This document shows positions 1 to 51,643 of a stretch of 51,643 nt of DNA, piece by piece (the stretch's first letter is position 1; each line of letters opens with the position of its first letter). This DNA is from a virus, in the IMG/VR virus record IMGVR_UViG_3300033553_000156, positions 1-51,643 of that record. One strand, 5' to 3'. Both the position numbers and the translations under genes were made by a program. Below the pieces are notes generated by a model. The model did not search any database. It worked only from the letters and a program-made list of their open reading frames with translations, and was not told the origin of the DNA.

Positions 1-120
1 AAGGGAATCCTAATATTAGGATATAAGGGAATCCTAATATTAGGATATAAGGGAATCCTAATATTAGGATATAAGGGAATCCTAATATTAGGATATAAGG
101 GAATCCTAATATTAGGATTA
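1..120. repeat. Left terminal iteron array (five 24-bp units)
   Basis: Five head-to-tail 24-bp units, each containing the perfect palindrome ATCCTAATATTAGGAT; the last unit ends in a variant tail. The same unit fills the right end of the window (from 51517), so the two ends probably belong to one continuous array in a circularly permuted or terminally repeated genome and the assembly was cut inside it. Likely role is a protein-binding site for replication, packaging or segregation; the HTH protein encoded just downstream is a candidate binder (inference). Confidence 0.95.
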
Positions 121-125
121 TCTTG

Positions 126-174
126 TGGAACAAAAATTTCCGGAGGCAACTTGGAACAAAAATTTCCGGAGGCA
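126..174. repeat. Tandem pair of a 23-bp repeat
   Basis: Two copies (126-148 and 152-174) starting TGGAACAAAAATTTCCGGAG, separated by three bases. Each copy holds an imperfect dyad around GGAAC and TTTCC. It lies between the iterons and the first promoter, so it may be an operator or part of the end region; function unknown. Confidence 0.85.
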
Positions 175-182
175 GCATAAAA

Positions 183-208
183 TTATTTTCATAAATTTAT
201 GAAAATAA
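183..208. repeat. 26-bp perfect AT-rich palindrome
   Basis: The sequence from 183 to 208 is its own reverse complement, centred on CATAAATTTATG. It sits three bases upstream of the -35 box at 212, which fits an operator overlapping the upstream face of the promoter. No T-tract typical of an intrinsic terminator follows. Confidence 0.8.
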
Positions 209-211
209 ATG

Positions 212-239
212 TGTACAATAGTCAAATTCACAGTATAAT
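212..239 (+). promoter_or_regulatory. Sigma-70-type promoter of the leftmost gene
   Basis: TGTACA at 212-217 and TATAAT at 234-239, spacing 16. Only six bases separate the -10 box from the ATG at 246, so a transcript starting at the normal distance would be almost leaderless. Confidence 0.8.
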
Positions 240-245
240 AAACTC

Positions 246-572
246 ATGAAACGAAATAATTCGCTTCATAAATCAGATGAGGGTTTAATCATGAAAACAG
301 TCAAAGAAGTAGCAGAATATGTGACACAACTCGAAGCTCGGATTTCTGAACTCGAATCGAAACTCGAGAATGTGAAAGTTCGTGATCGGGGCCCCGCATC
401 GGAACGAAAAATGACTGAAGAAGATGCCACTCGAATTATGATGGGCGATTTGAAATCGAAAAGCCATAAAGAAGCGGCCGAAGAATTAGGGTTGTCTTAT
501 GGACAAATCTACTCGGCCCGAAACGGATTTACATTCAAATCGATCTATAAGGAATCACAAAAATCTGAATAA
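246..572 (+). CDS. Small coiled-coil/HTH-like DNA-binding candidate
   Basis: 108 residues if started at 246. The alternative start at 291 (93 residues) has a GAGGG ribosome-binding site nine bases upstream and may be the real one; the 246 ATG would be used only from a leaderless mRNA. The N-terminal half is heptad-like (LEARISELESKLE). The C-terminal half, roughly residues 70-95, reads as a helix-turn-helix (KEAAEELGLSYGQIYSARNG). It is the only gene between the terminal iterons and a strong terminator, so it could regulate or bind the genome ends. Function not recognised. Confidence 0.75.
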   Translation: MKRNNSLHKSDEGLIMKTVKEVAEYVTQLEARISELESKLENVKVRDRGPASERKMTEEDATRIMMGDLKSKSHKEAAEELGLSYGQIYSARNGFTFKSIYKESQKSE

Positions 573-587
573 GCTAATATCCTTTAA

Positions 588-615
588 CCCTGATCCATAT
601 GGATCAGGGTTTTTT
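588..615 (+). terminator. Intrinsic terminator after the leftmost gene
   Basis: Perfect 9-bp stem CCCTGATCC / GGATCAGGG with a four-base ATAT loop, followed by six T residues. It ends the single-gene unit starting at the promoter at 212. Confidence 0.93.
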
Positions 616-639
616 CTTGTATTCAAATATTAGTATATT

Positions 640-745
640 CTAATATATGGGTTACAGTGAATCCTAATATTAGGGTTCCATTATATTAGAATCCCCAAAT
701 TTTGGGGGCCCCGAGCCCTCGGGCCCGCGGCCTCTGCGTGCCGGA
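640..745. other. Gene-free palindromic stretch with a degenerate iteron
   Basis: Contains another CCTAATATTAGG core (663-674), related partial copies (TATTCTAATATA, TATATTAGAAT) and GC-rich dyads such as CCCCAAATTTTGGGG and CCCGAGCCCTCGGGC. It separates the plus-strand leftmost gene from the minus-strand small-gene cassette and looks like a decayed copy of the end region. The open frame crossing it on the minus strand (681-911) is probably not coding here. Confidence 0.6.
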
Positions 746-814
746 AATTTTTTATCAACCTGTAGCCATATGAATTGGCTTTAAAAATAACGATCCCAGT
801 GCCGATGTACATTG

Positions 815-904
815 TCAACTGTAACATATGTCCAACGTCTTCAATCGCTTCATGACAACTTTCGCTCGCTCCACCATACGTAAGTCGAAGCACTGAACGC
901 TCAT
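815..904 (-). CDS. Very small ORF at the end of the left minus operon
   Basis: 29 residues beginning MSVQCFDLRMVERAK. Its ATG overlaps the TGA of the upstream 39-residue gene (ATGA), a coupling pattern used throughout this cassette. A second frame (from 911 down to 681) continues past its stop with a protein-like stretch (IGTGIVIFKANSYGYRLI), so the true product may combine both frames or the gene may be damaged. Function unknown. Confidence 0.35.
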   Translation of the reverse strand: MSVQCFDLRMVERAKVVMKRLKTLDICYS

Positions 905-1020
905 AGATCACTCTCCCACTCAGTGATAACTAAGTCCAAAATTTGAAGAGCCTCTTTACGTAGAACAAACAACTCTTCCATCTCTTTCACTGCCTTAGGC
1001 GTCATAATCTCATCTCTCAT
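901..1020 (-). CDS. 39-residue hypothetical protein
   Basis: Starts MRDEIMTPKAVKEMEELF and is mostly acidic and helical. A GGAGAG ribosome-binding site precedes the ATG. Its start overlaps the stop of the frameshifted upstream gene (ATGA) and its stop overlaps the next start, so it is part of the translationally coupled chain running from about 3.6 kb down to 0.8 kb. Function unknown. Confidence 0.6.
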   Translation of the reverse strand: MRDEIMTPKAVKEMEELFVLRKEALQILDLVITEWESDL

Positions 1021-1143
1021 GGTCTCTCCATCCTACGTGCCATAGTCAATAAATGTTTCACATTCGTGTTCCATCGGCTCACTGCCCTATCTCGCCACCA
1101 AAAAAAATCTGGTAGTCAAGTGACCTTTGGGGCAGGTCAGCAT
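1017..1143 (-). pseudogene. 41-residue ORF interrupted by one extra base
   Basis: Read from the ATG at 1143 it begins MLTCPKGHLTTRFF and then hits a stop. Removing one base from the A8 run at 1100-1107 (T8 in the coding sense) gives an open frame continuing WWRDRAVSRWNTNVKHLL and ending exactly on the ATGA overlap with the next gene. The span is 127 bases, three times 42 plus one. CPKGHL resembles half of a zinc ribbon. Either a homopolymer miscall or a real frameshift. Confidence 0.55.
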
Positions 1144-1173
1144 CAAGGTATGGCCCAACCTATCTCTACCCTC

Positions 1174-1389
1174 TCACTCATCGACTTCTTTCTCCTCTAT
1201 AGCGTCCATAATAGCCGAAGTGAGTTCGTCATAGTAAGCGTCTTCAGTCTCTTCTAAACAGATAGGGTTGCCCGGATGCGTACAATGACTACACGGAGGG
1301 GCTATGAAACACGTGCACCCCCGATCTTCGAATCGACTTTCGAACTCGTCAGCCAACTCTTGGTATTCCGGCCTGAGTCTCAAACTCAC
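1174..1389 (-). CDS. 71-residue cysteine-containing hypothetical protein
   Basis: GTG start at 1389 overlapping the stop of the upstream gene (GTGA). The product has a cluster of cysteines and histidine (CTCFIAPPCSHCTHPGNPIC, residues about 25-44) that could bind a metal, and an acidic C-terminus. A 12-codon ORF (MSERVEIGWAIP) overlaps its end from 1181 and may be a remnant or the front of the next gene. Function unknown. Confidence 0.7.
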   Translation of the reverse strand: MSLRLRPEYQELADEFESRFEDRGCTCFIAPPCSHCTHPGNPICLEETEDAYYDELTSAIMDAIEEKEVDE

Positions 1390-1614
1390 GGTAAGTACTT
1401 CCCAAACTCTTGTAAAAAAGACTCCTCATTACCTGTACGATAACCCATACCTTTGCCCGAAGGTATACCCCTTACCATTTTGATGCATCGCTCCAGCTCG
1501 GTCAGTATATCGTCGTCTTTGGCCCCAAGGAGCCGACAAAATATAATCTACGTTTCCAGGTAACCACTTGTGACGTAGATGGAAGTTGAGTAGCTCTGTT
1601 CGTAGACTCGTCAT
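1386..1614 (-). pseudogene. 75-residue phage protein with one extra base
   Basis: The ATG at 1614 overlaps the upstream TGA (ATGA). The first 36 codons read MTSLRTELLNFHLRHKWLPG and so on to SAPW. The frame then drifts, but the +1 frame continues convincingly (KDDDILTELERCIKMVRG, ending EESFLQEFGKYLP) to a TGA overlapping the next GTG. Deleting one base from the CCCC at 1523-1526 joins the two; the span is 229 bases, three times 76 plus one. A sequencing indel is as likely as real decay. Confidence 0.7.
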
Positions 1615-1829
1615 TCTTTCGGCTCCGCCCAAAAGAACTTATCACCTTGCTCCGAGGGCTTTACCGTCATGAACTGGAAACCCAGCTCTTCACCCAAAGC
1701 CTCCCACACCGTGTTAGCTATCTCTTGAGGCGATCGAGGGGGTACGCCCCCAATGACTATGTATGGTACGGGCTTACTGGCTGATAAAATACGCTCGAAC
1801 TGCTCGTCAGTCATTTGGTACTCTTTCAT
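1611..1829 (-). CDS. 72-residue conserved phage hypothetical protein
   Basis: Begins MKEYQMTDEQFERIL and contains VPYIVIGGVPPRSPQEIANT followed by WEALGEELGF and a C-terminal FFWAEPKE. I recognise this pattern from small conserved phage proteins of unknown function. A GAGGAGG ribosome-binding site lies inside the end of the upstream gene, and the stop overlaps the next ATG. Confidence 0.8.
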   Translation of the reverse strand: MKEYQMTDEQFERILSASKPVPYIVIGGVPPRSPQEIANTVWEALGEELGFQFMTVKPSEQGDKFFWAEPKE

Positions 1830-1830
1830 A

Positions 1831-2070
1831 TTAAGCCTCCTCTTCTTCGAGTACGGATTCAGTACAACCGCACTTTACGCAGTGAACGAAACCATCGTGT
1901 TCGTAGCACACCGGATGTGTGCACTTAGGCAACTCGCGATCGAGCTCGGCCTTGAGCCTAGACATTTCGGCTCTCTTGCTCTGAAACTCTTGGGCCTCGT
2001 CGAAGTCTTCAGCTCGGACTGAGAACCGACGATGACCGTCTTTTGACAAACGAAAGTATTTCCTTTCCAT
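1831..2070 (-). CDS. 79-residue predicted zinc-binding protein
   Basis: The N-terminal half is charged and helical (residues 25-50 could be a coiled coil). The C-terminal half carries CTHPVCYEHDGFVHCVKCGC, a four-to-five cysteine plus histidine pattern fitting a small zinc ribbon. A clear AGGAGA ribosome-binding site precedes the ATG. Likely an accessory protein of the minus-strand cassette; function unknown. Confidence 0.75.
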   Translation of the reverse strand: MERKYFRLSKDGHRRFSVRAEDFDEAQEFQSKRAEMSRLKAELDRELPKCTHPVCYEHDGFVHCVKCGCTESVLEEEEA

Positions 2071-2080
2071 GATATTTCTC

Positions 2081-2556
2081 CTAGTTGTCTATTGATAAAA
2101 GCTTAAGTTGCATGATGCACAACTCGTCCACCCTGGCTCTTATCGAACTGGATATTGCCACGACATTCATCGTATGCTTGATACTAGGGTGTGTGGTACC
2201 ATTGGGTATGTCTATATGTAAAGTAAAATGGTCACCTAACCCTATGTGTCTCATACGACTCTTTTCGTCGGCATATCTCCAACTCGACACGAGTGTCTCG
2301 TCGGGATATCGACAGAAATCTACGGTCTGTGACTTCCGACACGATATCCCGATCTATGCTAATACCGAGCACCCTCTCGTCTCTGGTAGAGTACTCCCCC
2401 AGGCGCAACGGCATGTGGTTCGTTATTACTATCCCAGACTCGGTCTCTTCCAGTACTTGTGGAGCACATATCTCGCCCCATCACACTAGATACCTTCATG
2501 GTGATAGGTACGGTCGGAGCGGCTCCGAGCATCTGTAAAAAGCGACGTCTATCCAT
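2081..2556 (-). pseudogene. 157-residue protein with Tat-like N-terminus, two extra bases
   Basis: The ATG at 2556 overlaps the upstream stop (TGATG). It begins MDRRRFLQMLGAAPTVPIT, resembling a twin-arginine signal (RRxFL). Three overlapping open frames carry successive parts of one protein: the start, then EICAPQVLEETESGIVITNH, then RYPDETLVSSWRYADEKS through to the stop. Deleting one base from CCCC at 2476-2479 and one from AAA at 2316-2318 fuses them; the span is 476 bases, three times 158 plus two. Function not recognised. Export would be unusual for a phage accessory protein. Confidence 0.65.
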
Positions 2557-2798
2557 CACAGCTCATCCACGTTGTCACAACTACCGATGGCCGTTAAAAC
2601 ATCTCGCAGTGTCAATACGTGCTTATCGACTAAGAGATCGATTAGGTTACCCATCGCGTCGGCCGTGTTACGAGCCAAATCCGTTACGTCTTCTATCGCT
2701 CCACCTGACGAGAGTGATGATGCTAAATGGCCTGACACATACGAAGCCAAAGAGCTCTCGGTCTCTCTACCCATGAAATTCCGGTACTTTATGTCCAT
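2556..2798 (-). CDS. 80-residue hypothetical protein
   Basis: Begins MDIKYRNFMGRETESS. The rest is helical (LARNTADAMGNLIDLLVDKH) with no motif I recognise. It lies between the 116-residue gene and the Tat-like gene, with a TGATG coupling to the latter. Function unknown. Confidence 0.75.
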   Translation of the reverse strand: MDIKYRNFMGRETESSLASYVSGHLASSLSSGGAIEDVTDLARNTADAMGNLIDLLVDKHVLTLRDVLTAIGSCDNVDEL

Positions 2799-2809
2799 AC
2801 TACCTCCGT

Positions 2810-3160
2810 CTAGTGGGCTTGCGCTTTACCTTCGCCCAACACCTGGTTGACTAGAGCTTCCATCTCGACCATAGTTTTCTTACGCTCGATGCTTTCAGCA
2901 TACAGCTCCAAGACATCGATACAGCTGTTAGGCAGCTCTCCAGAGAAGAACAGGTTTATCGTTTCGAGCATGACGGCGAAAGGCCTATTTCCTGTTCCAT
3001 TGATAGACGACATATAAGCCCCGACCATTCCAGTGTCTTTGCCTATCGGCATCAGAATGAACGAGCCATGGAATCCAGCCTCTCGGGCCTGATTGATCAG
3101 ACTTTCACCCAGTTCACGGGACTCTTTCTCACTGATCACTTTATCGCTTTGCTCTGACAT
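2810..3160 (-). CDS. 116-residue hypothetical protein
   Basis: ATG preceded by AAAGGA at good spacing. The sequence has a central hydrophobic segment (FHGSFILMPIGKDTGMVGAY) that looks like a folded core rather than a membrane helix, and a helical C-terminus. Part of the left minus-strand cassette; no family recognised. Confidence 0.8.
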   Translation of the reverse strand: MSEQSDKVISEKESRELGESLINQAREAGFHGSFILMPIGKDTGMVGAYMSSINGTGNRPFAVMLETINLFFSGELPNSCIDVLELYAESIERKKTMVEMEALVNQVLGEGKAQAH

Positions 3161-3192
3161 TAACGTTTTCCTTTGGTTGATGGGGTTTAATA

Positions 3193-3633
3193 CTATCTTA
3201 CGATCGGCTCTAATGGTATGAGCCTGAATTGTTTTACACCGGCCTTTTCTTCGTCTTCATACTGGAAAGCCCAACGTTCTCCATAATTGGCTACCATAGT
3301 ATCCCGAGCATCTCCATACGTCTTGGCATAAATCTCTACGTAACGATTCGCCAATGCGCTATCAGAACAAAACGTGAATAGCCACGATGGCATATCAGCC
3401 TCGATCTTTGTGTCACTCACAGGTGGGACGGCATCGGCTTGGACTTCGAATAAATCTGTGACACTGTAACCAGCTTTGAACTTTTCATCGCTACACGCGA
3501 ATGACAGCATGTGCCGAAATATGATGAATTCTTCTCTACTTAAATTGAGTTCGCCAGCATTTGCGCCGCTAACGAACATCGTAAAGTTCACACGGGACTC
3601 TGCTTTATGGTTTATACGAAGATTGATTCTCAT
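3193..3633 (-). CDS. 146-residue hypothetical protein
   Basis: Soluble-looking, acidic, starting MRINLRINHKAES; largest intact gene of the left cassette. The upstream 170 bases hold a diverged copy of the dispersed ~115-bp repeat, so it may be expressed from the same promoter as the 56-residue gene, past the hairpin. No family recognised. Confidence 0.82.
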   Translation of the reverse strand: MRINLRINHKAESRVNFTMFVSGANAGELNLSREEFIIFRHMLSFACSDEKFKAGYSVTDLFEVQADAVPPVSDTKIEADMPSWLFTFCSDSALANRYVEIYAKTYGDARDTMVANYGERWAFQYEDEEKAGVKQFRLIPLEPIVR

Positions 3634-3659
3634 AAGCTCTATTCTCTACTTTTAAGATC

Positions 3660-3800
3660 TTTTATAACTTACATTTTAAGTCATTGTATGTATTCTTACT
3701 GGGCTTCATACAATGTACGTTTAGGATACTCTAGGAGCGCTCAGATTCATCTAAAATAGTAGTTTTCACGTACTTTTTTATTAAATTTGAGCGCCCCAGA
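3660..3800 (-). repeat. Dispersed ~115-bp element, diverged copy, with a long hairpin
   Basis: Read on the minus strand it shares with the copies at 27.8, 31.0 and 43.7 kb the order GAAAACTACTATTT, then ACGTACAT about 60 bases on, then ATGTAAGTT at the far end. It also contains a separate stem, GGGGCGCTCA pairing imperfectly (9 of 10) with TGAGCGCTCC across a ~45-base loop, just after the stop of the 56-residue gene. Could be a terminator or a regulatory RNA. Confidence 0.55.
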
Positions 3801-3802
3801 GA

Positions 3803-3973
3803 CTATTTGTCTACCTTTACTAACCCGTGACCCAACGATACGCCCTGGAGCCGACGTGACTCGCGTTTCGCTTCGTTGATACTATTACCGGTAAACGACG
3901 GCTTTGATCCTATCATCCCGTTGGCGTCTACAGGCCAAATCACGTTTTTCTTACGAAGATGAGCAGTATCCAT
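3803..3973 (-). CDS. 56-residue hypothetical protein
   Basis: Begins MDTAHLRKKNVIWPVDANG; small and basic. AGGAG lies at correct spacing before the ATG, and a good promoter (4047-4019, minus strand) sits upstream, making this the first gene of the left minus-strand operon. Function unknown. Confidence 0.75.
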   Translation of the reverse strand: MDTAHLRKKNVIWPVDANGMIGSKPSFTGNSINEAKRESRRLQGVSLGHGLVKVDK

Positions 3974-4018
3974 GGTAACTCCTAACAGTGTGGATGAAGT
4001 TTTTCATTTTACAAGTAT

Positions 4019-4047
4019 ATTATACTGTAATAATTATCAGATGTACA
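4019..4047 (-). promoter_or_regulatory. Promoter for the left minus-strand operon
   Basis: On the minus strand TGTACA (4047-4042), 17-bp spacer, TATAAT (4024-4019). GGACC (4055-4051) lies three bases upstream of the -35 box, as at several other promoters here. Divergent from the terminase promoter about 70 bp away. Confidence 0.88.
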
Positions 4048-4089
4048 CAAGGTCCAATAAAAATATTCAAGGGTCCCTTAATAAAAACG

Positions 4090-4118
4090 TTTACATAGGG
4101 TTCCCTTTGTTATATAAT
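4090..4118 (+). promoter_or_regulatory. Promoter for the packaging/head operon
   Basis: TTTACA (4090-4095), 17-bp spacer, TATAAT (4113-4118), with GGGTCCC at 4071-4077. The first ATG is at 4126, only seven bases after the -10 box, so the transcript is predicted to be leaderless or nearly so. Confidence 0.88.
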
Positions 4119-4125
4119 TGGAATT

Positions 4126-4485
4126 ATGTCGAATGATAAAGTCGAAAAGGCAAACGAGAACAAGATTCTCGCTATGATCGGGACTAAATATCCTGGCTAT
4201 CACCCTCTCATGGCTATTGCGGACATCGCTCATACAGCCAAAGGCTATACGTCAGATGGTGTAGAGTACGAAGATCAGGCCTTAGCGCTCAGGTGCCATC
4301 AGACCATCGCCAAATATTGTGAAGCTGAGATAAAGAGTATCGAGGTACGAGGTCACATCGACCACAATATATCGACTCTTCGACTCATCGTCGACGACTC
4401 CAAAGCACCTGCGCTCATCGAACACGATACAGACGTATCTCTGTTACAACCCATAGAGTTCGGGTATCCCGATTCAGATGACTGA
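4126..4485 (+). CDS. Putative terminase small subunit
   Basis: 119 residues ending seven bases into the large terminase gene, the usual place for the DNA-recognition subunit of the packaging motor. The sequence is helical (residues 20-75: AIADIAHTAKGYTS, ALRCHQTIAKYCEAEIK) with an acidic tail, compatible with small terminase proteins, but I see no diagnostic HTH. The call rests mainly on position. No ribosome-binding site is visible, in keeping with the predicted leaderless start. Confidence 0.6.
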   Translation: MSNDKVEKANENKILAMIGTKYPGYHPLMAIADIAHTAKGYTSDGVEYEDQALALRCHQTIAKYCEAEIKSIEVRGHIDHNISTLRLIVDDSKAPALIEHDTDVSLLQPIEFGYPDSDD

Positions 4486-5878
4486 CATAAAGCTATTTCC
4501 AAAGCAAATGGCCACGTTGAAGACGCCGGCCACGGAAATACTCTATGGTGGAGCGGCAGGAGGTGGTAAGAGTCACTTATTGAGAGCGGCTTCGATAGCT
4601 TTCAGTATCGAAATACCCGGCCTCATCACTTATCTGTTCCGACGCACGTTTAAAGAGTTGTTGAGTAACCATATTTACACTTCGGGCGGTTACCTTGAGC
4701 TCTTGGATGATCAATTAAAGAATAAGCTCGTCAGATATAATAAGAGCGATTATTCTTTCGACTTTCCCAACGGCTCTCGTATCCAGTTAGCCCACGCTCA
4801 GTATCCGTCCGACATATACCAATATCTCGGAGCCCAGATACATTTGTTGCTTGTAGACGAGTCTACTCGATTTACTGAGGAGATGATACGAGTTATCCGG
4901 TCTCGTGTGCGACTAGGTTCGTTAGAGGTACCGCCTAAATATAAAGGCTTATTTCCACGCATCATATACGCGAGCAACCCGGGCGGCGTGGGTCATCGAT
5001 ACTTCAAGAAGCACTTCGTAGATAAAGGTTTGGCGATATACAAAGCTCCAAAGACAGAGGGCGGGATGTTTCGTCAGTTCGTACCGGCTCTGTTGGAAGA
5101 CAACCCGGTATTGATGAGGAACGATCCGCTCTACTCCGAACGTCTACAAGGCTTGGGCGATAACGATCTTGTAGAGGCAATGTTGTCCGGTGACTGGGAT
5201 ATGAGCGACAGCGCCGCGGTGCCTGGATGGGATCGGGACATACACGTCAAACCTCAGTTCGTCGTACCTTCGGGATGGAAGATACGTCGAGGTTACGACT
5301 ACGGATTCTCCGCACCTTACGCTGTCTTATGGTACGCCGAAGCTAACGGTGAAGAGGCTACTTTACCCGATGGCAGTAAGTTCAATCCGCCAAAGAAATC
5401 TATAATCATAATAGACGAGATGTATGGAGCGGACAAGAACGGCGATGGGTTGAAAGAAGACCCTAGATTTACGGCTAAAAAGATTTACCTTCGTGATCGT
5501 GTATATGGACGAGTTAAACCCGGCCCGGCTGACAACGCTATCTGGAACAAAGAGACAGGTACGTCCATAGCAGAGAAAATGAGTGACGAAGGTGTCAACT
5601 GGATGCCGGCAAATAAGCGGCCAGGTAGCCGAATCATAGGTTTGGGCGTACTAAACTCTATGGTATTCGAAGCGTGTCAACCTATACCTGAAAAACCTTG
5701 CTTTTACGTCATGAGTAATTGTGTCAATACGGCCGAACAGATACCGGCCCTTGAAGTAGATGAAAAGAACGTAGAAGACGTAAACACCGAATTAGAGGAT
5801 CACATATACGATGTGGTCAGGTATATCGTCCTTCACTCTAGTCGTGAAGTGTCTACAATGAGAGTAGTGGGGCTATAA
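4478..5878 (+). CDS. terL: Terminase large subunit
   Basis: 466 residues. The N-terminal ATPase has a Walker A motif GGAAGGGKS (residues 24-32) and a Walker B LLLVDES around residue 127. A C-terminal RNase H-like nuclease has an early acidic motif (RRGYDYGFSAPYAVLWY) followed by IIIDEMYG and DNAIW. This is the motor that translocates DNA into the capsid and cuts it. It overlaps the small-subunit candidate and is followed four bases later by the portal gene. Length is normal for the family. Confidence 0.96.
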   Translation: MTDIKLFPKQMATLKTPATEILYGGAAGGGKSHLLRAASIAFSIEIPGLITYLFRRTFKELLSNHIYTSGGYLELLDDQLKNKLVRYNKSDYSFDFPNGSRIQLAHAQYPSDIYQYLGAQIHLLLVDESTRFTEEMIRVIRSRVRLGSLEVPPKYKGLFPRIIYASNPGGVGHRYFKKHFVDKGLAIYKAPKTEGGMFRQFVPALLEDNPVLMRNDPLYSERLQGLGDNDLVEAMLSGDWDMSDSAAVPGWDRDIHVKPQFVVPSGWKIRRGYDYGFSAPYAVLWYAEANGEEATLPDGSKFNPPKKSIIIIDEMYGADKNGDGLKEDPRFTAKKIYLRDRVYGRVKPGPADNAIWNKETGTSIAEKMSDEGVNWMPANKRPGSRIIGLGVLNSMVFEACQPIPEKPCFYVMSNCVNTAEQIPALEVDEKNVEDVNTELEDHIYDVVRYIVLHSSREVSTMRVVGL

Positions 5879-5881
5879 AGA

Positions 5882-7267
5882 ATGCCTGTACATACAACAA
5901 ACGCAGAATATGATCGCATGTACGATCGATGGGTGCGGTGTCGAGACGTGATAGAGGGCTCAGACGCCGTAAAAGGTCGTAAAGAGACATATCTGCCTCG
6001 TCTTGAGGCTATGACTAAAGGAGATTATAACTCTTATCTCGGTCGAGCGATGTTCAATAACTTGACGGATCGATTGCTTAAAGGTTTTTCTGGAGTGATC
6101 ACTCGCAGGTTACCTGAAGTAGAATATCCAGAAGGTATGAAGTCGTATTTTGACGATTCTACCATGACAGGTAAATCGTTTTATGAGGTGTTCAAATTTA
6201 TCACTGACGAGGTACTGTCGACCGGACGATGCTCTGTATTGGTAGACAAGAGCGTAGAAGGTGGAAGAGCTTACGCGGTGTTGTACAAAGCTGAGAAGCT
6301 CATAAACTGGATGCAGAACGGAAACGATCCAATGTCGTTAGCCGTATTGGAAGAGTCTGTTCAAGCTAATTCCGTCAACGATCCTTTCTCTGTAAGCGAA
6401 GTGGTCAAATTTCGGGCCTTGATACTGGGTGAAGATGGTTATCGAGTAGAAACTTACGCTCTACCTCCGGGCGCTGACCCCTCTGTACGAATGGATGGGA
6501 ACGGTAATTTTGTACGAGTCTACTCTAAAGAGCCCGTGTTAGAGAATGTATTTGTGCCCACTGTACAAGGTGTAAATATCGACTCTATACCTCTCACAGT
6601 GATAACGCCTGAAGGTATCGATCTACACGTCGTCAAACCACCTATTATGGATATCGTCGACATCAATCTGTCACACTATCGTACGTCGGCGGACTTGGAG
6701 CAAGGAAGACATTGGACTAGTCTACCTACACCCGTCGTATCAGGTATAAGCGGTGATTCGAAACTCCGTGTAGGCAGTCAGACAGCGTGGGTATTACCAG
6801 ATAAAGATGCGAAGGCTTACTATCTCGAGTTCACAGGCCAAGGATTACAGTCGCTCGAAAAGGCTTTGGCCGAGAAACAGCAACAAATGGTACAGTTCAG
6901 CTCTCGATTGATGGATACATCGACGAGGGGTAGTGAGGCGGTTGACGCTGTCAAATTACGCAATTCGTCAGACTCGTCTACCTTGACCACAATCGCTTAC
7001 GCAATCGAAGCGGGTCTTAATCGGATTTACAAACAAATTGCTTTTTGGGACGGGTTTGATCCGGCCACGGTCAATATCGTTCTGAACAAAGATTTCGTCA
7101 ATACTACGTTAAGTGCGGCCGAAATAGCTTCGCTGGCCAAAGCGTTCGTAGAAAACAGTATTGACGAAGAAACCCTCGTATTCAACTTGAAGCGAGGTGA
7201 ACTTTTACCGCAAGGTAAACATACTCTGGACTTGAAACGAGGAACTACTAATGCCCCTGAAATTTAA
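5882..7267 (+). CDS. Portal protein (DUF4055-like)
   Basis: 461 residues. The N-terminus (YDRMYDRWVRCRDVIEGSDA, then RKETYLPRL and a YLGRAMFNNLTDRLLKGFSG segment) is typical of the DUF4055 portal family, which forms the dodecameric ring at the capsid vertex through which DNA passes. It sits directly after the large terminase and overlaps the scaffold gene by 17 bases, the canonical order. Confidence 0.9.
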   Translation: MPVHTTNAEYDRMYDRWVRCRDVIEGSDAVKGRKETYLPRLEAMTKGDYNSYLGRAMFNNLTDRLLKGFSGVITRRLPEVEYPEGMKSYFDDSTMTGKSFYEVFKFITDEVLSTGRCSVLVDKSVEGGRAYAVLYKAEKLINWMQNGNDPMSLAVLEESVQANSVNDPFSVSEVVKFRALILGEDGYRVETYALPPGADPSVRMDGNGNFVRVYSKEPVLENVFVPTVQGVNIDSIPLTVITPEGIDLHVVKPPIMDIVDINLSHYRTSADLEQGRHWTSLPTPVVSGISGDSKLRVGSQTAWVLPDKDAKAYYLEFTGQGLQSLEKALAEKQQQMVQFSSRLMDTSTRGSEAVDAVKLRNSSDSSTLTTIAYAIEAGLNRIYKQIAFWDGFDPATVNIVLNKDFVNTTLSAAEIASLAKAFVENSIDEETLVFNLKRGELLPQGKHTLDLKRGTTNAPEI

Positions 7268-7955
7268 AATCGGTTCACCTGAAGAAGTGAACGAAGCCGT
7301 AAGACCGTTTTATATCGAACAAAACGGAGCTTATTTCTTAGACGTAGACGGAGCGGTCAGTCGTGACAAACTGAACGAGTTTCGTGACAACAACATTCAG
7401 CTGACTCAAAAGCTGAAAGAGTATGGAGATATTACTCCGAAAACTATTGAAGAGCTTCAGACTGAAGTCAATACATTGCGCAATAAGAAGAGCGGAATGA
7501 CCCAGGAAGAAGTGGACAACATGCTCAATGATCGTGTCAAGAGCATGCGTACCGATCTTGAAGGAAAGATCAAAGGGTATGATAACGAAAACAAGACATT
7601 GAAGTCTCAACTCGAAGTACTGGTCATTGATAACACCGTTCGATCGGCCGCATCAAATCACAAAGTGCTGGATACTGCTATCGATGACGTAGTCATGCGG
7701 GCGAAAGCCTCGTTCAAGATGAAGGATGGAGTGGCGAAGGCTTACGACGACAAAGGCAACGTCATATTTGGTAAGGATGGGGAGTCGCCTCTCACGGTTC
7801 AAGAATGGGTTAAAGACTTGAACAAGACCGCTCCTCATCTATTCGTTCAATCTACTGGTGGAGGTGCTAATAACCAGGGTTCGGGTGGATCGGGCCAAAA
7901 ACGAGAGAATATGACCCCTATGTCCAAAATCTCTCAGGGTCTCAATAATCGTTGA
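7251..7955 (+). CDS. Capsid scaffold protein
   Basis: 234 residues, with a long central coiled coil (about residues 45-125: LRNKKSGMTQEEVDNMLNDR and following) and a glycine/asparagine-rich tail. This composition and the position between portal and capsid genes fit an internal scaffold that guides shell assembly and then leaves the head. Sequence alone does not prove the role. Confidence 0.8.
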   Translation: MPLKFKIGSPEEVNEAVRPFYIEQNGAYFLDVDGAVSRDKLNEFRDNNIQLTQKLKEYGDITPKTIEELQTEVNTLRNKKSGMTQEEVDNMLNDRVKSMRTDLEGKIKGYDNENKTLKSQLEVLVIDNTVRSAASNHKVLDTAIDDVVMRAKASFKMKDGVAKAYDDKGNVIFGKDGESPLTVQEWVKDLNKTAPHLFVQSTGGGANNQGSGGSGQKRENMTPMSKISQGLNNR

Positions 7956-8134
7956 AGACAAAAGTTTGTCGTAAATGCAAGGAAGAAAAGTCTATCAAAA
8001 AGTTCTATCGTAAACGGAACAATAAAGATGGCTACTCTTCTACTTGCGCGAGTTGTTGGCGTGAAGTAAAAGCAGGACCCCCTAAGGTATCCACGGTAGA
8101 TGTTAATTGCCGAGAAGACCTGAACTGGGTGTAA
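7952..8134 (+). CDS. Small zinc-ribbon protein
   Basis: About 60 residues from a TTG that overlaps the scaffold stop (TTGA). CRKCKEEKSIKKFYRKRNNK followed by CASCWRE gives a CxxC...CxxC ribbon, like the zinc-binding half of small HNH-type proteins, but no HNH catalytic motif is present. It sits inside a structural operon just before a terminator, where homing-type inserts are common. Function unknown. Confidence 0.7.
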   Translation: MKTKVCRKCKEEKSIKKFYRKRNNKDGYSSTCASCWREVKAGPPKVSTVDVNCREDLNWV

Positions 8135-8141
8135 ACAATTC

Positions 8142-8182
8142 AGGGACCCCCTAAAATAATACAGGGGTCCCTTAATTTTTTT
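8142..8182 (+). terminator. Intrinsic terminator before the capsid gene
   Basis: Stem AGGGACCCC (8142-8150) / GGGGTCCCT (8164-8172), 13-base loop, then a run of seven T (8176-8182). It ends the terminase-portal-scaffold transcript immediately upstream of a fresh promoter. Confidence 0.9.
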
Positions 8183-8183
8183 G

Positions 8184-8212
8184 TTTACAAAGGGATTTTA
8201 TTAGAATATAAT
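8184..8212 (+). promoter_or_regulatory. Promoter of the capsid/tail operon
   Basis: TTTACA (8184-8189), 17-bp spacer, TATAAT (8207-8212), abutting the terminator. The ~100-base leader before the capsid ATG (8320) includes an AAGGAGA ribosome-binding site. A terminator followed at once by a strong promoter lets capsid be made at a different level from packaging proteins. Confidence 0.9.
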
Positions 8213-8319
8213 AGGTCCCAGTAAAGTATAAAACATGTCGGTGACGTGTGTTTTCTACTCCGGTGGCGTAGATTTTTAGATTATTTTTCTATTAACCAAC
8301 GTCATAAAGGAGACAGAAA

Positions 8320-9240
8320 ATGGCGTCTGTAACACTTCTCGAATCTGCGAAACTTTCGCAAGACATGCTCATTTCGGGCATTATCGAAACTATCGTAACC
8401 GTCGATCGCTTCTTCGAAGTTTTTCCGTTCCACGAAATCGAAGGTAATGCGCTCTCCTACAATCGTGAAAACGCCATGGGCGACGTGCAAAACCTCGGTG
8501 TAGGTGGAACCATTACCGCTAAAGCGGCCGCAACGTTTACCAACGTCACTACCGGATTGACCACCATTTTGGGTGACGCTGAAGTCAACAACCTGATCCA
8601 GGCTACTCGTTCGAATATCCAGGATCAGAAAGCTGCGCAGATCGCATCCAAAGCCAAAAACATCGGCCTGACATATCGTGATCAGCTGATCAGCGGTGAT
8701 GGTACTGCTGATACGATCGAAGGTCTGTTGTCGCTTTGCGCCGCGGGTCAGACTATCGCGTCAGCGGGTGCCAATGGTGATGCCCTGTCGTTCGAAGTTC
8801 TGGATGCGTTGCTCGATAAAGTCACCGATAAGAACGGTGTAGTCGACTACATCCAGATGAACAGTCGTACTCTTCGTAGCTACTTCGCTCTGCTGCGGGC
8901 TCTTGGTGGAGCGGGTATTTCCGAAGTCGTCACTCTACCTTCAGGTGTATCCGTACCGGGTTATCGTAACGTACCTATCTTCCGGAATGATAATATTCCG
9001 ATTGATCAGACTCGAGGTACTACTACTACCGCCACATCGGTATTGGCTGGAACACTGGACGATGGATCGATGCAGGTGGGTTGCGCAGGTATTACAGCTG
9101 TAGGTGATTCAGGTATCCGTGTCACTGATATCGGTGAATCCGAAACCAAGGATGAGAACATCACTCGCGTGAAGTTCTACAATGGTTTCGCGCTCTTCTC
9201 CGAACTCGGTCTGGCCATGGCTACCGGTATCACTAACTAA
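8320..9240 (+). CDS. Major capsid protein
   Basis: 306 residues with the alanine/glycine/threonine-rich, cysteine-poor composition of HK97-fold shell proteins. It starts MASVTLLESAKLSQDMLISG and ends in a short beta-rich C-terminus (VKFYNGFALFSELGLAM). It follows the scaffold gene, has its own promoter and AAGGAGA site, and uses more GC-rich codons than its neighbours, as expected of the most abundant virion protein. HK97 fold is inferred from gene order and length. Confidence 0.9.
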   Translation: MASVTLLESAKLSQDMLISGIIETIVTVDRFFEVFPFHEIEGNALSYNRENAMGDVQNLGVGGTITAKAAATFTNVTTGLTTILGDAEVNNLIQATRSNIQDQKAAQIASKAKNIGLTYRDQLISGDGTADTIEGLLSLCAAGQTIASAGANGDALSFEVLDALLDKVTDKNGVVDYIQMNSRTLRSYFALLRALGGAGISEVVTLPSGVSVPGYRNVPIFRNDNIPIDQTRGTTTTATSVLAGTLDDGSMQVGCAGITAVGDSGIRVTDIGESETKDENITRVKFYNGFALFSELGLAMATGITN

Positions 9241-9278
9241 GTTACTCGTCCGGGGTAACGCAGCTTTTTGGGTTTAGA

Positions 9279-9315
9279 GGGGTCGGCTAGTGACTGAGCT
9301 GCGCAGTCCGACCCC
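9279..9315 (+). terminator. Hairpin after the capsid gene
   Basis: Perfect 8-bp stem GGGGTCGG / CCGACCCC with a 21-base loop. A T-tract (CTACTTTTTAACC) lies about 12 bases after the stem, so this is more likely a leaky terminator or mRNA 3'-end stabiliser between the capsid and connector genes than a full stop. Confidence 0.6.
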
Positions 9316-9356
9316 GATAAATCTACTTTTTAACCTAACCTACAAAGGAAATACCG

Positions 9357-9620
9357 ATGTCGACTATTTATCTAACGGGTCCCCGTAAAGATCAGACAGT
9401 TGTACTGTCCAAGAGATTTCAGTTCATCGACGGGGCGATGGAAGTGGACGACAAAGATTTGTCCAAAGTCTTTCATTACCTGAAGAAATTTTATCCAGTA
9501 TCTATGACCGAGCCAGGTAGCAAAGAGACTGTCAAAGAACCCGATGCACCGAAAGATGCCGAAGCCGTTGCAGAGGTTAATAGTAAGCCGCAGATCGTAC
9601 CAAATAAGACTGGTAAGTAG
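9357..9620 (+). CDS. Small structural protein downstream of capsid
   Basis: 87 residues. The N-terminal half is beta-like (STIYLTGPRKDQTVVL, then a short YHYLKKFYPV segment) and the C-terminal half is charged and low-complexity. Position between capsid and connector suggests a head accessory protein. The ORF-level evidence is good; the role is inferred from context only. Confidence 0.75.
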   Translation: MSTIYLTGPRKDQTVVLSKRFQFIDGAMEVDDKDLSKVFHYLKKFYPVSMTEPGSKETVKEPDAPKDAEAVAEVNSKPQIVPNKTGK

Positions 9621-9622
9621 AC

Positions 9623-10120
9623 GTGGCTGCATTTGACGCTACTGTTGGAGGAGTTGATTCTAACTCATATGCCACTGTATTAGAGGCAGATAATTATTTA
9701 GCTTCTCGAGTAGGGTCAGATGCTTGGACGGCCCTCGCCGATGCTGACAAAGAAATTTATCTAGTATCCGCTCTATATATATTGGATGATCGATTTGATT
9801 TTGTCGGCATAAAAACAGAGGTAACTCAGGCTTTACAATGGCCTAGATATGGTCTAGACGATTATGCGGATAACGTCATTCCTTTCAAGATAAAGAGAGC
9901 TCAGATCGAAATAGCGTTAAAGGTTATAACTTCTGGGTTTTTGGAGGCCCAGACTTCTTTAGACTCTATAAAAGTCGGACCGATAAACATCGATTTCGAT
10001 GAAAATAGTCCCGACCCAATGTTACCTGATCATATTAGAGCTATAGTTAATCCCCTCGGATCGATCAACAGTATATCGTCTGGGGGTAAGGGTATACAAC
10101 AGGTTTCGTTGATACGGTAA
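9623..10120 (+). CDS. Head-tail adaptor (connector) protein
   Basis: 165 residues from a GTG two bases after the preceding stop. The N-terminus SNSYATVLEADNYLASRV with an ALQWPRYG segment is the pattern of the phage DnaT-like/connector family that plugs onto the portal ring. It overlaps the next start by one base in the usual order adaptor, stopper, tail completion, terminator. Confidence 0.82.
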   Translation: MAAFDATVGGVDSNSYATVLEADNYLASRVGSDAWTALADADKEIYLVSALYILDDRFDFVGIKTEVTQALQWPRYGLDDYADNVIPFKIKRAQIEIALKVITSGFLEAQTSLDSIKVGPINIDFDENSPDPMLPDHIRAIVNPLGSINSISSGGKGIQQVSLIR

Positions 10121-10482
10121 TGACTCTATCAACTACGATAACATCATCAATAAAAATCGCCATAGACGCTTTAGGCGATTTAGCAAACAGCGTAATACAT
10201 ATCCCTATTCAACCGTACGATCCGGTTACTGGATTAACTCCAGATGGAGTAGGTCAAACTTTTATAAGCGTAGTCGGAGATGTAGAAACATCTAGCTTTA
10301 AGAACACGTTAGCTGAATCAGGTAGACAGGTTATATATTTATTACCTGATACATCAAAAACAGACCCTAAAGTAGGTGACGTATTAGTGGATAATGATGG
10401 TATCCGTTGGTCTATATTGGATATTAACCCTATACGATCTCATACAGTTGTGTTTTTGTGGGAGCTATTAGTTAAGTCATGA
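10120..10482 (+). CDS. Putative head closure (stopper) protein
   Basis: 120 residues, beta-rich, with a C-terminal segment VGDVLVDNDGIRWSILDI that matches the compact barrel of head-closure proteins. The call depends mostly on its place between adaptor and tail-completion genes. Confidence 0.65.
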   Translation: MTLSTTITSSIKIAIDALGDLANSVIHIPIQPYDPVTGLTPDGVGQTFISVVGDVETSSFKNTLAESGRQVIYLLPDTSKTDPKVGDVLVDNDGIRWSILDINPIRSHTVVFLWELLVKS

Positions 10483-10853
10483 TTAGTTATACTACATCTA
10501 ATTTCGGTAATATCGAGGACGAGATCGTCGGTGAAGTCTTGAAAGAGGCCCGTGATCTTGTCGTCGCTATTTTCGAAAGGGTCGTACTGATTAGTCCAGT
10601 ATTGCGAGGTCATTATCGAGCTTCGTGGAAGGTAACGAAGAACGAGTTGGACGAGTCATTTATACGTGACGGAGGTACTGAGAAAACCCCTTTAGGCCCA
10701 CCCCCTAAACCTAACGTACAGATAGACGATCCGAATGACGTGCTGGTTGTATCAAACGCCATACCTTACGCAGAGTTAATCGAACACGGTTATTCACAAA
10801 AAGCCCCATCAGGGGTTTTATCCGTGGTATTAAACGATTTAGGTGTACTGTGA
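10479..10853 (+). CDS. HK97 gp10-like tail completion protein
   Basis: 124 residues. It contains VVLISPVLRGHYRASWKV, the SPVxTGxxRxSW-like signature of the gp10 family, and IPYAELIEHGYS near the C-terminus, also typical. It joins head to tail. It overlaps the previous gene by four bases and the next by four (GTGA). Confidence 0.88.
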   Translation: MISYTTSNFGNIEDEIVGEVLKEARDLVVAIFERVVLISPVLRGHYRASWKVTKNELDESFIRDGGTEKTPLGPPPKPNVQIDDPNDVLVVSNAIPYAELIEHGYSQKAPSGVLSVVLNDLGVL

Positions 10854-11272
10854 GTTTTGAATCTATCGTAGAAGCGATCGAAGTAAGATTCAATACTTAC
10901 TGGAAACCTGTAGATGCCGACGTAGTATATGGTAATAATGGGTTTAATCCAGATAATGATCCTTGGATCAGGTTATCTGTGAGTACAGGTGAAAGTATTC
11001 AGATTACAGTGGGTTCGACTATTTATCGTACCCGTGGAATTATATTTGCGCAGATTTTTTATCCATTAAATAGAGGCGATAGACTGGGTCAATCTTTGGC
11101 AGATAAAGTTGGGAATATATTTAGAGCCCAAAAATTTAACAATGTCAATTGCATGGCTCCTAGCTCTAATAGAATCGGTGTAACCGATGGGTGGTCACAG
11201 ATAAATGTATTGTGTCCTTTTTATACTGACGAAAATTTGCCGACAAAGTCTGGCACCGAATTATTAGCTTAG
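10850..11272 (+). CDS. Tail terminator protein (DUF4128-like)
   Basis: 140 residues from a GTG overlapping the previous stop. The pattern PWIRLSVSTGESIQITVGST followed by YRTRGIIFAQIFYP and a late WSQINVLCPFYTDE fits the DUF4128/tail-terminator family, which caps the tail tube. It lies immediately before the tail tube gene, as expected. Confidence 0.82.
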   Translation: MSFESIVEAIEVRFNTYWKPVDADVVYGNNGFNPDNDPWIRLSVSTGESIQITVGSTIYRTRGIIFAQIFYPLNRGDRLGQSLADKVGNIFRAQKFNNVNCMAPSSNRIGVTDGWSQINVLCPFYTDENLPTKSGTELLA

Positions 11273-11282
11273 GAGATAGATC

Positions 11283-12206
11283 ATGAGTTTCGGTTCATCG
11301 AATGACGTAACAGTAAGATATATAGAAGAAGTCACTCCGGGTACCACTCCGGCCACTCCTGCTCTTAAAGAGCTTCGTATAACTGGTGAAAGTCTTAATT
11401 ACAATATCTCTAATATCACTAGTCAAGAGGTACGAAACGATCGTATGGTATCTGACCTTATTCAGGTATCCGGCGACGCCTCTGGCGATATCAACTTCGA
11501 GATGAGTGCCGATACATTTGACGATCTCTTAGAGTCAGCTTTGGCCGCCCGTTGGATCACGGACGCGCTAGAAAATGGTACTGAACGCATCACTTATACG
11601 ATGCAGAAAGAAATCGCCAATATCACAACCCCTCAGTTTATCAACTTTACTGGGGCTCAAATCGGCGGGCTTAATCTCGATTTCCAGGTCGGCCAGGTAT
11701 TGACGGGGTCATTCTCTATACTGGCTTTGGGGTCTACAATAAGCGCGACTCAGATCGTTGGTGCAACTTTTCCGGCCGTTACTTCTACAGACGTAATGAA
11801 CGCTGTAGGTAATCTGACCGACATCGAAGTAGACGGTGTACCTTCTACAGCGAAATTTCAATCATTGTCTATGCAGCTCACCAATAATCTTCGTCCCCAA
11901 GATGCGATCGGATCATTGTCGCATGTCGGAGTCGCTCTCGGTCAGCTCGAAATCACAGGTAACATGAATCTGTACTTCGAAGATGCTACGATGTACAGCA
12001 AGTTTCTAAATGGTACTAGTTTTTCTCTGGCATTTACTGTTCAAGATGCTGCGACCAATTCGTACACTTTCACTCTACCGAAAGTCAAGTTCGAAACGGG
12101 CTCCGTCGTTGCGGGTGGTCTTGATCAAGATGTCCTTTTGGCAGCAACCTGGAGAGCGATTCGTGATGGAGCCACTGATCGTATGATCCAAATTACACGA
12201 GTATAA
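11283..12206 (+). CDS. Major tail tube protein
   Basis: 307 residues with a beta-rich, threonine/serine-rich composition. It has the tail-tube N-terminus (NDVTVRYIEEVTPGTTPATP) in which TPGTTPATPA precedes the first strand. An AGGAGA site precedes the ATG. It is followed by the frameshifting chaperone pair and the tape measure, which fixes the assignment. Confidence 0.9.
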   Translation: MSFGSSNDVTVRYIEEVTPGTTPATPALKELRITGESLNYNISNITSQEVRNDRMVSDLIQVSGDASGDINFEMSADTFDDLLESALAARWITDALENGTERITYTMQKEIANITTPQFINFTGAQIGGLNLDFQVGQVLTGSFSILALGSTISATQIVGATFPAVTSTDVMNAVGNLTDIEVDGVPSTAKFQSLSMQLTNNLRPQDAIGSLSHVGVALGQLEITGNMNLYFEDATMYSKFLNGTSFSLAFTVQDAATNSYTFTLPKVKFETGSVVAGGLDQDVLLAATWRAIRDGATDRMIQITRV

Positions 12207-12210
12207 TATA

Positions 12211-12600
12211 ATGATTTCAATTAATAACCCGGACAAGATTCTCGAAGACGATGGTGTATGGACTGAATTTGAAGATAGTCGTTTTAAAATCGCGAGTTCT
12301 ACCAATCTACGGTTTCAGAAGATGTTTGCCCGTCTTCAAATGCCTTATCACAAGAAGATCGAAAAAGGTTCGCTGGACCCTAAGATCAGTCTTCGCATAA
12401 TGTGTGAAGCTATGGGTAAAACCATAGTGCTCGATTGGGAAAAAGTGATCGACGAATCTGGTGAAGAGGTGGGTTATTCCCCCGAACTCGCTCAGCAGAC
12501 TTTGATCAATAATTCCGATCTCAGGACATACGTCAGCGATTTCTCCAGTGATATTGATAACTTTAAGTCGGTCGATCGGGAGGCTTTGGGAAAGTCTTAA
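12211..12600 (+). CDS. Tail assembly chaperone, short form (G-like)
   Basis: 129 residues between tail tube and tape measure, the conserved slot for the tape-measure chaperones. It ends ALGKS, with a slippery site six bases before its stop, so most ribosomes make this short form. Sequence is acidic and helical; no other domain recognised. Confidence 0.85.
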   Translation: MISINNPDKILEDDGVWTEFEDSRFKIASSTNLRFQKMFARLQMPYHKKIEKGSLDPKISLRIMCEAMGKTIVLDWEKVIDESGEEVGYSPELAQQTLINNSDLRTYVSDFSSDIDNFKSVDREALGKS

Positions 12601-12899
12601 AAGAGTACGTTATATGGCAATTACAGTGGGGTGAAAAACGAGAGTTTCTCGAAGATTTGATCGAGAGCGGTACTTACCCTAAGGCGTTAGAGAACGAACC
12701 TAATCTACCGCAGTATTTGACCGAGTATTATAAGGCTTTTTGGACTCTTAGCTCTAGTAGACAGATGGGAATGGGTTTAGGTCCTATTCCTTTATCCGAG
12801 ATAAAAGCTTATATAGAGCTTTTTTCTACTGACGATATAGAGTTGTTCGTATATCTAATTCACGAAATAGATCGAACATATCTGGATTTTAAAAAATGA
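12211..12899 (+). CDS. Tail assembly chaperone, frameshifted long form (G-GT fusion)
   Basis: A -1 shift at GGGAAAG (12588-12594) continues the reading as VLKEYVIWQLQWGEKREF and runs open to the TGA at 12897-12899, adding about 103 codons. The downstream part read on its own has only a weak TTG start (12657) with no ribosome-binding site, so it is almost certainly translated by frameshifting, as in lambda G/GT. It overlaps the tape measure start (ATGA). Confidence 0.88.
12588..12594 (+). other. Programmed -1 ribosomal frameshift site
   Basis: The heptamer GGGAAAG lies in the zero frame as G GGA AAG, giving GGG AAA after slippage. This is the same heptamer used in the lambda G/GT frameshift (established knowledge). 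The zero-frame stop follows at 12598. Confidence 0.9.
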
Positions 12900-15800
12900 G
12901 CGAGAGACGAATATCAGTAACTGTCGACCCCTCCGGAGCTAGGAGGGGTATCGACGATATCTTACGCGATTTCAATCGAATGAATCGCGGTGTAGGTATA
13001 TCGTTTCGTCTAATGGGTAGAACCATGGCTTCTACCTTTAGAGATATGGCTCGACAAGCTGTTGGATTCGTAGGTAGAATTACCGGCGCTTTTAAGTCGA
13101 TGTTACGAACTGTCACCAGTTTAAGATCAATATTATCGGCTGCTCTTTTTACCGCATTTATCCGATCCGTGATAAATGCTACAGTAACGTTCGAAAAATT
13201 CGCTAGTACACTAACCGTCGTCACTGGAGACTTCGGTAAAGCTGAAAAACAAGTCAAAAACCTTATCAATATATCTAACCAGTTAGGTATATCGTTTACA
13301 GACGCACTAGCCCCATTCGCCAAATTCTTTGCGGCCGCTCGAGGCTCTCTTGGAGACATGGAGATACTGAGAGTGTTCGAAGCATTCGGTAAAGCGTCTG
13401 TAGCATTGCAACTTAATGGTCAAGAGATTCAAGGCGTATTTTTGGCTCTACAACAGATCGCGTCTAAAGGTCGCGTATCTATGGAAGAGCTTCGGTTGCA
13501 GTTAGCTGAACGTATACCTGGCGCCATGCAATTAGCTGCGGATGCCATGGGTGTATCGATTCGAGAATTGGAGGATCGAATCCGAACAGGTTCTATAGCT
13601 TCGGGTAGATTTTTAACGGCTTTTGCTGAAAAGATCGACACAGAATTTGGGGCCGCAGCTGAAGCCGCTTCCAAGACAACTGTAGCGAGTATAAATCGAT
13701 TTAAGAACGCATGGGTAACTTTCCTTAACGATATAGGTGAGGGAGGTTTAGGTCAAGCCTTTAAAGATTCCTTAGCTCTTTTAACCGACTGGTTAAATAA
13801 AAACGCGGATTTAGCTAACTCTGTCGGAGCCCTAATCGGTAACATGATGACGGCTTCTACGGAATTTATAACTCAAATATCCGGACAAGATATTCAGAAC
13901 GCCATCGAAACAATGGTTAATGGGTTTATAGAGCTTCGTCGTATACTACAAGACGTAGCTAACTCATCATTTTTCAAGTTCGTTTTCGCTAACGAAGAAG
14001 AGTCTAGAATACTTCACGAGATCGATATACTAAAGGCTAAAATCGGTTCCGCAGATTTTCAAGTAGACATACAGCTTGATAAAGATAATCCACAACAGGC
14101 CGCCAAGTATTTGGATTATTTAAAAGAGCTTAATGACGAGTTGAGAATCGCTGAAGATTCTCTTGCGGAAATACGTAAACCTTTCACTTTGCCAGATATG
14201 GCTAAAGTCACAATATCCGGAGGTGGGGCCGAAGCCCGACCTGGAAGCACTAAATTTGTGGGCCCGTTACCTAGAGAGCTTCCGACCATAGCTCAATTAG
14301 GGACTTTTAATCAGGCTAGAGAAAACGCTCTTAGATCAGTTGATCGATTAAATGAATCTTCTACCCAAGGAGGTAATTTACAACAGATTAATCGTGAGCT
14401 AGAATTCGCAAAAACATTGTTGAGTGAAAATCTCAAGATAATGGAAGATCAAGATGTCTTGATGAGTCAACGTATAGCTGCGTCACAGTCTGTTGCAGGT
14501 AACGTAGAAACAATTGAAAAGCTTCGTAAAAAGCAATTAGCGGCTGAAGGTAAAATTACATCTGAAATAAATAAACAGAGAGAGCTCACGCAAAAATCTG
14601 TTAAAGCCTTACAGGAAGTAGACCAGGCTTTAAACAATAAAGAGTTAAGAGAAAAGAGTATATTGACCCGTGTACGAGAAACTACCTCTGAGGTTAACCA
14701 GCTTTCGAAAGAGTTAAAAGATTTAAGAGATCAGGCTGCGGCCTCCGGTCCTATTATCCCTGACCAGTTACTAGAGGATATGCGACTTAAATTGGACGAG
14801 TTTAGAAATAGCTTAAGTAACAGCGATAAGGCTATGTCTGATTTAAAAGATATTACCGATGAAGTGGGTGACTCATTTGTAAGCGCATTCGAATCAGCTA
14901 TACTTGAAGGTAATGATCTTAGGGACGTCATAAAAGGGTTAATTGATGACTTAAAGTTATTAGCCGTTCGTGAGGCTATAACTAAACCCTTCAAAGCTTA
15001 TGTGTCTAATTTTTTCCAGACAGCCTTGAGTGGATTTGCTTCAGGTCAAGGTGGCGCGGGTCTTATAGGTGGTCAAGCTGCCGGACAAGCTGCTGTACAA
15101 GCTGGTGGAGGTGGAGGTAATCTAGTATCATCAGGTGGTAGTCTAGCTTTAAAAGGCGCGTCTGCTTTTGGTGGATGGGCTGGCGCAGCGGCTGGCGCGG
15201 CTGGCGGTGCTTATTATGGATACAAAGAACACGGAACCAGAGGTGCTGTAGTAGGTGGTGTGGCTGGCTTGGCCGGTGGTGCCGCTCTTACTGCTGGGGG
15301 TAGTTTTCTCGCAGCTGGCGGTGGATTAGCCGGAGCTGCGGGTGCTGCGGGTGCAGGTGCCACTGCCGCATTAGCCGCGATACCTGTTTGGGGTTGGGTT
15401 GCTCTAGCCGCTCTTGCTATATTTGGAAGCACTAATAGCCAAAGTAAGACAAAAATCCAAGTTGCTAGTGCTTTAGACGCTATCTCAGGTGAAGGAGCCC
15501 TTGTACATGGTAAACAACAGACTTCAGCATTCGGTGTAATAGGTTTATCCGGCCGAAGTAATAAATTCGGTGGAGGTGTCGGTGATGCTGTAATAGGTTT
15601 AGTTAAAGGTATAGACGATTCGATTGCTAATCTGCTTTCAGATACACAGATCGAACGCGTTAGAGAAAACTTGTACGACGACAAGGGTCAAAATATTGAT
15701 CCGTTTATCAAAGTCAATAAATTCAATACTGAAATTTTCGATGTAGCTAAAAATCGTTTAACGGAGATAATTGAGGCTTTGACAGGTTCTGTAAAAGCTG

Positions 15801-16753
15801 CGGAAGCACTCAACGGTATCGAGCGAGATGAAAAAAATGTAAAACAGTTATTGGCTAAGTCTCAAGAGATTATATCGGTTATTCGGCAGTTCGATGATGC
15901 TATGGATGCTTTTGGGGATGTAGTCGAACCTTTAAGCATCGTGGCTAAGTCTGTTGAAGAAATAGACGAGGTAGCCAAATCTCTTAAAGATACAGCTATA
16001 CAGTTAGGTCAAGAATCGAGACAAACAGAGATCGATAGCAAGCGTAAAAACGCTATATCTAATTTGAGAACGGAGTTTGATAAACAGATATTTGAATCTA
16101 TTCAAAGTATCGTAGAACCTCTTACGTTACGGTTTAATCAGTTTAGTGAAATAGCCCAGCAACGGGTCGATGACGCTATACTAATTGATGCTGATTTAGC
16201 TCAAGTACAGAAATTAAATTCTCTTGAGCTACAAAATAGTATCCAAAGTATTATACAGGGTTCTATAGATTTTGCTCGATCCGGAGTTGATCAATTTGAT
16301 TCAATAATCAATTCTACAAAGGATTTCTTAAAGGAGCTTAATTTATCTTCTATATCACCTTTGACGCCTCAACAACGGTTACAAGAGTCTCAAAGGTTGT
16401 TCAATGATACATTAAAAGCTACAAAAGGTGGAGATTTAGATAGCGCAAGAGACTTGACAAAGTTTGCGGATAATTTATTATCTCAAGCTAATATGATGTT
16501 CTCTGGAACAGGTGCCTTTCAAAGCATATTTGCAGATGTTAAAGCTGCTTTGAATGACGTAGTAGATAGTAATGTATCTAAAGATGATCCTGTAGTAGCC
16601 GCTTTAAAAGAGTTGGGTATTCAAGGTGTAGAGGATACGTCCGAGATAGTTCGAGCTTTGCAAGATATGTCTTCGACGAACGGTGAACTGTCTAACAATA
16701 TTGTAGCCTTCTTAGACACTTTACAACGAATACTTTCGTCACAAGAGGCTTAA
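12896..16753 (+). CDS. Tape measure protein
   Basis: 1285 residues, the longest gene. It has an amphipathic/coiled N-terminus with a TMP core domain (TGDFGKAEKQVKNLINISNQ, then SMEELRLQLAERIPGAM), a long helical middle, and a glycine/alanine-rich hydrophobic stretch (about residues 705-845) that may insert in the cell envelope. It sets tail length and is ejected ahead of DNA. At about 0.15 nm per residue the tail would be near 190 nm (inference). The ATG overlaps the chaperone stop. Confidence 0.95.
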   Translation: MSERRISVTVDPSGARRGIDDILRDFNRMNRGVGISFRLMGRTMASTFRDMARQAVGFVGRITGAFKSMLRTVTSLRSILSAALFTAFIRSVINATVTFEKFASTLTVVTGDFGKAEKQVKNLINISNQLGISFTDALAPFAKFFAAARGSLGDMEILRVFEAFGKASVALQLNGQEIQGVFLALQQIASKGRVSMEELRLQLAERIPGAMQLAADAMGVSIRELEDRIRTGSIASGRFLTAFAEKIDTEFGAAAEAASKTTVASINRFKNAWVTFLNDIGEGGLGQAFKDSLALLTDWLNKNADLANSVGALIGNMMTASTEFITQISGQDIQNAIETMVNGFIELRRILQDVANSSFFKFVFANEEESRILHEIDILKAKIGSADFQVDIQLDKDNPQQAAKYLDYLKELNDELRIAEDSLAEIRKPFTLPDMAKVTISGGGAEARPGSTKFVGPLPRELPTIAQLGTFNQARENALRSVDRLNESSTQGGNLQQINRELEFAKTLLSENLKIMEDQDVLMSQRIAASQSVAGNVETIEKLRKKQLAAEGKITSEINKQRELTQKSVKALQEVDQALNNKELREKSILTRVRETTSEVNQLSKELKDLRDQAAASGPIIPDQLLEDMRLKLDEFRNSLSNSDKAMSDLKDITDEVGDSFVSAFESAILEGNDLRDVIKGLIDDLKLLAVREAITKPFKAYVSNFFQTALSGFASGQGGAGLIGGQAAGQAAVQAGGGGGNLVSSGGSLALKGASAFGGWAGAAAGAAGGAYYGYKEHGTRGAVVGGVAGLAGGAALTAGGSFLAAGGGLAGAAGAAGAGATAALAAIPVWGWVALAALAIFGSTNSQSKTKIQVASALDAISGEGALVHGKQQTSAFGVIGLSGRSNKFGGGVGDAVIGLVKGIDDSIANLLSDTQIERVRENLYDDKGQNIDPFIKVNKFNTEIFDVAKNRLTEIIEALTGSVKAAEALNGIERDEKNVKQLLAKSQEIISVIRQFDDAMDAFGDVVEPLSIVAKSVEEIDEVAKSLKDTAIQLGQESRQTEIDSKRKNAISNLRTEFDKQIFESIQSIVEPLTLRFNQFSEIAQQRVDDAILIDADLAQVQKLNSLELQNSIQSIIQGSIDFARSGVDQFDSIINSTKDFLKELNLSSISPLTPQQRLQESQRLFNDTLKATKGGDLDSARDLTKFADNLLSQANMMFSGTGAFQSIFADVKAALNDVVDSNVSKDDPVVAALKELGIQGVEDTSEIVRALQDMSSTNGELSNNIVAFLDTLQRILSSQEA

Positions 16754-16755
16754 TA

Positions 16756-18351
16756 GTGATTTCATCATCCCCAATAAGTGGATCACCTATAAGCGGTACT
16801 AGCGATCTAAGTGGCGGTACCCGTATATTGACTCTTATTGATAAGCTTAAAGCCGATAACACTATTAAACGGGTTTACTTATTAGAGGCGACAATTTCTT
16901 CCGGAGATTTTATCGAAGATGCAGGTATAAATGATTTTGGACAATCTGATTTGATCCAAGTTAGTGCAGAAATAAAATTATCAACGACGGGTTATGCTAC
17001 AGATACCGAAGGATTTGATGACCAGATATATGATGCACTTATTCAGCAACCATTTAATTTTGGGTCTCGTTTATTTCAATCAAACGAGATGAACGGCTCT
17101 AGTACACCTGGAACAGGTGACATAACGCTGTTAAATGGTGATGGTAGTCTTGATTATTCTTTGGAGATGGATTGGGATCAGGGTGATATAGTCATAAAAG
17201 TCGGCATGGAAGATTCTCCGTATACTGAGTTTGAACCTATACTGAAAGCGGTTGCTGACGGTATAACCTGGGATTTAGATACGATAAATATCCGATTAAG
17301 GGATAAACGAGCCACCCTTAATAAAGCAATACAGCAAAGTTTTTATGGAGTAGGTGATTGCCCTAATTTGGTGGGCAAACCTAAGCCGTTGTGCGTTGGT
17401 CAAGTACGAAATATAACTCCGGCCTGTGTAAACCCGGTATCTCAGATTTATCAAGTGCATGACGGTGAAATAAAGGCTATTGACGCGGTGTATTTTAACG
17501 GTTTACAGGCTACAGCGGGGTCCGACTATACCGTCGACCTTTTAACGGGCCAGTTTACGTTATTAGTTAACCCTAATGGTCTAGTTACCGTAGACGTAAG
17601 AGGCGCGATTGTTGACGGGATTTATATCACGACCTGTTCAGATATCGTTAAATACATAGCCTCTACTTATGGAGGTATAGAGAGTTTTGATGAGGTTTCT
17701 TTTTCACAAGTCAATTTTATCAATGCTTCCGTGGTAGGTATTTATACTGGAACAGAGCCTAAGACCGTAAACGCTATCCTTGATAGTCTTGTCGAATCAA
17801 TCGGAGGTTGGTGGAGGTTCACTAGATTAGATCAATTTCAGATTGGAGTATTTTCAACTATTGGTGAAACTGCTTTGAGTATCACTAAAGAAAATATTAC
17901 TCGTATAAGTCGTGTAGCTTCACCTGTCAGACCTAGATTGACGAACTTACAGTACAAAAAGAACTGGACGGTTATAACCCCTGACGCTCTCGCCGGGGCT
18001 GTTATAGATGAGAATGTCACGTTCTATAGCAATGAGTTTAGAAATGTTGTATCGGGTAACGAAAATCCGGACGAAGTTTCTCAATTTTCAAGAGAGCGAT
18101 ACGTATCTACTTTATTGGATTCGACTATAGACGCTCAGACTGAGGTAGACCGACAACAGGCTTTATTTGGCGATAAGCAAAAGTCTATTTACGATATAAC
18201 ACTAGACTCATTACTGTTTAAGGATGTTATAGGTAAAAATATATTTATCACTTATAACCGATTCGGTCTTGACGATGGTCGAGTGTTTAAGATAATCGGC
18301 TCGAAAGAAAACGGTCGATTCGACGAACAGACTTTAACGATTTGGGGTTGA
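16756..18351 (+). CDS. Tail tip/baseplate hub-like protein
   Basis: 531 residues from a GTG three bases after the tape measure stop. The N-terminus is low-complexity (SSPISGSPISG). The body is beta-rich, with a cysteine-containing segment (GVGDCPNLVGKPKPLCVG, then PACVNP). Position directly after the tape measure suits a distal tail or hub component; the exact role is not clear from sequence. Confidence 0.75.
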   Translation: MISSSPISGSPISGTSDLSGGTRILTLIDKLKADNTIKRVYLLEATISSGDFIEDAGINDFGQSDLIQVSAEIKLSTTGYATDTEGFDDQIYDALIQQPFNFGSRLFQSNEMNGSSTPGTGDITLLNGDGSLDYSLEMDWDQGDIVIKVGMEDSPYTEFEPILKAVADGITWDLDTINIRLRDKRATLNKAIQQSFYGVGDCPNLVGKPKPLCVGQVRNITPACVNPVSQIYQVHDGEIKAIDAVYFNGLQATAGSDYTVDLLTGQFTLLVNPNGLVTVDVRGAIVDGIYITTCSDIVKYIASTYGGIESFDEVSFSQVNFINASVVGIYTGTEPKTVNAILDSLVESIGGWWRFTRLDQFQIGVFSTIGETALSITKENITRISRVASPVRPRLTNLQYKKNWTVITPDALAGAVIDENVTFYSNEFRNVVSGNENPDEVSQFSRERYVSTLLDSTIDAQTEVDRQQALFGDKQKSIYDITLDSLLFKDVIGKNIFITYNRFGLDDGRVFKIIGSKENGRFDEQTLTIWG

Positions 18352-18355
18352 TATA

Positions 18356-19150
18356 GTGTCCAATATAATTATCGCTACTCCAAGGTTATCAGACAATTCC
18401 ATTTTGACAGTGGATTCTGAGAAATTGAATTTCGAAGTCGCAAACCTTCAGACATTTCAACCTTCGAAGGTATGGAGAGACGAGTCCGGAGTATCCACCT
18501 TGGTAAGTGATCTAGGGTCTATTAAAGCTATAAATGTGATTTCTTTACTGTACTCCAATGCTAGTAGTGTAGCCACTTGGAGAATACGAATAGCTAATAC
18601 ATTATTAGGCCTAACTTCAAGCCCTACATATGATAGTGGAGTAATAAGTTTTTGGCCGTCAGCTTCACTAGAATTTTGGGATCGGATTAGTGGTTATCAC
18701 ATATTGGATACAGTCGTGAACGGGCAGTTTGTCCAGATAGACCTATCCGACCCTACAAACTCGAAAGGGTATTTTCAAGCTGGGCGTATATGTATAGACG
18801 CAGCATGGCAACCTACGAAAAATATATCATACCAATGGCAGATTTCTGTTAAAGATGATTCTACCAATAAGATGACCCATGGGGGTAATATAGTAGTTAA
18901 CTCCCTTGGGAAACGTAGAGTACTAGAATTTACTCTGGGTTTTTTAAATGAGGACGAGATGTTTGACTATGCGTTTGCATTGGATAGAGAAAGAGGACAG
19001 AGTAAACCAGTTCTCGTGATTCCAAATCCTGCAAATATGGATCGGATACACGATCAAGCAGTGTATGGGGTCATGACGGAGTTGAGTCCTATAATAAATA
19101 CTAGATACTCTATATTCGAAAAACGCTACTCTGTTGAAGAGGCAATATAA
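18356..19150 (+). CDS. Tail tip protein
   Basis: 264 residues from a GTG. Beta-rich, with W-containing strands (ASSVATWRIRIANTLLG) resembling carbohydrate-binding-like jelly-roll folds of distal tail proteins. It ends exactly at the first base of the fibre gene, marking the switch to the differently composed host-recognition block. Function inferred from place. Confidence 0.72.
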   Translation: MSNIIIATPRLSDNSILTVDSEKLNFEVANLQTFQPSKVWRDESGVSTLVSDLGSIKAINVISLLYSNASSVATWRIRIANTLLGLTSSPTYDSGVISFWPSASLEFWDRISGYHILDTVVNGQFVQIDLSDPTNSKGYFQAGRICIDAAWQPTKNISYQWQISVKDDSTNKMTHGGNIVVNSLGKRRVLEFTLGFLNEDEMFDYAFALDRERGQSKPVLVIPNPANMDRIHDQAVYGVMTELSPIINTRYSIFEKRYSVEEAI

Positions 19151-20085
19151 TGGCTTTAATACACGCAGATCGGGTTCAGCAATCAAGTGCTTCTTCTGGC
19201 CGTACGGACTTTACGCTTGGCGCAAGTATAGTAGGATGGCAGACGTTTTTGCTAGGAGTTGGGCACCTTAACTCCTGCTATTACTGCGCCACTGACGGCG
19301 ACAACTGGGAAGTTGGGCTGGGTACTTTTTCATCCGGTGGTTCTGACACCCTTACTAGAACGACAATACTTGCCTCCTCAAACGGTGGTGCAAAAGTCAA
19401 TTTCCCAGTTGCCCCAAACATCTTCACAGTAATACCTTCGGCGTTATTTATGGGGTCCATTGTAAGTTCTATTGTTGCGGCAAATTCACAAAAGCTAAAT
19501 GGTCAGCTTGCCGCGTATTATTTGGACCGGGGCAATCATACTGATACACAGCTGCTATCTACAATAGCTGACGCAGGCAATCTGGCCGCATTGAATACCA
19601 TACCAGCCGCTCTTGTAGACGATCAAGGTTCTGGAGGGGGTTTGGATGCGGATACGGTAGACGGGCAACACGCAGATGACCTTAAGAACCCGGCTATTTT
19701 CAATGCTCGATACGTCGGAGCCGGGTTGATATTAACAACTGGTGGAACACGGTTTAGCGATCTGTTTGGGTTAACTGCTGGGCAAGCTATCGAGTCCACG
19801 GCTCTACGTGCTTCTGTACACGCTACTTCCGTCAGTAAGACAATTAGTAACATGTTTGTCAGAGCGTATACAAACGCGCACAACGGCGTCATAACTTGCG
19901 AAGTATTAAAGAACGGTATTGCTACGGGATTAATCGTAAGTATCTCTGCTGGCAGCACTGTGACAAACCGTGACGTGACCAACTCGTTTACTTGTGCTTA
20001 TACAGACGGATTAAGTTTACGGTGGATCGCTGGTGGTACAGCTGGTGATATCAGCAATGTCAGCTGGGGCTTTGAGTTAAAGTAG
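19150..20085 (+). CDS. Tail fibre protein
   Basis: 311 residues. The N-terminus (HADRVQQSSASSGRTDFTLG, then FLLGVGHLNSCYYC and WEVGLGTFSSGGSDTLTRTT) is the adaptor domain common to fibre proteins of siphoviruses. A short linker LDADTVDGQHADDL matches the repeat that links fibre shafts to tips, and a beta-rich tip follows. Codon use turns noticeably more GC-rich than in the upstream tail genes, suggesting exchange of the host-recognition module. Confidence 0.82.
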   Translation: MALIHADRVQQSSASSGRTDFTLGASIVGWQTFLLGVGHLNSCYYCATDGDNWEVGLGTFSSGGSDTLTRTTILASSNGGAKVNFPVAPNIFTVIPSALFMGSIVSSIVAANSQKLNGQLAAYYLDRGNHTDTQLLSTIADAGNLAALNTIPAALVDDQGSGGGLDADTVDGQHADDLKNPAIFNARYVGAGLILTTGGTRFSDLFGLTAGQAIESTALRASVHATSVSKTISNMFVRAYTNAHNGVITCEVLKNGIATGLIVSISAGSTVTNRDVTNSFTCAYTDGLSLRWIAGGTAGDISNVSWGFELK

Positions 20086-20095
20086 AGGAATAATT

Positions 20096-20686
20096 ATGAC
20101 AGTTAAAGTTGAATATACGGTCCCAGTAACCGGCAGAAAAGTTTACTCTGGTTTGAGCGCGGATGTTAAGCCTACAACCTCTGTTGTAGCCGGTTCTGAG
20201 TTTTACGAGTCTGACACAAAAAGGTTGTACCATTTTACTGGCGCGGGTTGGGCCTGGGACTCTTCAAACGGATCCAAGCACACGCGGCCACTTCAGGGTA
20301 CAGGCCAGTTGCTGCGAGGAAGAACGATAAAGACCGCGGCCCGTGATACCGCAGAGTGGCCGTATGGCGCGAACATCACACACCTTGAAGTGTTGTGTTG
20401 GCCTGTTGTCACCACAGCATTGAGCGCCAGCATATTCGGTTGCCTAGCGGTTGACGCTCCGAATGATACTATTGCAGGGGCTTGGCTGCTCGGTACAACA
20501 AATATCATCACTGGCTTGGTTGAATACAAATCCTCCGACGTTCATCTTATACCTGTCAAGCTGTTGGAGTGGACGCCGATACCGATAGAGTCACCTATGG
20601 TAAACGGGGCCGGTGGCGGCGGCAGGGTTGACGTAAGAACAAACGACAACTCCACCCAATTAAACTGGCTGATAAGGGCTTCCTAA
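20096..20686 (+). CDS. Fibre-associated structural protein
   Basis: 196 residues, beta-rich, with an N-terminal VVAGSEFYESDTKRLYHFTG segment resembling the small adaptor domain found in many fibre accessory proteins, and a C-terminal glycine-rich loop. It abuts the next gene (TAATG). Receptor-binding or fibre assembly role inferred from context. Confidence 0.65.
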   Translation: MTVKVEYTVPVTGRKVYSGLSADVKPTTSVVAGSEFYESDTKRLYHFTGAGWAWDSSNGSKHTRPLQGTGQLLRGRTIKTAARDTAEWPYGANITHLEVLCWPVVTTALSASIFGCLAVDAPNDTIAGAWLLGTTNIITGLVEYKSSDVHLIPVKLLEWTPIPIESPMVNGAGGGGRVDVRTNDNSTQLNWLIRAS

Positions 20687-21432
20687 TGCAAAGACAAAAC
20701 TTTCTGACAACCAAATGGCCTGGCATTCACTCATTCTTTCCAATGAGTGAATTTGGCTCAGACAAAATTATTATGGACCAAGTTGCGGGCTATGGTTTGC
20801 AGCCGAAGAATGTAGCAACATCTGACATCCTCGATGTCTCGCCCGAGTTTGGCATAAGTCTTTCCGCCTACAACCATGGATCATCATTGGAGCCTTACGG
20901 TGCAATGTCGGCGCTGAATGGAGCTATCACAGAGGGCAACTTTCTATTCGTTGCAGTAACGAATTGTAATGCTAATACCAACGTTGGCTTTGGCTCCTGG
21001 GCGAGTGGGGCAGACCCGTATTTTGGCGTCAGCTACGCAAACCTAACTGAATCAACCGCCGCATGGTTAGGCGATGCCAATACACCCGGCGGTCAGGAAT
21101 CGGTTTCGCTGCCAAATACAGACGACCAGTTTATCTATAGTGCTGGATACGTTCAGGGTATTGGGACGCAAGGAAAAATGATTCGGACTGTCAACGGGCA
21201 GGCCAGTAATGAGACTGATTACTCTGTGGTCGGTGCAAACATCGCGCCTTTTCCGTTCGGAGCTAAACAGGCAATGTACTGGGATATGCTGTCCCAGAAA
21301 AGTCATGGCTTGATGATTTATCGCCCAAGCACGACCCTGACACTTGCGGAAATCGAAGCCATTGGCGCTGAGTGCCGGGATAGATGGTCGGTGGGTGACA
21401 AGTTGCCGCCTGACCTGCTGTTGGGTGTATAG
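20686..21432 (+). CDS. Putative tail fibre/receptor-binding protein
   Basis: 248 residues with a beta-sandwich-like composition, tryptophans and glycines (NVGFGSWASGADPYFGVSYA), and a C-terminal helix ending in AECRDRWSVGDKLPPDLLLG. The pattern recalls lectin-like (concanavalin-type) domains of receptor-binding proteins, but I cannot confirm a family. It lies between the fibre accessory gene and the PhoD-like gene. Confidence 0.6.
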   Translation: MQRQNFLTTKWPGIHSFFPMSEFGSDKIIMDQVAGYGLQPKNVATSDILDVSPEFGISLSAYNHGSSLEPYGAMSALNGAITEGNFLFVAVTNCNANTNVGFGSWASGADPYFGVSYANLTESTAAWLGDANTPGGQESVSLPNTDDQFIYSAGYVQGIGTQGKMIRTVNGQASNETDYSVVGANIAPFPFGAKQAMYWDMLSQKSHGLMIYRPSTTLTLAEIEAIGAECRDRWSVGDKLPPDLLLGV

Positions 21433-21434
21433 AA

Positions 21435-23435
21435 ATGGCTGTACCTGTTTTTACAACGAGCCCAATTTCACAAAGCCATTACCCGGATCATATTAACCCG
21501 TACACGGCAGAAGCGACTGATACGACTCGGTACGACTGGGCCGTATTTAAAATTGGGGACCAAGCAAACCCGTTTGAAACATTTAGTGAAGTGACTTCTG
21601 GTATGAGCACGTTCACGCCTACTTATAAAGTTGTCGGAAACTGGTTTATCACAGTAACTGCAATAGGCCCGGATGGATCAACGACTTCTTCTTTCATCAG
21701 TTATACGATGAAAGAGAGATTTACAACCGATCAAGTATTGGCAGATCAGGTCAAGCTAGGTATCCGGTACGGGAATCCTGACTATACCGCTGTCACGCTT
21801 GTGGTAAGCACATTGTCCGATCCGGCGATAAACCCCGTTCGCGTCCAGTATAACGGTAACAATGTGCCTGTCACGATGGTAGCAGTTGGCCTGGATGCAC
21901 CGATTGGTCATCCATTCAACGGACTCCAGGCTGGCTGGGTTGGCAATGTTCGAATAACTGGATTGTCGAGATTCCCGGTTCGTACACCGTTCACGGTAAT
22001 TCAGGGAGCGGATACAGACGGCGGCTCGTTCATTTGTAAACCCAGTGAAGCGCAACAAAATAAAATCGCCATGGGAACGTGTGATTATCCGTATGGCGGA
22101 CTGGATGGAGGCGTTGATAAGTTGCCGCCACAAGAGCCACAAGCGAGTGGCGCATGGCCTGCGCTGAATGCAGAGGCGGAAAAAAACGATGGGCTTTGGG
22201 CGATCTTTATGATCGATGACACGTCGTATCCAGACCAGTTTTATATTATTGACACGCTGGGCACCGGGCATGTTATTACTGATATAAATTCCGATGGACC
22301 GGAAGATACAAAGCTCGCTTACGACTACTGCCTGGCGTATTTCTGTCACCAGGGCATGTATCAGCACACCGACAATATTCAGTACACCGATCCCTGGAAT
22401 TATTGGGAGAACTATAAAGGGCGCAATCCGGCGCGGTTATGGGCATTCAGAAACCTGAATTACATCCCGCAATATGGCGACCATGAGGTAACAAACGATT
22501 TTGCGTTACAGCATGGCAATACCCGAGCGGCTTATCCTGCATGGTGGGCCGCTGCAATTACAAATTGCTACGACCATTTTATGAAGCCGTTACAGCCTCC
22601 GAGCATTGCGAATGCAAGCGCCGCGAACCACTGGGCTATAAGCAACGGCTTTTTCAATATCGTTGCCGGTGATGGTATCTATCACGGCTCCGGCGATGTG
22701 AACCTGTCAACTGGGTTGATCACGACACTGTTCGGGAACGATCAAATTGATGACATCCTGGACGCGCTGAATAGCGACGAGCCGTTCAAGATCTTTGCGA
22801 ATGTTTATCAGCTGAAATGGCTGGACTCAACAACGCCAAGCAACAACAGGCAGAACGGTGCATCCTGGCCTTTGTACAACCGGTGCTTACCTGAGTTTCA
22901 GCGATTGGTGACAAACACAGATGCGGGTGTAACTCCGAAGCTGTCAATAATGAATAACCCGAAGCTGAACGGCACAGACGGCATTTGTGTCGTGGCTGAT
23001 GGCGATTACCATCACCTGAGCGTAAGAACGCTGAAAAAAGCGGCTTACGCGAACAATGCAGCTGAAGATCTTTCGGAGTTTCACGTTGGAACCATCGGTG
23101 CGTCTACCAATTTCCAATTTCCGTACACTGAGGGGAACACCTACGAGGATCAGCTGCTGGAATATAACGCAGATGCCTGGGGAGGTGAAAATGCGCCAAA
23201 AGAGCATATGGCGTCAAGTTTCTCCCTTATCGAATTCTTTCCTGAACGCCCTGCACGAATGACTGTTGAAGTTGTGAATACTCGCGGTGATTCTAACTGG
23301 ACGCAAGAGCATTACAGCAGAGAGTATGTTCTGAACAACACGCCAAATAGCGGGCAGGTTGAGGGTGCTCAACAGTTCGATAAACAGGCTGAAACAGGTT
23401 CACTTACTTCCAATGACATTGAGTTAGCTAAATAA
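21435..23435 (+). CDS. Tail protein with PKD-like and PhoD-like metallophosphatase domains
   Basis: 666 residues. Residues 1-95 look like a PKD-type beta domain (PVFTTSPISQ... TVTAIGPDGSTTSS). From about 205 the sequence carries motifs of PhoD-like alkaline phosphatases/phosphodiesterases: DDTSYPDQFY (261-270), PQYGDHEVTNDF (345-356), a later NIVAGDGIYHG, and ADGDYHH near residue 530. These families hydrolyse phosphomono- or diesters using Ca/Fe-type metals. As the last fibre-region gene it could act on phosphodiester-containing surface polymers during adsorption. Substrate unknown. Confidence 0.72.
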   Translation: MAVPVFTTSPISQSHYPDHINPYTAEATDTTRYDWAVFKIGDQANPFETFSEVTSGMSTFTPTYKVVGNWFITVTAIGPDGSTTSSFISYTMKERFTTDQVLADQVKLGIRYGNPDYTAVTLVVSTLSDPAINPVRVQYNGNNVPVTMVAVGLDAPIGHPFNGLQAGWVGNVRITGLSRFPVRTPFTVIQGADTDGGSFICKPSEAQQNKIAMGTCDYPYGGLDGGVDKLPPQEPQASGAWPALNAEAEKNDGLWAIFMIDDTSYPDQFYIIDTLGTGHVITDINSDGPEDTKLAYDYCLAYFCHQGMYQHTDNIQYTDPWNYWENYKGRNPARLWAFRNLNYIPQYGDHEVTNDFALQHGNTRAAYPAWWAAAITNCYDHFMKPLQPPSIANASAANHWAISNGFFNIVAGDGIYHGSGDVNLSTGLITTLFGNDQIDDILDALNSDEPFKIFANVYQLKWLDSTTPSNNRQNGASWPLYNRCLPEFQRLVTNTDAGVTPKLSIMNNPKLNGTDGICVVADGDYHHLSVRTLKKAAYANNAAEDLSEFHVGTIGASTNFQFPYTEGNTYEDQLLEYNADAWGGENAPKEHMASSFSLIEFFPERPARMTVEVVNTRGDSNWTQEHYSREYVLNNTPNSGQVEGAQQFDKQAETGSLTSNDIELAK

Positions 23436-23445
23436 AGGAAACAAC

Positions 23446-23754
23446 ATGAGCATCCTTAACAATATTCTCGCTCAGCTTAGCAGCACAGACTGGCATAATG
23501 TACTCCCTTTCGTTGCCCTGTCTACTGCCAAGCATGGGGAACACGTTCAAAGACCATTAACCACACGTCTAGTAGAGGGTATTGTCATGGGTGCTGTTGG
23601 GGGTGCATTGGGTGCAGCCGCTAGCATGTACGTCGCGCTACAGGTCATGGAACGGGACATTTCGCACGTTATGACCCAACAGGATGAAATGAAATTGGAG
23701 TACCGTAAAGGTATTGACAGACTTGAAAACTTTCACTGGCAGGAAAGACGGTGA
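23446..23754 (+). CDS. Small membrane protein, possible holin
   Basis: 102 residues with one long hydrophobic, glycine/alanine-rich segment (VEGIVMGAVGGALGAAASMY, residues about 43-68) followed by a charged helix. AAAGGA precedes the ATG, and the gene overlaps the endolysin start by four bases. Placement directly before the amidase fits a holin or an endolysin partner. A second holin-like gene lies at 24998. Confidence 0.6.
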   Translation: MSILNNILAQLSSTDWHNVLPFVALSTAKHGEHVQRPLTTRLVEGIVMGAVGGALGAAASMYVALQVMERDISHVMTQQDEMKLEYRKGIDRLENFHWQERR

Positions 23755-24242
23755 AGCTGCAAGACATCCATACGCTAGTTGTCCACTGCACAGCTACAAG
23801 AGCTGGTGAGTGGATAGACGCGGCTTGGATAGACGCTGAGCACAGAAAGCGCAACCATCCTTTCCGCAAAATAGGCTATCACCGAGTCATAAGGTTAGAT
23901 GGCAGCGTGGAGCAGGGACGGGAGTTTACTGAGCAGGGCGCACACGTTGCGGGCAACAACGAGAATACTATTGGGGTTGTACTAGTTGGCGGGCTTGACA
24001 TGTACGGTAAACCTGCTGACACGTTTGAGTATGACCAATACAACGCGCTATTTGGTGAGATACATAGCGCCACGCTAATGATGCCAAACCTAAAGACAGT
24101 ATGTGGTCACCGGGATTATAGCCCTGACCTTAACAGCGACGGGATTATTACGCCGAACGAATGGATCAAAGTTTGCCCCTGCTTTGACGTAAATGAAAAG
24201 CTTGACCTTTGGGGGCTTGGGCACTTGAAGAGGGTTGTGTGA
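23751..24242 (+). CDS. Endolysin, N-acetylmuramoyl-L-alanine amidase
   Basis: 163 residues, Amidase_2/T7-lysozyme type. It has an N-terminal zinc histidine in VVHCTAT, GYHRVIRLDGSVEQGRE, a GVVLVGG strand, and the C-terminal VCGHRDYSPDLN with the second histidine and C-terminal zinc cysteine in KVCPCFDV. It cuts the amide bond between the sugar and peptide of peptidoglycan. There is no signal peptide, so a holin is needed for access. GTG start overlapping the previous gene. Confidence 0.92.
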   Translation: MKLQDIHTLVVHCTATRAGEWIDAAWIDAEHRKRNHPFRKIGYHRVIRLDGSVEQGREFTEQGAHVAGNNENTIGVVLVGGLDMYGKPADTFEYDQYNALFGEIHSATLMMPNLKTVCGHRDYSPDLNSDGIITPNEWIKVCPCFDVNEKLDLWGLGHLKRVV

Positions 24243-24586
24243 TGAAAATTATTGTCCTGGTCTTGGCTTCATTTATGATGGGGTTTGCGTACTGGATTCC
24301 CGTACTTGCACCCAGCGAACCTGAGTGGGTAGTCGCTTCAAATTTTGGTTGCATATTTGATTTCAACCGCGTGTGGTGTGATGACAGGCCCGTTAAGTAT
24401 ATTCGCACCCTGCCACACCCTAACGACGAAACGATTGCGGGTGTGCGTGTACCTGTGGGCGCACCCTGTTTCGCCAGCACACGCCCAGAGCAGTCGGGCA
24501 CAAGGCAATGGAGGCTATGGCGGGAAGGTGGTGTCAAGACTGGGACACCAATAGGCCAAGTATACTGCGAGCTTGCCGATGAATAA
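24242..24586 (+). CDS. Small secreted or membrane-anchored protein
   Basis: About 114 residues from the ATG at 24242, which overlaps the amidase stop (TGATG). The N-terminus MKIIVLVLASFMMGFAYWIP is a signal peptide or anchor. The rest is short, with four cysteines (two in FGCIFDFNRVWCDD, two later) that could form disulfides in the periplasm. In a lysis cassette it could act in superinfection exclusion or as an antiholin (inference). Confidence 0.65.
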   Translation: MKIIVLVLASFMMGFAYWIPVLAPSEPEWVVASNFGCIFDFNRVWCDDRPVKYIRTLPHPNDETIAGVRVPVGAPCFASTRPEQSGTRQWRLWREGGVKTGTPIGQVYCELADE

Positions 24587-25001
24587 TATATTCAAAGAGC
24601 CTCCTAAAAACTACCCATCGAAACAGGATGCAGAAGACATACTTGATAGGATGGCGGAAAAGCGCACGAATACGCGGCTTACCGTCGAACAGAAATTGGC
24701 GGTGAAGGCGCTCTACCGGATGCGCTTGCTAGCGATGGCAGAAGCAGATTGTTACACGATCAGAAAGATTGCGAAAAAGTACAAGACCCACTACAACACG
24801 ATCTGGAATCTGGTAAGGCGTATGGGTGCAGAGGACGATGTACCGATGAACCCGCTTCAAATTCTGGAAGAAGAAAACGAGCGACTAAAACAACAAGTGG
24901 CAGAACTAAACCAGCAAATCTTTAGGGATGACTTGACAAAGAAGCAAGTCACCGAAGCAGTAAACGAGGCTTTGGATCAACTGCAAAGGAGAAAACGATG
25001 A
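24579..25001 (+). CDS. HTH plus coiled-coil DNA-binding protein
   Basis: About 140 residues from the ATG at 24579. Residues 45-80 contain a helix-turn-helix of resolvase/transposase type (YTIRKIAKKYKTHYNTIWNL) and residues 95-135 are a heptad-rich coiled coil (EEENERLKQQVAELNQQIF). It could be a transcription regulator or an alternative small terminase-like protein; its place in the lysis module favours regulation. Overlaps neighbours at both ends. Confidence 0.65.
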   Translation: MNNIFKEPPKNYPSKQDAEDILDRMAEKRTNTRLTVEQKLAVKALYRMRLLAMAEADCYTIRKIAKKYKTHYNTIWNLVRRMGAEDDVPMNPLQILEEENERLKQQVAELNQQIFRDDLTKKQVTEAVNEALDQLQRRKR

Positions 25002-25243
25002 ATGAAAACACTGGCCGAAGGGTCTGGGCCAGCATAACCGCAGGGCTGTTGACCGGTACTGCATATCTTATGGGCGCAGTAACGCAGATGCTTAACGATG
25101 GCAAGACCAATTTTAGCGACATAGCGGAATTGGTGTGGCTAGTTGCTGTCCTTGCTACTATTGCTGGCGCTGCTAAGGATGTTCAATCCCGTATGAACGA
25201 ACACAAACATACGGGGGGTAGCAATGAGTTCGAAGCTGATTAA
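24998..25243 (+). CDS. Holin-like two-helix membrane protein
   Basis: 81 residues with two hydrophobic helices (WASITAGLLTGTAYLMGAV and ELVWLVAVLATIAGAAKDV) and a short charged C-terminus, the layout of class II holins. It directly precedes the spanin genes and its start overlaps the upstream stop (ATGA). It would form membrane lesions that release or activate the amidase. Confidence 0.75.
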   Translation: MNENTGRRVWASITAGLLTGTAYLMGAVTQMLNDGKTNFSDIAELVWLVAVLATIAGAAKDVQSRMNEHKHTGGSNEFEAD

Positions 25244-25613
25244 ATGGGCCGTAGTGGCCTCTTTGGTTGCAGGAGTATGCTGGTGGTTCTACAGCACCGG
25301 GTATAGCGTAGCAACCGGTGAAGCTGCAAAGGTACAAGTGGAGTTAATTGCGGCTGCTGTAAGCGAGTACAATGAAAAGCAGGTGGCCGTGAATGAAGCC
25401 GGTGCTGCGTTGGAAGAGAAACAGTCAGAAAATAATGTTCGCTTCAGAACCATTACCAAGGAGGTGATTAAGTATGTTCAAGTTCACCCTACTGCTACTG
25501 AGTGTCTTGACGCTTACGGGGTGCGGATATGGCGCATGGCCAGTCAAACAGGAACGGGTAAGCTACCCGCCAAACATGATGAAAAAGTGTCCCGAACAAT
25601 TGAGCCACCTTAA
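25224..25613 (+). CDS. Rz: Inner-membrane spanin (Rz-like)
   Basis: 129 residues with one N-terminal membrane anchor (WAVVASLVAGVCWWFYSTGY) and a periplasmic helical domain (residues 35-85). The C-terminal part overlaps the lipoprotein gene in another frame, the classic Rz/Rz1 arrangement. It spans the periplasm with its partner to fuse inner and outer membranes in the last step of lysis. This indicates a Gram-negative host. Confidence 0.85.
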   Translation: MSSKLIKWAVVASLVAGVCWWFYSTGYSVATGEAAKVQVELIAAAVSEYNEKQVAVNEAGAALEEKQSENNVRFRTITKEVIKYVQVHPTATECLDAYGVRIWRMASQTGTGKLPAKHDEKVSRTIEPP

Positions 25614-25734
25614 AGATGGGACTGAGCTGGCTATGCTTCAAGCTCACGTTGAAGACGCCCAAGTTTATCATACCTGTAAGGATGCGCATAACGCGCTAGT
25701 GGAGGCAATACATGAAGGCGACAAAAGCAATTGA
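25474..25734 (+). CDS. Rz1: Outer-membrane lipoprotein spanin (Rz1-like)
   Basis: 86 residues. Signal peptide with a lipobox (LLLLSVLTLTGCG, cysteine at about 17) for outer-membrane anchoring. It starts inside the Rz-like gene in a different frame and runs past its end, so the pair is overlapping rather than fully embedded. AAGGAGG precedes the ATG. Confidence 0.85.
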   Translation: MFKFTLLLLSVLTLTGCGYGAWPVKQERVSYPPNMMKKCPEQLSHLKDGTELAMLQAHVEDAQVYHTCKDAHNALVEAIHEGDKSN

Positions 25735-26458
25735 GGATTCATGTATGCTGGAAAAAGATTTGGTTACAAAGCACTCTTCATTGGTAAAGTCTATCGCTTA
25801 CCGATTATTGGTTCGATTGCCGACAAACGTACAAGCCGGTGATTTAATACAAGCTGGTATGATTAGCTTGCTTGAATCCTGGAGGAATTATGACGGTACA
25901 AATGGAGCAAGCTTTGAAACTTACGCGAGGATCAGAATAAAAGGTGCTATGTTAGATGAACTTCGTCGCACTGACTGGGCGCCACGGTCTGTTCATCGTA
26001 AAGCTAGACAAGTTGCAGCAGCGGTATGTGAAATCGAAAACCGAAACGGAAGAAAAGCCAACGCGAGTGAAGTTGCGGAAAAATTAAATATAACACTTCG
26101 GGAATATACTCGCATAGTTAATAGTGCTTCTGACTGCCGTATGCTCAGCACCGACGACATTGGTAAAAACGGGGAAGATTCATTTAAGATAGTTGCAGGT
26201 TCCGAAGTTGATAATCCCTTCAACCAAATACAAGATTTAGAATTTAAAGCGAGTCTGTCCGAAGCAATATCCCTTCTTCCCAACCGTGAACAACTCGTAG
26301 TAAATTTGTATTACAGTGAAGACTTTAACTTTCGTGAAATTGGGGCTATGTTTGACCTAACAGAGTCGAGGATTTGCCAAATTCACAAAAACGCACTAGA
26401 CCGACTTCAAGCGTGGAACAGGAGGTTTGTAAATGAAGAAAACAACGAAGTTGATTGA
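25712..26458 (+). CDS. FliA-family (sigma-28-like) RNA polymerase sigma factor
   Basis: Up to 248 residues; the start may instead be M12 at 25745, because the first codons overlap the spanin gene. All sigma-28 regions are present: region 2 (VRLPTNVQAGDLIQAGMISL, FETYARIRIKGAMLDELRRT, DWAPRSVHRKAR), region 3 (ASEVAEKLNITLREYTRIV) and region 4 (LLPNREQLVVNLYYSEDFNF, then EIGAMFDLTESRICQIHKNA). Length equals cellular FliA. FliA drives flagellar and chemotaxis genes; on a phage it could redirect host transcription to phage or flagellar promoters. I found no convincing TAAA-N15-GCCGATAA promoter in the window. Confidence 0.92.
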   Translation: MKATKAIEDSCMLEKDLVTKHSSLVKSIAYRLLVRLPTNVQAGDLIQAGMISLLESWRNYDGTNGASFETYARIRIKGAMLDELRRTDWAPRSVHRKARQVAAAVCEIENRNGRKANASEVAEKLNITLREYTRIVNSASDCRMLSTDDIGKNGEDSFKIVAGSEVDNPFNQIQDLEFKASLSEAISLLPNREQLVVNLYYSEDFNFREIGAMFDLTESRICQIHKNALDRLQAWNRRFVNEENNEVD

Positions 26459-26780
26459 GTTTGAAGGCTGGCGCGTACCAGTCGGTTTCAGCACGGATGG
26501 ATGCACATGCGCGCCTGATACTGTATTTGGTGTAAATATAACTGACGCTTGCGCTATGCACGATTTTTTACGTCGTCATATTTGCTACTATAGTCATATG
26601 ACTCCGAGTGAAGCCGATAAGATATTTCGTCGTCATATCAAAGCGCTTGGTGGTGAGAGATTTGTGGCGACTATCTATTGGTTTTTTGTGGCTAAGATCA
26701 TGCGTAGATTTTTTACTCGTACATTCCCATTGCCAGTTATGTGGTTTGATTACAAATATGCAAGACAGGAGGCCGTGTAA
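26433..26780 (+). CDS. DUF1353/phospholipase-like small protein
   Basis: 115 residues starting inside the end of the sigma gene. The segment PVGFSTDGCTCAPDTVFGVN followed by DACAMHDFLRRH resembles the DUF1353 family and also the Cys-x-x-His-Asp core of phospholipase A2-like folds. A hydrophobic WFFVAKIMRRFF stretch lies near the C-terminus. The activity is not established; the family call is tentative. Confidence 0.6.
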   Translation: MKKTTKLIEFEGWRVPVGFSTDGCTCAPDTVFGVNITDACAMHDFLRRHICYYSHMTPSEADKIFRRHIKALGGERFVATIYWFFVAKIMRRFFTRTFPLPVMWFDYKYARQEAV

Positions 26781-26782
26781 AC

Positions 26783-27481
26783 ATGAGAGTTATGACCGCC
26801 AACATTGCAGGTATGCGTTTCACTGACTTGCAAAGACTGGGTGACGTTATAAAGAAGCGCAGGGTAACTGCAATTGGAGTTCAGGAAGTTGCTGATACGA
26901 GCAACTATATGCACCAGAATTTTTATGATCAGGTTGAAGCTTTGGCGGTTTATTGCGGGTTACGCAATACCGTCCACAGTTCATATAAACCGTTCGCCAA
27001 CCATAACGGGACTTATGGTAACGCCATTCTTTCCCGCTGGCCAATAATCCGGTCCGAAGTTAGGAATTTACCTCAAACGGCTCATACAACACAACCACGA
27101 ACAGCTATTAAAGTTGTTCTTTGGGAGTGGTGGCGTAGAAGGGAGACGACTTTAATTTGTACTCACCTTAGCGGAGGGAACTCTGACCTAGCAAACGCCG
27201 AAAGGATATTGCACATGCAACATATTAATAACATGCTGCAAGGGGAAAATGGCGTGAAAATTACGCTGGGTGATTTCAACGACCTAGTTGATCGCGAAAG
27301 TTATCAATACGCAGAAGAATTGCTCGGTAAAAGCGTAAACACACCCAGCCCGATACAACGGGATTTTGTACGTGTCATTGGGGCTGAACCAAAAGCCGTT
27401 GAAATTATTCGAATGGGGTATGACCCGAATGACCTAACAGATTCCGAGTCTGACCATCCGTTTATAGTTGTTGATATTTAA
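26783..27481 (+). CDS. Endonuclease/exonuclease/phosphatase (EEP) family protein
   Basis: 232 residues with the EEP motif series: MTANIAG at the N-terminus, IGVQEVAD (catalytic Glu), GNAILSRWPI, CTHLSGG, LGDFNDL (Asp/Asn) and the terminal SDHPFIVVDI. Such enzymes cleave phosphodiesters in DNA, RNA or lipid-linked substrates. No signal peptide is visible. It lies in the cassette after the lysis genes with the sigma factor. Substrate unknown. Confidence 0.87.
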   Translation: MRVMTANIAGMRFTDLQRLGDVIKKRRVTAIGVQEVADTSNYMHQNFYDQVEALAVYCGLRNTVHSSYKPFANHNGTYGNAILSRWPIIRSEVRNLPQTAHTTQPRTAIKVVLWEWWRRRETTLICTHLSGGNSDLANAERILHMQHINNMLQGENGVKITLGDFNDLVDRESYQYAEELLGKSVNTPSPIQRDFVRVIGAEPKAVEIIRMGYDPNDLTDSESDHPFIVVDI

Positions 27482-27500
27482 TCCTATGATAGGGGGTAGT

Positions 27501-27749
27501 ATGAAAGACGAACAAGGTACAACGAAAGAGCAGGATAAGAGGCGAATACGCTCTACCTTCAAAGCAATGTGGCCCAAACCTTGGGCTAAAGGTATTGATA
27601 AGGAAACAAGGATAGGTGACTTTGGTCACGCACTGTCAAACTGTATAACAGAATCGGTGCGTAGAAACGCGCAAGAGTCATGGAAGTTTTTAGTCGTCTG
27701 TATCATCGTACTTCTGATAATGTTGATGCTAAGCGAAGCAGGAATGTAA
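27501..27749 (+). CDS. C-terminally anchored small membrane protein
   Basis: About 82 residues from the ATG at 27501 (AGGGGGT site upstream); a longer frame from 27468 lacks a ribosome-binding site. Charged N-terminus and one C-terminal membrane helix (FLVVCIIVLLIMLMLSEAGM). Last gene of the plus-strand late region. Function unknown. Confidence 0.65.
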   Translation: MKDEQGTTKEQDKRRIRSTFKAMWPKPWAKGIDKETRIGDFGHALSNCITESVRRNAQESWKFLVVCIIVLLIMLMLSEAGM

Positions 27750-27762
27750 CCTGTAAAAGTTA

Positions 27763-27892
27763 AAATTTCATACGAAAACATTAGTTTTCGTATGAAATAG
27801 ATTAAAAATGACTATTTAGGACTACTCTTAACTTACATAACTGTAGAGTACATATAATTATATGACCCTAATTATTATGTATGTTATATAAT
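27763..27892. repeat. Dispersed ~115-bp element, copy A, with a 15-bp hairpin
   Basis: Begins with a perfect inverted repeat (ATTTCATACGAAAAC pairing with GTTTTCGTATGAAAT around a 4-base loop), followed by sequence almost identical to the copy at 30994-31116, including GACTATTTAGGACTAC and TAGAGTACATATAATTATAT. It lies between convergent operons, so here the hairpin can act as a bidirectional terminator. The conserved flank is longer than a terminator needs. Confidence 0.85.
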
Positions 27893-27919
27893 CGTCTTAT
27901 TATGATGGACCATAGGTAT

Positions 27920-28291
27920 CTACGTTGTCCCAGGAATTATCTTGTTCGCCTTACAGTGGGAACATACTACATGTATCACAGCGTCTCCACCTTTACCACC
28001 ATCACTTATCCAATTATGTGCGCATATTCTTGGTACCCCGTGTCTATCGAACCATGTGTCAGCATCATTTGCTCGTGTCTCAACGAATTTTTGCCATAAA
28101 GATATTTCGTTGGCGTGTCTATGATCAAGGCAAAGTTGCTGTCTCAACCAATCATGTAAAATCTGTAATCTAGCCCCTCGTAGTGACCTGTGTTTGTTGG
28201 CGTACTTGAGCTCTATGTCAAGAGCCCTTATTCGGGCTTCTAACTCTTTGATACGAAGATCTCTCCACTCTACCTCAGAATATGTAGTCAT
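27920..28291 (-). CDS. Hypothetical protein with CxxC motif
   Basis: 123 residues. The N-terminal 45 are helical (WRDLRIKELEARIRALDIEL). The C-terminal part has ICAHNW and VVCSHCKANK, which could bind a metal. AAGGA precedes the ATG. It is the last gene of the long minus-strand metabolism region. Function unknown. Confidence 0.72.
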   Translation of the reverse strand: MTTYSEVEWRDLRIKELEARIRALDIELKYANKHRSLRGARLQILHDWLRQQLCLDHRHANEISLWQKFVETRANDADTWFDRHGVPRICAHNWISDGGKGGDAVIHVVCSHCKANKIIPGTT

Positions 28292-28511
28292 GACTTAATC
28301 CTTTATATCCATCAGAGTCATGTTTCGGCCAACAGTCAATCGCGGCTCCATCAGCTGTTACCATTGTGGCGCATATTACTTCTGGAGCCACTTCGTGTAA
28401 GGTGATAGGGGTAGTAGCATTGGAAAAGAGTCGCATCATATACATAGCACTTCCCACAATACTAGTCAATAAAAGACCGACGGCTACATAAAAAGCTATT
28501 TTGGTCCACAT
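28275..28511 (-). CDS. Small membrane-anchored protein
   Basis: 78 residues with an N-terminal membrane helix (IAFYVAVGLLLTSIVGSAMY) and a short exported-looking tail with two cysteines. AAGGTG lies upstream of the ATG; it overlaps the next gene by 17 bases. Function unknown. Confidence 0.7.
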   Translation of the reverse strand: MWTKIAFYVAVGLLLTSIVGSAMYMMRLFSNATTPITLHEVAPEVICATMVTADGAAIDCWPKHDSDGYKGLSHDYIF

Positions 28512-28520
28512 AAATACACC

Positions 28521-28742
28521 TTATCTCATTTCTTCAGGGATAATGACGAAGCTTATGATGTCGAGGGCTCGTTCTCGACTATGAACCCGCCCATCAAAAT
28601 TATGGGCGAGATTTGTATCGATACCGCCTCCACGATGTCTTACGGTAACAACAGTATCTGGTGGGACCGGGCAATCTCCACCTTTCCAAGGGATAGCGGT
28701 AGAGATCGGTAGTTTAGGGTAAGGTATATTTCCTCTAAACAT
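28521..28742 (-). CDS. 73-residue conserved phage hypothetical protein
   Basis: Contains AIPWKGGDCPVPPDTVVTVR and a short HRGG loop, a pattern I recognise from small phage proteins of unknown role. AAGGA lies about 14 bases upstream, a little far. It overlaps about 100 bases with the downstream end of the preceding ORF, so one of the two ends is probably misread. Confidence 0.72.
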   Translation of the reverse strand: MFRGNIPYPKLPISTAIPWKGGDCPVPPDTVVTVRHRGGGIDTNLAHNFDGRVHSRERALDIISFVIIPEEMR

Positions 28743-28930
28743 ATCTTAGAAATTAAATCCTTCAATATCTTTCTAACCCCCACTATACGATCGCTCACTC
28801 GATGACGACTCCTGGTATCTGATATACCATCATTCATCTCTTCTAAGACAGTTACCCTAGATAACATATCTTTTATCAAAGAAATTTGAGATTCAGATAT
28901 AGCTAAACCATTATAAGACATATTTTTCAT
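28640..28930 (-). CDS. Hypothetical helical protein, 3' end uncertain
   Basis: The ATG overlaps the ligase stop (ATGA). The first ~55 residues (MSYNGLAISESQISLIKDML and onwards) are convincing. The last ~35 overlap the next gene and look like an out-of-frame shadow. Removing one base from the C5 run near 28780 would end the protein soon after RIVG, so this could be another extra-base case. Function unknown. Confidence 0.5.
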   Translation of the reverse strand: MKNMSYNGLAISESQISLIKDMLSRVTVLEEMNDGISDTRSRHRVSDRIVGVRKILKDLISKICLEEIYLTLNYRSLPLSLGKVEIARSHQILLLP

Positions 28931-30012
28931 AAGTCGTCCCTAAAACGAAGAGCCACAGCATGAAAAGGCCTACCTTCATCGGTATAATTAGGAAATTGTA
29001 CCGTGACTGATCGACCTATGTAGTCTTCTTTATTGACAAGTACCGTCCGTTTAAATTCGATCGATCCGGGTGCCGAAGTGTCGAAAGACTGACCGTTCGG
29101 GGTCAAACAAGATAGGACGCCCCAACCATCTCTGGATGACTTAACATCGACGACGACCGCCTCGATCTCTATCATTGGTACATCGTCCAACGACTTAACT
29201 TTGATCAGGCCTTGAGATCGTTTACCTGGTTCGTACAAAGTGTCTGCGTGGCGAAGTATCAGGCCCTCATAACCTTGGCTCCTTGATCTCAGTAACGACT
29301 CGTTCAGACTGTCTTTTATCCTACCAGTAGGAGCTACGACCACATTATCGAAGCCTTTAAACATCTCGGTCAACAAACGATGTCGATATAGATATGTTCT
29401 ATCCATCACTATATCATAAGCCATATACTTCAATTTCAACGTATCCGGCTGAGCTCTTTTGGTCCAACTTGATATAGTCTGCAACGACGTACAATGGTGA
29501 TACAGCTCGCCGTCTATCGTCATACCGTCTGGTACATTGACCATATCTTTCAGTATATGACCAATAGTAGTTATCCATTTACCTCGACGAGTATAAGCTC
29601 TTAGCTCTCCACCATCGTTGACTATCAAACATCTATGACCGTCGTACTTATATTGGGCATAATACTCTTTTAACGATCTTACCTTTACTCGCTTGTAAGA
29701 CTGAGCCAACATTGGTTTATACAGGTTTAAAGCATTACAATTGGATAAAGATCTAGCTTCTTCGATACTATATCGATAGCCTTTATCCAACTGCTTATTT
29801 ACCCTTGAATCTATTCGACTCTGAATCTGTTGATCCAAAGTTCTACCTGCCAAACCTCTTTCCACTCTCTCTGTCTGAGTTTGATGAGACCCGTCCATCA
29901 TTCCATATCTAATGACGATCGTGTTATCTATAGGCTCTATCCTCCATACCATCATAGAACCTATAGATGATTTTCTGTACAATACTACGGCTTTATCAGT
30001 GGAGATAGACAT
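28927..30012 (-). CDS. ATP-dependent DNA ligase
   Basis: 361 residues. The first ~95 residues look like a WGR-type domain (MVWRIEPIDNTIVIRYGMMD, ERGLAGRTLDQQI). The catalytic core follows: motif I KYDGHR with nucleotidylated Lys122, motif III DGELYHH, motif IV EGLILRH, motif V IKVKS, then an OB fold. It seals nicks during replication and repair. GGAGG precedes the ATG. The WGR-like front end is an unusual addition for a phage ligase. Confidence 0.93.
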   Translation of the reverse strand: MSISTDKAVVLYRKSSIGSMMVWRIEPIDNTIVIRYGMMDGSHQTQTERVERGLAGRTLDQQIQSRIDSRVNKQLDKGYRYSIEEARSLSNCNALNLYKPMLAQSYKRVKVRSLKEYYAQYKYDGHRCLIVNDGGELRAYTRRGKWITTIGHILKDMVNVPDGMTIDGELYHHCTSLQTISSWTKRAQPDTLKLKYMAYDIVMDRTYLYRHRLLTEMFKGFDNVVVAPTGRIKDSLNESLLRSRSQGYEGLILRHADTLYEPGKRSQGLIKVKSLDDVPMIEIEAVVVDVKSSRDGWGVLSCLTPNGQSFDTSAPGSIEFKRTVLVNKEDYIGRSVTVQFPNYTDEGRPFHAVALRFRDDL

Positions 30013-30130
30013 GTACCACCTCCTGTTTTGACTGTGTCATATAAAAATTAACGGCCCATATTAACGCTTCACAGTACCCTACTCCATGATTCATAAGTAG
30101 GCCTATGTTGTACAAGATTTCATCATTCAC
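29996..30130 (-). CDS. 44-residue hypothetical protein
   Basis: GTG start overlapping the HNH gene stop (GTGA). It begins VNDEILYNIGLLMNHGVGYC and ends 17 bases inside the ligase gene, whose ribosome-binding site it contains. Helical, no motif. Overlap at both ends supports it being real. Confidence 0.55.
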   Translation of the reverse strand: MNDEILYNIGLLMNHGVGYCEALIWAVNFYMTQSKQEVVHVYLH

Positions 30131-30735
30131 AGATTCACCGTTGTCAAATTATCTATGTCACAATTTAGAGCATCGCCATCTTTGAATATAATTCTCTGGT
30201 CTTCGTTGATAGGGCCATTAAAGTATACCCAGACTAATTCGTGTAAACCACACCTTATTTTATCGACACTACAGCCGATTATAGGTATATTGGTATCCAC
30301 AGTGCCGATCGCTCGTCCTTTAGTCCGCCCTCGGCTAGACTCTTTCCAGTGTAATCTTCCTCCTTCGTAGTAAAAGATGCTTTGTAAATATACTTTAGAG
30401 AATGGTAAAATTCTGATTTTCTTTAGCGATCTAGAACCTTTAACGAATGTCTTTGTTTCATGAGCTACCGCCATTCGTCGCTTACTGCCTCGACCTACCT
30501 CTACATAATCTGCCTTGTGTTTATATCTACCTTTTTTAGCAAGATACATGTGATCTAAATTTTGGCAAGCTTTTACACCGCAAGTAAATTCTATCTTCAT
30601 GTCTACAGGAATAGGTCCATTAGCTCTTTCCCAATTTACTTCGTGTAAAAGTTTACCCCTTTTATCTAATGCATGACCATTGAGAGCCAGTCGGGCTTCG
30701 GGATATATGCACTCTGTCCGAGTTGTTTTATTCAT
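30127..30735 (-). CDS. HNH endonuclease with duplicated HNH-like domain
   Basis: 202 residues. Residues about 30-65 (LLHEVNWERANGPIPVDMKI then CGVKACQNLDHMYLA) and 163-200 (LHELVWVYFNGPINEDQRII then CDIDNLTTVN) are two copies of the HNH fold. The first keeps the C-x4-C and N/H pattern; the second lacks clear HNH catalytic residues. Such proteins are mobile homing endonucleases or regulators in phages. It has its own promoter five bases before the ATG, giving a predicted leaderless mRNA. Confidence 0.8.
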   Translation of the reverse strand: MNKTTRTECIYPEARLALNGHALDKRGKLLHEVNWERANGPIPVDMKIEFTCGVKACQNLDHMYLAKKGRYKHKADYVEVGRGSKRRMAVAHETKTFVKGSRSLKKIRILPFSKVYLQSIFYYEGGRLHWKESSRGRTKGRAIGTVDTNIPIIGCSVDKIRCGLHELVWVYFNGPINEDQRIIFKDGDALNCDIDNLTTVNL

Positions 30736-30740
30736 GATAT

Positions 30741-30769
30741 ATTATACCGTAATTACATTCGGATGTACA
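30741..30769 (-). promoter_or_regulatory. Promoter of the HNH gene
   Basis: Minus strand: TGTACA (30769-30764), 17-bp spacer, TATAAT (30746-30741), with GGGCC three bases upstream of the -35 box. The ATG at 30735 is only five bases from the -10 box. Confidence 0.88.
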
Positions 30770-30787
30770 CTTGGCCCTTGACTGGCC

Positions 30788-30976
30788 TTATATTTTTATT
30801 ACTAATTCCACTGAAAGGATACGTGAAGGTTCTGCCGACTGCATTTGACTTGTGTCGATAGAGGCCAAGTCTACGTACTCCACGCTTATACCTGCGTCTT
30901 TCTCGAAACTCGTCAACAAATCTTTAATCTGCGATTCGATGACGGCTTTACGAGCCTTAATATCTTTAATATCCAT
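30788..30976 (-). CDS. 62-residue hypothetical protein
   Basis: Helical N-terminus (MDIKDIKARKAVIESQIKDL) and a short beta-like C-terminus. It follows repeat copy B and lies upstream of the HNH promoter. No family recognised. Confidence 0.6.
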   Translation of the reverse strand: MDIKDIKARKAVIESQIKDLLTSFEKDAGISVEYVDLASIDTSQMQSAEPSRILSVELVIKI

Positions 30977-30993
30977 TTCGACCTCAACTTAAA

Positions 30994-31116
30994 AATTCAT
31001 GTGAAAACAGTAGTTTTCGTATAAAATAGATTAAAAATGACTATTTAGGACTACTATGAACGTACATAACTGTAGAGTACATATAATTATATGACCCTAA
31101 TTATTATGTATGTTAT
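30994..31116. repeat. Dispersed ~115-bp element, copy B
   Basis: Nearly identical to copy A at 27763-27892. It starts with a dyad GAAAAC-AGTA-GTTTTC and shares ATAGATTAAAAATGACTATT, then TACATAACTGTAGAGTACAT and ATTATGTATGTTATA. Here it lies inside a minus-strand operon, between the tiny membrane protein and the 62-residue gene, so simple convergent termination does not explain it. Confidence 0.85.
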
Positions 31117-31232
31117 AGTACTCCATAATTTTGCATAGCTTTCAGTACACCCCAGGCTATTCCGTAGCCTAAGGACATCGAGGCTAAACCTATGGCTATA
31201 ATACCTACCACTATTTCTCCAAACTTTTTCAT
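31113..31232 (-). CDS. 39-residue membrane protein
   Basis: Begins MKKFGEIVVGIIAIGLASMS and consists of one glycine-rich membrane helix. The ATG overlaps the dCMP deaminase stop (ATGA), so it is the last gene of the nucleotide-modification operon. Function unknown. Confidence 0.65.
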   Translation of the reverse strand: MKKFGEIVVGIIAIGLASMSLGYGIAWGVLKAMQNYGVL

Positions 31233-31663
31233 GACCATTTTACCAAGGTTATGCCGGCTTTCTTCGCCAAAGCTTTTACTTCAGGATGAGGATATTCGTC
31301 TTTGAAAACCACTCGTTTACATGACGTATTACAGATCAGCTTCATACAATGTATACAGGGCTGAGTGGTGCAGTACATGGTATCTATACTCAACACATCT
31401 GGACACTGTAATAGAGCATTCTGTTCCGCATGTACCGCTTCACATTTGTGTAAGTCTGATCCAGAAGGTGCATAGGCGCCTTCGCACGGAGAGTCAACAC
31501 ACTCAACGAATCCCATAGGTCTACCGTTGTAGCCCGTAGACAGTATATGGTTTAACTCGTTCACTGCGATAGCTCCAGTCTTACGCCGTACACACGAGCC
31601 TCGTAAACTTACCACCTCTACCATGGTCATGAAGTAGTCGTCGACACTGATTCGATTACTCAT
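31229..31663 (-). CDS. dCMP deaminase
   Basis: 144 residues with the zinc-dependent deaminase core: HAEQN (His79, Glu81) and QPCIHC (Cys103, Cys106). The extra cysteine-rich insert (residues 50-74) is usual for T4-type dCMP deaminases. It converts dCMP to dUMP, feeding ThyX. Overlaps ThyX by eight bases. In a cell where dCMP is also hydroxymethylated, this enzyme sets the split between T and modified C. Confidence 0.93.
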   Translation of the reverse strand: MSNRISVDDYFMTMVEVVSLRGSCVRRKTGAIAVNELNHILSTGYNGRPMGFVECVDSPCEGAYAPSGSDLHKCEAVHAEQNALLQCPDVLSIDTMYCTTQPCIHCMKLICNTSCKRVVFKDEYPHPEVKALAKKAGITLVKWS

Positions 31664-32300
31664 TTATCCACCCCATAGCTTTAGACGTCCAAGGACACAC
31701 TCCGCAAAAGATTTCTTTTATCTCTTTAGCGATTTCCTGATGTTCTTTCTGAACATGCTCTTCATCACGTATCTGTAGATAGTGAATCCAGCTCCTGATC
31801 GATCCAGTCATGTACAACTTGGTAGTAGTGCACAATGGAAGAACCATTCGTGCACTTTCTTTGGCTATACCTTTATACACTAATTCATTGTATAAACGGA
31901 TGGACGCCTGAAGATGCCTATTGACTTTGTCATACAAAGTATTGTCATCACAGTCTTCAGTAGAACTTTGACGATTAGTTGATCCAGCCAAACGCAGCTC
32001 TACCTTCTCGAACTTGTCTGGAGACGCGTATCTCTGGCTAAATTCCTGGAAACTAAAGCTTCGATGACGTAAGATTTGAGCCGCTATGGCTCTCGATGTT
32101 TCGATTTCCACCGTCATATGAGCCATCTCAAACGGTGACCAGTGATGGTTATCGATCAAGAATCGTATCAGTTTAGGCGCCGTAGCCGTGTTGAGCTGAT
32201 TTTCTTGGTTACTTATTCGGGCCAGGAATATGATCAATTCGTCGATCGATTTAATCACCGGTCCAGTCACGTCCGTGGTACTAACGAGTTTCGCGTACAT
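31656..32300 (-). CDS. thyX: FAD-dependent thymidylate synthase ThyX
   Basis: 214 residues with the ThyX signature RHRSFSFQEFSQRY (residues 78-91) and a C-terminal SIRSWIHYLQIRDEEHVQKE segment. It makes dTMP from dUMP using methylene-tetrahydrofolate and FAD. AAGGA lies before the ATG. The same operon also has a ThyA-fold enzyme, so two unrelated synthase folds are present; this supports the ThyA-like one having another substrate. Confidence 0.95.
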   Translation of the reverse strand: MYAKLVSTTDVTGPVIKSIDELIIFLARISNQENQLNTATAPKLIRFLIDNHHWSPFEMAHMTVEIETSRAIAAQILRHRSFSFQEFSQRYASPDKFEKVELRLAGSTNRQSSTEDCDDNTLYDKVNRHLQASIRLYNELVYKGIAKESARMVLPLCTTTKLYMTGSIRSWIHYLQIRDEEHVQKEHQEIAKEIKEIFCGVCPWTSKAMGWINE

Positions 32301-32310
32301 TGTTTATCCT

Positions 32311-33096
32311 TTAACTATTGAGCCAGTTTAAGAAAGGTATACTGTTATCGTACCCTTTAAAATGAGTTATATCCATTGACGGGTTCAGCATAAAGAAAAT
32401 CTCGGGATAGGTCATATCAGGTACATCGATATGTTTATATTCGTTTAACCCATCCTTCACGATATTTTCCAGCATCTTAAAGTGTCGTTCATATACGTGT
32501 AGACTGTCGGCTTTGTGACAGTAATTGCCTACAGGTATATTTAAAACTACTGCTATCATTTCGTGTAAGAAGCTGAAGGCGGGAACATCGTTAGTTATCC
32601 CGAATATGGCATCGTTGCTTCTCATGTTTACCGACATATTCAGCTTACCGTCACGTATACGGAAGCTGATACTCTCAGTACACACAATATCCGTATTACC
32701 TTTGTATAGATGATCTTTATTCAACATAGGTATGATGGCTTGCCTCGAGTCAGAGTCATCACGCAACGTCTCAAGAACCCATCTTGCACCTTGTTGTGAG
32801 CCGAACCAGTATTGACCGTAATTACTGTGGAATCGGCCGTCAGGTTGCTGAATCTTTTTCCACATAGATGCGTGTTCACAGATAGATGCATCGAAAGGGT
32901 CAGCCCGTAAGTACCACTTGAACTCTTCCTTTATGTATTGAAGATTCATTTTTCGTGCGGTGAAGTTGCTGAATCGATCCGCTTTAGATAGATCCATCTG
33001 ATAGTTTTCTATCTCAAGAACTTTCTGTCCTCTAGGACTGGTCACTCGCCCGTTGTTCAACAAGTCTGAGAACATACGATATAACTGTGTCGACAC
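32311..33096 (-). CDS. dCMP hydroxymethylase-like enzyme (ThyA superfamily)
   Basis: 261 residues, GTG start with GGAG at good spacing. ThyA-fold landmarks: nucleophile Cys139 in DIVCTES, IRDGKLNMSVNMRSND (Arg159-Asp162, phosphate/base binding) and SLHVYERH (His200, Tyr202). Aligned by eye to E. coli ThyA, Asn177, which reads the uracil base, is Asp170 here (GITNDVPAF). Asp at this place is the known switch to dCMP in T4 dCMP hydroxymethylase and relatives. Predicted product 5-hydroxymethyl-dCMP; a dCMP methylase is the main alternative. Overlaps the kinase gene by 65 bases. Confidence 0.85.
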   Translation of the reverse strand: MSTQLYRMFSDLLNNGRVTSPRGQKVLEIENYQMDLSKADRFSNFTARKMNLQYIKEEFKWYLRADPFDASICEHASMWKKIQQPDGRFHSNYGQYWFGSQQGARWVLETLRDDSDSRQAIIPMLNKDHLYKGNTDIVCTESISFRIRDGKLNMSVNMRSNDAIFGITNDVPAFSFLHEMIAVVLNIPVGNYCHKADSLHVYERHFKMLENIVKDGLNEYKHIDVPDMTYPEIFFMLNPSMDITHFKGYDNSIPFLNWLNS

Positions 33097-33553
33097 TGTG
33101 TTTTCTCCAATTAAAAGGTAACATGGTAAATAACGAGGAGCATTCCTTCATCATGTCCTCATATCTTCCACAAATAGCTTCACGATTTTCTTCGATAAAT
33201 CGTAAATGCTCATCCGTATCATGATCTTTTACAACATGACTCGAGTCGTCCCAGGTCGTAGAGCAGTAGATGATGATGCAATCTTTAGCCATCATCTCTC
33301 TGACACCATAAAATACATTATGATACGGGGTATCTTTATTGTAGCAAGGCTCACTTATAGCCGTTACTCGATCCAGTAAATACCCCTCCTTACAACAATC
33401 AAGTTGCTCCTGAAATCTTACCACCATCTCTTTCAGGTCTTTAGGAGGCGGACCTGCCGTATATATGGGCATATTTAATCGGTTAGCCAACTCTTTGATA
33501 AGAGTTGACTTACCCATGTTATCGAAGCCTTCAACGATTATTGAGTTTTTCAT
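33032..33553 (-). CDS. Deoxynucleoside/deoxynucleotide kinase (thymidylate kinase-like)
   Basis: 173 residues with P-loop GFDNMGKST (9-17) and the DR motif LLDRVTAISE (Asp61, Arg62), followed by a lid-like charged region. It belongs to the thymidylate/deoxynucleoside kinase fold. Embedded between the MazG-like and hydroxymethylase genes, it most plausibly phosphorylates hydroxymethyl-dCMP, the job of gp1 in T4 (a different kinase family). Substrate is inferred from context; a plain dTMP or dNMP kinase is possible. Confidence 0.83.
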   Translation of the reverse strand: MKNSIIVEGFDNMGKSTLIKELANRLNMPIYTAGPPPKDLKEMVVRFQEQLDCCKEGYLLDRVTAISEPCYNKDTPYHNVFYGVREMMAKDCIIIYCSTTWDDSSHVVKDHDTDEHLRFIEENREAICGRYEDMMKECSSLFTMLPFNWRKHSVDTVISYVLRLVEQRASDQS

Positions 33554-33938
33554 GGATAATTCCTGAAATCCTTTGTTCTGGGCCTACCCAACTGTCGTTC
33601 TTAACTGCATCGGCCGCTCCAGTATCTCTCTTGGCATTGACGCCTTTCTTCTTAGTCATATTGGCCAAATGGACCGCACCGAAGCATTGATGAATATCGT
33701 TCTCATCGAGTCCCAGCTTGTACAGAACTCCAACATTGAAGTACACGAGATCGAGTAAGGCATCGATACACCCCACCAGATTCTCTTCTGCATGGGCCTC
33801 TTGAAACTCTTGAATCTCTTCCAACAGGCATTTGATACTGATATTGTACTCTTCAGAGTACAAAAGCTGGGGACTCCGTTGTCGAATGCCCAGGATAATT
33901 TGGTTGAAGTCGATGATGTCACTTACGATATTATTCAT
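33531..33938 (-). CDS. MazG-like all-alpha NTP pyrophosphohydrolase
   Basis: 135 residues with the acidic metal-binding pattern of the MazG/dUTPase-like superfamily: LLEEIQEFQEA (Glu40, Glu41, Glu44) and CIDALLDLVYFNVG (Asp59, Asp63). These enzymes split nucleoside triphosphates to monophosphate and pyrophosphate. In this operon the logical substrate is dCTP (a role like T4 dCTPase gp56), clearing ordinary C from the pool and providing dCMP. It overlaps both neighbours. Confidence 0.82.
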   Translation of the reverse strand: MNNIVSDIIDFNQIILGIRQRSPQLLYSEEYNISIKCLLEEIQEFQEAHAEENLVGCIDALLDLVYFNVGVLYKLGLDENDIHQCFGAVHLANMTKKKGVNAKRDTGAADAVKNDSWVGPEQRISGIIHEKLNNR

Positions 33939-35565
33939 GTGATGCTCCCATTACTACTGTTACGACCCGATTATCGACATCATTCCCCTTCTGATAGGAA
34001 TGACATCTCATTATATCGTTTTCCTTGAAAACGATAGGTTTGCCGTGCTCATTAAAGCTAGTATTTATGAGTACGCCAAAGGTGTTAAGTACATCGCTCA
34101 AATACGGGTCGTCTCTTCGACTAACTATCTGAGGTCGGCACGTTCTGGTGGAGCTCAAGGGTACGTTGTGAGTTACCCCGTGCATCTCTTCGGGTAAATT
34201 GTGTTCACAATCTCTGGCACACGACATGTACTCCAGAGATTTGACGATCCTGTGTTGACCCATAAATATCTCGTCTGCGAATTTCTCTGATACTATAGGC
34301 GCCATAGGCATTATAGTAGATCGTGAATTTAGATTATTTATGTATTCGACATTTCCTTTGGAAGGTAAAGCCAAAGTGCTTGTGTGACCCAATGCTCGGG
34401 CTCCGAATTCCATACTACCTCTTACCAGATTCACTATCGAGCCATTATTCAACAATGATACCACTTGGTGCGGATCAAGACTGACAAGTAGATCGTCCAT
34501 CTTGGGTATATCGATCAATGATCTATGGCCCCAGTAAAGATGTCCAGGCCATTTCAGAGCGGTGTACGAAGCACATAGTCCGATAGCCGCACCCTGATCA
34601 CCTGATAAAGGCATGACACACGTAAGCCCCGAGACATGCTTAGCTATCTCGTTATTGAGCTTCACGTTAAGGAATACTCCGCCTACCAGGTTGGCGTTCC
34701 TTATCTTGAAATTGTCGAATATCTTCAACATCACATTTTGAACGACTGTCTGGACAAAGAATGACACAGCCACTCTCGTAGTCATACCACTCATGGTATG
34801 TGGACCTAAATGAATTCTCATACCAAGAATACCCAAAGTATCTCGAATTTTCTTTTTAGTCGCCACCAGAGCATCGATGGAGATCATCGGATCGAAGGCT
34901 GAAGATATGCTACCAGACATTATATCAGTGTACATGTCATCTGTGACAATATGAGCCATATCGAGTATTTCGTCGATCAAATGAGTACCGCCGAATACTT
35001 CTTCGATATGACCTTCGTACCCTAACAGCTTGTACTCGTCCTGATTCTCTTTCATATCCAGATAAGACGTGGCATATTGATAAAGTAAGCCGATGGATCG
35101 ACCGAATCCAAACGACCTGAAAATCAATTCACCATTATAGCCATAGATCGACAGGACTTCTCCGTAACTACCGAAGCCGTCTGCCACCACTGTGTGAGTA
35201 TCGAAAGGCATATCGGCCCCCGCGAATACTCTCGCACTGTTCGCATGTGCATCGTGATGACTGAACTCTTTCGATAGAGTGTGAATTTTAGCTTTCGGAA
35301 AAACCTTCTTCATGAAGATTTCGTTGTACCACTTACCCTGATCTTCCAGAGGTTTGTCTGGATTGGTAAACCAATGAGAGATGAATATGTCCGTCACCTC
35401 TTCTATCGGATACCATTTGGAAATCTCCATTATTGCTTCGACTGGGAACGATGAGTCTGATTTTACTCCGGTCAATCGTTCGTTTTCGTAGCCGATCAAA
35501 ATCTCATTACCTTCCACAAGGATGGCTGAAGAGTTATGCCCTAAGGTCAACAGTAAAAGACTCAT
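33931..35565 (-). CDS. TobZ/NodU-type carbamoyltransferase
   Basis: 544 residues, full family length. N-terminal domain with metal-site motif FSHHDAHANS (residues 101-110), VADGFGSYGE (128-136, nucleotide-type), GGVFLNVKLN and a PLSGDQGAAIG loop; C-terminal domain with EFGARALGHTSTLALP and INTSFNEHGKPIV. These enzymes carbamoylate hydroxyls from carbamoyl phosphate and ATP. A phage-type 5-hydroxymethylcytosine carbamoyltransferase yielding 5-carbamoyloxymethylcytosine has been reported from metagenomic phage DNA (MetaGPA work, from memory). The neighbouring dCMP hydroxymethylase-like gene makes the same reaction likely here. Confidence 0.9.
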   Translation of the reverse strand: MSLLLLTLGHNSSAILVEGNEILIGYENERLTGVKSDSSFPVEAIMEISKWYPIEEVTDIFISHWFTNPDKPLEDQGKWYNEIFMKKVFPKAKIHTLSKEFSHHDAHANSARVFAGADMPFDTHTVVADGFGSYGEVLSIYGYNGELIFRSFGFGRSIGLLYQYATSYLDMKENQDEYKLLGYEGHIEEVFGGTHLIDEILDMAHIVTDDMYTDIMSGSISSAFDPMISIDALVATKKKIRDTLGILGMRIHLGPHTMSGMTTRVAVSFFVQTVVQNVMLKIFDNFKIRNANLVGGVFLNVKLNNEIAKHVSGLTCVMPLSGDQGAAIGLCASYTALKWPGHLYWGHRSLIDIPKMDDLLVSLDPHQVVSLLNNGSIVNLVRGSMEFGARALGHTSTLALPSKGNVEYINNLNSRSTIMPMAPIVSEKFADEIFMGQHRIVKSLEYMSCARDCEHNLPEEMHGVTHNVPLSSTRTCRPQIVSRRDDPYLSDVLNTFGVLINTSFNEHGKPIVFKENDIMRCHSYQKGNDVDNRVVTVVMGASHE

Positions 35566-35590
35566 GTTACAAAATTCCTCATAGTTTAAG

Positions 35591-35617
35591 AAGGGGCCTC
35601 CATTAATAGGAGGCCCT
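35591..35617 (-). terminator. Hairpin between ssDNA-binding and carbamoyltransferase genes
   Basis: Minus strand stem GGGCCTCC / GGAGGCCC around a short AT loop, followed by CTTCTTAAAC rather than a strong T-run. Probably a partial terminator that lowers readthrough from the abundant ssDNA-binding gene into the modification operon. No separate promoter was found for the latter. Confidence 0.7.
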
Positions 35618-35630
35618 CTACCTTTACATA

Positions 35631-36437
35631 TTAACCCCAGTTATCGAGGATGTCGCCTGTACTAGCTTTTACCTTTTCGTCGTTATTGGCGATAGGGTTG
35701 TTCGGCTTGGACGCATCAACCGTGGATTCATTCGAATCGCCTGAAGAGGCTACTGCGGACGCGTCAAATTCGTCCCACTCACGTTTTTGCGAACGCTCGA
35801 GGGTCGGTACTACAAGTTCTTCTGACAAGAAGTCTTTGAAATCGAATTCGACCTGGGGAAAATCTGAATCTGCCATAGTGATGGTCGTGATGACCGATGA
35901 CAGGGGAATCTTGTTGGATACCAACTTCTTACCATAGTCTGATAGAGACCTGAGAGAGCTGACGGTAACATTCAGAATATACGGTACACCTTTGACCGGG
36001 TCTGAAGCCTTGGTGATAAACAGTCGTTTGCTGTCTTTGCAAGACTTTGCCTTCTTACCTGTCATCGACTTGGTACTACCCCACTTATTGTTGGGGCAGT
36101 CATGGCACGTAGGATTGACTGGTGAAGATATCCACGAGTCCGGCCGAATACCGTCAGAGCTAGAGCAGTCTGGCGGACTGTTGTCACCCGGCTGATAACC
36201 ATTGAGATAAAAGGTTTTGGCCATGCCTTTTTCGGGTTGTACCCCCAATACGACCACGTTGATAGGGCCAGGTACTTTAGCTACTTCTTCACCATCTTTG
36301 ATGAAGCGGAATTGTCGTCCCTTCAGACTGATACGAGGTACACTACCTCCGGCAGATGTGATAAGACTTTCACTTGTTTGCTGATTCTGAGCAATCAAGG
36401 CTTGCATATGGGCTGGAATTGCGATTTCATTACTCAT
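35631..36437 (-). CDS. Predicted single-stranded DNA-binding protein
   Basis: 268 residues. The core is beta-rich with a cysteine cluster (PPDCSSSDG, PTCHDCPNNKWGS, KSCKDSKR; about residues 93-135) that may bind zinc. The last ~35 residues are a disordered acidic tail ending DILDNWG, as in ssDNA-binding proteins that recruit partners. I recognise the cysteine block from a conserved phage replication protein. It is next to the helicase and polymerase genes. The function is likely but not certain. Confidence 0.65.
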   Translation of the reverse strand: MSNEIAIPAHMQALIAQNQQTSESLITSAGGSVPRISLKGRQFRFIKDGEEVAKVPGPINVVVLGVQPEKGMAKTFYLNGYQPGDNSPPDCSSSDGIRPDSWISSPVNPTCHDCPNNKWGSTKSMTGKKAKSCKDSKRLFITKASDPVKGVPYILNVTVSSLRSLSDYGKKLVSNKIPLSSVITTITMADSDFPQVEFDFKDFLSEELVVPTLERSQKREWDEFDASAVASSGDSNESTVDASKPNNPIANNDEKVKASTGDILDNWG

Positions 36438-36442
36438 AGTAG

Positions 36443-36850
36443 TTAACCTCTTCGAACTTGCATGACTTCTTCTTCAACATACTCTACACCTATATCTCCA
36501 GGTGCGAGCCCTTCGCTGGTAGCTATATCTTCCAACACCTCGAGTGTGGCATTCTTAGCTAACCGTTTTTCCAACATCTGATAATTACCTGTTCTCAGAA
36601 TGTATGCCAAAACATCCGTCCACAGCCCGACCCGTACGAACGTCTTCTTGGTCTTAAAAGCTGTACCAAACTTGGTCTTAAATGATTCCGTTCCAACTTC
36701 TTTGGCTCGTTCCAATAACTCGATTTCGATCTGTTCGATCATGAGTTTTTGATTGGCCTCGTAAGTCTTGAAGTCTTTCCTGGCTTCGTTAAGTTCGTCA
36801 CGCAAAGCCACTAAATCCCGAACCTGATCTTCTATAAGCTTCTTAGGCAT
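36443..36850 (-). CDS. Coiled-coil replication-region protein
   Basis: 135 residues: N-terminal coiled coil (LRDELNEARKDFKTYEANQK), then TKFGTAFKTKKTFVRVGLWT and a C-terminal helical domain. AAGGA precedes the ATG. A promoter at 36938-36910 makes it the first gene of the ssDNA-binding/modification transcript. It may be a partner of the ssDNA-binding protein or a Gam-like nuclease inhibitor; no firm family. Confidence 0.7.
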   Translation of the reverse strand: MPKKLIEDQVRDLVALRDELNEARKDFKTYEANQKLMIEQIEIELLERAKEVGTESFKTKFGTAFKTKKTFVRVGLWTDVLAYILRTGNYQMLEKRLAKNATLEVLEDIATSEGLAPGDIGVEYVEEEVMQVRRG

Positions 36851-36909
36851 CGTATGTCCTTTTAGAGAGGATTAAATCTTTGTCTAGGTTCATTATTATC
36901 ATCATGAAT

Positions 36910-36938
36910 ATTATACCACCAGTTGATCTCCATGTAAA
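36910..36938 (-). promoter_or_regulatory. Promoter of the ssDNA-binding/modification operon
   Basis: Minus strand: TTTACA (36938-36933), 17-bp spacer, TATAAT (36915-36910); AGGTCC lies further upstream. This is the nearest promoter I can find for the whole 36.9-31.1 kb run. Confidence 0.88.
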
Positions 36939-36963
36939 TATAAGTTATGCAGGACCTCTGAAT

Positions 36964-38337
36964 TTACTTGAATAATTCCAGAAGCGTTGTGGACATCCTT
37001 ATTTTTCTATCTATTATACTGTATATATGGCGCTCTACAGGCGAACACTCAAACCTTAGTACTAATTGAGGTCTGTTCTGACTGATCCTTCGTATACGGG
37101 CATTGGCCTGACTAAATATTTCATTATCCGCATACGGCCCCATCCATATTATGGTGTGACTTCGAGTCAATGTTAAGCCATGTGCGGATGTTTTGGGGTG
37201 CATGACCAATACACGTAAATCTCGTCTCTGAAAGTCATCGAATATGTGTACTCTGGAGCTTCTCTGGACATCTCCATGAACTACTGCATTGCTTATATTT
37301 TTCGAAGTCAGAAATTCTGACACAGCATTTATAGAGTCTCTGAATGGTACAAACACAATCAGCTTTTTGGTTTCTTGTAGTACAGCTAGAAGTTCGTTCA
37401 ACTTATGCTTATTGTCTAGACGAAGTACTGAACCCGTCTCAGTGTTTCTTACACTACCACAACCTATCTGGGCCAGCTTATTGGCCTTAACTCCGGCGTT
37501 GACTGCCGTTATCATTCCATTCTCGTACTCTATGACAAAGTCTTTGTACATCTGGTCATAGTATTTCTTCTGCTCAGCCGTCATCGGGAATTTACGGGTT
37601 TCGAACGTTATAGGCGGCATATCCTTTTCAACGTCTTCCAATGTGTAACGAATATATGGAGATAATATATCGTATACTTTCTGCTCCCAACCTATCTTTG
37701 GTACGTATGTGTACTCGTCAAATTGAACCATTGTTGCATCACGAAAATGGCTGAAGTATCTAGGTGCTTTGTCTGGATTAACTACCTTCGCCTGCCCAAA
37801 CGCTTCTGTGGGACTATTGGGTGTAGGCTCTCCGGTAAGACCCCATACAGCTTGACATTCATCAGCTATACGCTTTATCGCTTTAGTTCTGTCTATGGTG
37901 AAATTCTTGCAGCACGTCAACTCGTCTATGATGAACGTATCAAATTTCGCATTTACCAGCTCGTCATTTATTACCTTTGCGCCATCGTGATTTACGATAT
38001 AGAAGTGAGCATCACGGCCTAACAATTGTTTTCTTATGGATTTGCTTCCATGTAGTATTACAGCTTTACGATGAGGTAGATTAGCTCTTATTTCGTCGAA
38101 CCATACAGATTCTATGGTGGATAGTGGCGCCGCTATTAATACTTTACCTATTTTTTCGTTACACAGTAGAAAGTCATTAGCCCATAACGCACTTAGTGTT
38201 TTTCCTGTACCCATTGTCGATAAGTTATACGCACGTTTATTCAACAGATGGAATTTCGCTGTCTCGATTTGATGGTCTTTGGCCTTTTTCCCATCAGATA
38301 TGGGAAACGGATATTTATCAAATGTTATTATTGACAT
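36964..38337 (-). CDS. SNF2-like superfamily 2 DNA helicase/translocase
   Basis: 457 residues. Helicase motifs: DHQIETAKF (Q-like), STMGTGKTLSA (Walker A), FIIDELTCCKN (DExx box), GLTGEPTPNS (III), VLVMHPKTSAHGLTLT (V) and SQANARIRRISQ (VI). The DELT rather than DEAH box and the motif VI pattern fit phage SNF2-like translocases. It overlaps the VRR-NUC gene by 20 bases, suggesting a helicase-nuclease pair for replication fork or recombination work. Confidence 0.92.
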   Translation of the reverse strand: MSIITFDKYPFPISDGKKAKDHQIETAKFHLLNKRAYNLSTMGTGKTLSALWANDFLLCNEKIGKVLIAAPLSTIESVWFDEIRANLPHRKAVILHGSKSIRKQLLGRDAHFYIVNHDGAKVINDELVNAKFDTFIIDELTCCKNFTIDRTKAIKRIADECQAVWGLTGEPTPNSPTEAFGQAKVVNPDKAPRYFSHFRDATMVQFDEYTYVPKIGWEQKVYDILSPYIRYTLEDVEKDMPPITFETRKFPMTAEQKKYYDQMYKDFVIEYENGMITAVNAGVKANKLAQIGCGSVRNTETGSVLRLDNKHKLNELLAVLQETKKLIVFVPFRDSINAVSEFLTSKNISNAVVHGDVQRSSRVHIFDDFQRRDLRVLVMHPKTSAHGLTLTRSHTIIWMGPYADNEIFSQANARIRRISQNRPQLVLRFECSPVERHIYSIIDRKIRMSTTLLELFK

Positions 38338-38635
38338 GGTTTTCTAGTATCTCTATCAAAGTGTCCAAGAGTTTTTTGTCTTTACCATACATTATTAGAC
38401 CGATACTGTTAGATTTTCTGATTTCATCTTGCTCTATTTCTTGTAGCTTCGTGGTTGAACCTATCTCAGTTTTAACTTCTATCGCAAAAAATAATCCATA
38501 CGCTCCGATCAAGTCCGGTATACCTTTTCGGCTATACATGGACTGATGTATTTTTCTTACATAAACCCCAGGTAAATTCTTTCTGAGATACTGGATGGCC
38601 CAATCCTGTATCTTCCCTTCAGGGCCCTTGGCCAT
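38318..38635 (-). CDS. VRR-NUC domain nuclease
   Basis: 105 residues, the minimal VRR-NUC domain: GPEGKIQDWAIQYLRK, then SRKGIPDLIGAYGLFFAIEV with the catalytic Asp and Glu-Val-Lys, then EIEQDEIRKSNSIGLI. It belongs to the PD-(D/E)XK group and probably resolves or trims branched DNA. Overlaps the SNF2-like gene. Confidence 0.92.
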   Translation of the reverse strand: MAKGPEGKIQDWAIQYLRKNLPGVYVRKIHQSMYSRKGIPDLIGAYGLFFAIEVKTEIGSTTKLQEIEQDEIRKSNSIGLIMYGKDKKLLDTLIEILENHVNNNI

Positions 38636-38662
38636 ATAATCTCTCCTTCTATCTAAGGGATA

Positions 38663-39343
38663 TTATTTGAACTTACAATCGGCTTTTGTGAGCTTACAGA
38701 AGAAACAGTATTTGTTTACAGTGGGTTCGAATTCTTTCTCGTTGTTGATTTCATCGAAGTAGTCCACAATGTAACCCTGCAATTGAGGTGCATCAGCTCT
38801 CGTGAATTCTACCTTCACAGTTTGTTTGTGGTCTACGAATAGATAAGCCATCGTGATGTGCTCTATCTCTGGATACATCGCGAATAGGGCCCCTGCAGTC
38901 AAGTGCAACTGACCACGATCCTCTTGGTAATCACGTACTTTACCAGTTTTGTAGTCGATCACGATTGCATGAGTCTTATTACGGATACCCAATAAGTCGA
39001 CGATGCATCGGAAATATGCTTTAGAATTATCGAACCACGATGCCAGCTGAAAGTCTTTGTCCAGACATATCTTCATTTCAGGTGACACTGTTTCATGAGA
39101 CGACAATACAGAGTCCACAATAGGCTGAGCATTTTTAGCCTCTTTACAAAGGCTCGGGGGCTCTCTTTGAGCCAATCTGGCTACTACATAATCCTCCAGA
39201 TTTTTGTGTATTGCGTTACCACGAAGGAAGTTCGGATTATCTCCTTCGTCAGGATACGATTTATCCAAATACTGGGCTTTGAATTTGAGCGGACACAACT
39301 TGAACGTGTTTATTTTACTGTAGCTTACTGGGATATGTGACAT
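38663..39343 (-). CDS. Cas4/RecB-like PD-(D/E)XK exonuclease with Fe-S-type cysteines
   Basis: 226 residues. YSKINTFKLCPLKFKAQY provides the N-terminal cysteine (about 17), VIDYKTGK is the nuclease core, and the C-terminal KYCFFCKLTKADCKF provides three more cysteines, the four-cysteine Fe-S arrangement of Cas4 and AddB. Probable DNA end-processing nuclease for recombination-dependent replication. No CRISPR array or Cas1 is present, so the resemblance is structural only. Confidence 0.88.
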   Translation of the reverse strand: MSHIPVSYSKINTFKLCPLKFKAQYLDKSYPDEGDNPNFLRGNAIHKNLEDYVVARLAQREPPSLCKEAKNAQPIVDSVLSSHETVSPEMKICLDKDFQLASWFDNSKAYFRCIVDLLGIRNKTHAIVIDYKTGKVRDYQEDRGQLHLTAGALFAMYPEIEHITMAYLFVDHKQTVKVEFTRADAPQLQGYIVDYFDEINNEKEFEPTVNKYCFFCKLTKADCKFK

Positions 39344-39465
39344 TATTTTTCCTTAATCAGGTTATGGGCCGCTTCATATTTGATATGCGCCCATGTTAAA
39401 ACATTAAATGGTGCTGCCATGCTCTTCAGACCGATATTATCGAGGGCTGTCATCCTCCATTGCAT
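39343..39465 (-). CDS. 40-residue hypothetical protein
   Basis: Begins MQWRMTALDNIGLKSMAAPF and is helical. Its TAA overlaps the nuclease ATG (TAATG), suggesting translational coupling. No clear ribosome-binding site lies upstream. Function unknown. Confidence 0.5.
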   Translation of the reverse strand: MQWRMTALDNIGLKSMAAPFNVLTWAHIKYEAAHNLIKEK

Positions 39466-39493
39466 GTAGCCAACACCGGGCGCATATCAAATA

Positions 39494-39907
39494 TCACTCT
39501 TTGTGTTGATACCAGTCTAGATAAGCTTGCAATACTTTGTCGGTCACTTCTATGTCCATATTACCTTTGACAAAGATATCGTACGAATCTTGAGCATATC
39601 GGCCACATCCAGGATAGTCCGATACCTGATCATTGGTCACATCGTACTGCGTGCTCATGGATATGAGGTACTGGGCTCGACGATCGGATAAACCTAGCTT
39701 CCGTATCAAGTACTTCAACTCATAAAAATTGGCTTCACCCATGGCAGAAGGGATAGGGTATTCACTTAACACGTCCCATATAACCTTTATGACAGCTTCG
39801 TCAGGGGCTTTGTTGAGTAGTATGCATGCTACCAATAGCTTCCAAGGATCGTCTTTTAATTCGTCCTGTAAAAGGAACGGTTTTTCTCCAGGCTTCGGCT
39901 CGATCAT
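39494..39907 (-). CDS. MBD4-like HhH-GPD DNA glycosylase
   Basis: 137 residues matching the catalytic domain of MBD4 along its length: DDPWKLLVACILLNKAP, then LGLSDRRAQYLISMS, the helix-hairpin-helix DYPGCGRYAQDSYDIF (97-112) and VTDKVLQAYLDWY with the catalytic Asp123. The residue that is Lys in EndoIII is Tyr104, as in MBD4, so it should be a monofunctional glycosylase. MBD4 removes T, U and hydroxymethyl-U opposite G. This fits repair of deaminated modified cytosines. It lacks any methyl-CpG-binding domain. Confidence 0.85.
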   Translation of the reverse strand: MIEPKPGEKPFLLQDELKDDPWKLLVACILLNKAPDEAVIKVIWDVLSEYPIPSAMGEANFYELKYLIRKLGLSDRRAQYLISMSTQYDVTNDQVSDYPGCGRYAQDSYDIFVKGNMDIEVTDKVLQAYLDWYQHKE

Positions 39908-39910
39908 GTC

Positions 39911-40429
39911 TTATCCTCTCAGAGATTTGTAGGCTAAATGAATGACTTTGGCTTGATGTACAGCATCGTCCAATGCCTTATGAGGCTCTCCGACAAACTG
40001 TACGTCCCGCTTGTTAAAGCCTTTAATACACTCTGCCACTCTTACAATGGTCCGCATATCGTTGACATTAAAATATTTCCAAGGGGCTTTGTAATTGTAG
40101 GCATGCTCCATTATGGAGATATCGAACGTGGCGCCGTTACCCCATACGACATCGTCTTCTTGAACGAACATGGCGAAGTCTCTCAAAGCCTGTTCCAGAG
40201 ACACTGTGGACTCGCTTATTAAGGCTCTACGAGCCTCGTCACTCTGGCCTAACCAGAACTTGATCGTGCTCATATCAACAGTACGGTCGTCCTGATTTAT
40301 CATTTCGACAGTTCTCTCGAACGTATCAGACACTATGCCGGTAACCAAGTCGAATCGGGCCGCCCCTATGGCTAGTATGTGGCTGGATGGCACTAAGTTC
40401 AGTGTCTCTAAATCGATACTAATATCCAT
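39911..40429 (-). CDS. DnaQ-like 3'-5' exonuclease
   Basis: 172 residues of the DEDDh group: ISIDLETLNL (Asp, Glu), WGNGATFDISIMEHAY (Asp), and HKALDDAVHQAKVI (His, Asp). It could proofread for the polymerase or process ends. The family A polymerase encoded at 40933 has its own exonuclease-like domain, so this may be a repair or recombination enzyme; it sits next to the glycosylase. Confidence 0.92.
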   Translation of the reverse strand: MDISIDLETLNLVPSSHILAIGAARFDLVTGIVSDTFERTVEMINQDDRTVDMSTIKFWLGQSDEARRALISESTVSLEQALRDFAMFVQEDDVVWGNGATFDISIMEHAYNYKAPWKYFNVNDMRTIVRVAECIKGFNKRDVQFVGEPHKALDDAVHQAKVIHLAYKSLRG

Positions 40430-40430
40430 G

Positions 40431-40688
40431 TTACAGGGTCTCCAAGTGACGTATTTCTGGGATTGGTTTGAAATCGTCTATCTCGCTCGTAATAAAATCG
40501 TAGTTCGGCATGGCAGCATTGATTTTTTCCACCACAGATTCTATCGGCTCTACAGACAAGAACGGGTCTTCAGATAATATGTATATCTGGGTTTCGTTCT
40601 TGTGATCCAATATGGCCACAACCTGCTCTGGATTTATGTACAGAAATCCTGTACCATTATGGTTCTCGAGCTTCACTAATCTAGACAT
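40431..40688 (-). CDS. 85-residue hypothetical protein
   Basis: Begins MSRLVKLENHNGTGFLYINP, beta-like in the first half and helical later (VVEKINAAMPNYDF). Follows the polymerase region with one base between it and the exonuclease gene. No family recognised. Confidence 0.7.
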   Translation of the reverse strand: MSRLVKLENHNGTGFLYINPEQVVAILDHKNETQIYILSEDPFLSVEPIESVVEKINAAMPNYDFITSEIDDFKPIPEIRHLETL

Positions 40689-40697
40689 GATATTCCT

Positions 40698-40940
40698 TCA
40701 GTTCATTAAATGGATACGGGGTTGTGTCCTTAAGAAATCCGTCTCGAACATCCGAACTCGACTCACGTTGGCCGATACATCTGAACCTTTGAACCGGTCA
40801 GTATCTTTTACGGATAAACTTCTTTGCCACTCCACCATGATCTTGTTTACGTCGGTACCCTCCTCTTTAAGCCACATGATAGTCCCATCAGGGAATGCGA
40901 ACACTAAAACAGATATGATTATACCGTGCACGTTAGGCAT
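40698..40940 (-). CDS. 80-residue hypothetical protein
   Basis: The ATG at 40940 (MPNVHGIIISVLVFAFPDG) overlaps the polymerase stop by eight bases and is preferred over the in-frame codon at 40988, which lies well inside the polymerase gene. N-terminal strands, then a helical charged part. Function unknown. Confidence 0.65.
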   Translation of the reverse strand: MPNVHGIIISVLVFAFPDGTIMWLKEEGTDVNKIMVEWQRSLSVKDTDRFKGSDVSANVSRVRMFETDFLRTQPRIHLMN

Positions 40941-42786
40941 TGTACGTGAACTCCTTGGTTTCTTTGAAGTTGAGGCCGATCTCTCCATCGAATGGAAACT
41001 CGAGATATACTTCTTTGTTCCATATCTTTGCGTAGTTGATGGAGTTCAATACTTCGTGCATCTGTTGGGCTTGCTCTACATTTTTGATCGCCCAATATAT
41101 ACCGTCGTGCATGACCGTCAATAGCCGTACCTCCGGCATCTCTCTATTCATAGTGGCCACGGCTAATTCCATGTGATCAGCTCCACTACCTTGAATAGGG
41201 TGGTTTATGGCGTTGGACTCACTCATCCACGAATTACGACCCCATTCATTGATTTTGAACCTTCGTCCAGATATACTTTCAGCATAGCCATTCGCTTTGG
41301 CAAAATCAATAGCGGTGTCCCAATACTCCACAACCCCTGGATACTGCCGTTTATACATGTTGAGGTAGTATTGAGCCGTACGGAAGTCTATCAATATCTC
41401 GTAAGTCGAAAAGAACTTGCCCATCAGAGACGACGCACCGATGCGATACTGACAGGATAGATTGGTCAACTTACCCGCCTGCCTAAAGTTGAAAGCCTCT
41501 ATATACTCTTTGGAAGATTTCTCACCGTGGTACTGTTTCATCATCTGCTCATAGGCCCAGCCCGCAATAGAGCTAGCCATGTCAGAATGTAGATCGATAC
41601 CGTTATTGAACGACCTTATCATATTCTGCTCTTTGGCCGTCTGTGCAATGAACCTCAGCTCCTGAGCATTGGCATCGAACTGTACCACATACTCACCCTC
41701 CTCGGCCTGAAGCTGACCTTTAATCGGCCCTTCTCTTGGTATCTGGTGCTGAGCTAGGCCAATAAAATACTTCTTGAGAGTTTTGTTGGAGTAGGTCATA
41801 CGACCAGTGATGGTACCAAATAGTCTAGGCGATGCATGACTATGGTTCGAGCCGTTGTGTTCGGAGCATTTGTCCGTACCGTTGATGAACTTACTCTCCA
41901 TCGTCGCTATATTCTTAAAGTCGATGATGGCCTTCAAACGTGGGTCTTTCGCCGTCTGATAATAGAGCTTCATCAACGTCTCTTTACCGCACGACGGAGC
42001 ACCCTTCGGTGTACGATCAAGGACAGGTAATCCTAGCTCGTTGAATAGATAATGATTAAGCTGTTTGGGTGAGGTGAACATAGCCTGAGGTTTATCGATG
42101 AATTTGGCTATGTTGGCTTTGGATATTTTGACTTTGGACTTCAGTGCTTCGTTCTTTTCTCGATCTAGTCGTATACCATGTAACCAAGATTCTGCTAATG
42201 GTACGATACACTCGCACTCTATATAGAAACCTTCTTTCATAGAATCTGGCATATGAGACATCACGAATTTACCCAGCTCTCTGGTAAACTGTGCATCCAA
42301 TCTACCGCGATAAGGCCAATAATCTTCCCCGTTTTCGAGAATAAATCTGGCCCCTACCTTCACGTCCATCTTCTTTAATGCTATGAACCCTTCGTAATCC
42401 GGCAAATTTTTCAGAAAGGTGTCGATAATGTTGTCCAAAGCATAACTGAATTTTCGACGTTCCGCCTTTTGACCATTCAGTAGCCACTTCATCCCCAACA
42501 TCGTATCGCGCCACTTTATTTCGTTGAGAATGCTCTTGGGCGCGTAGTTCAGTAACCAGGCTACATCGAATAGTCCGTTATGGACCCATACTTCTTGGCC
42601 CCTCAGATCTTCTAACACAGTTACTATACGATCAGGTTCGTACACCTGTATTACGGTGTCAGAAGGTAAACAGACTGCCGTACTCGTTATATACCCTTTA
42701 CCTTGGGCATACCGCCACGGCTCCAAAGCATAGCCATCATTGGCTCCCGCTGTCTCTATGTCGAGACTAAATGGTTCGTAGGCCAT
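40933..42786 (-). CDS. Family A DNA polymerase
   Basis: 617 residues. N-terminal exonuclease-like domain: SLDIETAG (Asp9, Glu11), VHNGLFDVAW and a following WRDTM. Polymerase domain: motif A QFDANAQELRFIA (Asp371), motif B FRQAGKLTNLSCQYR (435-448), SNAINHPIQGSGADH (524-538) and motif C VMHDGIYWAI. Motif C has HDG where most family A enzymes have HDE, so the second acidic residue is Gly562; the first catalytic Asp561 is kept. Replicative enzyme expected to copy modified dCTP opposite G. Confidence 0.94.
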   Translation of the reverse strand: MAYEPFSLDIETAGANDGYALEPWRYAQGKGYITSTAVCLPSDTVIQVYEPDRIVTVLEDLRGQEVWVHNGLFDVAWLLNYAPKSILNEIKWRDTMLGMKWLLNGQKAERRKFSYALDNIIDTFLKNLPDYEGFIALKKMDVKVGARFILENGEDYWPYRGRLDAQFTRELGKFVMSHMPDSMKEGFYIECECIVPLAESWLHGIRLDREKNEALKSKVKISKANIAKFIDKPQAMFTSPKQLNHYLFNELGLPVLDRTPKGAPSCGKETLMKLYYQTAKDPRLKAIIDFKNIATMESKFINGTDKCSEHNGSNHSHASPRLFGTITGRMTYSNKTLKKYFIGLAQHQIPREGPIKGQLQAEEGEYVVQFDANAQELRFIAQTAKEQNMIRSFNNGIDLHSDMASSIAGWAYEQMMKQYHGEKSSKEYIEAFNFRQAGKLTNLSCQYRIGASSLMGKFFSTYEILIDFRTAQYYLNMYKRQYPGVVEYWDTAIDFAKANGYAESISGRRFKINEWGRNSWMSESNAINHPIQGSGADHMELAVATMNREMPEVRLLTVMHDGIYWAIKNVEQAQQMHEVLNSINYAKIWNKEVYLEFPFDGEIGLNFKETKEFTYNA

Positions 42787-42789
42787 CGA

Positions 42790-43092
42790 TTATACCCGGC
42801 TATTCAATACGAGGACGAAAACCCCGATCGAATCTCTCCAACCCTGAATCTGGGTATCGATGGCGTCGCATTGAAACTCGACCGACTCCATGTCATTGAT
42901 CTTCCGCTGCAACATACCAATGGCATTGATGATGTGCGTTTCAGACATTTCGTCGATATGCATTTCTCGCCCGTCAGCCGTCATCCACTTATATACGTCG
43001 ATATGACGGACCACTGTATCTGAATACATTCCGGATCGAACCTTATCAATCTTCCAATCATTGAATATCTTGTGTATATCATTCTGGCTCAT
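42790..43092 (-). CDS. 100-residue hypothetical protein
   Basis: Begins MSQNDIHKIFNDWKIDKVRS. Charged and helical, with ETHIINAIGMLQRKINDMES in the middle. First gene after the promoter at 43167-43139, with GGAGACGAG before the ATG, and four bases before the polymerase. May be a polymerase accessory protein; no family recognised. Confidence 0.75.
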   Translation of the reverse strand: MSQNDIHKIFNDWKIDKVRSGMYSDTVVRHIDVYKWMTADGREMHIDEMSETHIINAIGMLQRKINDMESVEFQCDAIDTQIQGWRDSIGVFVLVLNSRV

Positions 43093-43138
43093 TTCTCGTC
43101 TCCATAATTTCGAGGTATCGTTTTTTTATTACAGGGTA

Positions 43139-43167
43139 ATTATACTACCAATGACGTTGAATGTACA
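43139..43167 (-). promoter_or_regulatory. Promoter of the polymerase operon
   Basis: Minus strand: TGTACA (43167-43162), 17-bp spacer, TATAAT (43144-43139). GGGGCCAATGATTTG lies 5-20 bases upstream of the -35 box and is close to the sequence before the 46.68-kb promoter. Confidence 0.88.
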
Positions 43168-43209
43168 TACACAAATCATTGGCCCCGTTGTTGTGCCCTG
43201 GATATTGAC

Positions 43210-43653
43210 TTATAGTACTTTTACCAGTGTACCTAACCACCAGAGGGTGCTTCCATCATCTTGTTTATCAGGGCCCACGAGACCGTTGCCACTGGTACAG
43301 TGTTCGATCTCATTACCTCTACACACGACAATGTGAGTGACACCTATCTTGGATGTTCCGGTTAACGTATATCTGGAAGAGCCAAAGAGTGATTTACCGA
43401 ACTCTAAAACTGTTTCCATACTCATGTTTTCTGCATCATAGCTCACTTCAACGAACCGTAACCTGAAGTTATCTCTAAGATAACCATTCAATAGTTTCTC
43501 AGTCTCATCCCAATCTATATAACCATTCTCGAAAGGGTGAGGAACGTCTTCTGGATTCGGTACGTCTAGCAAACAAGCTAATACAGTACGAAAACAGTCT
43601 CCATATTTTCCATTGTCCGGGTCATGATCGATCAATTGTTTGTGATATAACAT
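43210..43653 (-). CDS. Phage protein with papain-like Cys/His pattern
   Basis: 147 residues. GKYGDCFRTVLACLLDVPNP near the N-terminus and GVTHIVVCRGNEI later give the Cys...His arrangement of papain/transglutaminase-like folds. Proteins with a GDC-R-ALA-LL front end are common in phages and uncharacterised. Could be a cysteine peptidase or an inactive relative. Follows repeat copy C. Confidence 0.6.
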   Translation of the reverse strand: MLYHKQLIDHDPDNGKYGDCFRTVLACLLDVPNPEDVPHPFENGYIDWDETEKLLNGYLRDNFRLRFVEVSYDAENMSMETVLEFGKSLFGSSRYTLTGTSKIGVTHIVVCRGNEIEHCTSGNGLVGPDKQDDGSTLWWLGTLVKVL

Positions 43654-43674
43654 ATCATCTATCCTTTATACTTA

Positions 43675-43795
43675 TTTTATACTTAAAACTGCACGAAAAC
43701 TACTATTTACGACTATTTAGGGCTCCTTAGACAGTCCATGAACGTACATGTAAGTGTATGACATATAATCATATAGGGTTACTTGTTATGTAAGT
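43675..43795. repeat. Dispersed ~115-bp element, copy C (diverged)
   Basis: Shares with copies A and B the ordered blocks GAAAACTACTATTT, GACTATTTAGGGCT, ATGAACGTACAT and ACATATAATCATATAGGG, in the same orientation, with many changes. It lies between two minus-strand genes. Confidence 0.6.
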
Positions 43796-44201
43796 TCACT
43801 TTTGTCCATATCGGCGATCTTACTACCGTGTTTAGCTTGCCATTCGGCTATTGATTTGGCATGCGCTATGGTAAGCTTGGACAACACTTACCTTTTTCAC
43901 TACACTCTCCTTGTAATATATGGCGGGGTCGACAGCCTACTCCACAGGTTTCCCGTATATAGGGAGGTTCAAAACTCCTTCCGGCTTATGCCTGCTTGAG
44001 CCTACTGCGGCCGCCCACCCCATTAAACGTGTAACATCATTCCGAGCGCAACGCGGCCTCGTCTTTGAGACGAATGATCTCCGCCTCCATCTGCCTCACT
44101 AACTCCGCCCACTCCAACAGAGTAGACTTCATCGGTCCTACCTTATGTACTGAGTGCTCAGACTCACCGATTTTGCGTATCTCGTCAGACAATATTCTCA
44201 C
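43786..44201 (-). pseudogene. Broken gene after the primase-helicase
   Basis: GTG at 44201 overlaps the primase-helicase stop (GTGA) and gives 54 good codons (start VRILSDEIRKIGESE, ending ALRSE) to a TGA at 44037. The +1 frame then continues RNDVTRLMGWAAAVGSSRHK to LPIYGKPVE, an amber TAG, and AVDPAIYYKESVVKK. A further +1 frame completes it as LSKLTIAHAKSIAEWQAK and KIADMDKSELT. The span is 416 bases, three times 138 plus two, so two extra bases and one amber codon separate it from an intact ~137-residue protein. The first 54 codons may still be translated. Confidence 0.5.
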
Positions 44202-46459
44202 TGCTGTTCTCCTGGAAAAGGTAGTATGTCCGCACTACCGAACATCTTACCAGAGCCTTTAGCTAATTTCGAATAACCTTTCATCAACTCTTGCTTGACC
44301 ACCACCGGGTCCACGTAGCCTCGATACTTGTCAAAGTCTCTACAAGCATACCCGACCTCTTTACCCTGGTCTTTAGTGATGCACATCATCTGATAGTCCA
44401 AGTCTATCTTGGGCGGATACACCTGGCGCCCTGATCGCCCGTTCTGTTGCATCAAGGCTCGTACCAAGCCGTTGTCTCGTAGTGCCGACCTCACTTGTGG
44501 CACTGTCAATCTCTCACCGTACCTTTGGTAGTAGTCCAGCATTACCATTGGTACGGTCAGTATGTCGCCGGCGAAGGCGCCCTCTTTCTGCGCCCTCAAT
44601 TCGGCGAATACTTGAGCGATACCTGTCATAGATGCCACCTGTACGTCGTCCTTAGTGCCTGACTCTGGCGGCCTCGCACTAGGCCTCAAATACACGTTGG
44701 TCACCTCGACAGTCTGCAGATGATACCAAAGTGCCGCGATGGCTTCGTAGTCTACCTTCATGCCACACGTCTTACCGCTGGCCATAGGGCTCACGGGCTC
44801 TTCGATCTCTTTCGGTAGTTTTCCGCTCTTACACTCGATCGGCCAAAACCTTCGGTCGCCGTCTTCGATCACCAATTGGTCAAGCCTGTTCGAAAACCCT
44901 ATCAACGTAAACCTTACGCGCTGTGACCTGTCGCTCATGTGTTTTTCTTTGCGAGTGAGTGTCGTCGAAGTGATCATCGACTTGACTTCCCCAAAGTCTT
45001 TCTTATGAAACCTCGTCTCCATCTCGTCTATTATGACGAGCCGACTGTCCACGATGTTGGAGTTGAAGCTGCTCGTCAAGTCTGTCACCGTCGTAGTTGC
45101 CACGTTGGACGACCCCAGCAAATTTGTCAGTATCTCTGAGTACAAGTTTTTGCCGACGCCCTTCGTCTCGCTTATCAGCACCACCATATACTCTAGCTTG
45201 GCCGACTCCTCCTGACAGAGATACGCGGCGTATTGAAGGAAATACGTAGGGTCTTCCGGCCACAGGTGTGCGCACAGCGCCTCAAAAGCCCGTACATACT
45301 CAGTGCAGTCGCGCTCGGGCACCAAGTGCCTAGGTGCGATGTAGTTGTTGCAAAATGTCATCCCCGTCACAGGGTCGCTAAAAAACTCCTCTTCACCGGG
45401 TAGGTAGCACACCACGTCCGCTTCATCCCGTAGCTCACTCCCCTTCCAAGCCTCAAAAGCCGGCCTATATATCTGCTTCTTCCCGTCCGCGCTCTCTACC
45501 AAGAATTTATACTTGGCGTAGATGACCTTCGCCTTCTGCTCAGGATACTCGTAGCGCGTAACCCTGTCGTACACCGTCGCGCTCCTCCGGATAAGCACAA
45601 GCCTATCCATCAAAAGGTCCACCGCGTTACGGTCTTCGGGCAGAAACTCTTTCTTGCTCAACACCCGCTCTACTTTCTCTTCGAGCAAGTCGTCGCTAAA
45701 GTCTCCCGCGCCCTCCATCCGAGTGTCTCTCAAGAATTTGAGCCACTCCACCACACTCTCTTTGGTAAAGCCTTTCCTTACCATAGAGGCCGCGATGCCG
45801 CTCAACACATTGTCTCGATCGCCCTTCGGGATAAAAGCCGGGGCAATATCGATCGCACCTTTAAAATCTGTCACCTGATCTGCGTTCTGTTCCGCCGTAA
45901 AGTCCATCCACTCGATGACGCTGTCCGGAAGAGCCGATATGTCCATGTCTCTTTGTACGACGTACGACAGCCCCTCCGCTCTCACGCACCCTGGACCGTA
46001 GCACCCTTGCGCTGAGGCTCCCGACGCCACGGGCTGTTGCACGTCCACGCACCCAGCGAATTTAGCCACGCCAATACGCGCCGGAGTCTTATAGTACAGA
46101 TGCACCCCGCCACTGGGCGTGCCTACTACGAAGGTATTGGGCGCCCCATGCTTACGTAGGGACTGAATGAACTCGTTCGCTGTCTGCCGCTGCTCTTCCG
46201 TCTTAGTGTCTACGTCTAGGACTACAGAGCCAGGGGTGGGGAGGGTTAGGTAACACAAGAATCGGTCCCAATCTACCAATTCTAATTGGTCTTCTGTCTT
46301 TATCAACTCCGGCCGGTCGAACTTGTTCCAGCCTTTAGGGAATATTTTTGCAGCTTTAAAGTCTTGATTTGGATTGTCGTGATATATCGGCGTGATGTAG
46401 AATCCATTAGCCAATAATTTGGGAGCTATCGCCAGGAATACGTCTTTATCAACTGCCAT
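44198..46459 (-). CDS. Prim-pol/helicase replication protein
   Basis: 753 residues. The N-terminal archaeo-eukaryotic primase-polymerase domain has VVLDVDTK (Asp82, Asp84) and GGVHLYY (His120). A linker follows, then an SF3/D5-like helicase (DUF5906 type) with Walker A SETKGVGKNL (about 430-439), Walker B LVIIDEME, and FSNRLDQLVIEDGDRRFW (arginine region). It would prime and unwind at the origin. Codon use is slightly more GC-rich than its neighbours. AAAGGAC precedes the ATG. Confidence 0.93.
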   Translation of the reverse strand: MAVDKDVFLAIAPKLLANGFYITPIYHDNPNQDFKAAKIFPKGWNKFDRPELIKTEDQLELVDWDRFLCYLTLPTPGSVVLDVDTKTEEQRQTANEFIQSLRKHGAPNTFVVGTPSGGVHLYYKTPARIGVAKFAGCVDVQQPVASGASAQGCYGPGCVRAEGLSYVVQRDMDISALPDSVIEWMDFTAEQNADQVTDFKGAIDIAPAFIPKGDRDNVLSGIAASMVRKGFTKESVVEWLKFLRDTRMEGAGDFSDDLLEEKVERVLSKKEFLPEDRNAVDLLMDRLVLIRRSATVYDRVTRYEYPEQKAKVIYAKYKFLVESADGKKQIYRPAFEAWKGSELRDEADVVCYLPGEEEFFSDPVTGMTFCNNYIAPRHLVPERDCTEYVRAFEALCAHLWPEDPTYFLQYAAYLCQEESAKLEYMVVLISETKGVGKNLYSEILTNLLGSSNVATTTVTDLTSSFNSNIVDSRLVIIDEMETRFHKKDFGEVKSMITSTTLTRKEKHMSDRSQRVRFTLIGFSNRLDQLVIEDGDRRFWPIECKSGKLPKEIEEPVSPMASGKTCGMKVDYEAIAALWYHLQTVEVTNVYLRPSARPPESGTKDDVQVASMTGIAQVFAELRAQKEGAFAGDILTVPMVMLDYYQRYGERLTVPQVRSALRDNGLVRALMQQNGRSGRQVYPPKIDLDYQMMCITKDQGKEVGYACRDFDKYRGYVDPVVVKQELMKGYSKLAKGSGKMFGSADILPFPGEQQ

Positions 46460-46656
46460 GGTCCGTCCTTTTGCTCGTCGTCACAACGGTCACTATCGAC
46501 CATTAGTGTTTTGTCGTTGTCATTACCAGTACAGTCAAGTATCGAGATCAGGAGTGACGACGAGCGGAAGGAACCGCCCGCCGTCGGTACTGACGACAAA
46601 GGACTGAGAGTGTTGGCGCACCCAGTTGTCGGACGCCAATCCAACAACTGGGTATA
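46460..46656 (-). promoter_or_regulatory. Long structured leader of the primase-helicase mRNA
   Basis: About 190 bases lie between the minus-strand promoter and the primase-helicase ATG. It contains a 10-bp inverted repeat CTCGTCGTCA (46478-46487) / TGACGACGAG (46555-46564) and the direct-repeat family around TGTCGT. A possible 25-codon leader ORF (MVDSDRCDDEQKDGPWQLIK) overlaps the start codon. Suggests RNA-level control of replication initiation. No known riboswitch recognised. Confidence 0.45.
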
Positions 46657-46685
46657 ATTATATATTGTTGGGAACTCAATGTACA
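46657..46685 (-). promoter_or_regulatory. Promoter of the primase-helicase gene
   Basis: Minus strand: TGTACA (46685-46680), 17-bp spacer, TATAAT (46662-46657), with GGGTCCAATG upstream. Divergent from the promoter at 46728. Confidence 0.88.
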
Positions 46686-46727
46686 CACACAAAACATTGG
46701 ACCCATGAAATTAAATTGGGGGCCCCA

Positions 46728-46756
46728 TTTACTTCAGTGGTACGTCGTAGTATAAT
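46728..46756 (+). promoter_or_regulatory. Promoter of the right plus-strand small genes
   Basis: TTTACT (46728-46733), 17-bp spacer, TATAAT (46751-46756); GGGGGCCCC ends two bases before the -35 box. TAGGAG lies before the ATG at 46791. Confidence 0.85.
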
Positions 46757-46790
46757 ATAAAGAGTGAATCGTCCTGACTAGGAGTAGATC

Positions 46791-46994
46791 ATGAAAGACC
46801 ATAAACCACAGGGTTTCTACCAATCCAACGTGGAAGACCAAAGGATGGACAAAGTTCGTCGGCACCGTGAATTGAGCGGAGATTGCGAATGTTGTCCTTA
46901 CGACGTATTAGATCCAGACGTCGATTTCTACCAATGTATGGTCTTGTCGGGCGACGCCTCGATAGACTACGCCCCCTGCTTGACGGTGATATGA
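46791..46994 (+). CDS. 67-residue cysteine-containing hypothetical protein
   Basis: Begins MKDHKPQGFYQSNVEDQRMD. Contains GDCECCPYDVLDPDVDFYQC and a later cysteine, possibly a metal site. First gene of the right-hand early cluster, with a good promoter and ribosome-binding site. Function unknown. Confidence 0.75.
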   Translation: MKDHKPQGFYQSNVEDQRMDKVRRHRELSGDCECCPYDVLDPDVDFYQCMVLSGDASIDYAPCLTVI

Positions 46995-47185
46995 TGAGAT
47001 ACGTACTTCATCCTGGCTTTGTATACAGTAAATCAGACGGCGATCGTCATTACATCAATGGGCCGACGTTGGCGAGTCTATACGGTTTAGATTTCAAACA
47101 GTGCGTGATGGGCAACAGCCCTAGGTATCATCCTTTACCAGGAGATGTTCATCTGCATCCACGACGTGATGGACAATATCGATGA
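46991..47185 (+). CDS. 64-residue phage hypothetical protein
   Basis: Two adjacent ATGs at 46991 and 46994; the first overlaps the previous stop. Sequence MRYVLHPGFVYSKSDGDRHY, then GPTLASLYGLDFKQCVMGNS and YHPLPGDVHLHPRRDGQY is characteristic of a small conserved phage family of unknown role. The longer frame starting at 46883 overlaps the preceding gene and is not preferred. Confidence 0.75.
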   Translation: MMRYVLHPGFVYSKSDGDRHYINGPTLASLYGLDFKQCVMGNSPRYHPLPGDVHLHPRRDGQYR

Positions 47186-47325
47186 ATCTTTACTACGTAG
47201 ATAAAGATGGAGTGGTTTACCAAATGATGCTCCCGTACGTCGAGTATCCTGTGATGAAACGTTTCAACAAAGATACATTGAGACGGGCTGTAAAAATGTA
47301 TGATCTTGTGTGGTTGAGTCCATGA
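47182..47325 (+). CDS. 47-residue hypothetical protein
   Basis: Begins MNLYYVDKDGVVYQMMLPYV and is basic towards the C-terminus. It overlaps the previous stop and the next start (ATGA on both sides). Function unknown. Confidence 0.65.
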   Translation: MNLYYVDKDGVVYQMMLPYVEYPVMKRFNKDTLRRAVKMYDLVWLSP

Positions 47326-47603
47326 GCGTCAGCTCTGATCGTACGTTGATCAACAACCATTTGTACTACAGAGCGGCTGACCATACTTACAGCCGTGTGG
47401 TGGCATGGATAAGGTGCCAGGGCACCGTGATGTCTGGACGATGGTGTGAGGTTCGGTCGAGCGATCGTCTGATGGTCTTGTTGCAGGTATTGGGTGTGAT
47501 GTACCATAGAGATGGGGGCCAGTTATACTTCACCCTGCCAGACGGAGTGACTGTGGATGGTGTTGTAAGGGACGAGGGCTCTGTGTTCTGCGGCCACTTT
47601 TAG
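47322..47603 (+). CDS. 93-residue hypothetical protein
   Basis: From the ATG at 47322 (MSVSSDRTLINNHLYYRAAD); the longer frame upstream overlaps the previous gene. Beta-rich with WIRCQGTVMSGRWCEVRSSD and a C-terminal GVVRDEGSVFCGHF. Last gene before the non-coding repeat region. Function unknown. Confidence 0.7.
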   Translation: MSVSSDRTLINNHLYYRAADHTYSRVVAWIRCQGTVMSGRWCEVRSSDRLMVLLQVLGVMYHRDGGQLYFTLPDGVTVDGVVRDEGSVFCGHF

Positions 47604-47629
47604 CCTCTGGGAAAATAGTACGGGTTTTA

Positions 47630-47960
47630 GTACTAACAACTACGTAAAAGTTGTAGTTTTTATTTTTAGTGGATTTTGGACATAACTACAACTACTTTAA
47701 GGTGAACTATTTATTTTCAACGGATTTTGGACATAACTACAACTACAACTACTTAATTTTTTTATGAGGAATTATTTATTATTTTATTTTTGTGGAACTA
47801 CAAACTACAACTACGTAACTTATTTATTTAAAAGTAGAATTTTTTGGACATAACTACAAACTACGTAAAAGTACACCTTTAAATAATGAGTTATTGCGGG
47901 TACTACAAACTACATGAAACTACACCTTTTAAATAACTATTTTAGGTAGTTTCGGGATAC
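47630..47960. repeat. AT-rich array of ACTACAAACTAC-type repeats
   Basis: No gene. At least six irregular copies of a motif around ACATAACTACAACTAC or GGAACTACAAACTAC, often preceded by TTTTGGACAT, spaced by T/A-rich runs. The complementary form (TAGTTGTAGTT) recurs from 48120 on, so the region is flanked by the motif in both orientations. Looks like an iteron-type replication origin or a dense regulator-binding region (inference). Confidence 0.75.
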
Positions 47961-47989
47961 CATATAGTTGCGTCGGAATTGTCCTAAGT

Positions 47990-48235
47990 ATATGAATTTG
48001 TTATCCTTTTGTTTATACTATACTATACTATTTTTATTATTAAAAGTATATATTGAATATATAGAACAGGTGTATTGGGATTATATATTATATATATTAT
48101 ATATATAAAAATTTTTTAATGTAGTTTTATAGTTGTAGTTACTCAGGTAGTCCATACATAGTTACTTTAAAAGGTGTACTTTTACATAGTTGTAGTATGG
48201 GTTCCTCATGGGTTGTAGTTTCAGTTTTGTGGTTC
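47990..48235. other. Extremely AT-rich segment, candidate unwinding element
   Basis: Gene-free. 48000-48120 consists almost only of A and T with TATATTATATATATTATATA-like stretches and a terminal AAAAATTTTTT, followed by TAGTTGTAGTT repeats (48130-48215). Low melting stability beside an iteron array is the usual layout of a DNA unwinding element. Confidence 0.6.
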
Positions 48236-48310
48236 TACCTTCGTAGGGTTTCGTCCTACCTTCGTAGGGTTTCGTCCTACCTTCGGGCTTTTGGGCGGGA
48301 GCCCGGATAC
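48236..48310. repeat. 21-bp tandem repeat and GC-rich hairpin
   Basis: Two full and one partial copies of CTACCTTCGTAGGGTTTCGT(C), in which CTACCTTCGTAGG is itself a short dyad, followed by GGGCTTTTGGGCGGGAGCCC. The CTACCTTCG core recurs in the GC-rich stretch at 51.2-51.5 kb. Open frames crossing it are not credible proteins. Confidence 0.8.
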
Positions 48311-48389
48311 ATTGGTAGGTGGGACCCCTTGTGAGTGTGGTTGGGTTTGAGTGGGTGTGGATACGAGGGGGCGCGATAAAAACAATATA

Positions 48390-48427
48390 GGACCAGGGTT
48401 ACATGGATGATGATTAGAGTATATACG
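48390..48427 (+). promoter_or_regulatory. GGACC-type promoter-like element (weak)
   Basis: GGACCAGGGTTACATGGATG at 48390-48409 with TATACG 17 bases after TTACAT (48422-48427). No gene follows directly; a better copy lies 80 bases downstream. May be a duplicated operator. Confidence 0.5.
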
Positions 48428-48470
48428 CATGCGCGTTCTTTTATATAGTAGATTCGATAAAAATAATAAC

Positions 48471-48508
48471 GGACCAGGGTTACATGGATAGTAGTTGAGG
48501 TATACAAT
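48471..48508 (+). promoter_or_regulatory. Promoter of the 48.5-kb gene cluster
   Basis: GGACCAGGGTTACATGGAT from 48471 (TTACAT 48480-48485), 17-bp spacer, TACAAT (48503-48508). AAGGAG follows before the ATG at 48538. Confidence 0.72.
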
Positions 48509-48537
48509 TAACCTGTAAATAAGATAAGGAGCACATG

Positions 48538-48720
48538 ATGAAACGACAAGTGGTTATAGACGACATGGGTCGAGTAAGAGCCAGAACCACTTATGGTGGA
48601 TTGATGCTCGCCATGTGGTCACTTCGTTCTTTAGAAGATTATCGTCCCGATTTGGATATGCAAACGCGCCTCGCCTGGTGGGACGGTTTACCTTGGCTTG
48701 AAGACGTGTATCCACAATGA
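48538..48720 (+). CDS. 60-residue hypothetical protein
   Basis: Two adjacent ATGs (48535, 48538); the second has better spacing to AAGGAG. Sequence MKRQVVIDDMGRVRARTTYG, then WWDGLPWLEDVYPQ. Stop overlaps the next start (ATGA). Function unknown. Confidence 0.68.
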   Translation: MKRQVVIDDMGRVRARTTYGGLMLAMWSLRSLEDYRPDLDMQTRLAWWDGLPWLEDVYPQ

Positions 48721-48905
48721 TCGCATTGATACCAGCTTATGGGAGGGTCTATGCTACAGCTGAAGAAGCCGCGGCGGATTGGGAATCAGGTAAAGATTTT
48801 AAAATTCATGGGGGTCCTTATACTAGTATTCGTGACCATGATAGTTTGGTAAATGACTACAATGTGATCCTCATATATTGGGATCTGAGTGAAGATAAAA
48901 CGTAG
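48717..48905 (+). CDS. 62-residue hypothetical protein
   Basis: Sequence MIALIPAYGRVYATAEEAAA, then DWESGKDFKIHGGPYTSIRD: a short protein recognisable as the phage type in which a W-x-x-G-K-D-F block precedes a GGPYTS-like loop. Coupled to both neighbours by overlap. Function unknown. Confidence 0.72.
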   Translation: MIALIPAYGRVYATAEEAAADWESGKDFKIHGGPYTSIRDHDSLVNDYNVILIYWDLSEDKT

Positions 48906-49089
48906 ATCCAGTGTTTCCGGCATCGAACACGTACGTGACATCGATGTTACTGAAGAGCAACTTCGTGACTGGGCACTCGGCGCGAATATCCAGGAGGCTA
49001 TGCCTAATCTTCCAGCTGAAGATCGAGAGTTTCTTATAAGCGGTGTTACGCCTGAAGAGTGGGTCGAACTGTTTAACGATGAGGACTAA
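48889..49089 (+). CDS. 66-residue acidic hypothetical protein
   Basis: GTG start 17 bases inside the previous gene. Acidic and helical (TEEQLRDWALGANIQEAMPN, TPEEWVELFNDED). The high acidity would suit a DNA mimic or an inhibitor of a host protein, but this is speculation. Confidence 0.65.
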   Translation: MKIKRRSSVSGIEHVRDIDVTEEQLRDWALGANIQEAMPNLPAEDREFLISGVTPEEWVELFNDED

Positions 49090-49092
49090 GAC

Positions 49093-49338
49093 ATGCATAC
49101 AAAGGTGAAATATGATACTTCGACTGTGGAAGGCGAGTTGAAAGCCTTACAAGACATGGTAGACTGGTTGGGCGAAGACCACGCGAACGTCGTATTCGGT
49201 GGGATGCACGATTTCTGTAAAAGCGACATCTGCACAAAAGGTGCAGTACACAATTGGTTCTCGATGTGCGGTATCCAGGGTTATCCTGTAACTGCATTCA
49301 TTGACAGGTACTATCCAAATTTACCCGAAGGGTACTAA
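49093..49338 (+). CDS. 81-residue hypothetical protein
   Basis: Begins MHTKVKYDTSTVEGELKALQ, then DMVDWLGEDHANVVFGGMHD with three cysteines in FCKSDICTKGAVHNWFSMCG. Stands at the end of the 48.5-kb cluster. Function unknown. Confidence 0.7.
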   Translation: MHTKVKYDTSTVEGELKALQDMVDWLGEDHANVVFGGMHDFCKSDICTKGAVHNWFSMCGIQGYPVTAFIDRYYPNLPEGY

Positions 49339-49352
49339 CGCTTTACAATAAC

Positions 49353-49389
49353 GGACCAGGTTACATGGATGTAATTTGGATGATATAAT
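49353..49389 (+). promoter_or_regulatory. Promoter of the 49.4-kb gene cluster
   Basis: GGACCAGG then TTACAT (49361-49366), 17-bp spacer, TATAAT (49384-49389), matching the copies at 48390 and 48471. AAAAAGGA precedes the ATG at 49419. Confidence 0.85.
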
Positions 49390-49418
49390 AAGCTTGTAAA
49401 TTGAAAAAGGATACTACA

Positions 49419-49679
49419 ATGAAAATTAGTGTAAAGGCTTTACGCAACGAAGGTTTCGAATGCCGATTCATACAACCTATTGATGGTGACATCACTGATG
49501 TGGAAATCATACCCATCAACGCGGATCATGAGCTTTTTCAAAGTCTTATGGAGCTGATTCGTGATCGGGTTCATTTACCCACACATTTAATCGAGCGCCA
49601 TGTTGACCGTCTTATGAGACAGATTCAGGCCGCGCAGATTTGGACCGAAATTGAAGAGCTTCAGGGCGATACGGATTAA
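49419..49679 (+). CDS. 86-residue hypothetical protein
   Basis: From the ATG at 49419 (MKISVKALRNEGFECRFIQP), supported by AAGGA; the longer TTG-started frame would sit on that ribosome-binding site. Beta-like start and helical, acidic end. Function unknown. Confidence 0.72.
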   Translation: MKISVKALRNEGFECRFIQPIDGDITDVEIIPINADHELFQSLMELIRDRVHLPTHLIERHVDRLMRQIQAAQIWTEIEELQGDTD

Positions 49680-49683
49680 TCCT

Positions 49684-49878
49684 ATGGCCAAAGTAAAAGA
49701 GCTCGTGGAAGACGTGCGATCCGTGTTGATTCGGATTACGAAATTAAATCTGGACGAAGCCACGCCGGAGGAGTTGGCTACTATTAGTAAATTCGTAAAG
49801 GTATCGGCCGTCGATAACGACGAGGATTTAATCACACTACGAAACTACTGGATAGGTATGAAGAATGAATCCCATTGA
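49684..49878 (+). CDS. 64-residue helical hypothetical protein
   Basis: From the ATG at 49684, four bases after the previous stop (MAKVKELVEDVRSVLIRITK). Upstream in-frame codons overlap the preceding gene. Helical throughout. Function unknown. Confidence 0.68.
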   Translation: MAKVKELVEDVRSVLIRITKLNLDEATPEELATISKFVKVSAVDNDEDLITLRNYWIGMKNESH

Positions 49879-50020
49879 AGATTATCGAAACCTGTATCAA
49901 CAACTCCAATCGGAACCCGATCCTGAAAGGCGGGCCAGTATCGAAGTGGAGCTGAGACGATTGGAGAATCTTAAACCTCGAGTACAGTTGATCGTGATCG
50001 AGTCATCAAAGAAGGATTGA
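49865..50020 (+). CDS. 51-residue hypothetical protein
   Basis: Begins MNPIEDYRNLYQQLQSEPDP; helical, charged, with RRASIEVELRRLENLK in the middle. It overlaps the previous gene by 14 bases and lies four bases before the HTH gene. Function unknown. Confidence 0.62.
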   Translation: MNPIEDYRNLYQQLQSEPDPERRASIEVELRRLENLKPRVQLIVIESSKKD

Positions 50021-50023
50021 TTT

Positions 50024-50281
50024 ATGGCCTTAGCAAAACATAAATTCGAGATAGCCGACGAAGATCTTTTAGAAGTATTCGAAGATCTTAAAGCCATACT
50101 TAATGGTTATAACCCAGCTTGGATCGAGCAGGAAAGTGGAGTCACGGATCAAACGATCTATAACTGGCTTCAAAACAAAACCCGTAAACCTCGTTTGGAC
50201 ACTATCACCAAAGTAGCCAAAGTTGTGGGTTACAAATTGACACTTGTAAAGGAGGGCCCTCATCTAAGGTCCGTAAAGTAA
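50024..50281 (+). CDS. Small HTH DNA-binding regulator
   Basis: 85 residues. Residues 30-75 form a helix-turn-helix: PAWIEQESGVTDQTIYNWLQ, then RKPRLDTITKVAKVVGYKL, of the Xre/transposase-like type. Likely a transcription regulator; it is the last gene of the 49.4-kb cluster. Targets could be the GGACC-type promoters or palindromes nearby (inference). Confidence 0.78.
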   Translation: MALAKHKFEIADEDLLEVFEDLKAILNGYNPAWIEQESGVTDQTIYNWLQNKTRKPRLDTITKVAKVVGYKLTLVKEGPHLRSVK

Positions 50282-50296
50282 AAAGGAATCGAGGTT

Positions 50297-50315
50297 CCCT
50301 GAAATTAATTCAGGG
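50297..50315 (+). terminator. Hairpin after the HTH gene
   Basis: Perfect 7-bp stem CCCTGAA / TTCAGGG with a 5-base AT loop, no T-run. Partial terminator at best; a promoter starts 18 bases later. Confidence 0.5.
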
Positions 50316-50332
50316 GGCCAACGATTTAACTG

Positions 50333-50361
50333 TTTACAACGGCAAATAAAGAAGGTATAAT
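50333..50361 (+). promoter_or_regulatory. Promoter of the last two genes
   Basis: TTTACA (50333-50338), 17-bp spacer, TATAAT (50356-50361), with GGGGGCC upstream. The next ATG is nine bases downstream of the -10 box. Confidence 0.88.
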
Positions 50362-50370
50362 GTATACAAG

Positions 50371-50484
50371 ATGAAAAAAATCATCTACGGGTTAATCCAC
50401 ATCGGTATATTGATTGTGGGAATAGTAACTAAGTGGATTGCTACAGTGGTTGTAGCGATTATCATAACGGCAATGACCATATAG
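50371..50484 (+). CDS. 37-residue membrane protein
   Basis: Sequence MKKIIYGLIHIGILIVGIVT, then WIATVVVAIIITAMTI: two short hydrophobic segments. Nearly leaderless on its transcript. It may be an early membrane toxin or a leader for the abundant downstream gene. Function unknown. Confidence 0.6.
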   Translation: MKKIIYGLIHIGILIVGIVTKWIATVVVAIIITAMTI

Positions 50485-50509
50485 GTCACATACAACGAGG
50501 ATTTATACA

Positions 50510-51064
50510 ATGGCAAAAGCCAATAAGAAAGTAAAAGCTCCGGACACTGTTGACACCACCACTGTTGACACCACCAATGATACTGCATCTGAATCGGCTG
50601 CTGCCGAAAAGAAGCCGGTAGAAAAACTCGATATCATCAACGGCCGTATGCCACTGGCCATCGTTTATGTTATCCGATTCAAAGAAGCTGCGGATGCGAA
50701 GGACGGCGACCTGGCTACGAAATACAAAACCTCCACCGGTAAGATCAATGACATTCGCAAGAACCGCAATTTCGCCTATGTCACTGACGGTATGGCATTC
50801 ACTCAGGCGGACATCAATGCGGCCAACTCCCATCTGGAAAAGGTTACTGTGAAGGGTAACCATTTCACGGACGATGAAAAGAACGATATCTCCGCCAAAG
50901 TCGAGTCACTGCCCATCAGTGAAGATGCTGCGGCGAAGATCGTCGAAGCTCGTAAGAGTGTTCGTAAGGCGAAGGAACCTGAAGCGGGTGCTGAAGGTGA
51001 AGAAGCCGCAAGTGAAACGGAAGGCGGTGGATCCGACGAAGGCGATTTGGATTCCGCTATCTAA
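50510..51064 (+). CDS. 184-residue abundant early protein, function unknown
   Basis: Disordered, threonine/alanine-rich N-terminus (residues 1-40), a central folded part (LAIVYVIRFKEAADAKDGDL, DIRKNRNFAYVTDGMAFTQA) that looks DNA-binding, and a long acidic, glycine/glutamate-rich tail. Codon use is close to that of the capsid gene, suggesting high expression, and a strong promoter and terminator bracket it. Possibly a nucleoid-like or host-takeover protein; not recognised. Confidence 0.8.
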   Translation: MAKANKKVKAPDTVDTTTVDTTNDTASESAAAEKKPVEKLDIINGRMPLAIVYVIRFKEAADAKDGDLATKYKTSTGKINDIRKNRNFAYVTDGMAFTQADINAANSHLEKVTVKGNHFTDDEKNDISAKVESLPISEDAAAKIVEARKSVRKAKEPEAGAEGEEAASETEGGGSDEGDLDSAI

Positions 51065-51097
51065 AACTTTACATCCAGGCTGAAGTCTAGCCAAATA

Positions 51098-51126
51098 AAG
51101 AAGCCCCTTAATTGGGGTTTCTTTTT
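51098..51126 (+). terminator. Intrinsic terminator at the end of the coding region
   Basis: Stem AAGAAGCCCC / GGGGTTTCTT with a six-base TTAATT loop and five further T residues. Confidence 0.93.
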
Positions 51127-51127
51127 G

Positions 51128-51516
51128 CGTCGACCATCCTCATGGTAAACATGCATTTAGATCCGTAAGGCTGCCCCAAGAGAGCCCCTGGGGAGGGGGA
51201 GCCGCTGTGCCCGTGTCCACAGGGCATGGGTCCCCTACCTTCGCGTCCTCGAGGCCCCGCGGGTCCTTACAGATGAGGTTTCCCACGAGTCTCAGCCCTG
51301 GAGCCGATGTGCATCGGTCCGTGTCCTTTGGCTCCCGCGCACGCGGGTCTCTACCTTCGTGGGCGGGGCCGCCGGGGCGGGTCCTTACGGGAGAGGACCC
51401 CAGCAGGTCCATGGCCCGGGACGTGGGCCTCAAATATTCTACCTTCGCGGGTACGGCCTCGGGGGCGGGTCCCCGGGCGGGCGGAGCCCCGGGGGTGGGT
51501 CCCAGTTCACGAAAAC
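51128..51516. other. GC-rich gene-free stretch next to the genome end
   Basis: No promoter, ribosome-binding site or credible protein. From about 51165 the sequence is markedly GC-rich with many short dyads (CGCGCACGCG-like, CCCCGGG). It contains three CTACCTTCG blocks (near 51235, 51350 and 51440) and two GGGTCCTTAC blocks. The abrupt composition change beside the terminal iterons suggests a packaging, replication or RNA element, or acquired DNA. Confidence 0.7.
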
Positions 51517-51643
51517 CCTAATATTAGGGAATCCTAATATTAGGATATAAGGGAATCCTAATATTAGGATATAAGGGAATCCTAATATTAGGATATAAGG
51601 GAATCCTAATATTAGGATATAAGGGAATCCTAATATTAGGATA
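51517..51643. repeat. Right terminal iteron array
   Basis: One partial CCTAATATTAGG unit at 51517-51528 (flanked by CCC/GGG) followed by five copies of the same 24-bp unit as at the left end. The window stops inside a unit. Joined with 1-120 this gives an array of at least nine or ten units. Confidence 0.95.

Follow-up and report, generated by a model that had tools for sequence, protein, structure and literature searches.

A phage operon predicted to make a carbamoyl-capped cytosine, with a ThyX gene as a local variant of a known cassette

Does a cluster of nucleotide genes in the replication module of a tailed phage provide a carbamoyl-capped cytosine for the phage genome? We addressed this question in the window, the whole 51,643-base IMG/VR virus record, which carries tailed-phage head, portal, terminase, tape-measure and tail genes on its plus strand and the replication module on its minus strand. 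This module contains six tightly packed genes that run on the minus strand from 35565 to 31229 in the order carbamoyltransferase (CT), MazG/PRA-PH pyrophosphohydrolase, P-loop kinase, ThyA-fold protein, ThyX and dCMP deaminase. The reading frames overlap by 8 bp (CT/MazG), 23 bp (MazG/kinase), 65 bp (kinase/ThyA-fold) and 8 bp (ThyX/deaminase), and the 10 bp spacing between the ThyA-fold and ThyX genes is the sole gap in the set. Shine-Dalgarno-like purine stretches were seen upstream of the gene starts, promoter and terminator scans gave no more matches than in shuffles, and a tRNA search found none. The original prediction of six consecutive, mostly overlapping genes of these families was borne out for every ORF. 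Its range of 31113-35565 does hold the gene set, although the low end lies some 116 bp beyond the stop codon of the deaminase gene.

The first gene of the set (33931..35565, minus strand, 544 aa) encodes a predicted 5-hydroxymethylcytosine carbamoyltransferase of the TobZ/NodU family. The ORF is full length, both PF02543 and PF16861 score above cut-off, and the protein shares 34% identity (270 bits) across its full length with an assayed 5hmdC carbamoyltransferase that converts 5hmdC in ssDNA and 5hmdCTP, not 5mdCTP or 5hmdUTP (PMC8670742). In a CT tree of 71 rows, the window protein, the assayed enzyme, Xp15 and the Acinetobacter CTs form one 22-row clade (support 98/90). The metal-site residues H103, H107, D129 and D323 are kept in every row. 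Three further positions, TobZ W408, G421 and R423, have been tied to modified DNA (PMC8670742). Mapped by motif spacing in alignments with TobZ relatives, and not on TobZ itself, the R423 site is occupied by Thr in the window CT and the other cassette CTs, with Ser in the most divergent one, and by Arg in three cyanophage CTs, while in the window CT the W408 site is Leu and G421 is an unchanged Gly.

One feature of this protein raises the question of whether it is fully active. The motif that reads EFGPRAL in most homologs is EFGARAL in the window CT, and this Pro-to-Ala change at a mostly conserved site, along with the retained Gly421, would fit a weak or inactive CT, in which case the same pathway would yield a partial cap or plain 5hmC. 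However, Ala or Ser is also found at the Pro site in the neighboring cassettes L011, L012, L013, L021 and L022, Gly421 is also present in L003, L012, L022 and L083, and the uninterrupted ORF has its metal site intact, all of which make a weak CT improbable.

The acceptor for an active CT would be supplied by the ThyA-fold protein (32311..33096, minus strand, 261 aa, GTG start, PF00303), a predicted dCMP hydroxymethylase. Among solved structures, T4 dCMP hydroxymethylase (77.7 bits) ranks first and CMP hydroxymethylase (73.5 bits) second, with all thymidylate synthases behind, and the protein scores under every NCBIfam thymidylate synthase cut-off. The catalytic Cys146 and Glu58 are present and, in E. 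coli ThyA numbering, the protein carries Asp177, Thr147 and Ile83 and ends without the VAV-type ThyA C-terminal tail. Aeromonas phage 31 gp42 shares Asp177 and Thr147 with the window protein, and its residue 83 is Val. In alignments the Asp falls on that of T4 dCMP hydroxymethylase and on residue 177 of E. coli ThyA, confirming the dCMP-type Asp of the original prediction, and the same-genome controls, namely four CT records with a second, strong ThyA, have Asn177, His147, Trp83 and a VAV-type tail in that second protein (4/4). Among the CT-linked ThyA-fold copies, Asp177 occurs in 80/80 and Thr147 in 77/80 scored rows, a set that includes some near-duplicates. The 177/147 pattern matches the MetaGPA report for modified contigs (PMC8670742). 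These residues mark the protein as a dCMP-type enzyme, and we strongly infer that its product would be 5hm-dCMP rather than 5m-dCMP.

Asp177 by itself also fits an Xp12-type dCMP methylase. It signals dCMP preference and not hydration, and Asn-to-Asp ThyA variants yield 5mdCMP (PMC8670742); a window enzyme that made 5-methyl-dCMP, as in phage Xp12, would leave 5mC in the DNA and the CT acting on something else. This is very unlikely given that the protein sides with gp42, not ThyA, at position 83 and in lacking the ThyA tail, that CT and the Asp177 protein are linked near-constantly, and that the proven CT requires a hydroxymethyl acceptor and ignores 5mdCTP. Carbamoylation of 5hmU was rejected on the basis of Asp177 and the inactivity of the CT homolog on 5hmdUTP.

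How widely are these genes held together? A viral-contig scan with a single CT sequence gave no matches, and a scan with a five-sequence CT alignment returned 67 CT loci, or 62 after near-duplicates were removed, including Xp15, Effie and BF503P1. The flanks of these 62 loci contain a ThyA-fold gene in 57 cases, a deaminase in 36, a kinase in 23 and MazG in 22. The strict order CT-MazG-kinase-hydroxymethylase-deaminase was found in 21 of them, with a 22nd (L028) blurred only by an over-long ORF call. When whole records were searched, 52 of 53 CT records were found to have a PF00303 protein. Bacteroides fragilis phages also carry CT and hydroxymethylase genes. Because the gene order is conserved in many divergent contigs, chance adjacency is ruled out.

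The surroundings of the cassette are also recurrent. Xp15-like loci have a helicase and a possible ssDNA-binding gene on one side and a DNA ligase on the other. In Rhizobium phage RHph_TM3_14A, the helicase and a homolog of the upstream gene keep the same order with no annotated cassette after them, which suggests that the cassette is a module. In the window, this conserved gene lies directly upstream of CT (35631..36437, minus strand; synteny in about 20 loci) and its product has an acidic tail and a terminal Trp that is invariant in the homologs. An AF2 model of it was weak and gave no significant fold match. Judging by the tail alone, it is possibly an ssDNA-binding protein; it is not an enzyme of the pathway.

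The three cyanophage CTs lie outside the 22-row clade on long branches and their neighborhoods consist of unrelated genes. Since cyanophages carry related CTs in such settings, the CT family is not always DNA-modifying, and PHROG 1601 files the CT as "moron, auxiliary metabolic gene". An auxiliary Nol/NodU-like CT whose substrate is a sugar or small molecule, unconnected with DNA, would fit that annotation and the cyanophage homologs but is highly improbable for a protein that shares a clade with the assayed 5hmdC enzyme, has the R423-to-Thr change (at a site placed by motif spacing) and is encoded by a gene that overlaps, and keeps a conserved order with, its nucleotide-gene neighbors.

Two further enzymes would connect the nucleotide pool to a carbamoylated cytosine. 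The MazG/PRA-PH-like nucleotide pyrophosphohydrolase (33531..33938, minus strand, 135 aa, PF01503) is a proposed dCTP, perhaps also dUTP, pyrophosphatase. Its acidic residues E40, E41, E44, D59 and D63 (EExxE, DxxxD) are invariant in 19 cassette homologs, and its closest solved relatives, DR2231 and a putative NTP pyrophosphohydrolase, are both weakly similar. Deduced from the pathway, its substrate would be dCTP, and it could prefer dUTP. The P-loop nucleoside-monophosphate kinase (33032..33553, minus strand, 173 aa; PHROG 761, thymidylate kinase) had no Pfam match and no usable match to PDB sequences, so its fold was predicted. The AF2 model (pLDDT 90) had YorR as its top Foldseek match followed by deoxynucleoside and thymidylate kinases, and the P-loop and DR motif are invariant or nearly so in 23 homologs. 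We propose it as a 5hm-dCMP kinase, as this would be its substrate in the pathway.

The last two genes are ThyX (31656..32300, minus strand, 214 aa, PF02511), a flavin-dependent thymidylate synthase, and a dCMP deaminase (31229..31663, minus strand, 144 aa; PF00383; PHROG 174, dCMP deaminase) whose translation carries the HAE and PCxxC zinc motifs. ThyX scores 177 bits against TIGR02170 (cut-off 87.9) and has the RHR(x)7S motif, and its nearest phage relatives, in cyanophages and others, are about 50% identical. Of the 53 CT records, at least 12 contain a ThyX above the Pfam cut-off and at least 4 a strong ThyA, both counts being minima as many of these records are fragments. A ThyX between hydroxymethylase and deaminase was seen in one other contig, L096. 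We do not read the two as the same insertion because the L096 ThyX is only 25% identical to that of the window; finding so distant a protein at this position suggests that the slot has been filled more than once. The original prediction had included ThyX in the pathway and the gene is indeed canonical, but it is best read as providing dTMP beside the pathway and not as part of cytosine modification. ThyX as a base-modifying enzyme was rejected, being canonical and absent from most cassettes. THF, not DHF, is the folate product of both ThyX and a hydroxymethylase, so that neither enzyme would require dihydrofolate reductase. It is conceivable, though we hold it only tentatively, that the window encodes a DHFR-independent pathway in which an adjacent THF-releasing hydroxymethylase and ThyX split one dCMP pool between 5-carbamoyloxymethyl-dCTP and dTTP without host ThyA or DHFR.

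Taken together, the operon very probably makes a carbamoyl-capped cytosine for the phage genome. MazG would presumably convert dCTP to dCMP and the ThyA-fold enzyme, with methylene-THF, would in all probability turn part of this dCMP into 5hm-dCMP, which the kinase may then carry towards 5hm-dCTP with the host finishing the step. The polymerase would put 5hm-dCTP in at dC positions, and CT, using carbamoyl phosphate and ATP, would convert the hydroxymethyl to a carbamoyloxymethyl group on either 5hm-dCTP or ssDNA near the fork; a known CT homolog acts in vitro on both the triphosphate and ssDNA (PMC8670742). From the remaining dCMP the deaminase would form dUMP for methylation by ThyX, which would keep dTTP supplied while dCTP is drained. 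We infer full cytosine replacement in the DNA, and the benefit is likely to be resistance to cytosine-reading nucleases, an armor against bacterial enzymes.

This pathway follows the same logic as T4 hydroxymethylcytosine synthesis (gp56 dCTPase, gp42 hydroxymethylase, gp1 kinase, Cd, Td and glucosyltransferases), and the window hydroxymethylase is homologous to T4 gp42. Unlike T4, the window would have a carbamoyl cap in place of glucose, a compact contiguous operon, and ThyX rather than Td. The carbamoyl cap in T4-like logic that had been proposed for this locus holds up given that the window CT is homologous over its full length to the proven 5hmdC CT and falls in its clade, and given the gp42-like active site, the conserved synteny and the contrast with the ThyA proteins of the same genomes. 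In all, the functional reading of the operon is well supported at the level of sequence.

The novelty of the system, however, had been overstated. A 2021 paper had already described the CT enzyme, its product, and the thymidylate synthase, PRA-PH and dCMP deaminase domains that occur together with CT (PMC8670742). The MetaGPA sewage-phage contigs of that study (eLife 2021, PMC8670742) resemble the window in having a homologous CT of the same clade linked to an Asp177 thymidylate-synthase homolog, PRA-PH and dCMP deaminase, although their CT is only 34% identical to that of the window. Neither ThyX nor Xp15 appears in the paper (PMC8670742), and the kinase and gene order come from the present sequences. 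Xanthomonas phage Xp15 (NC_007024) has at gp35-gp40 a collinear upstream gene, CT (41% identity), MazG, kinase, Asp177 hydroxymethylase and deaminase, followed by ligase. Unlike the window, it has no ThyX between hydroxymethylase and deaminase but a divergent ThyX-like gene elsewhere, at about 43.7 kb. The Acinetobacter phages Effie and HHU4 have the cassette order of the window with no ThyX at that place, and Effie differs further in having a true ThyA with Asn177 elsewhere in its genome and no ThyX match found in it. Acinetobacter phage MD-2021a has CT and ThyA-fold matches in matching orientation. With the enzyme and its partners on record since 2021 and the whole cassette present in the deposited genomes of Xp15, Effie and HHU4, the window operon is a further example of a known system and not a new one, with the ThyX insertion as a local variant.

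In the 2021 work the enzyme was proven in vitro, and the base in a phage genome was predicted, not shown (PMC8670742). A full-text search of the non-subscription literature found no other paper on 5-carbamoyloxymethyl-dC and no report of the base in virion DNA. The assayed metagenomic enzyme now has a link to cultured phages that carry the conserved cassette, namely Xp15 of Xanthomonas and Effie and HHU4 of Acinetobacter. These cultured carriers make virion 5-carbamoyloxymethylcytosine, and what the base protects against, directly testable. More generally, the labels "Nol-like carbamoyltransferase" and "thymidylate synthase" can hide a DNA-modification pathway.

Directly upstream of the gene for the TobZ/NodU-family carbamoyltransferase (CT), the proposed 5-hydroxymethylcytosine capping enzyme, lies a gene without an assigned function (window 35631-36437) whose product has an acidic tail and an invariant terminal Trp. 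Its homologues adjoin the CT on the upstream side in about 20 loci, and the gene is also found in Rhizobium and Pseudomonas phages with no annotated cassette adjoining. The window additionally encodes an RNA polymerase sigma-factor-like protein (25712-26458; PHROG 351).

Some CT loci carry two ThyA-fold paralogues, as in Bacteroides phage BF503P1 (L004, 10456-11262 and 13335-14015); such pairs were also observed at L034, L036, L039, L040, L056 and L057. Both paralogues have Asp177 (E. coli ThyA numbering), the dCMP-type residue. The first paralogue has Met, Leu or Ile at the position of the catalytic Glu58 and Tyr instead of Trp80, and these substitutions suggest a pseudo-enzyme or partner subunit. 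At six other loci (L037, L041, L050, L051, L061 and L072) the ThyA-fold gene immediately precedes the CT, and its product has Gln in place of Glu58; three records of this group (G025, G033 and G048) also encode a separate true ThyA.

At L163 (1479-4478), three genes occupy the place of a CT ahead of a MazG-kinase-hydroxymethylase-deaminase cassette; no Pfam family scored above its cut-off for these three, which gave one weak PLP-enzyme match. L119 (4176-5030) and the similar loci L121-L126, L129, L133 and L134 have MazG-hydroxymethylase-deaminase cassettes with no CT in the fetched stretch. Since a SAM-methyltransferase-like gene lies immediately upstream in L119, the capping step may be exchanged between phages.
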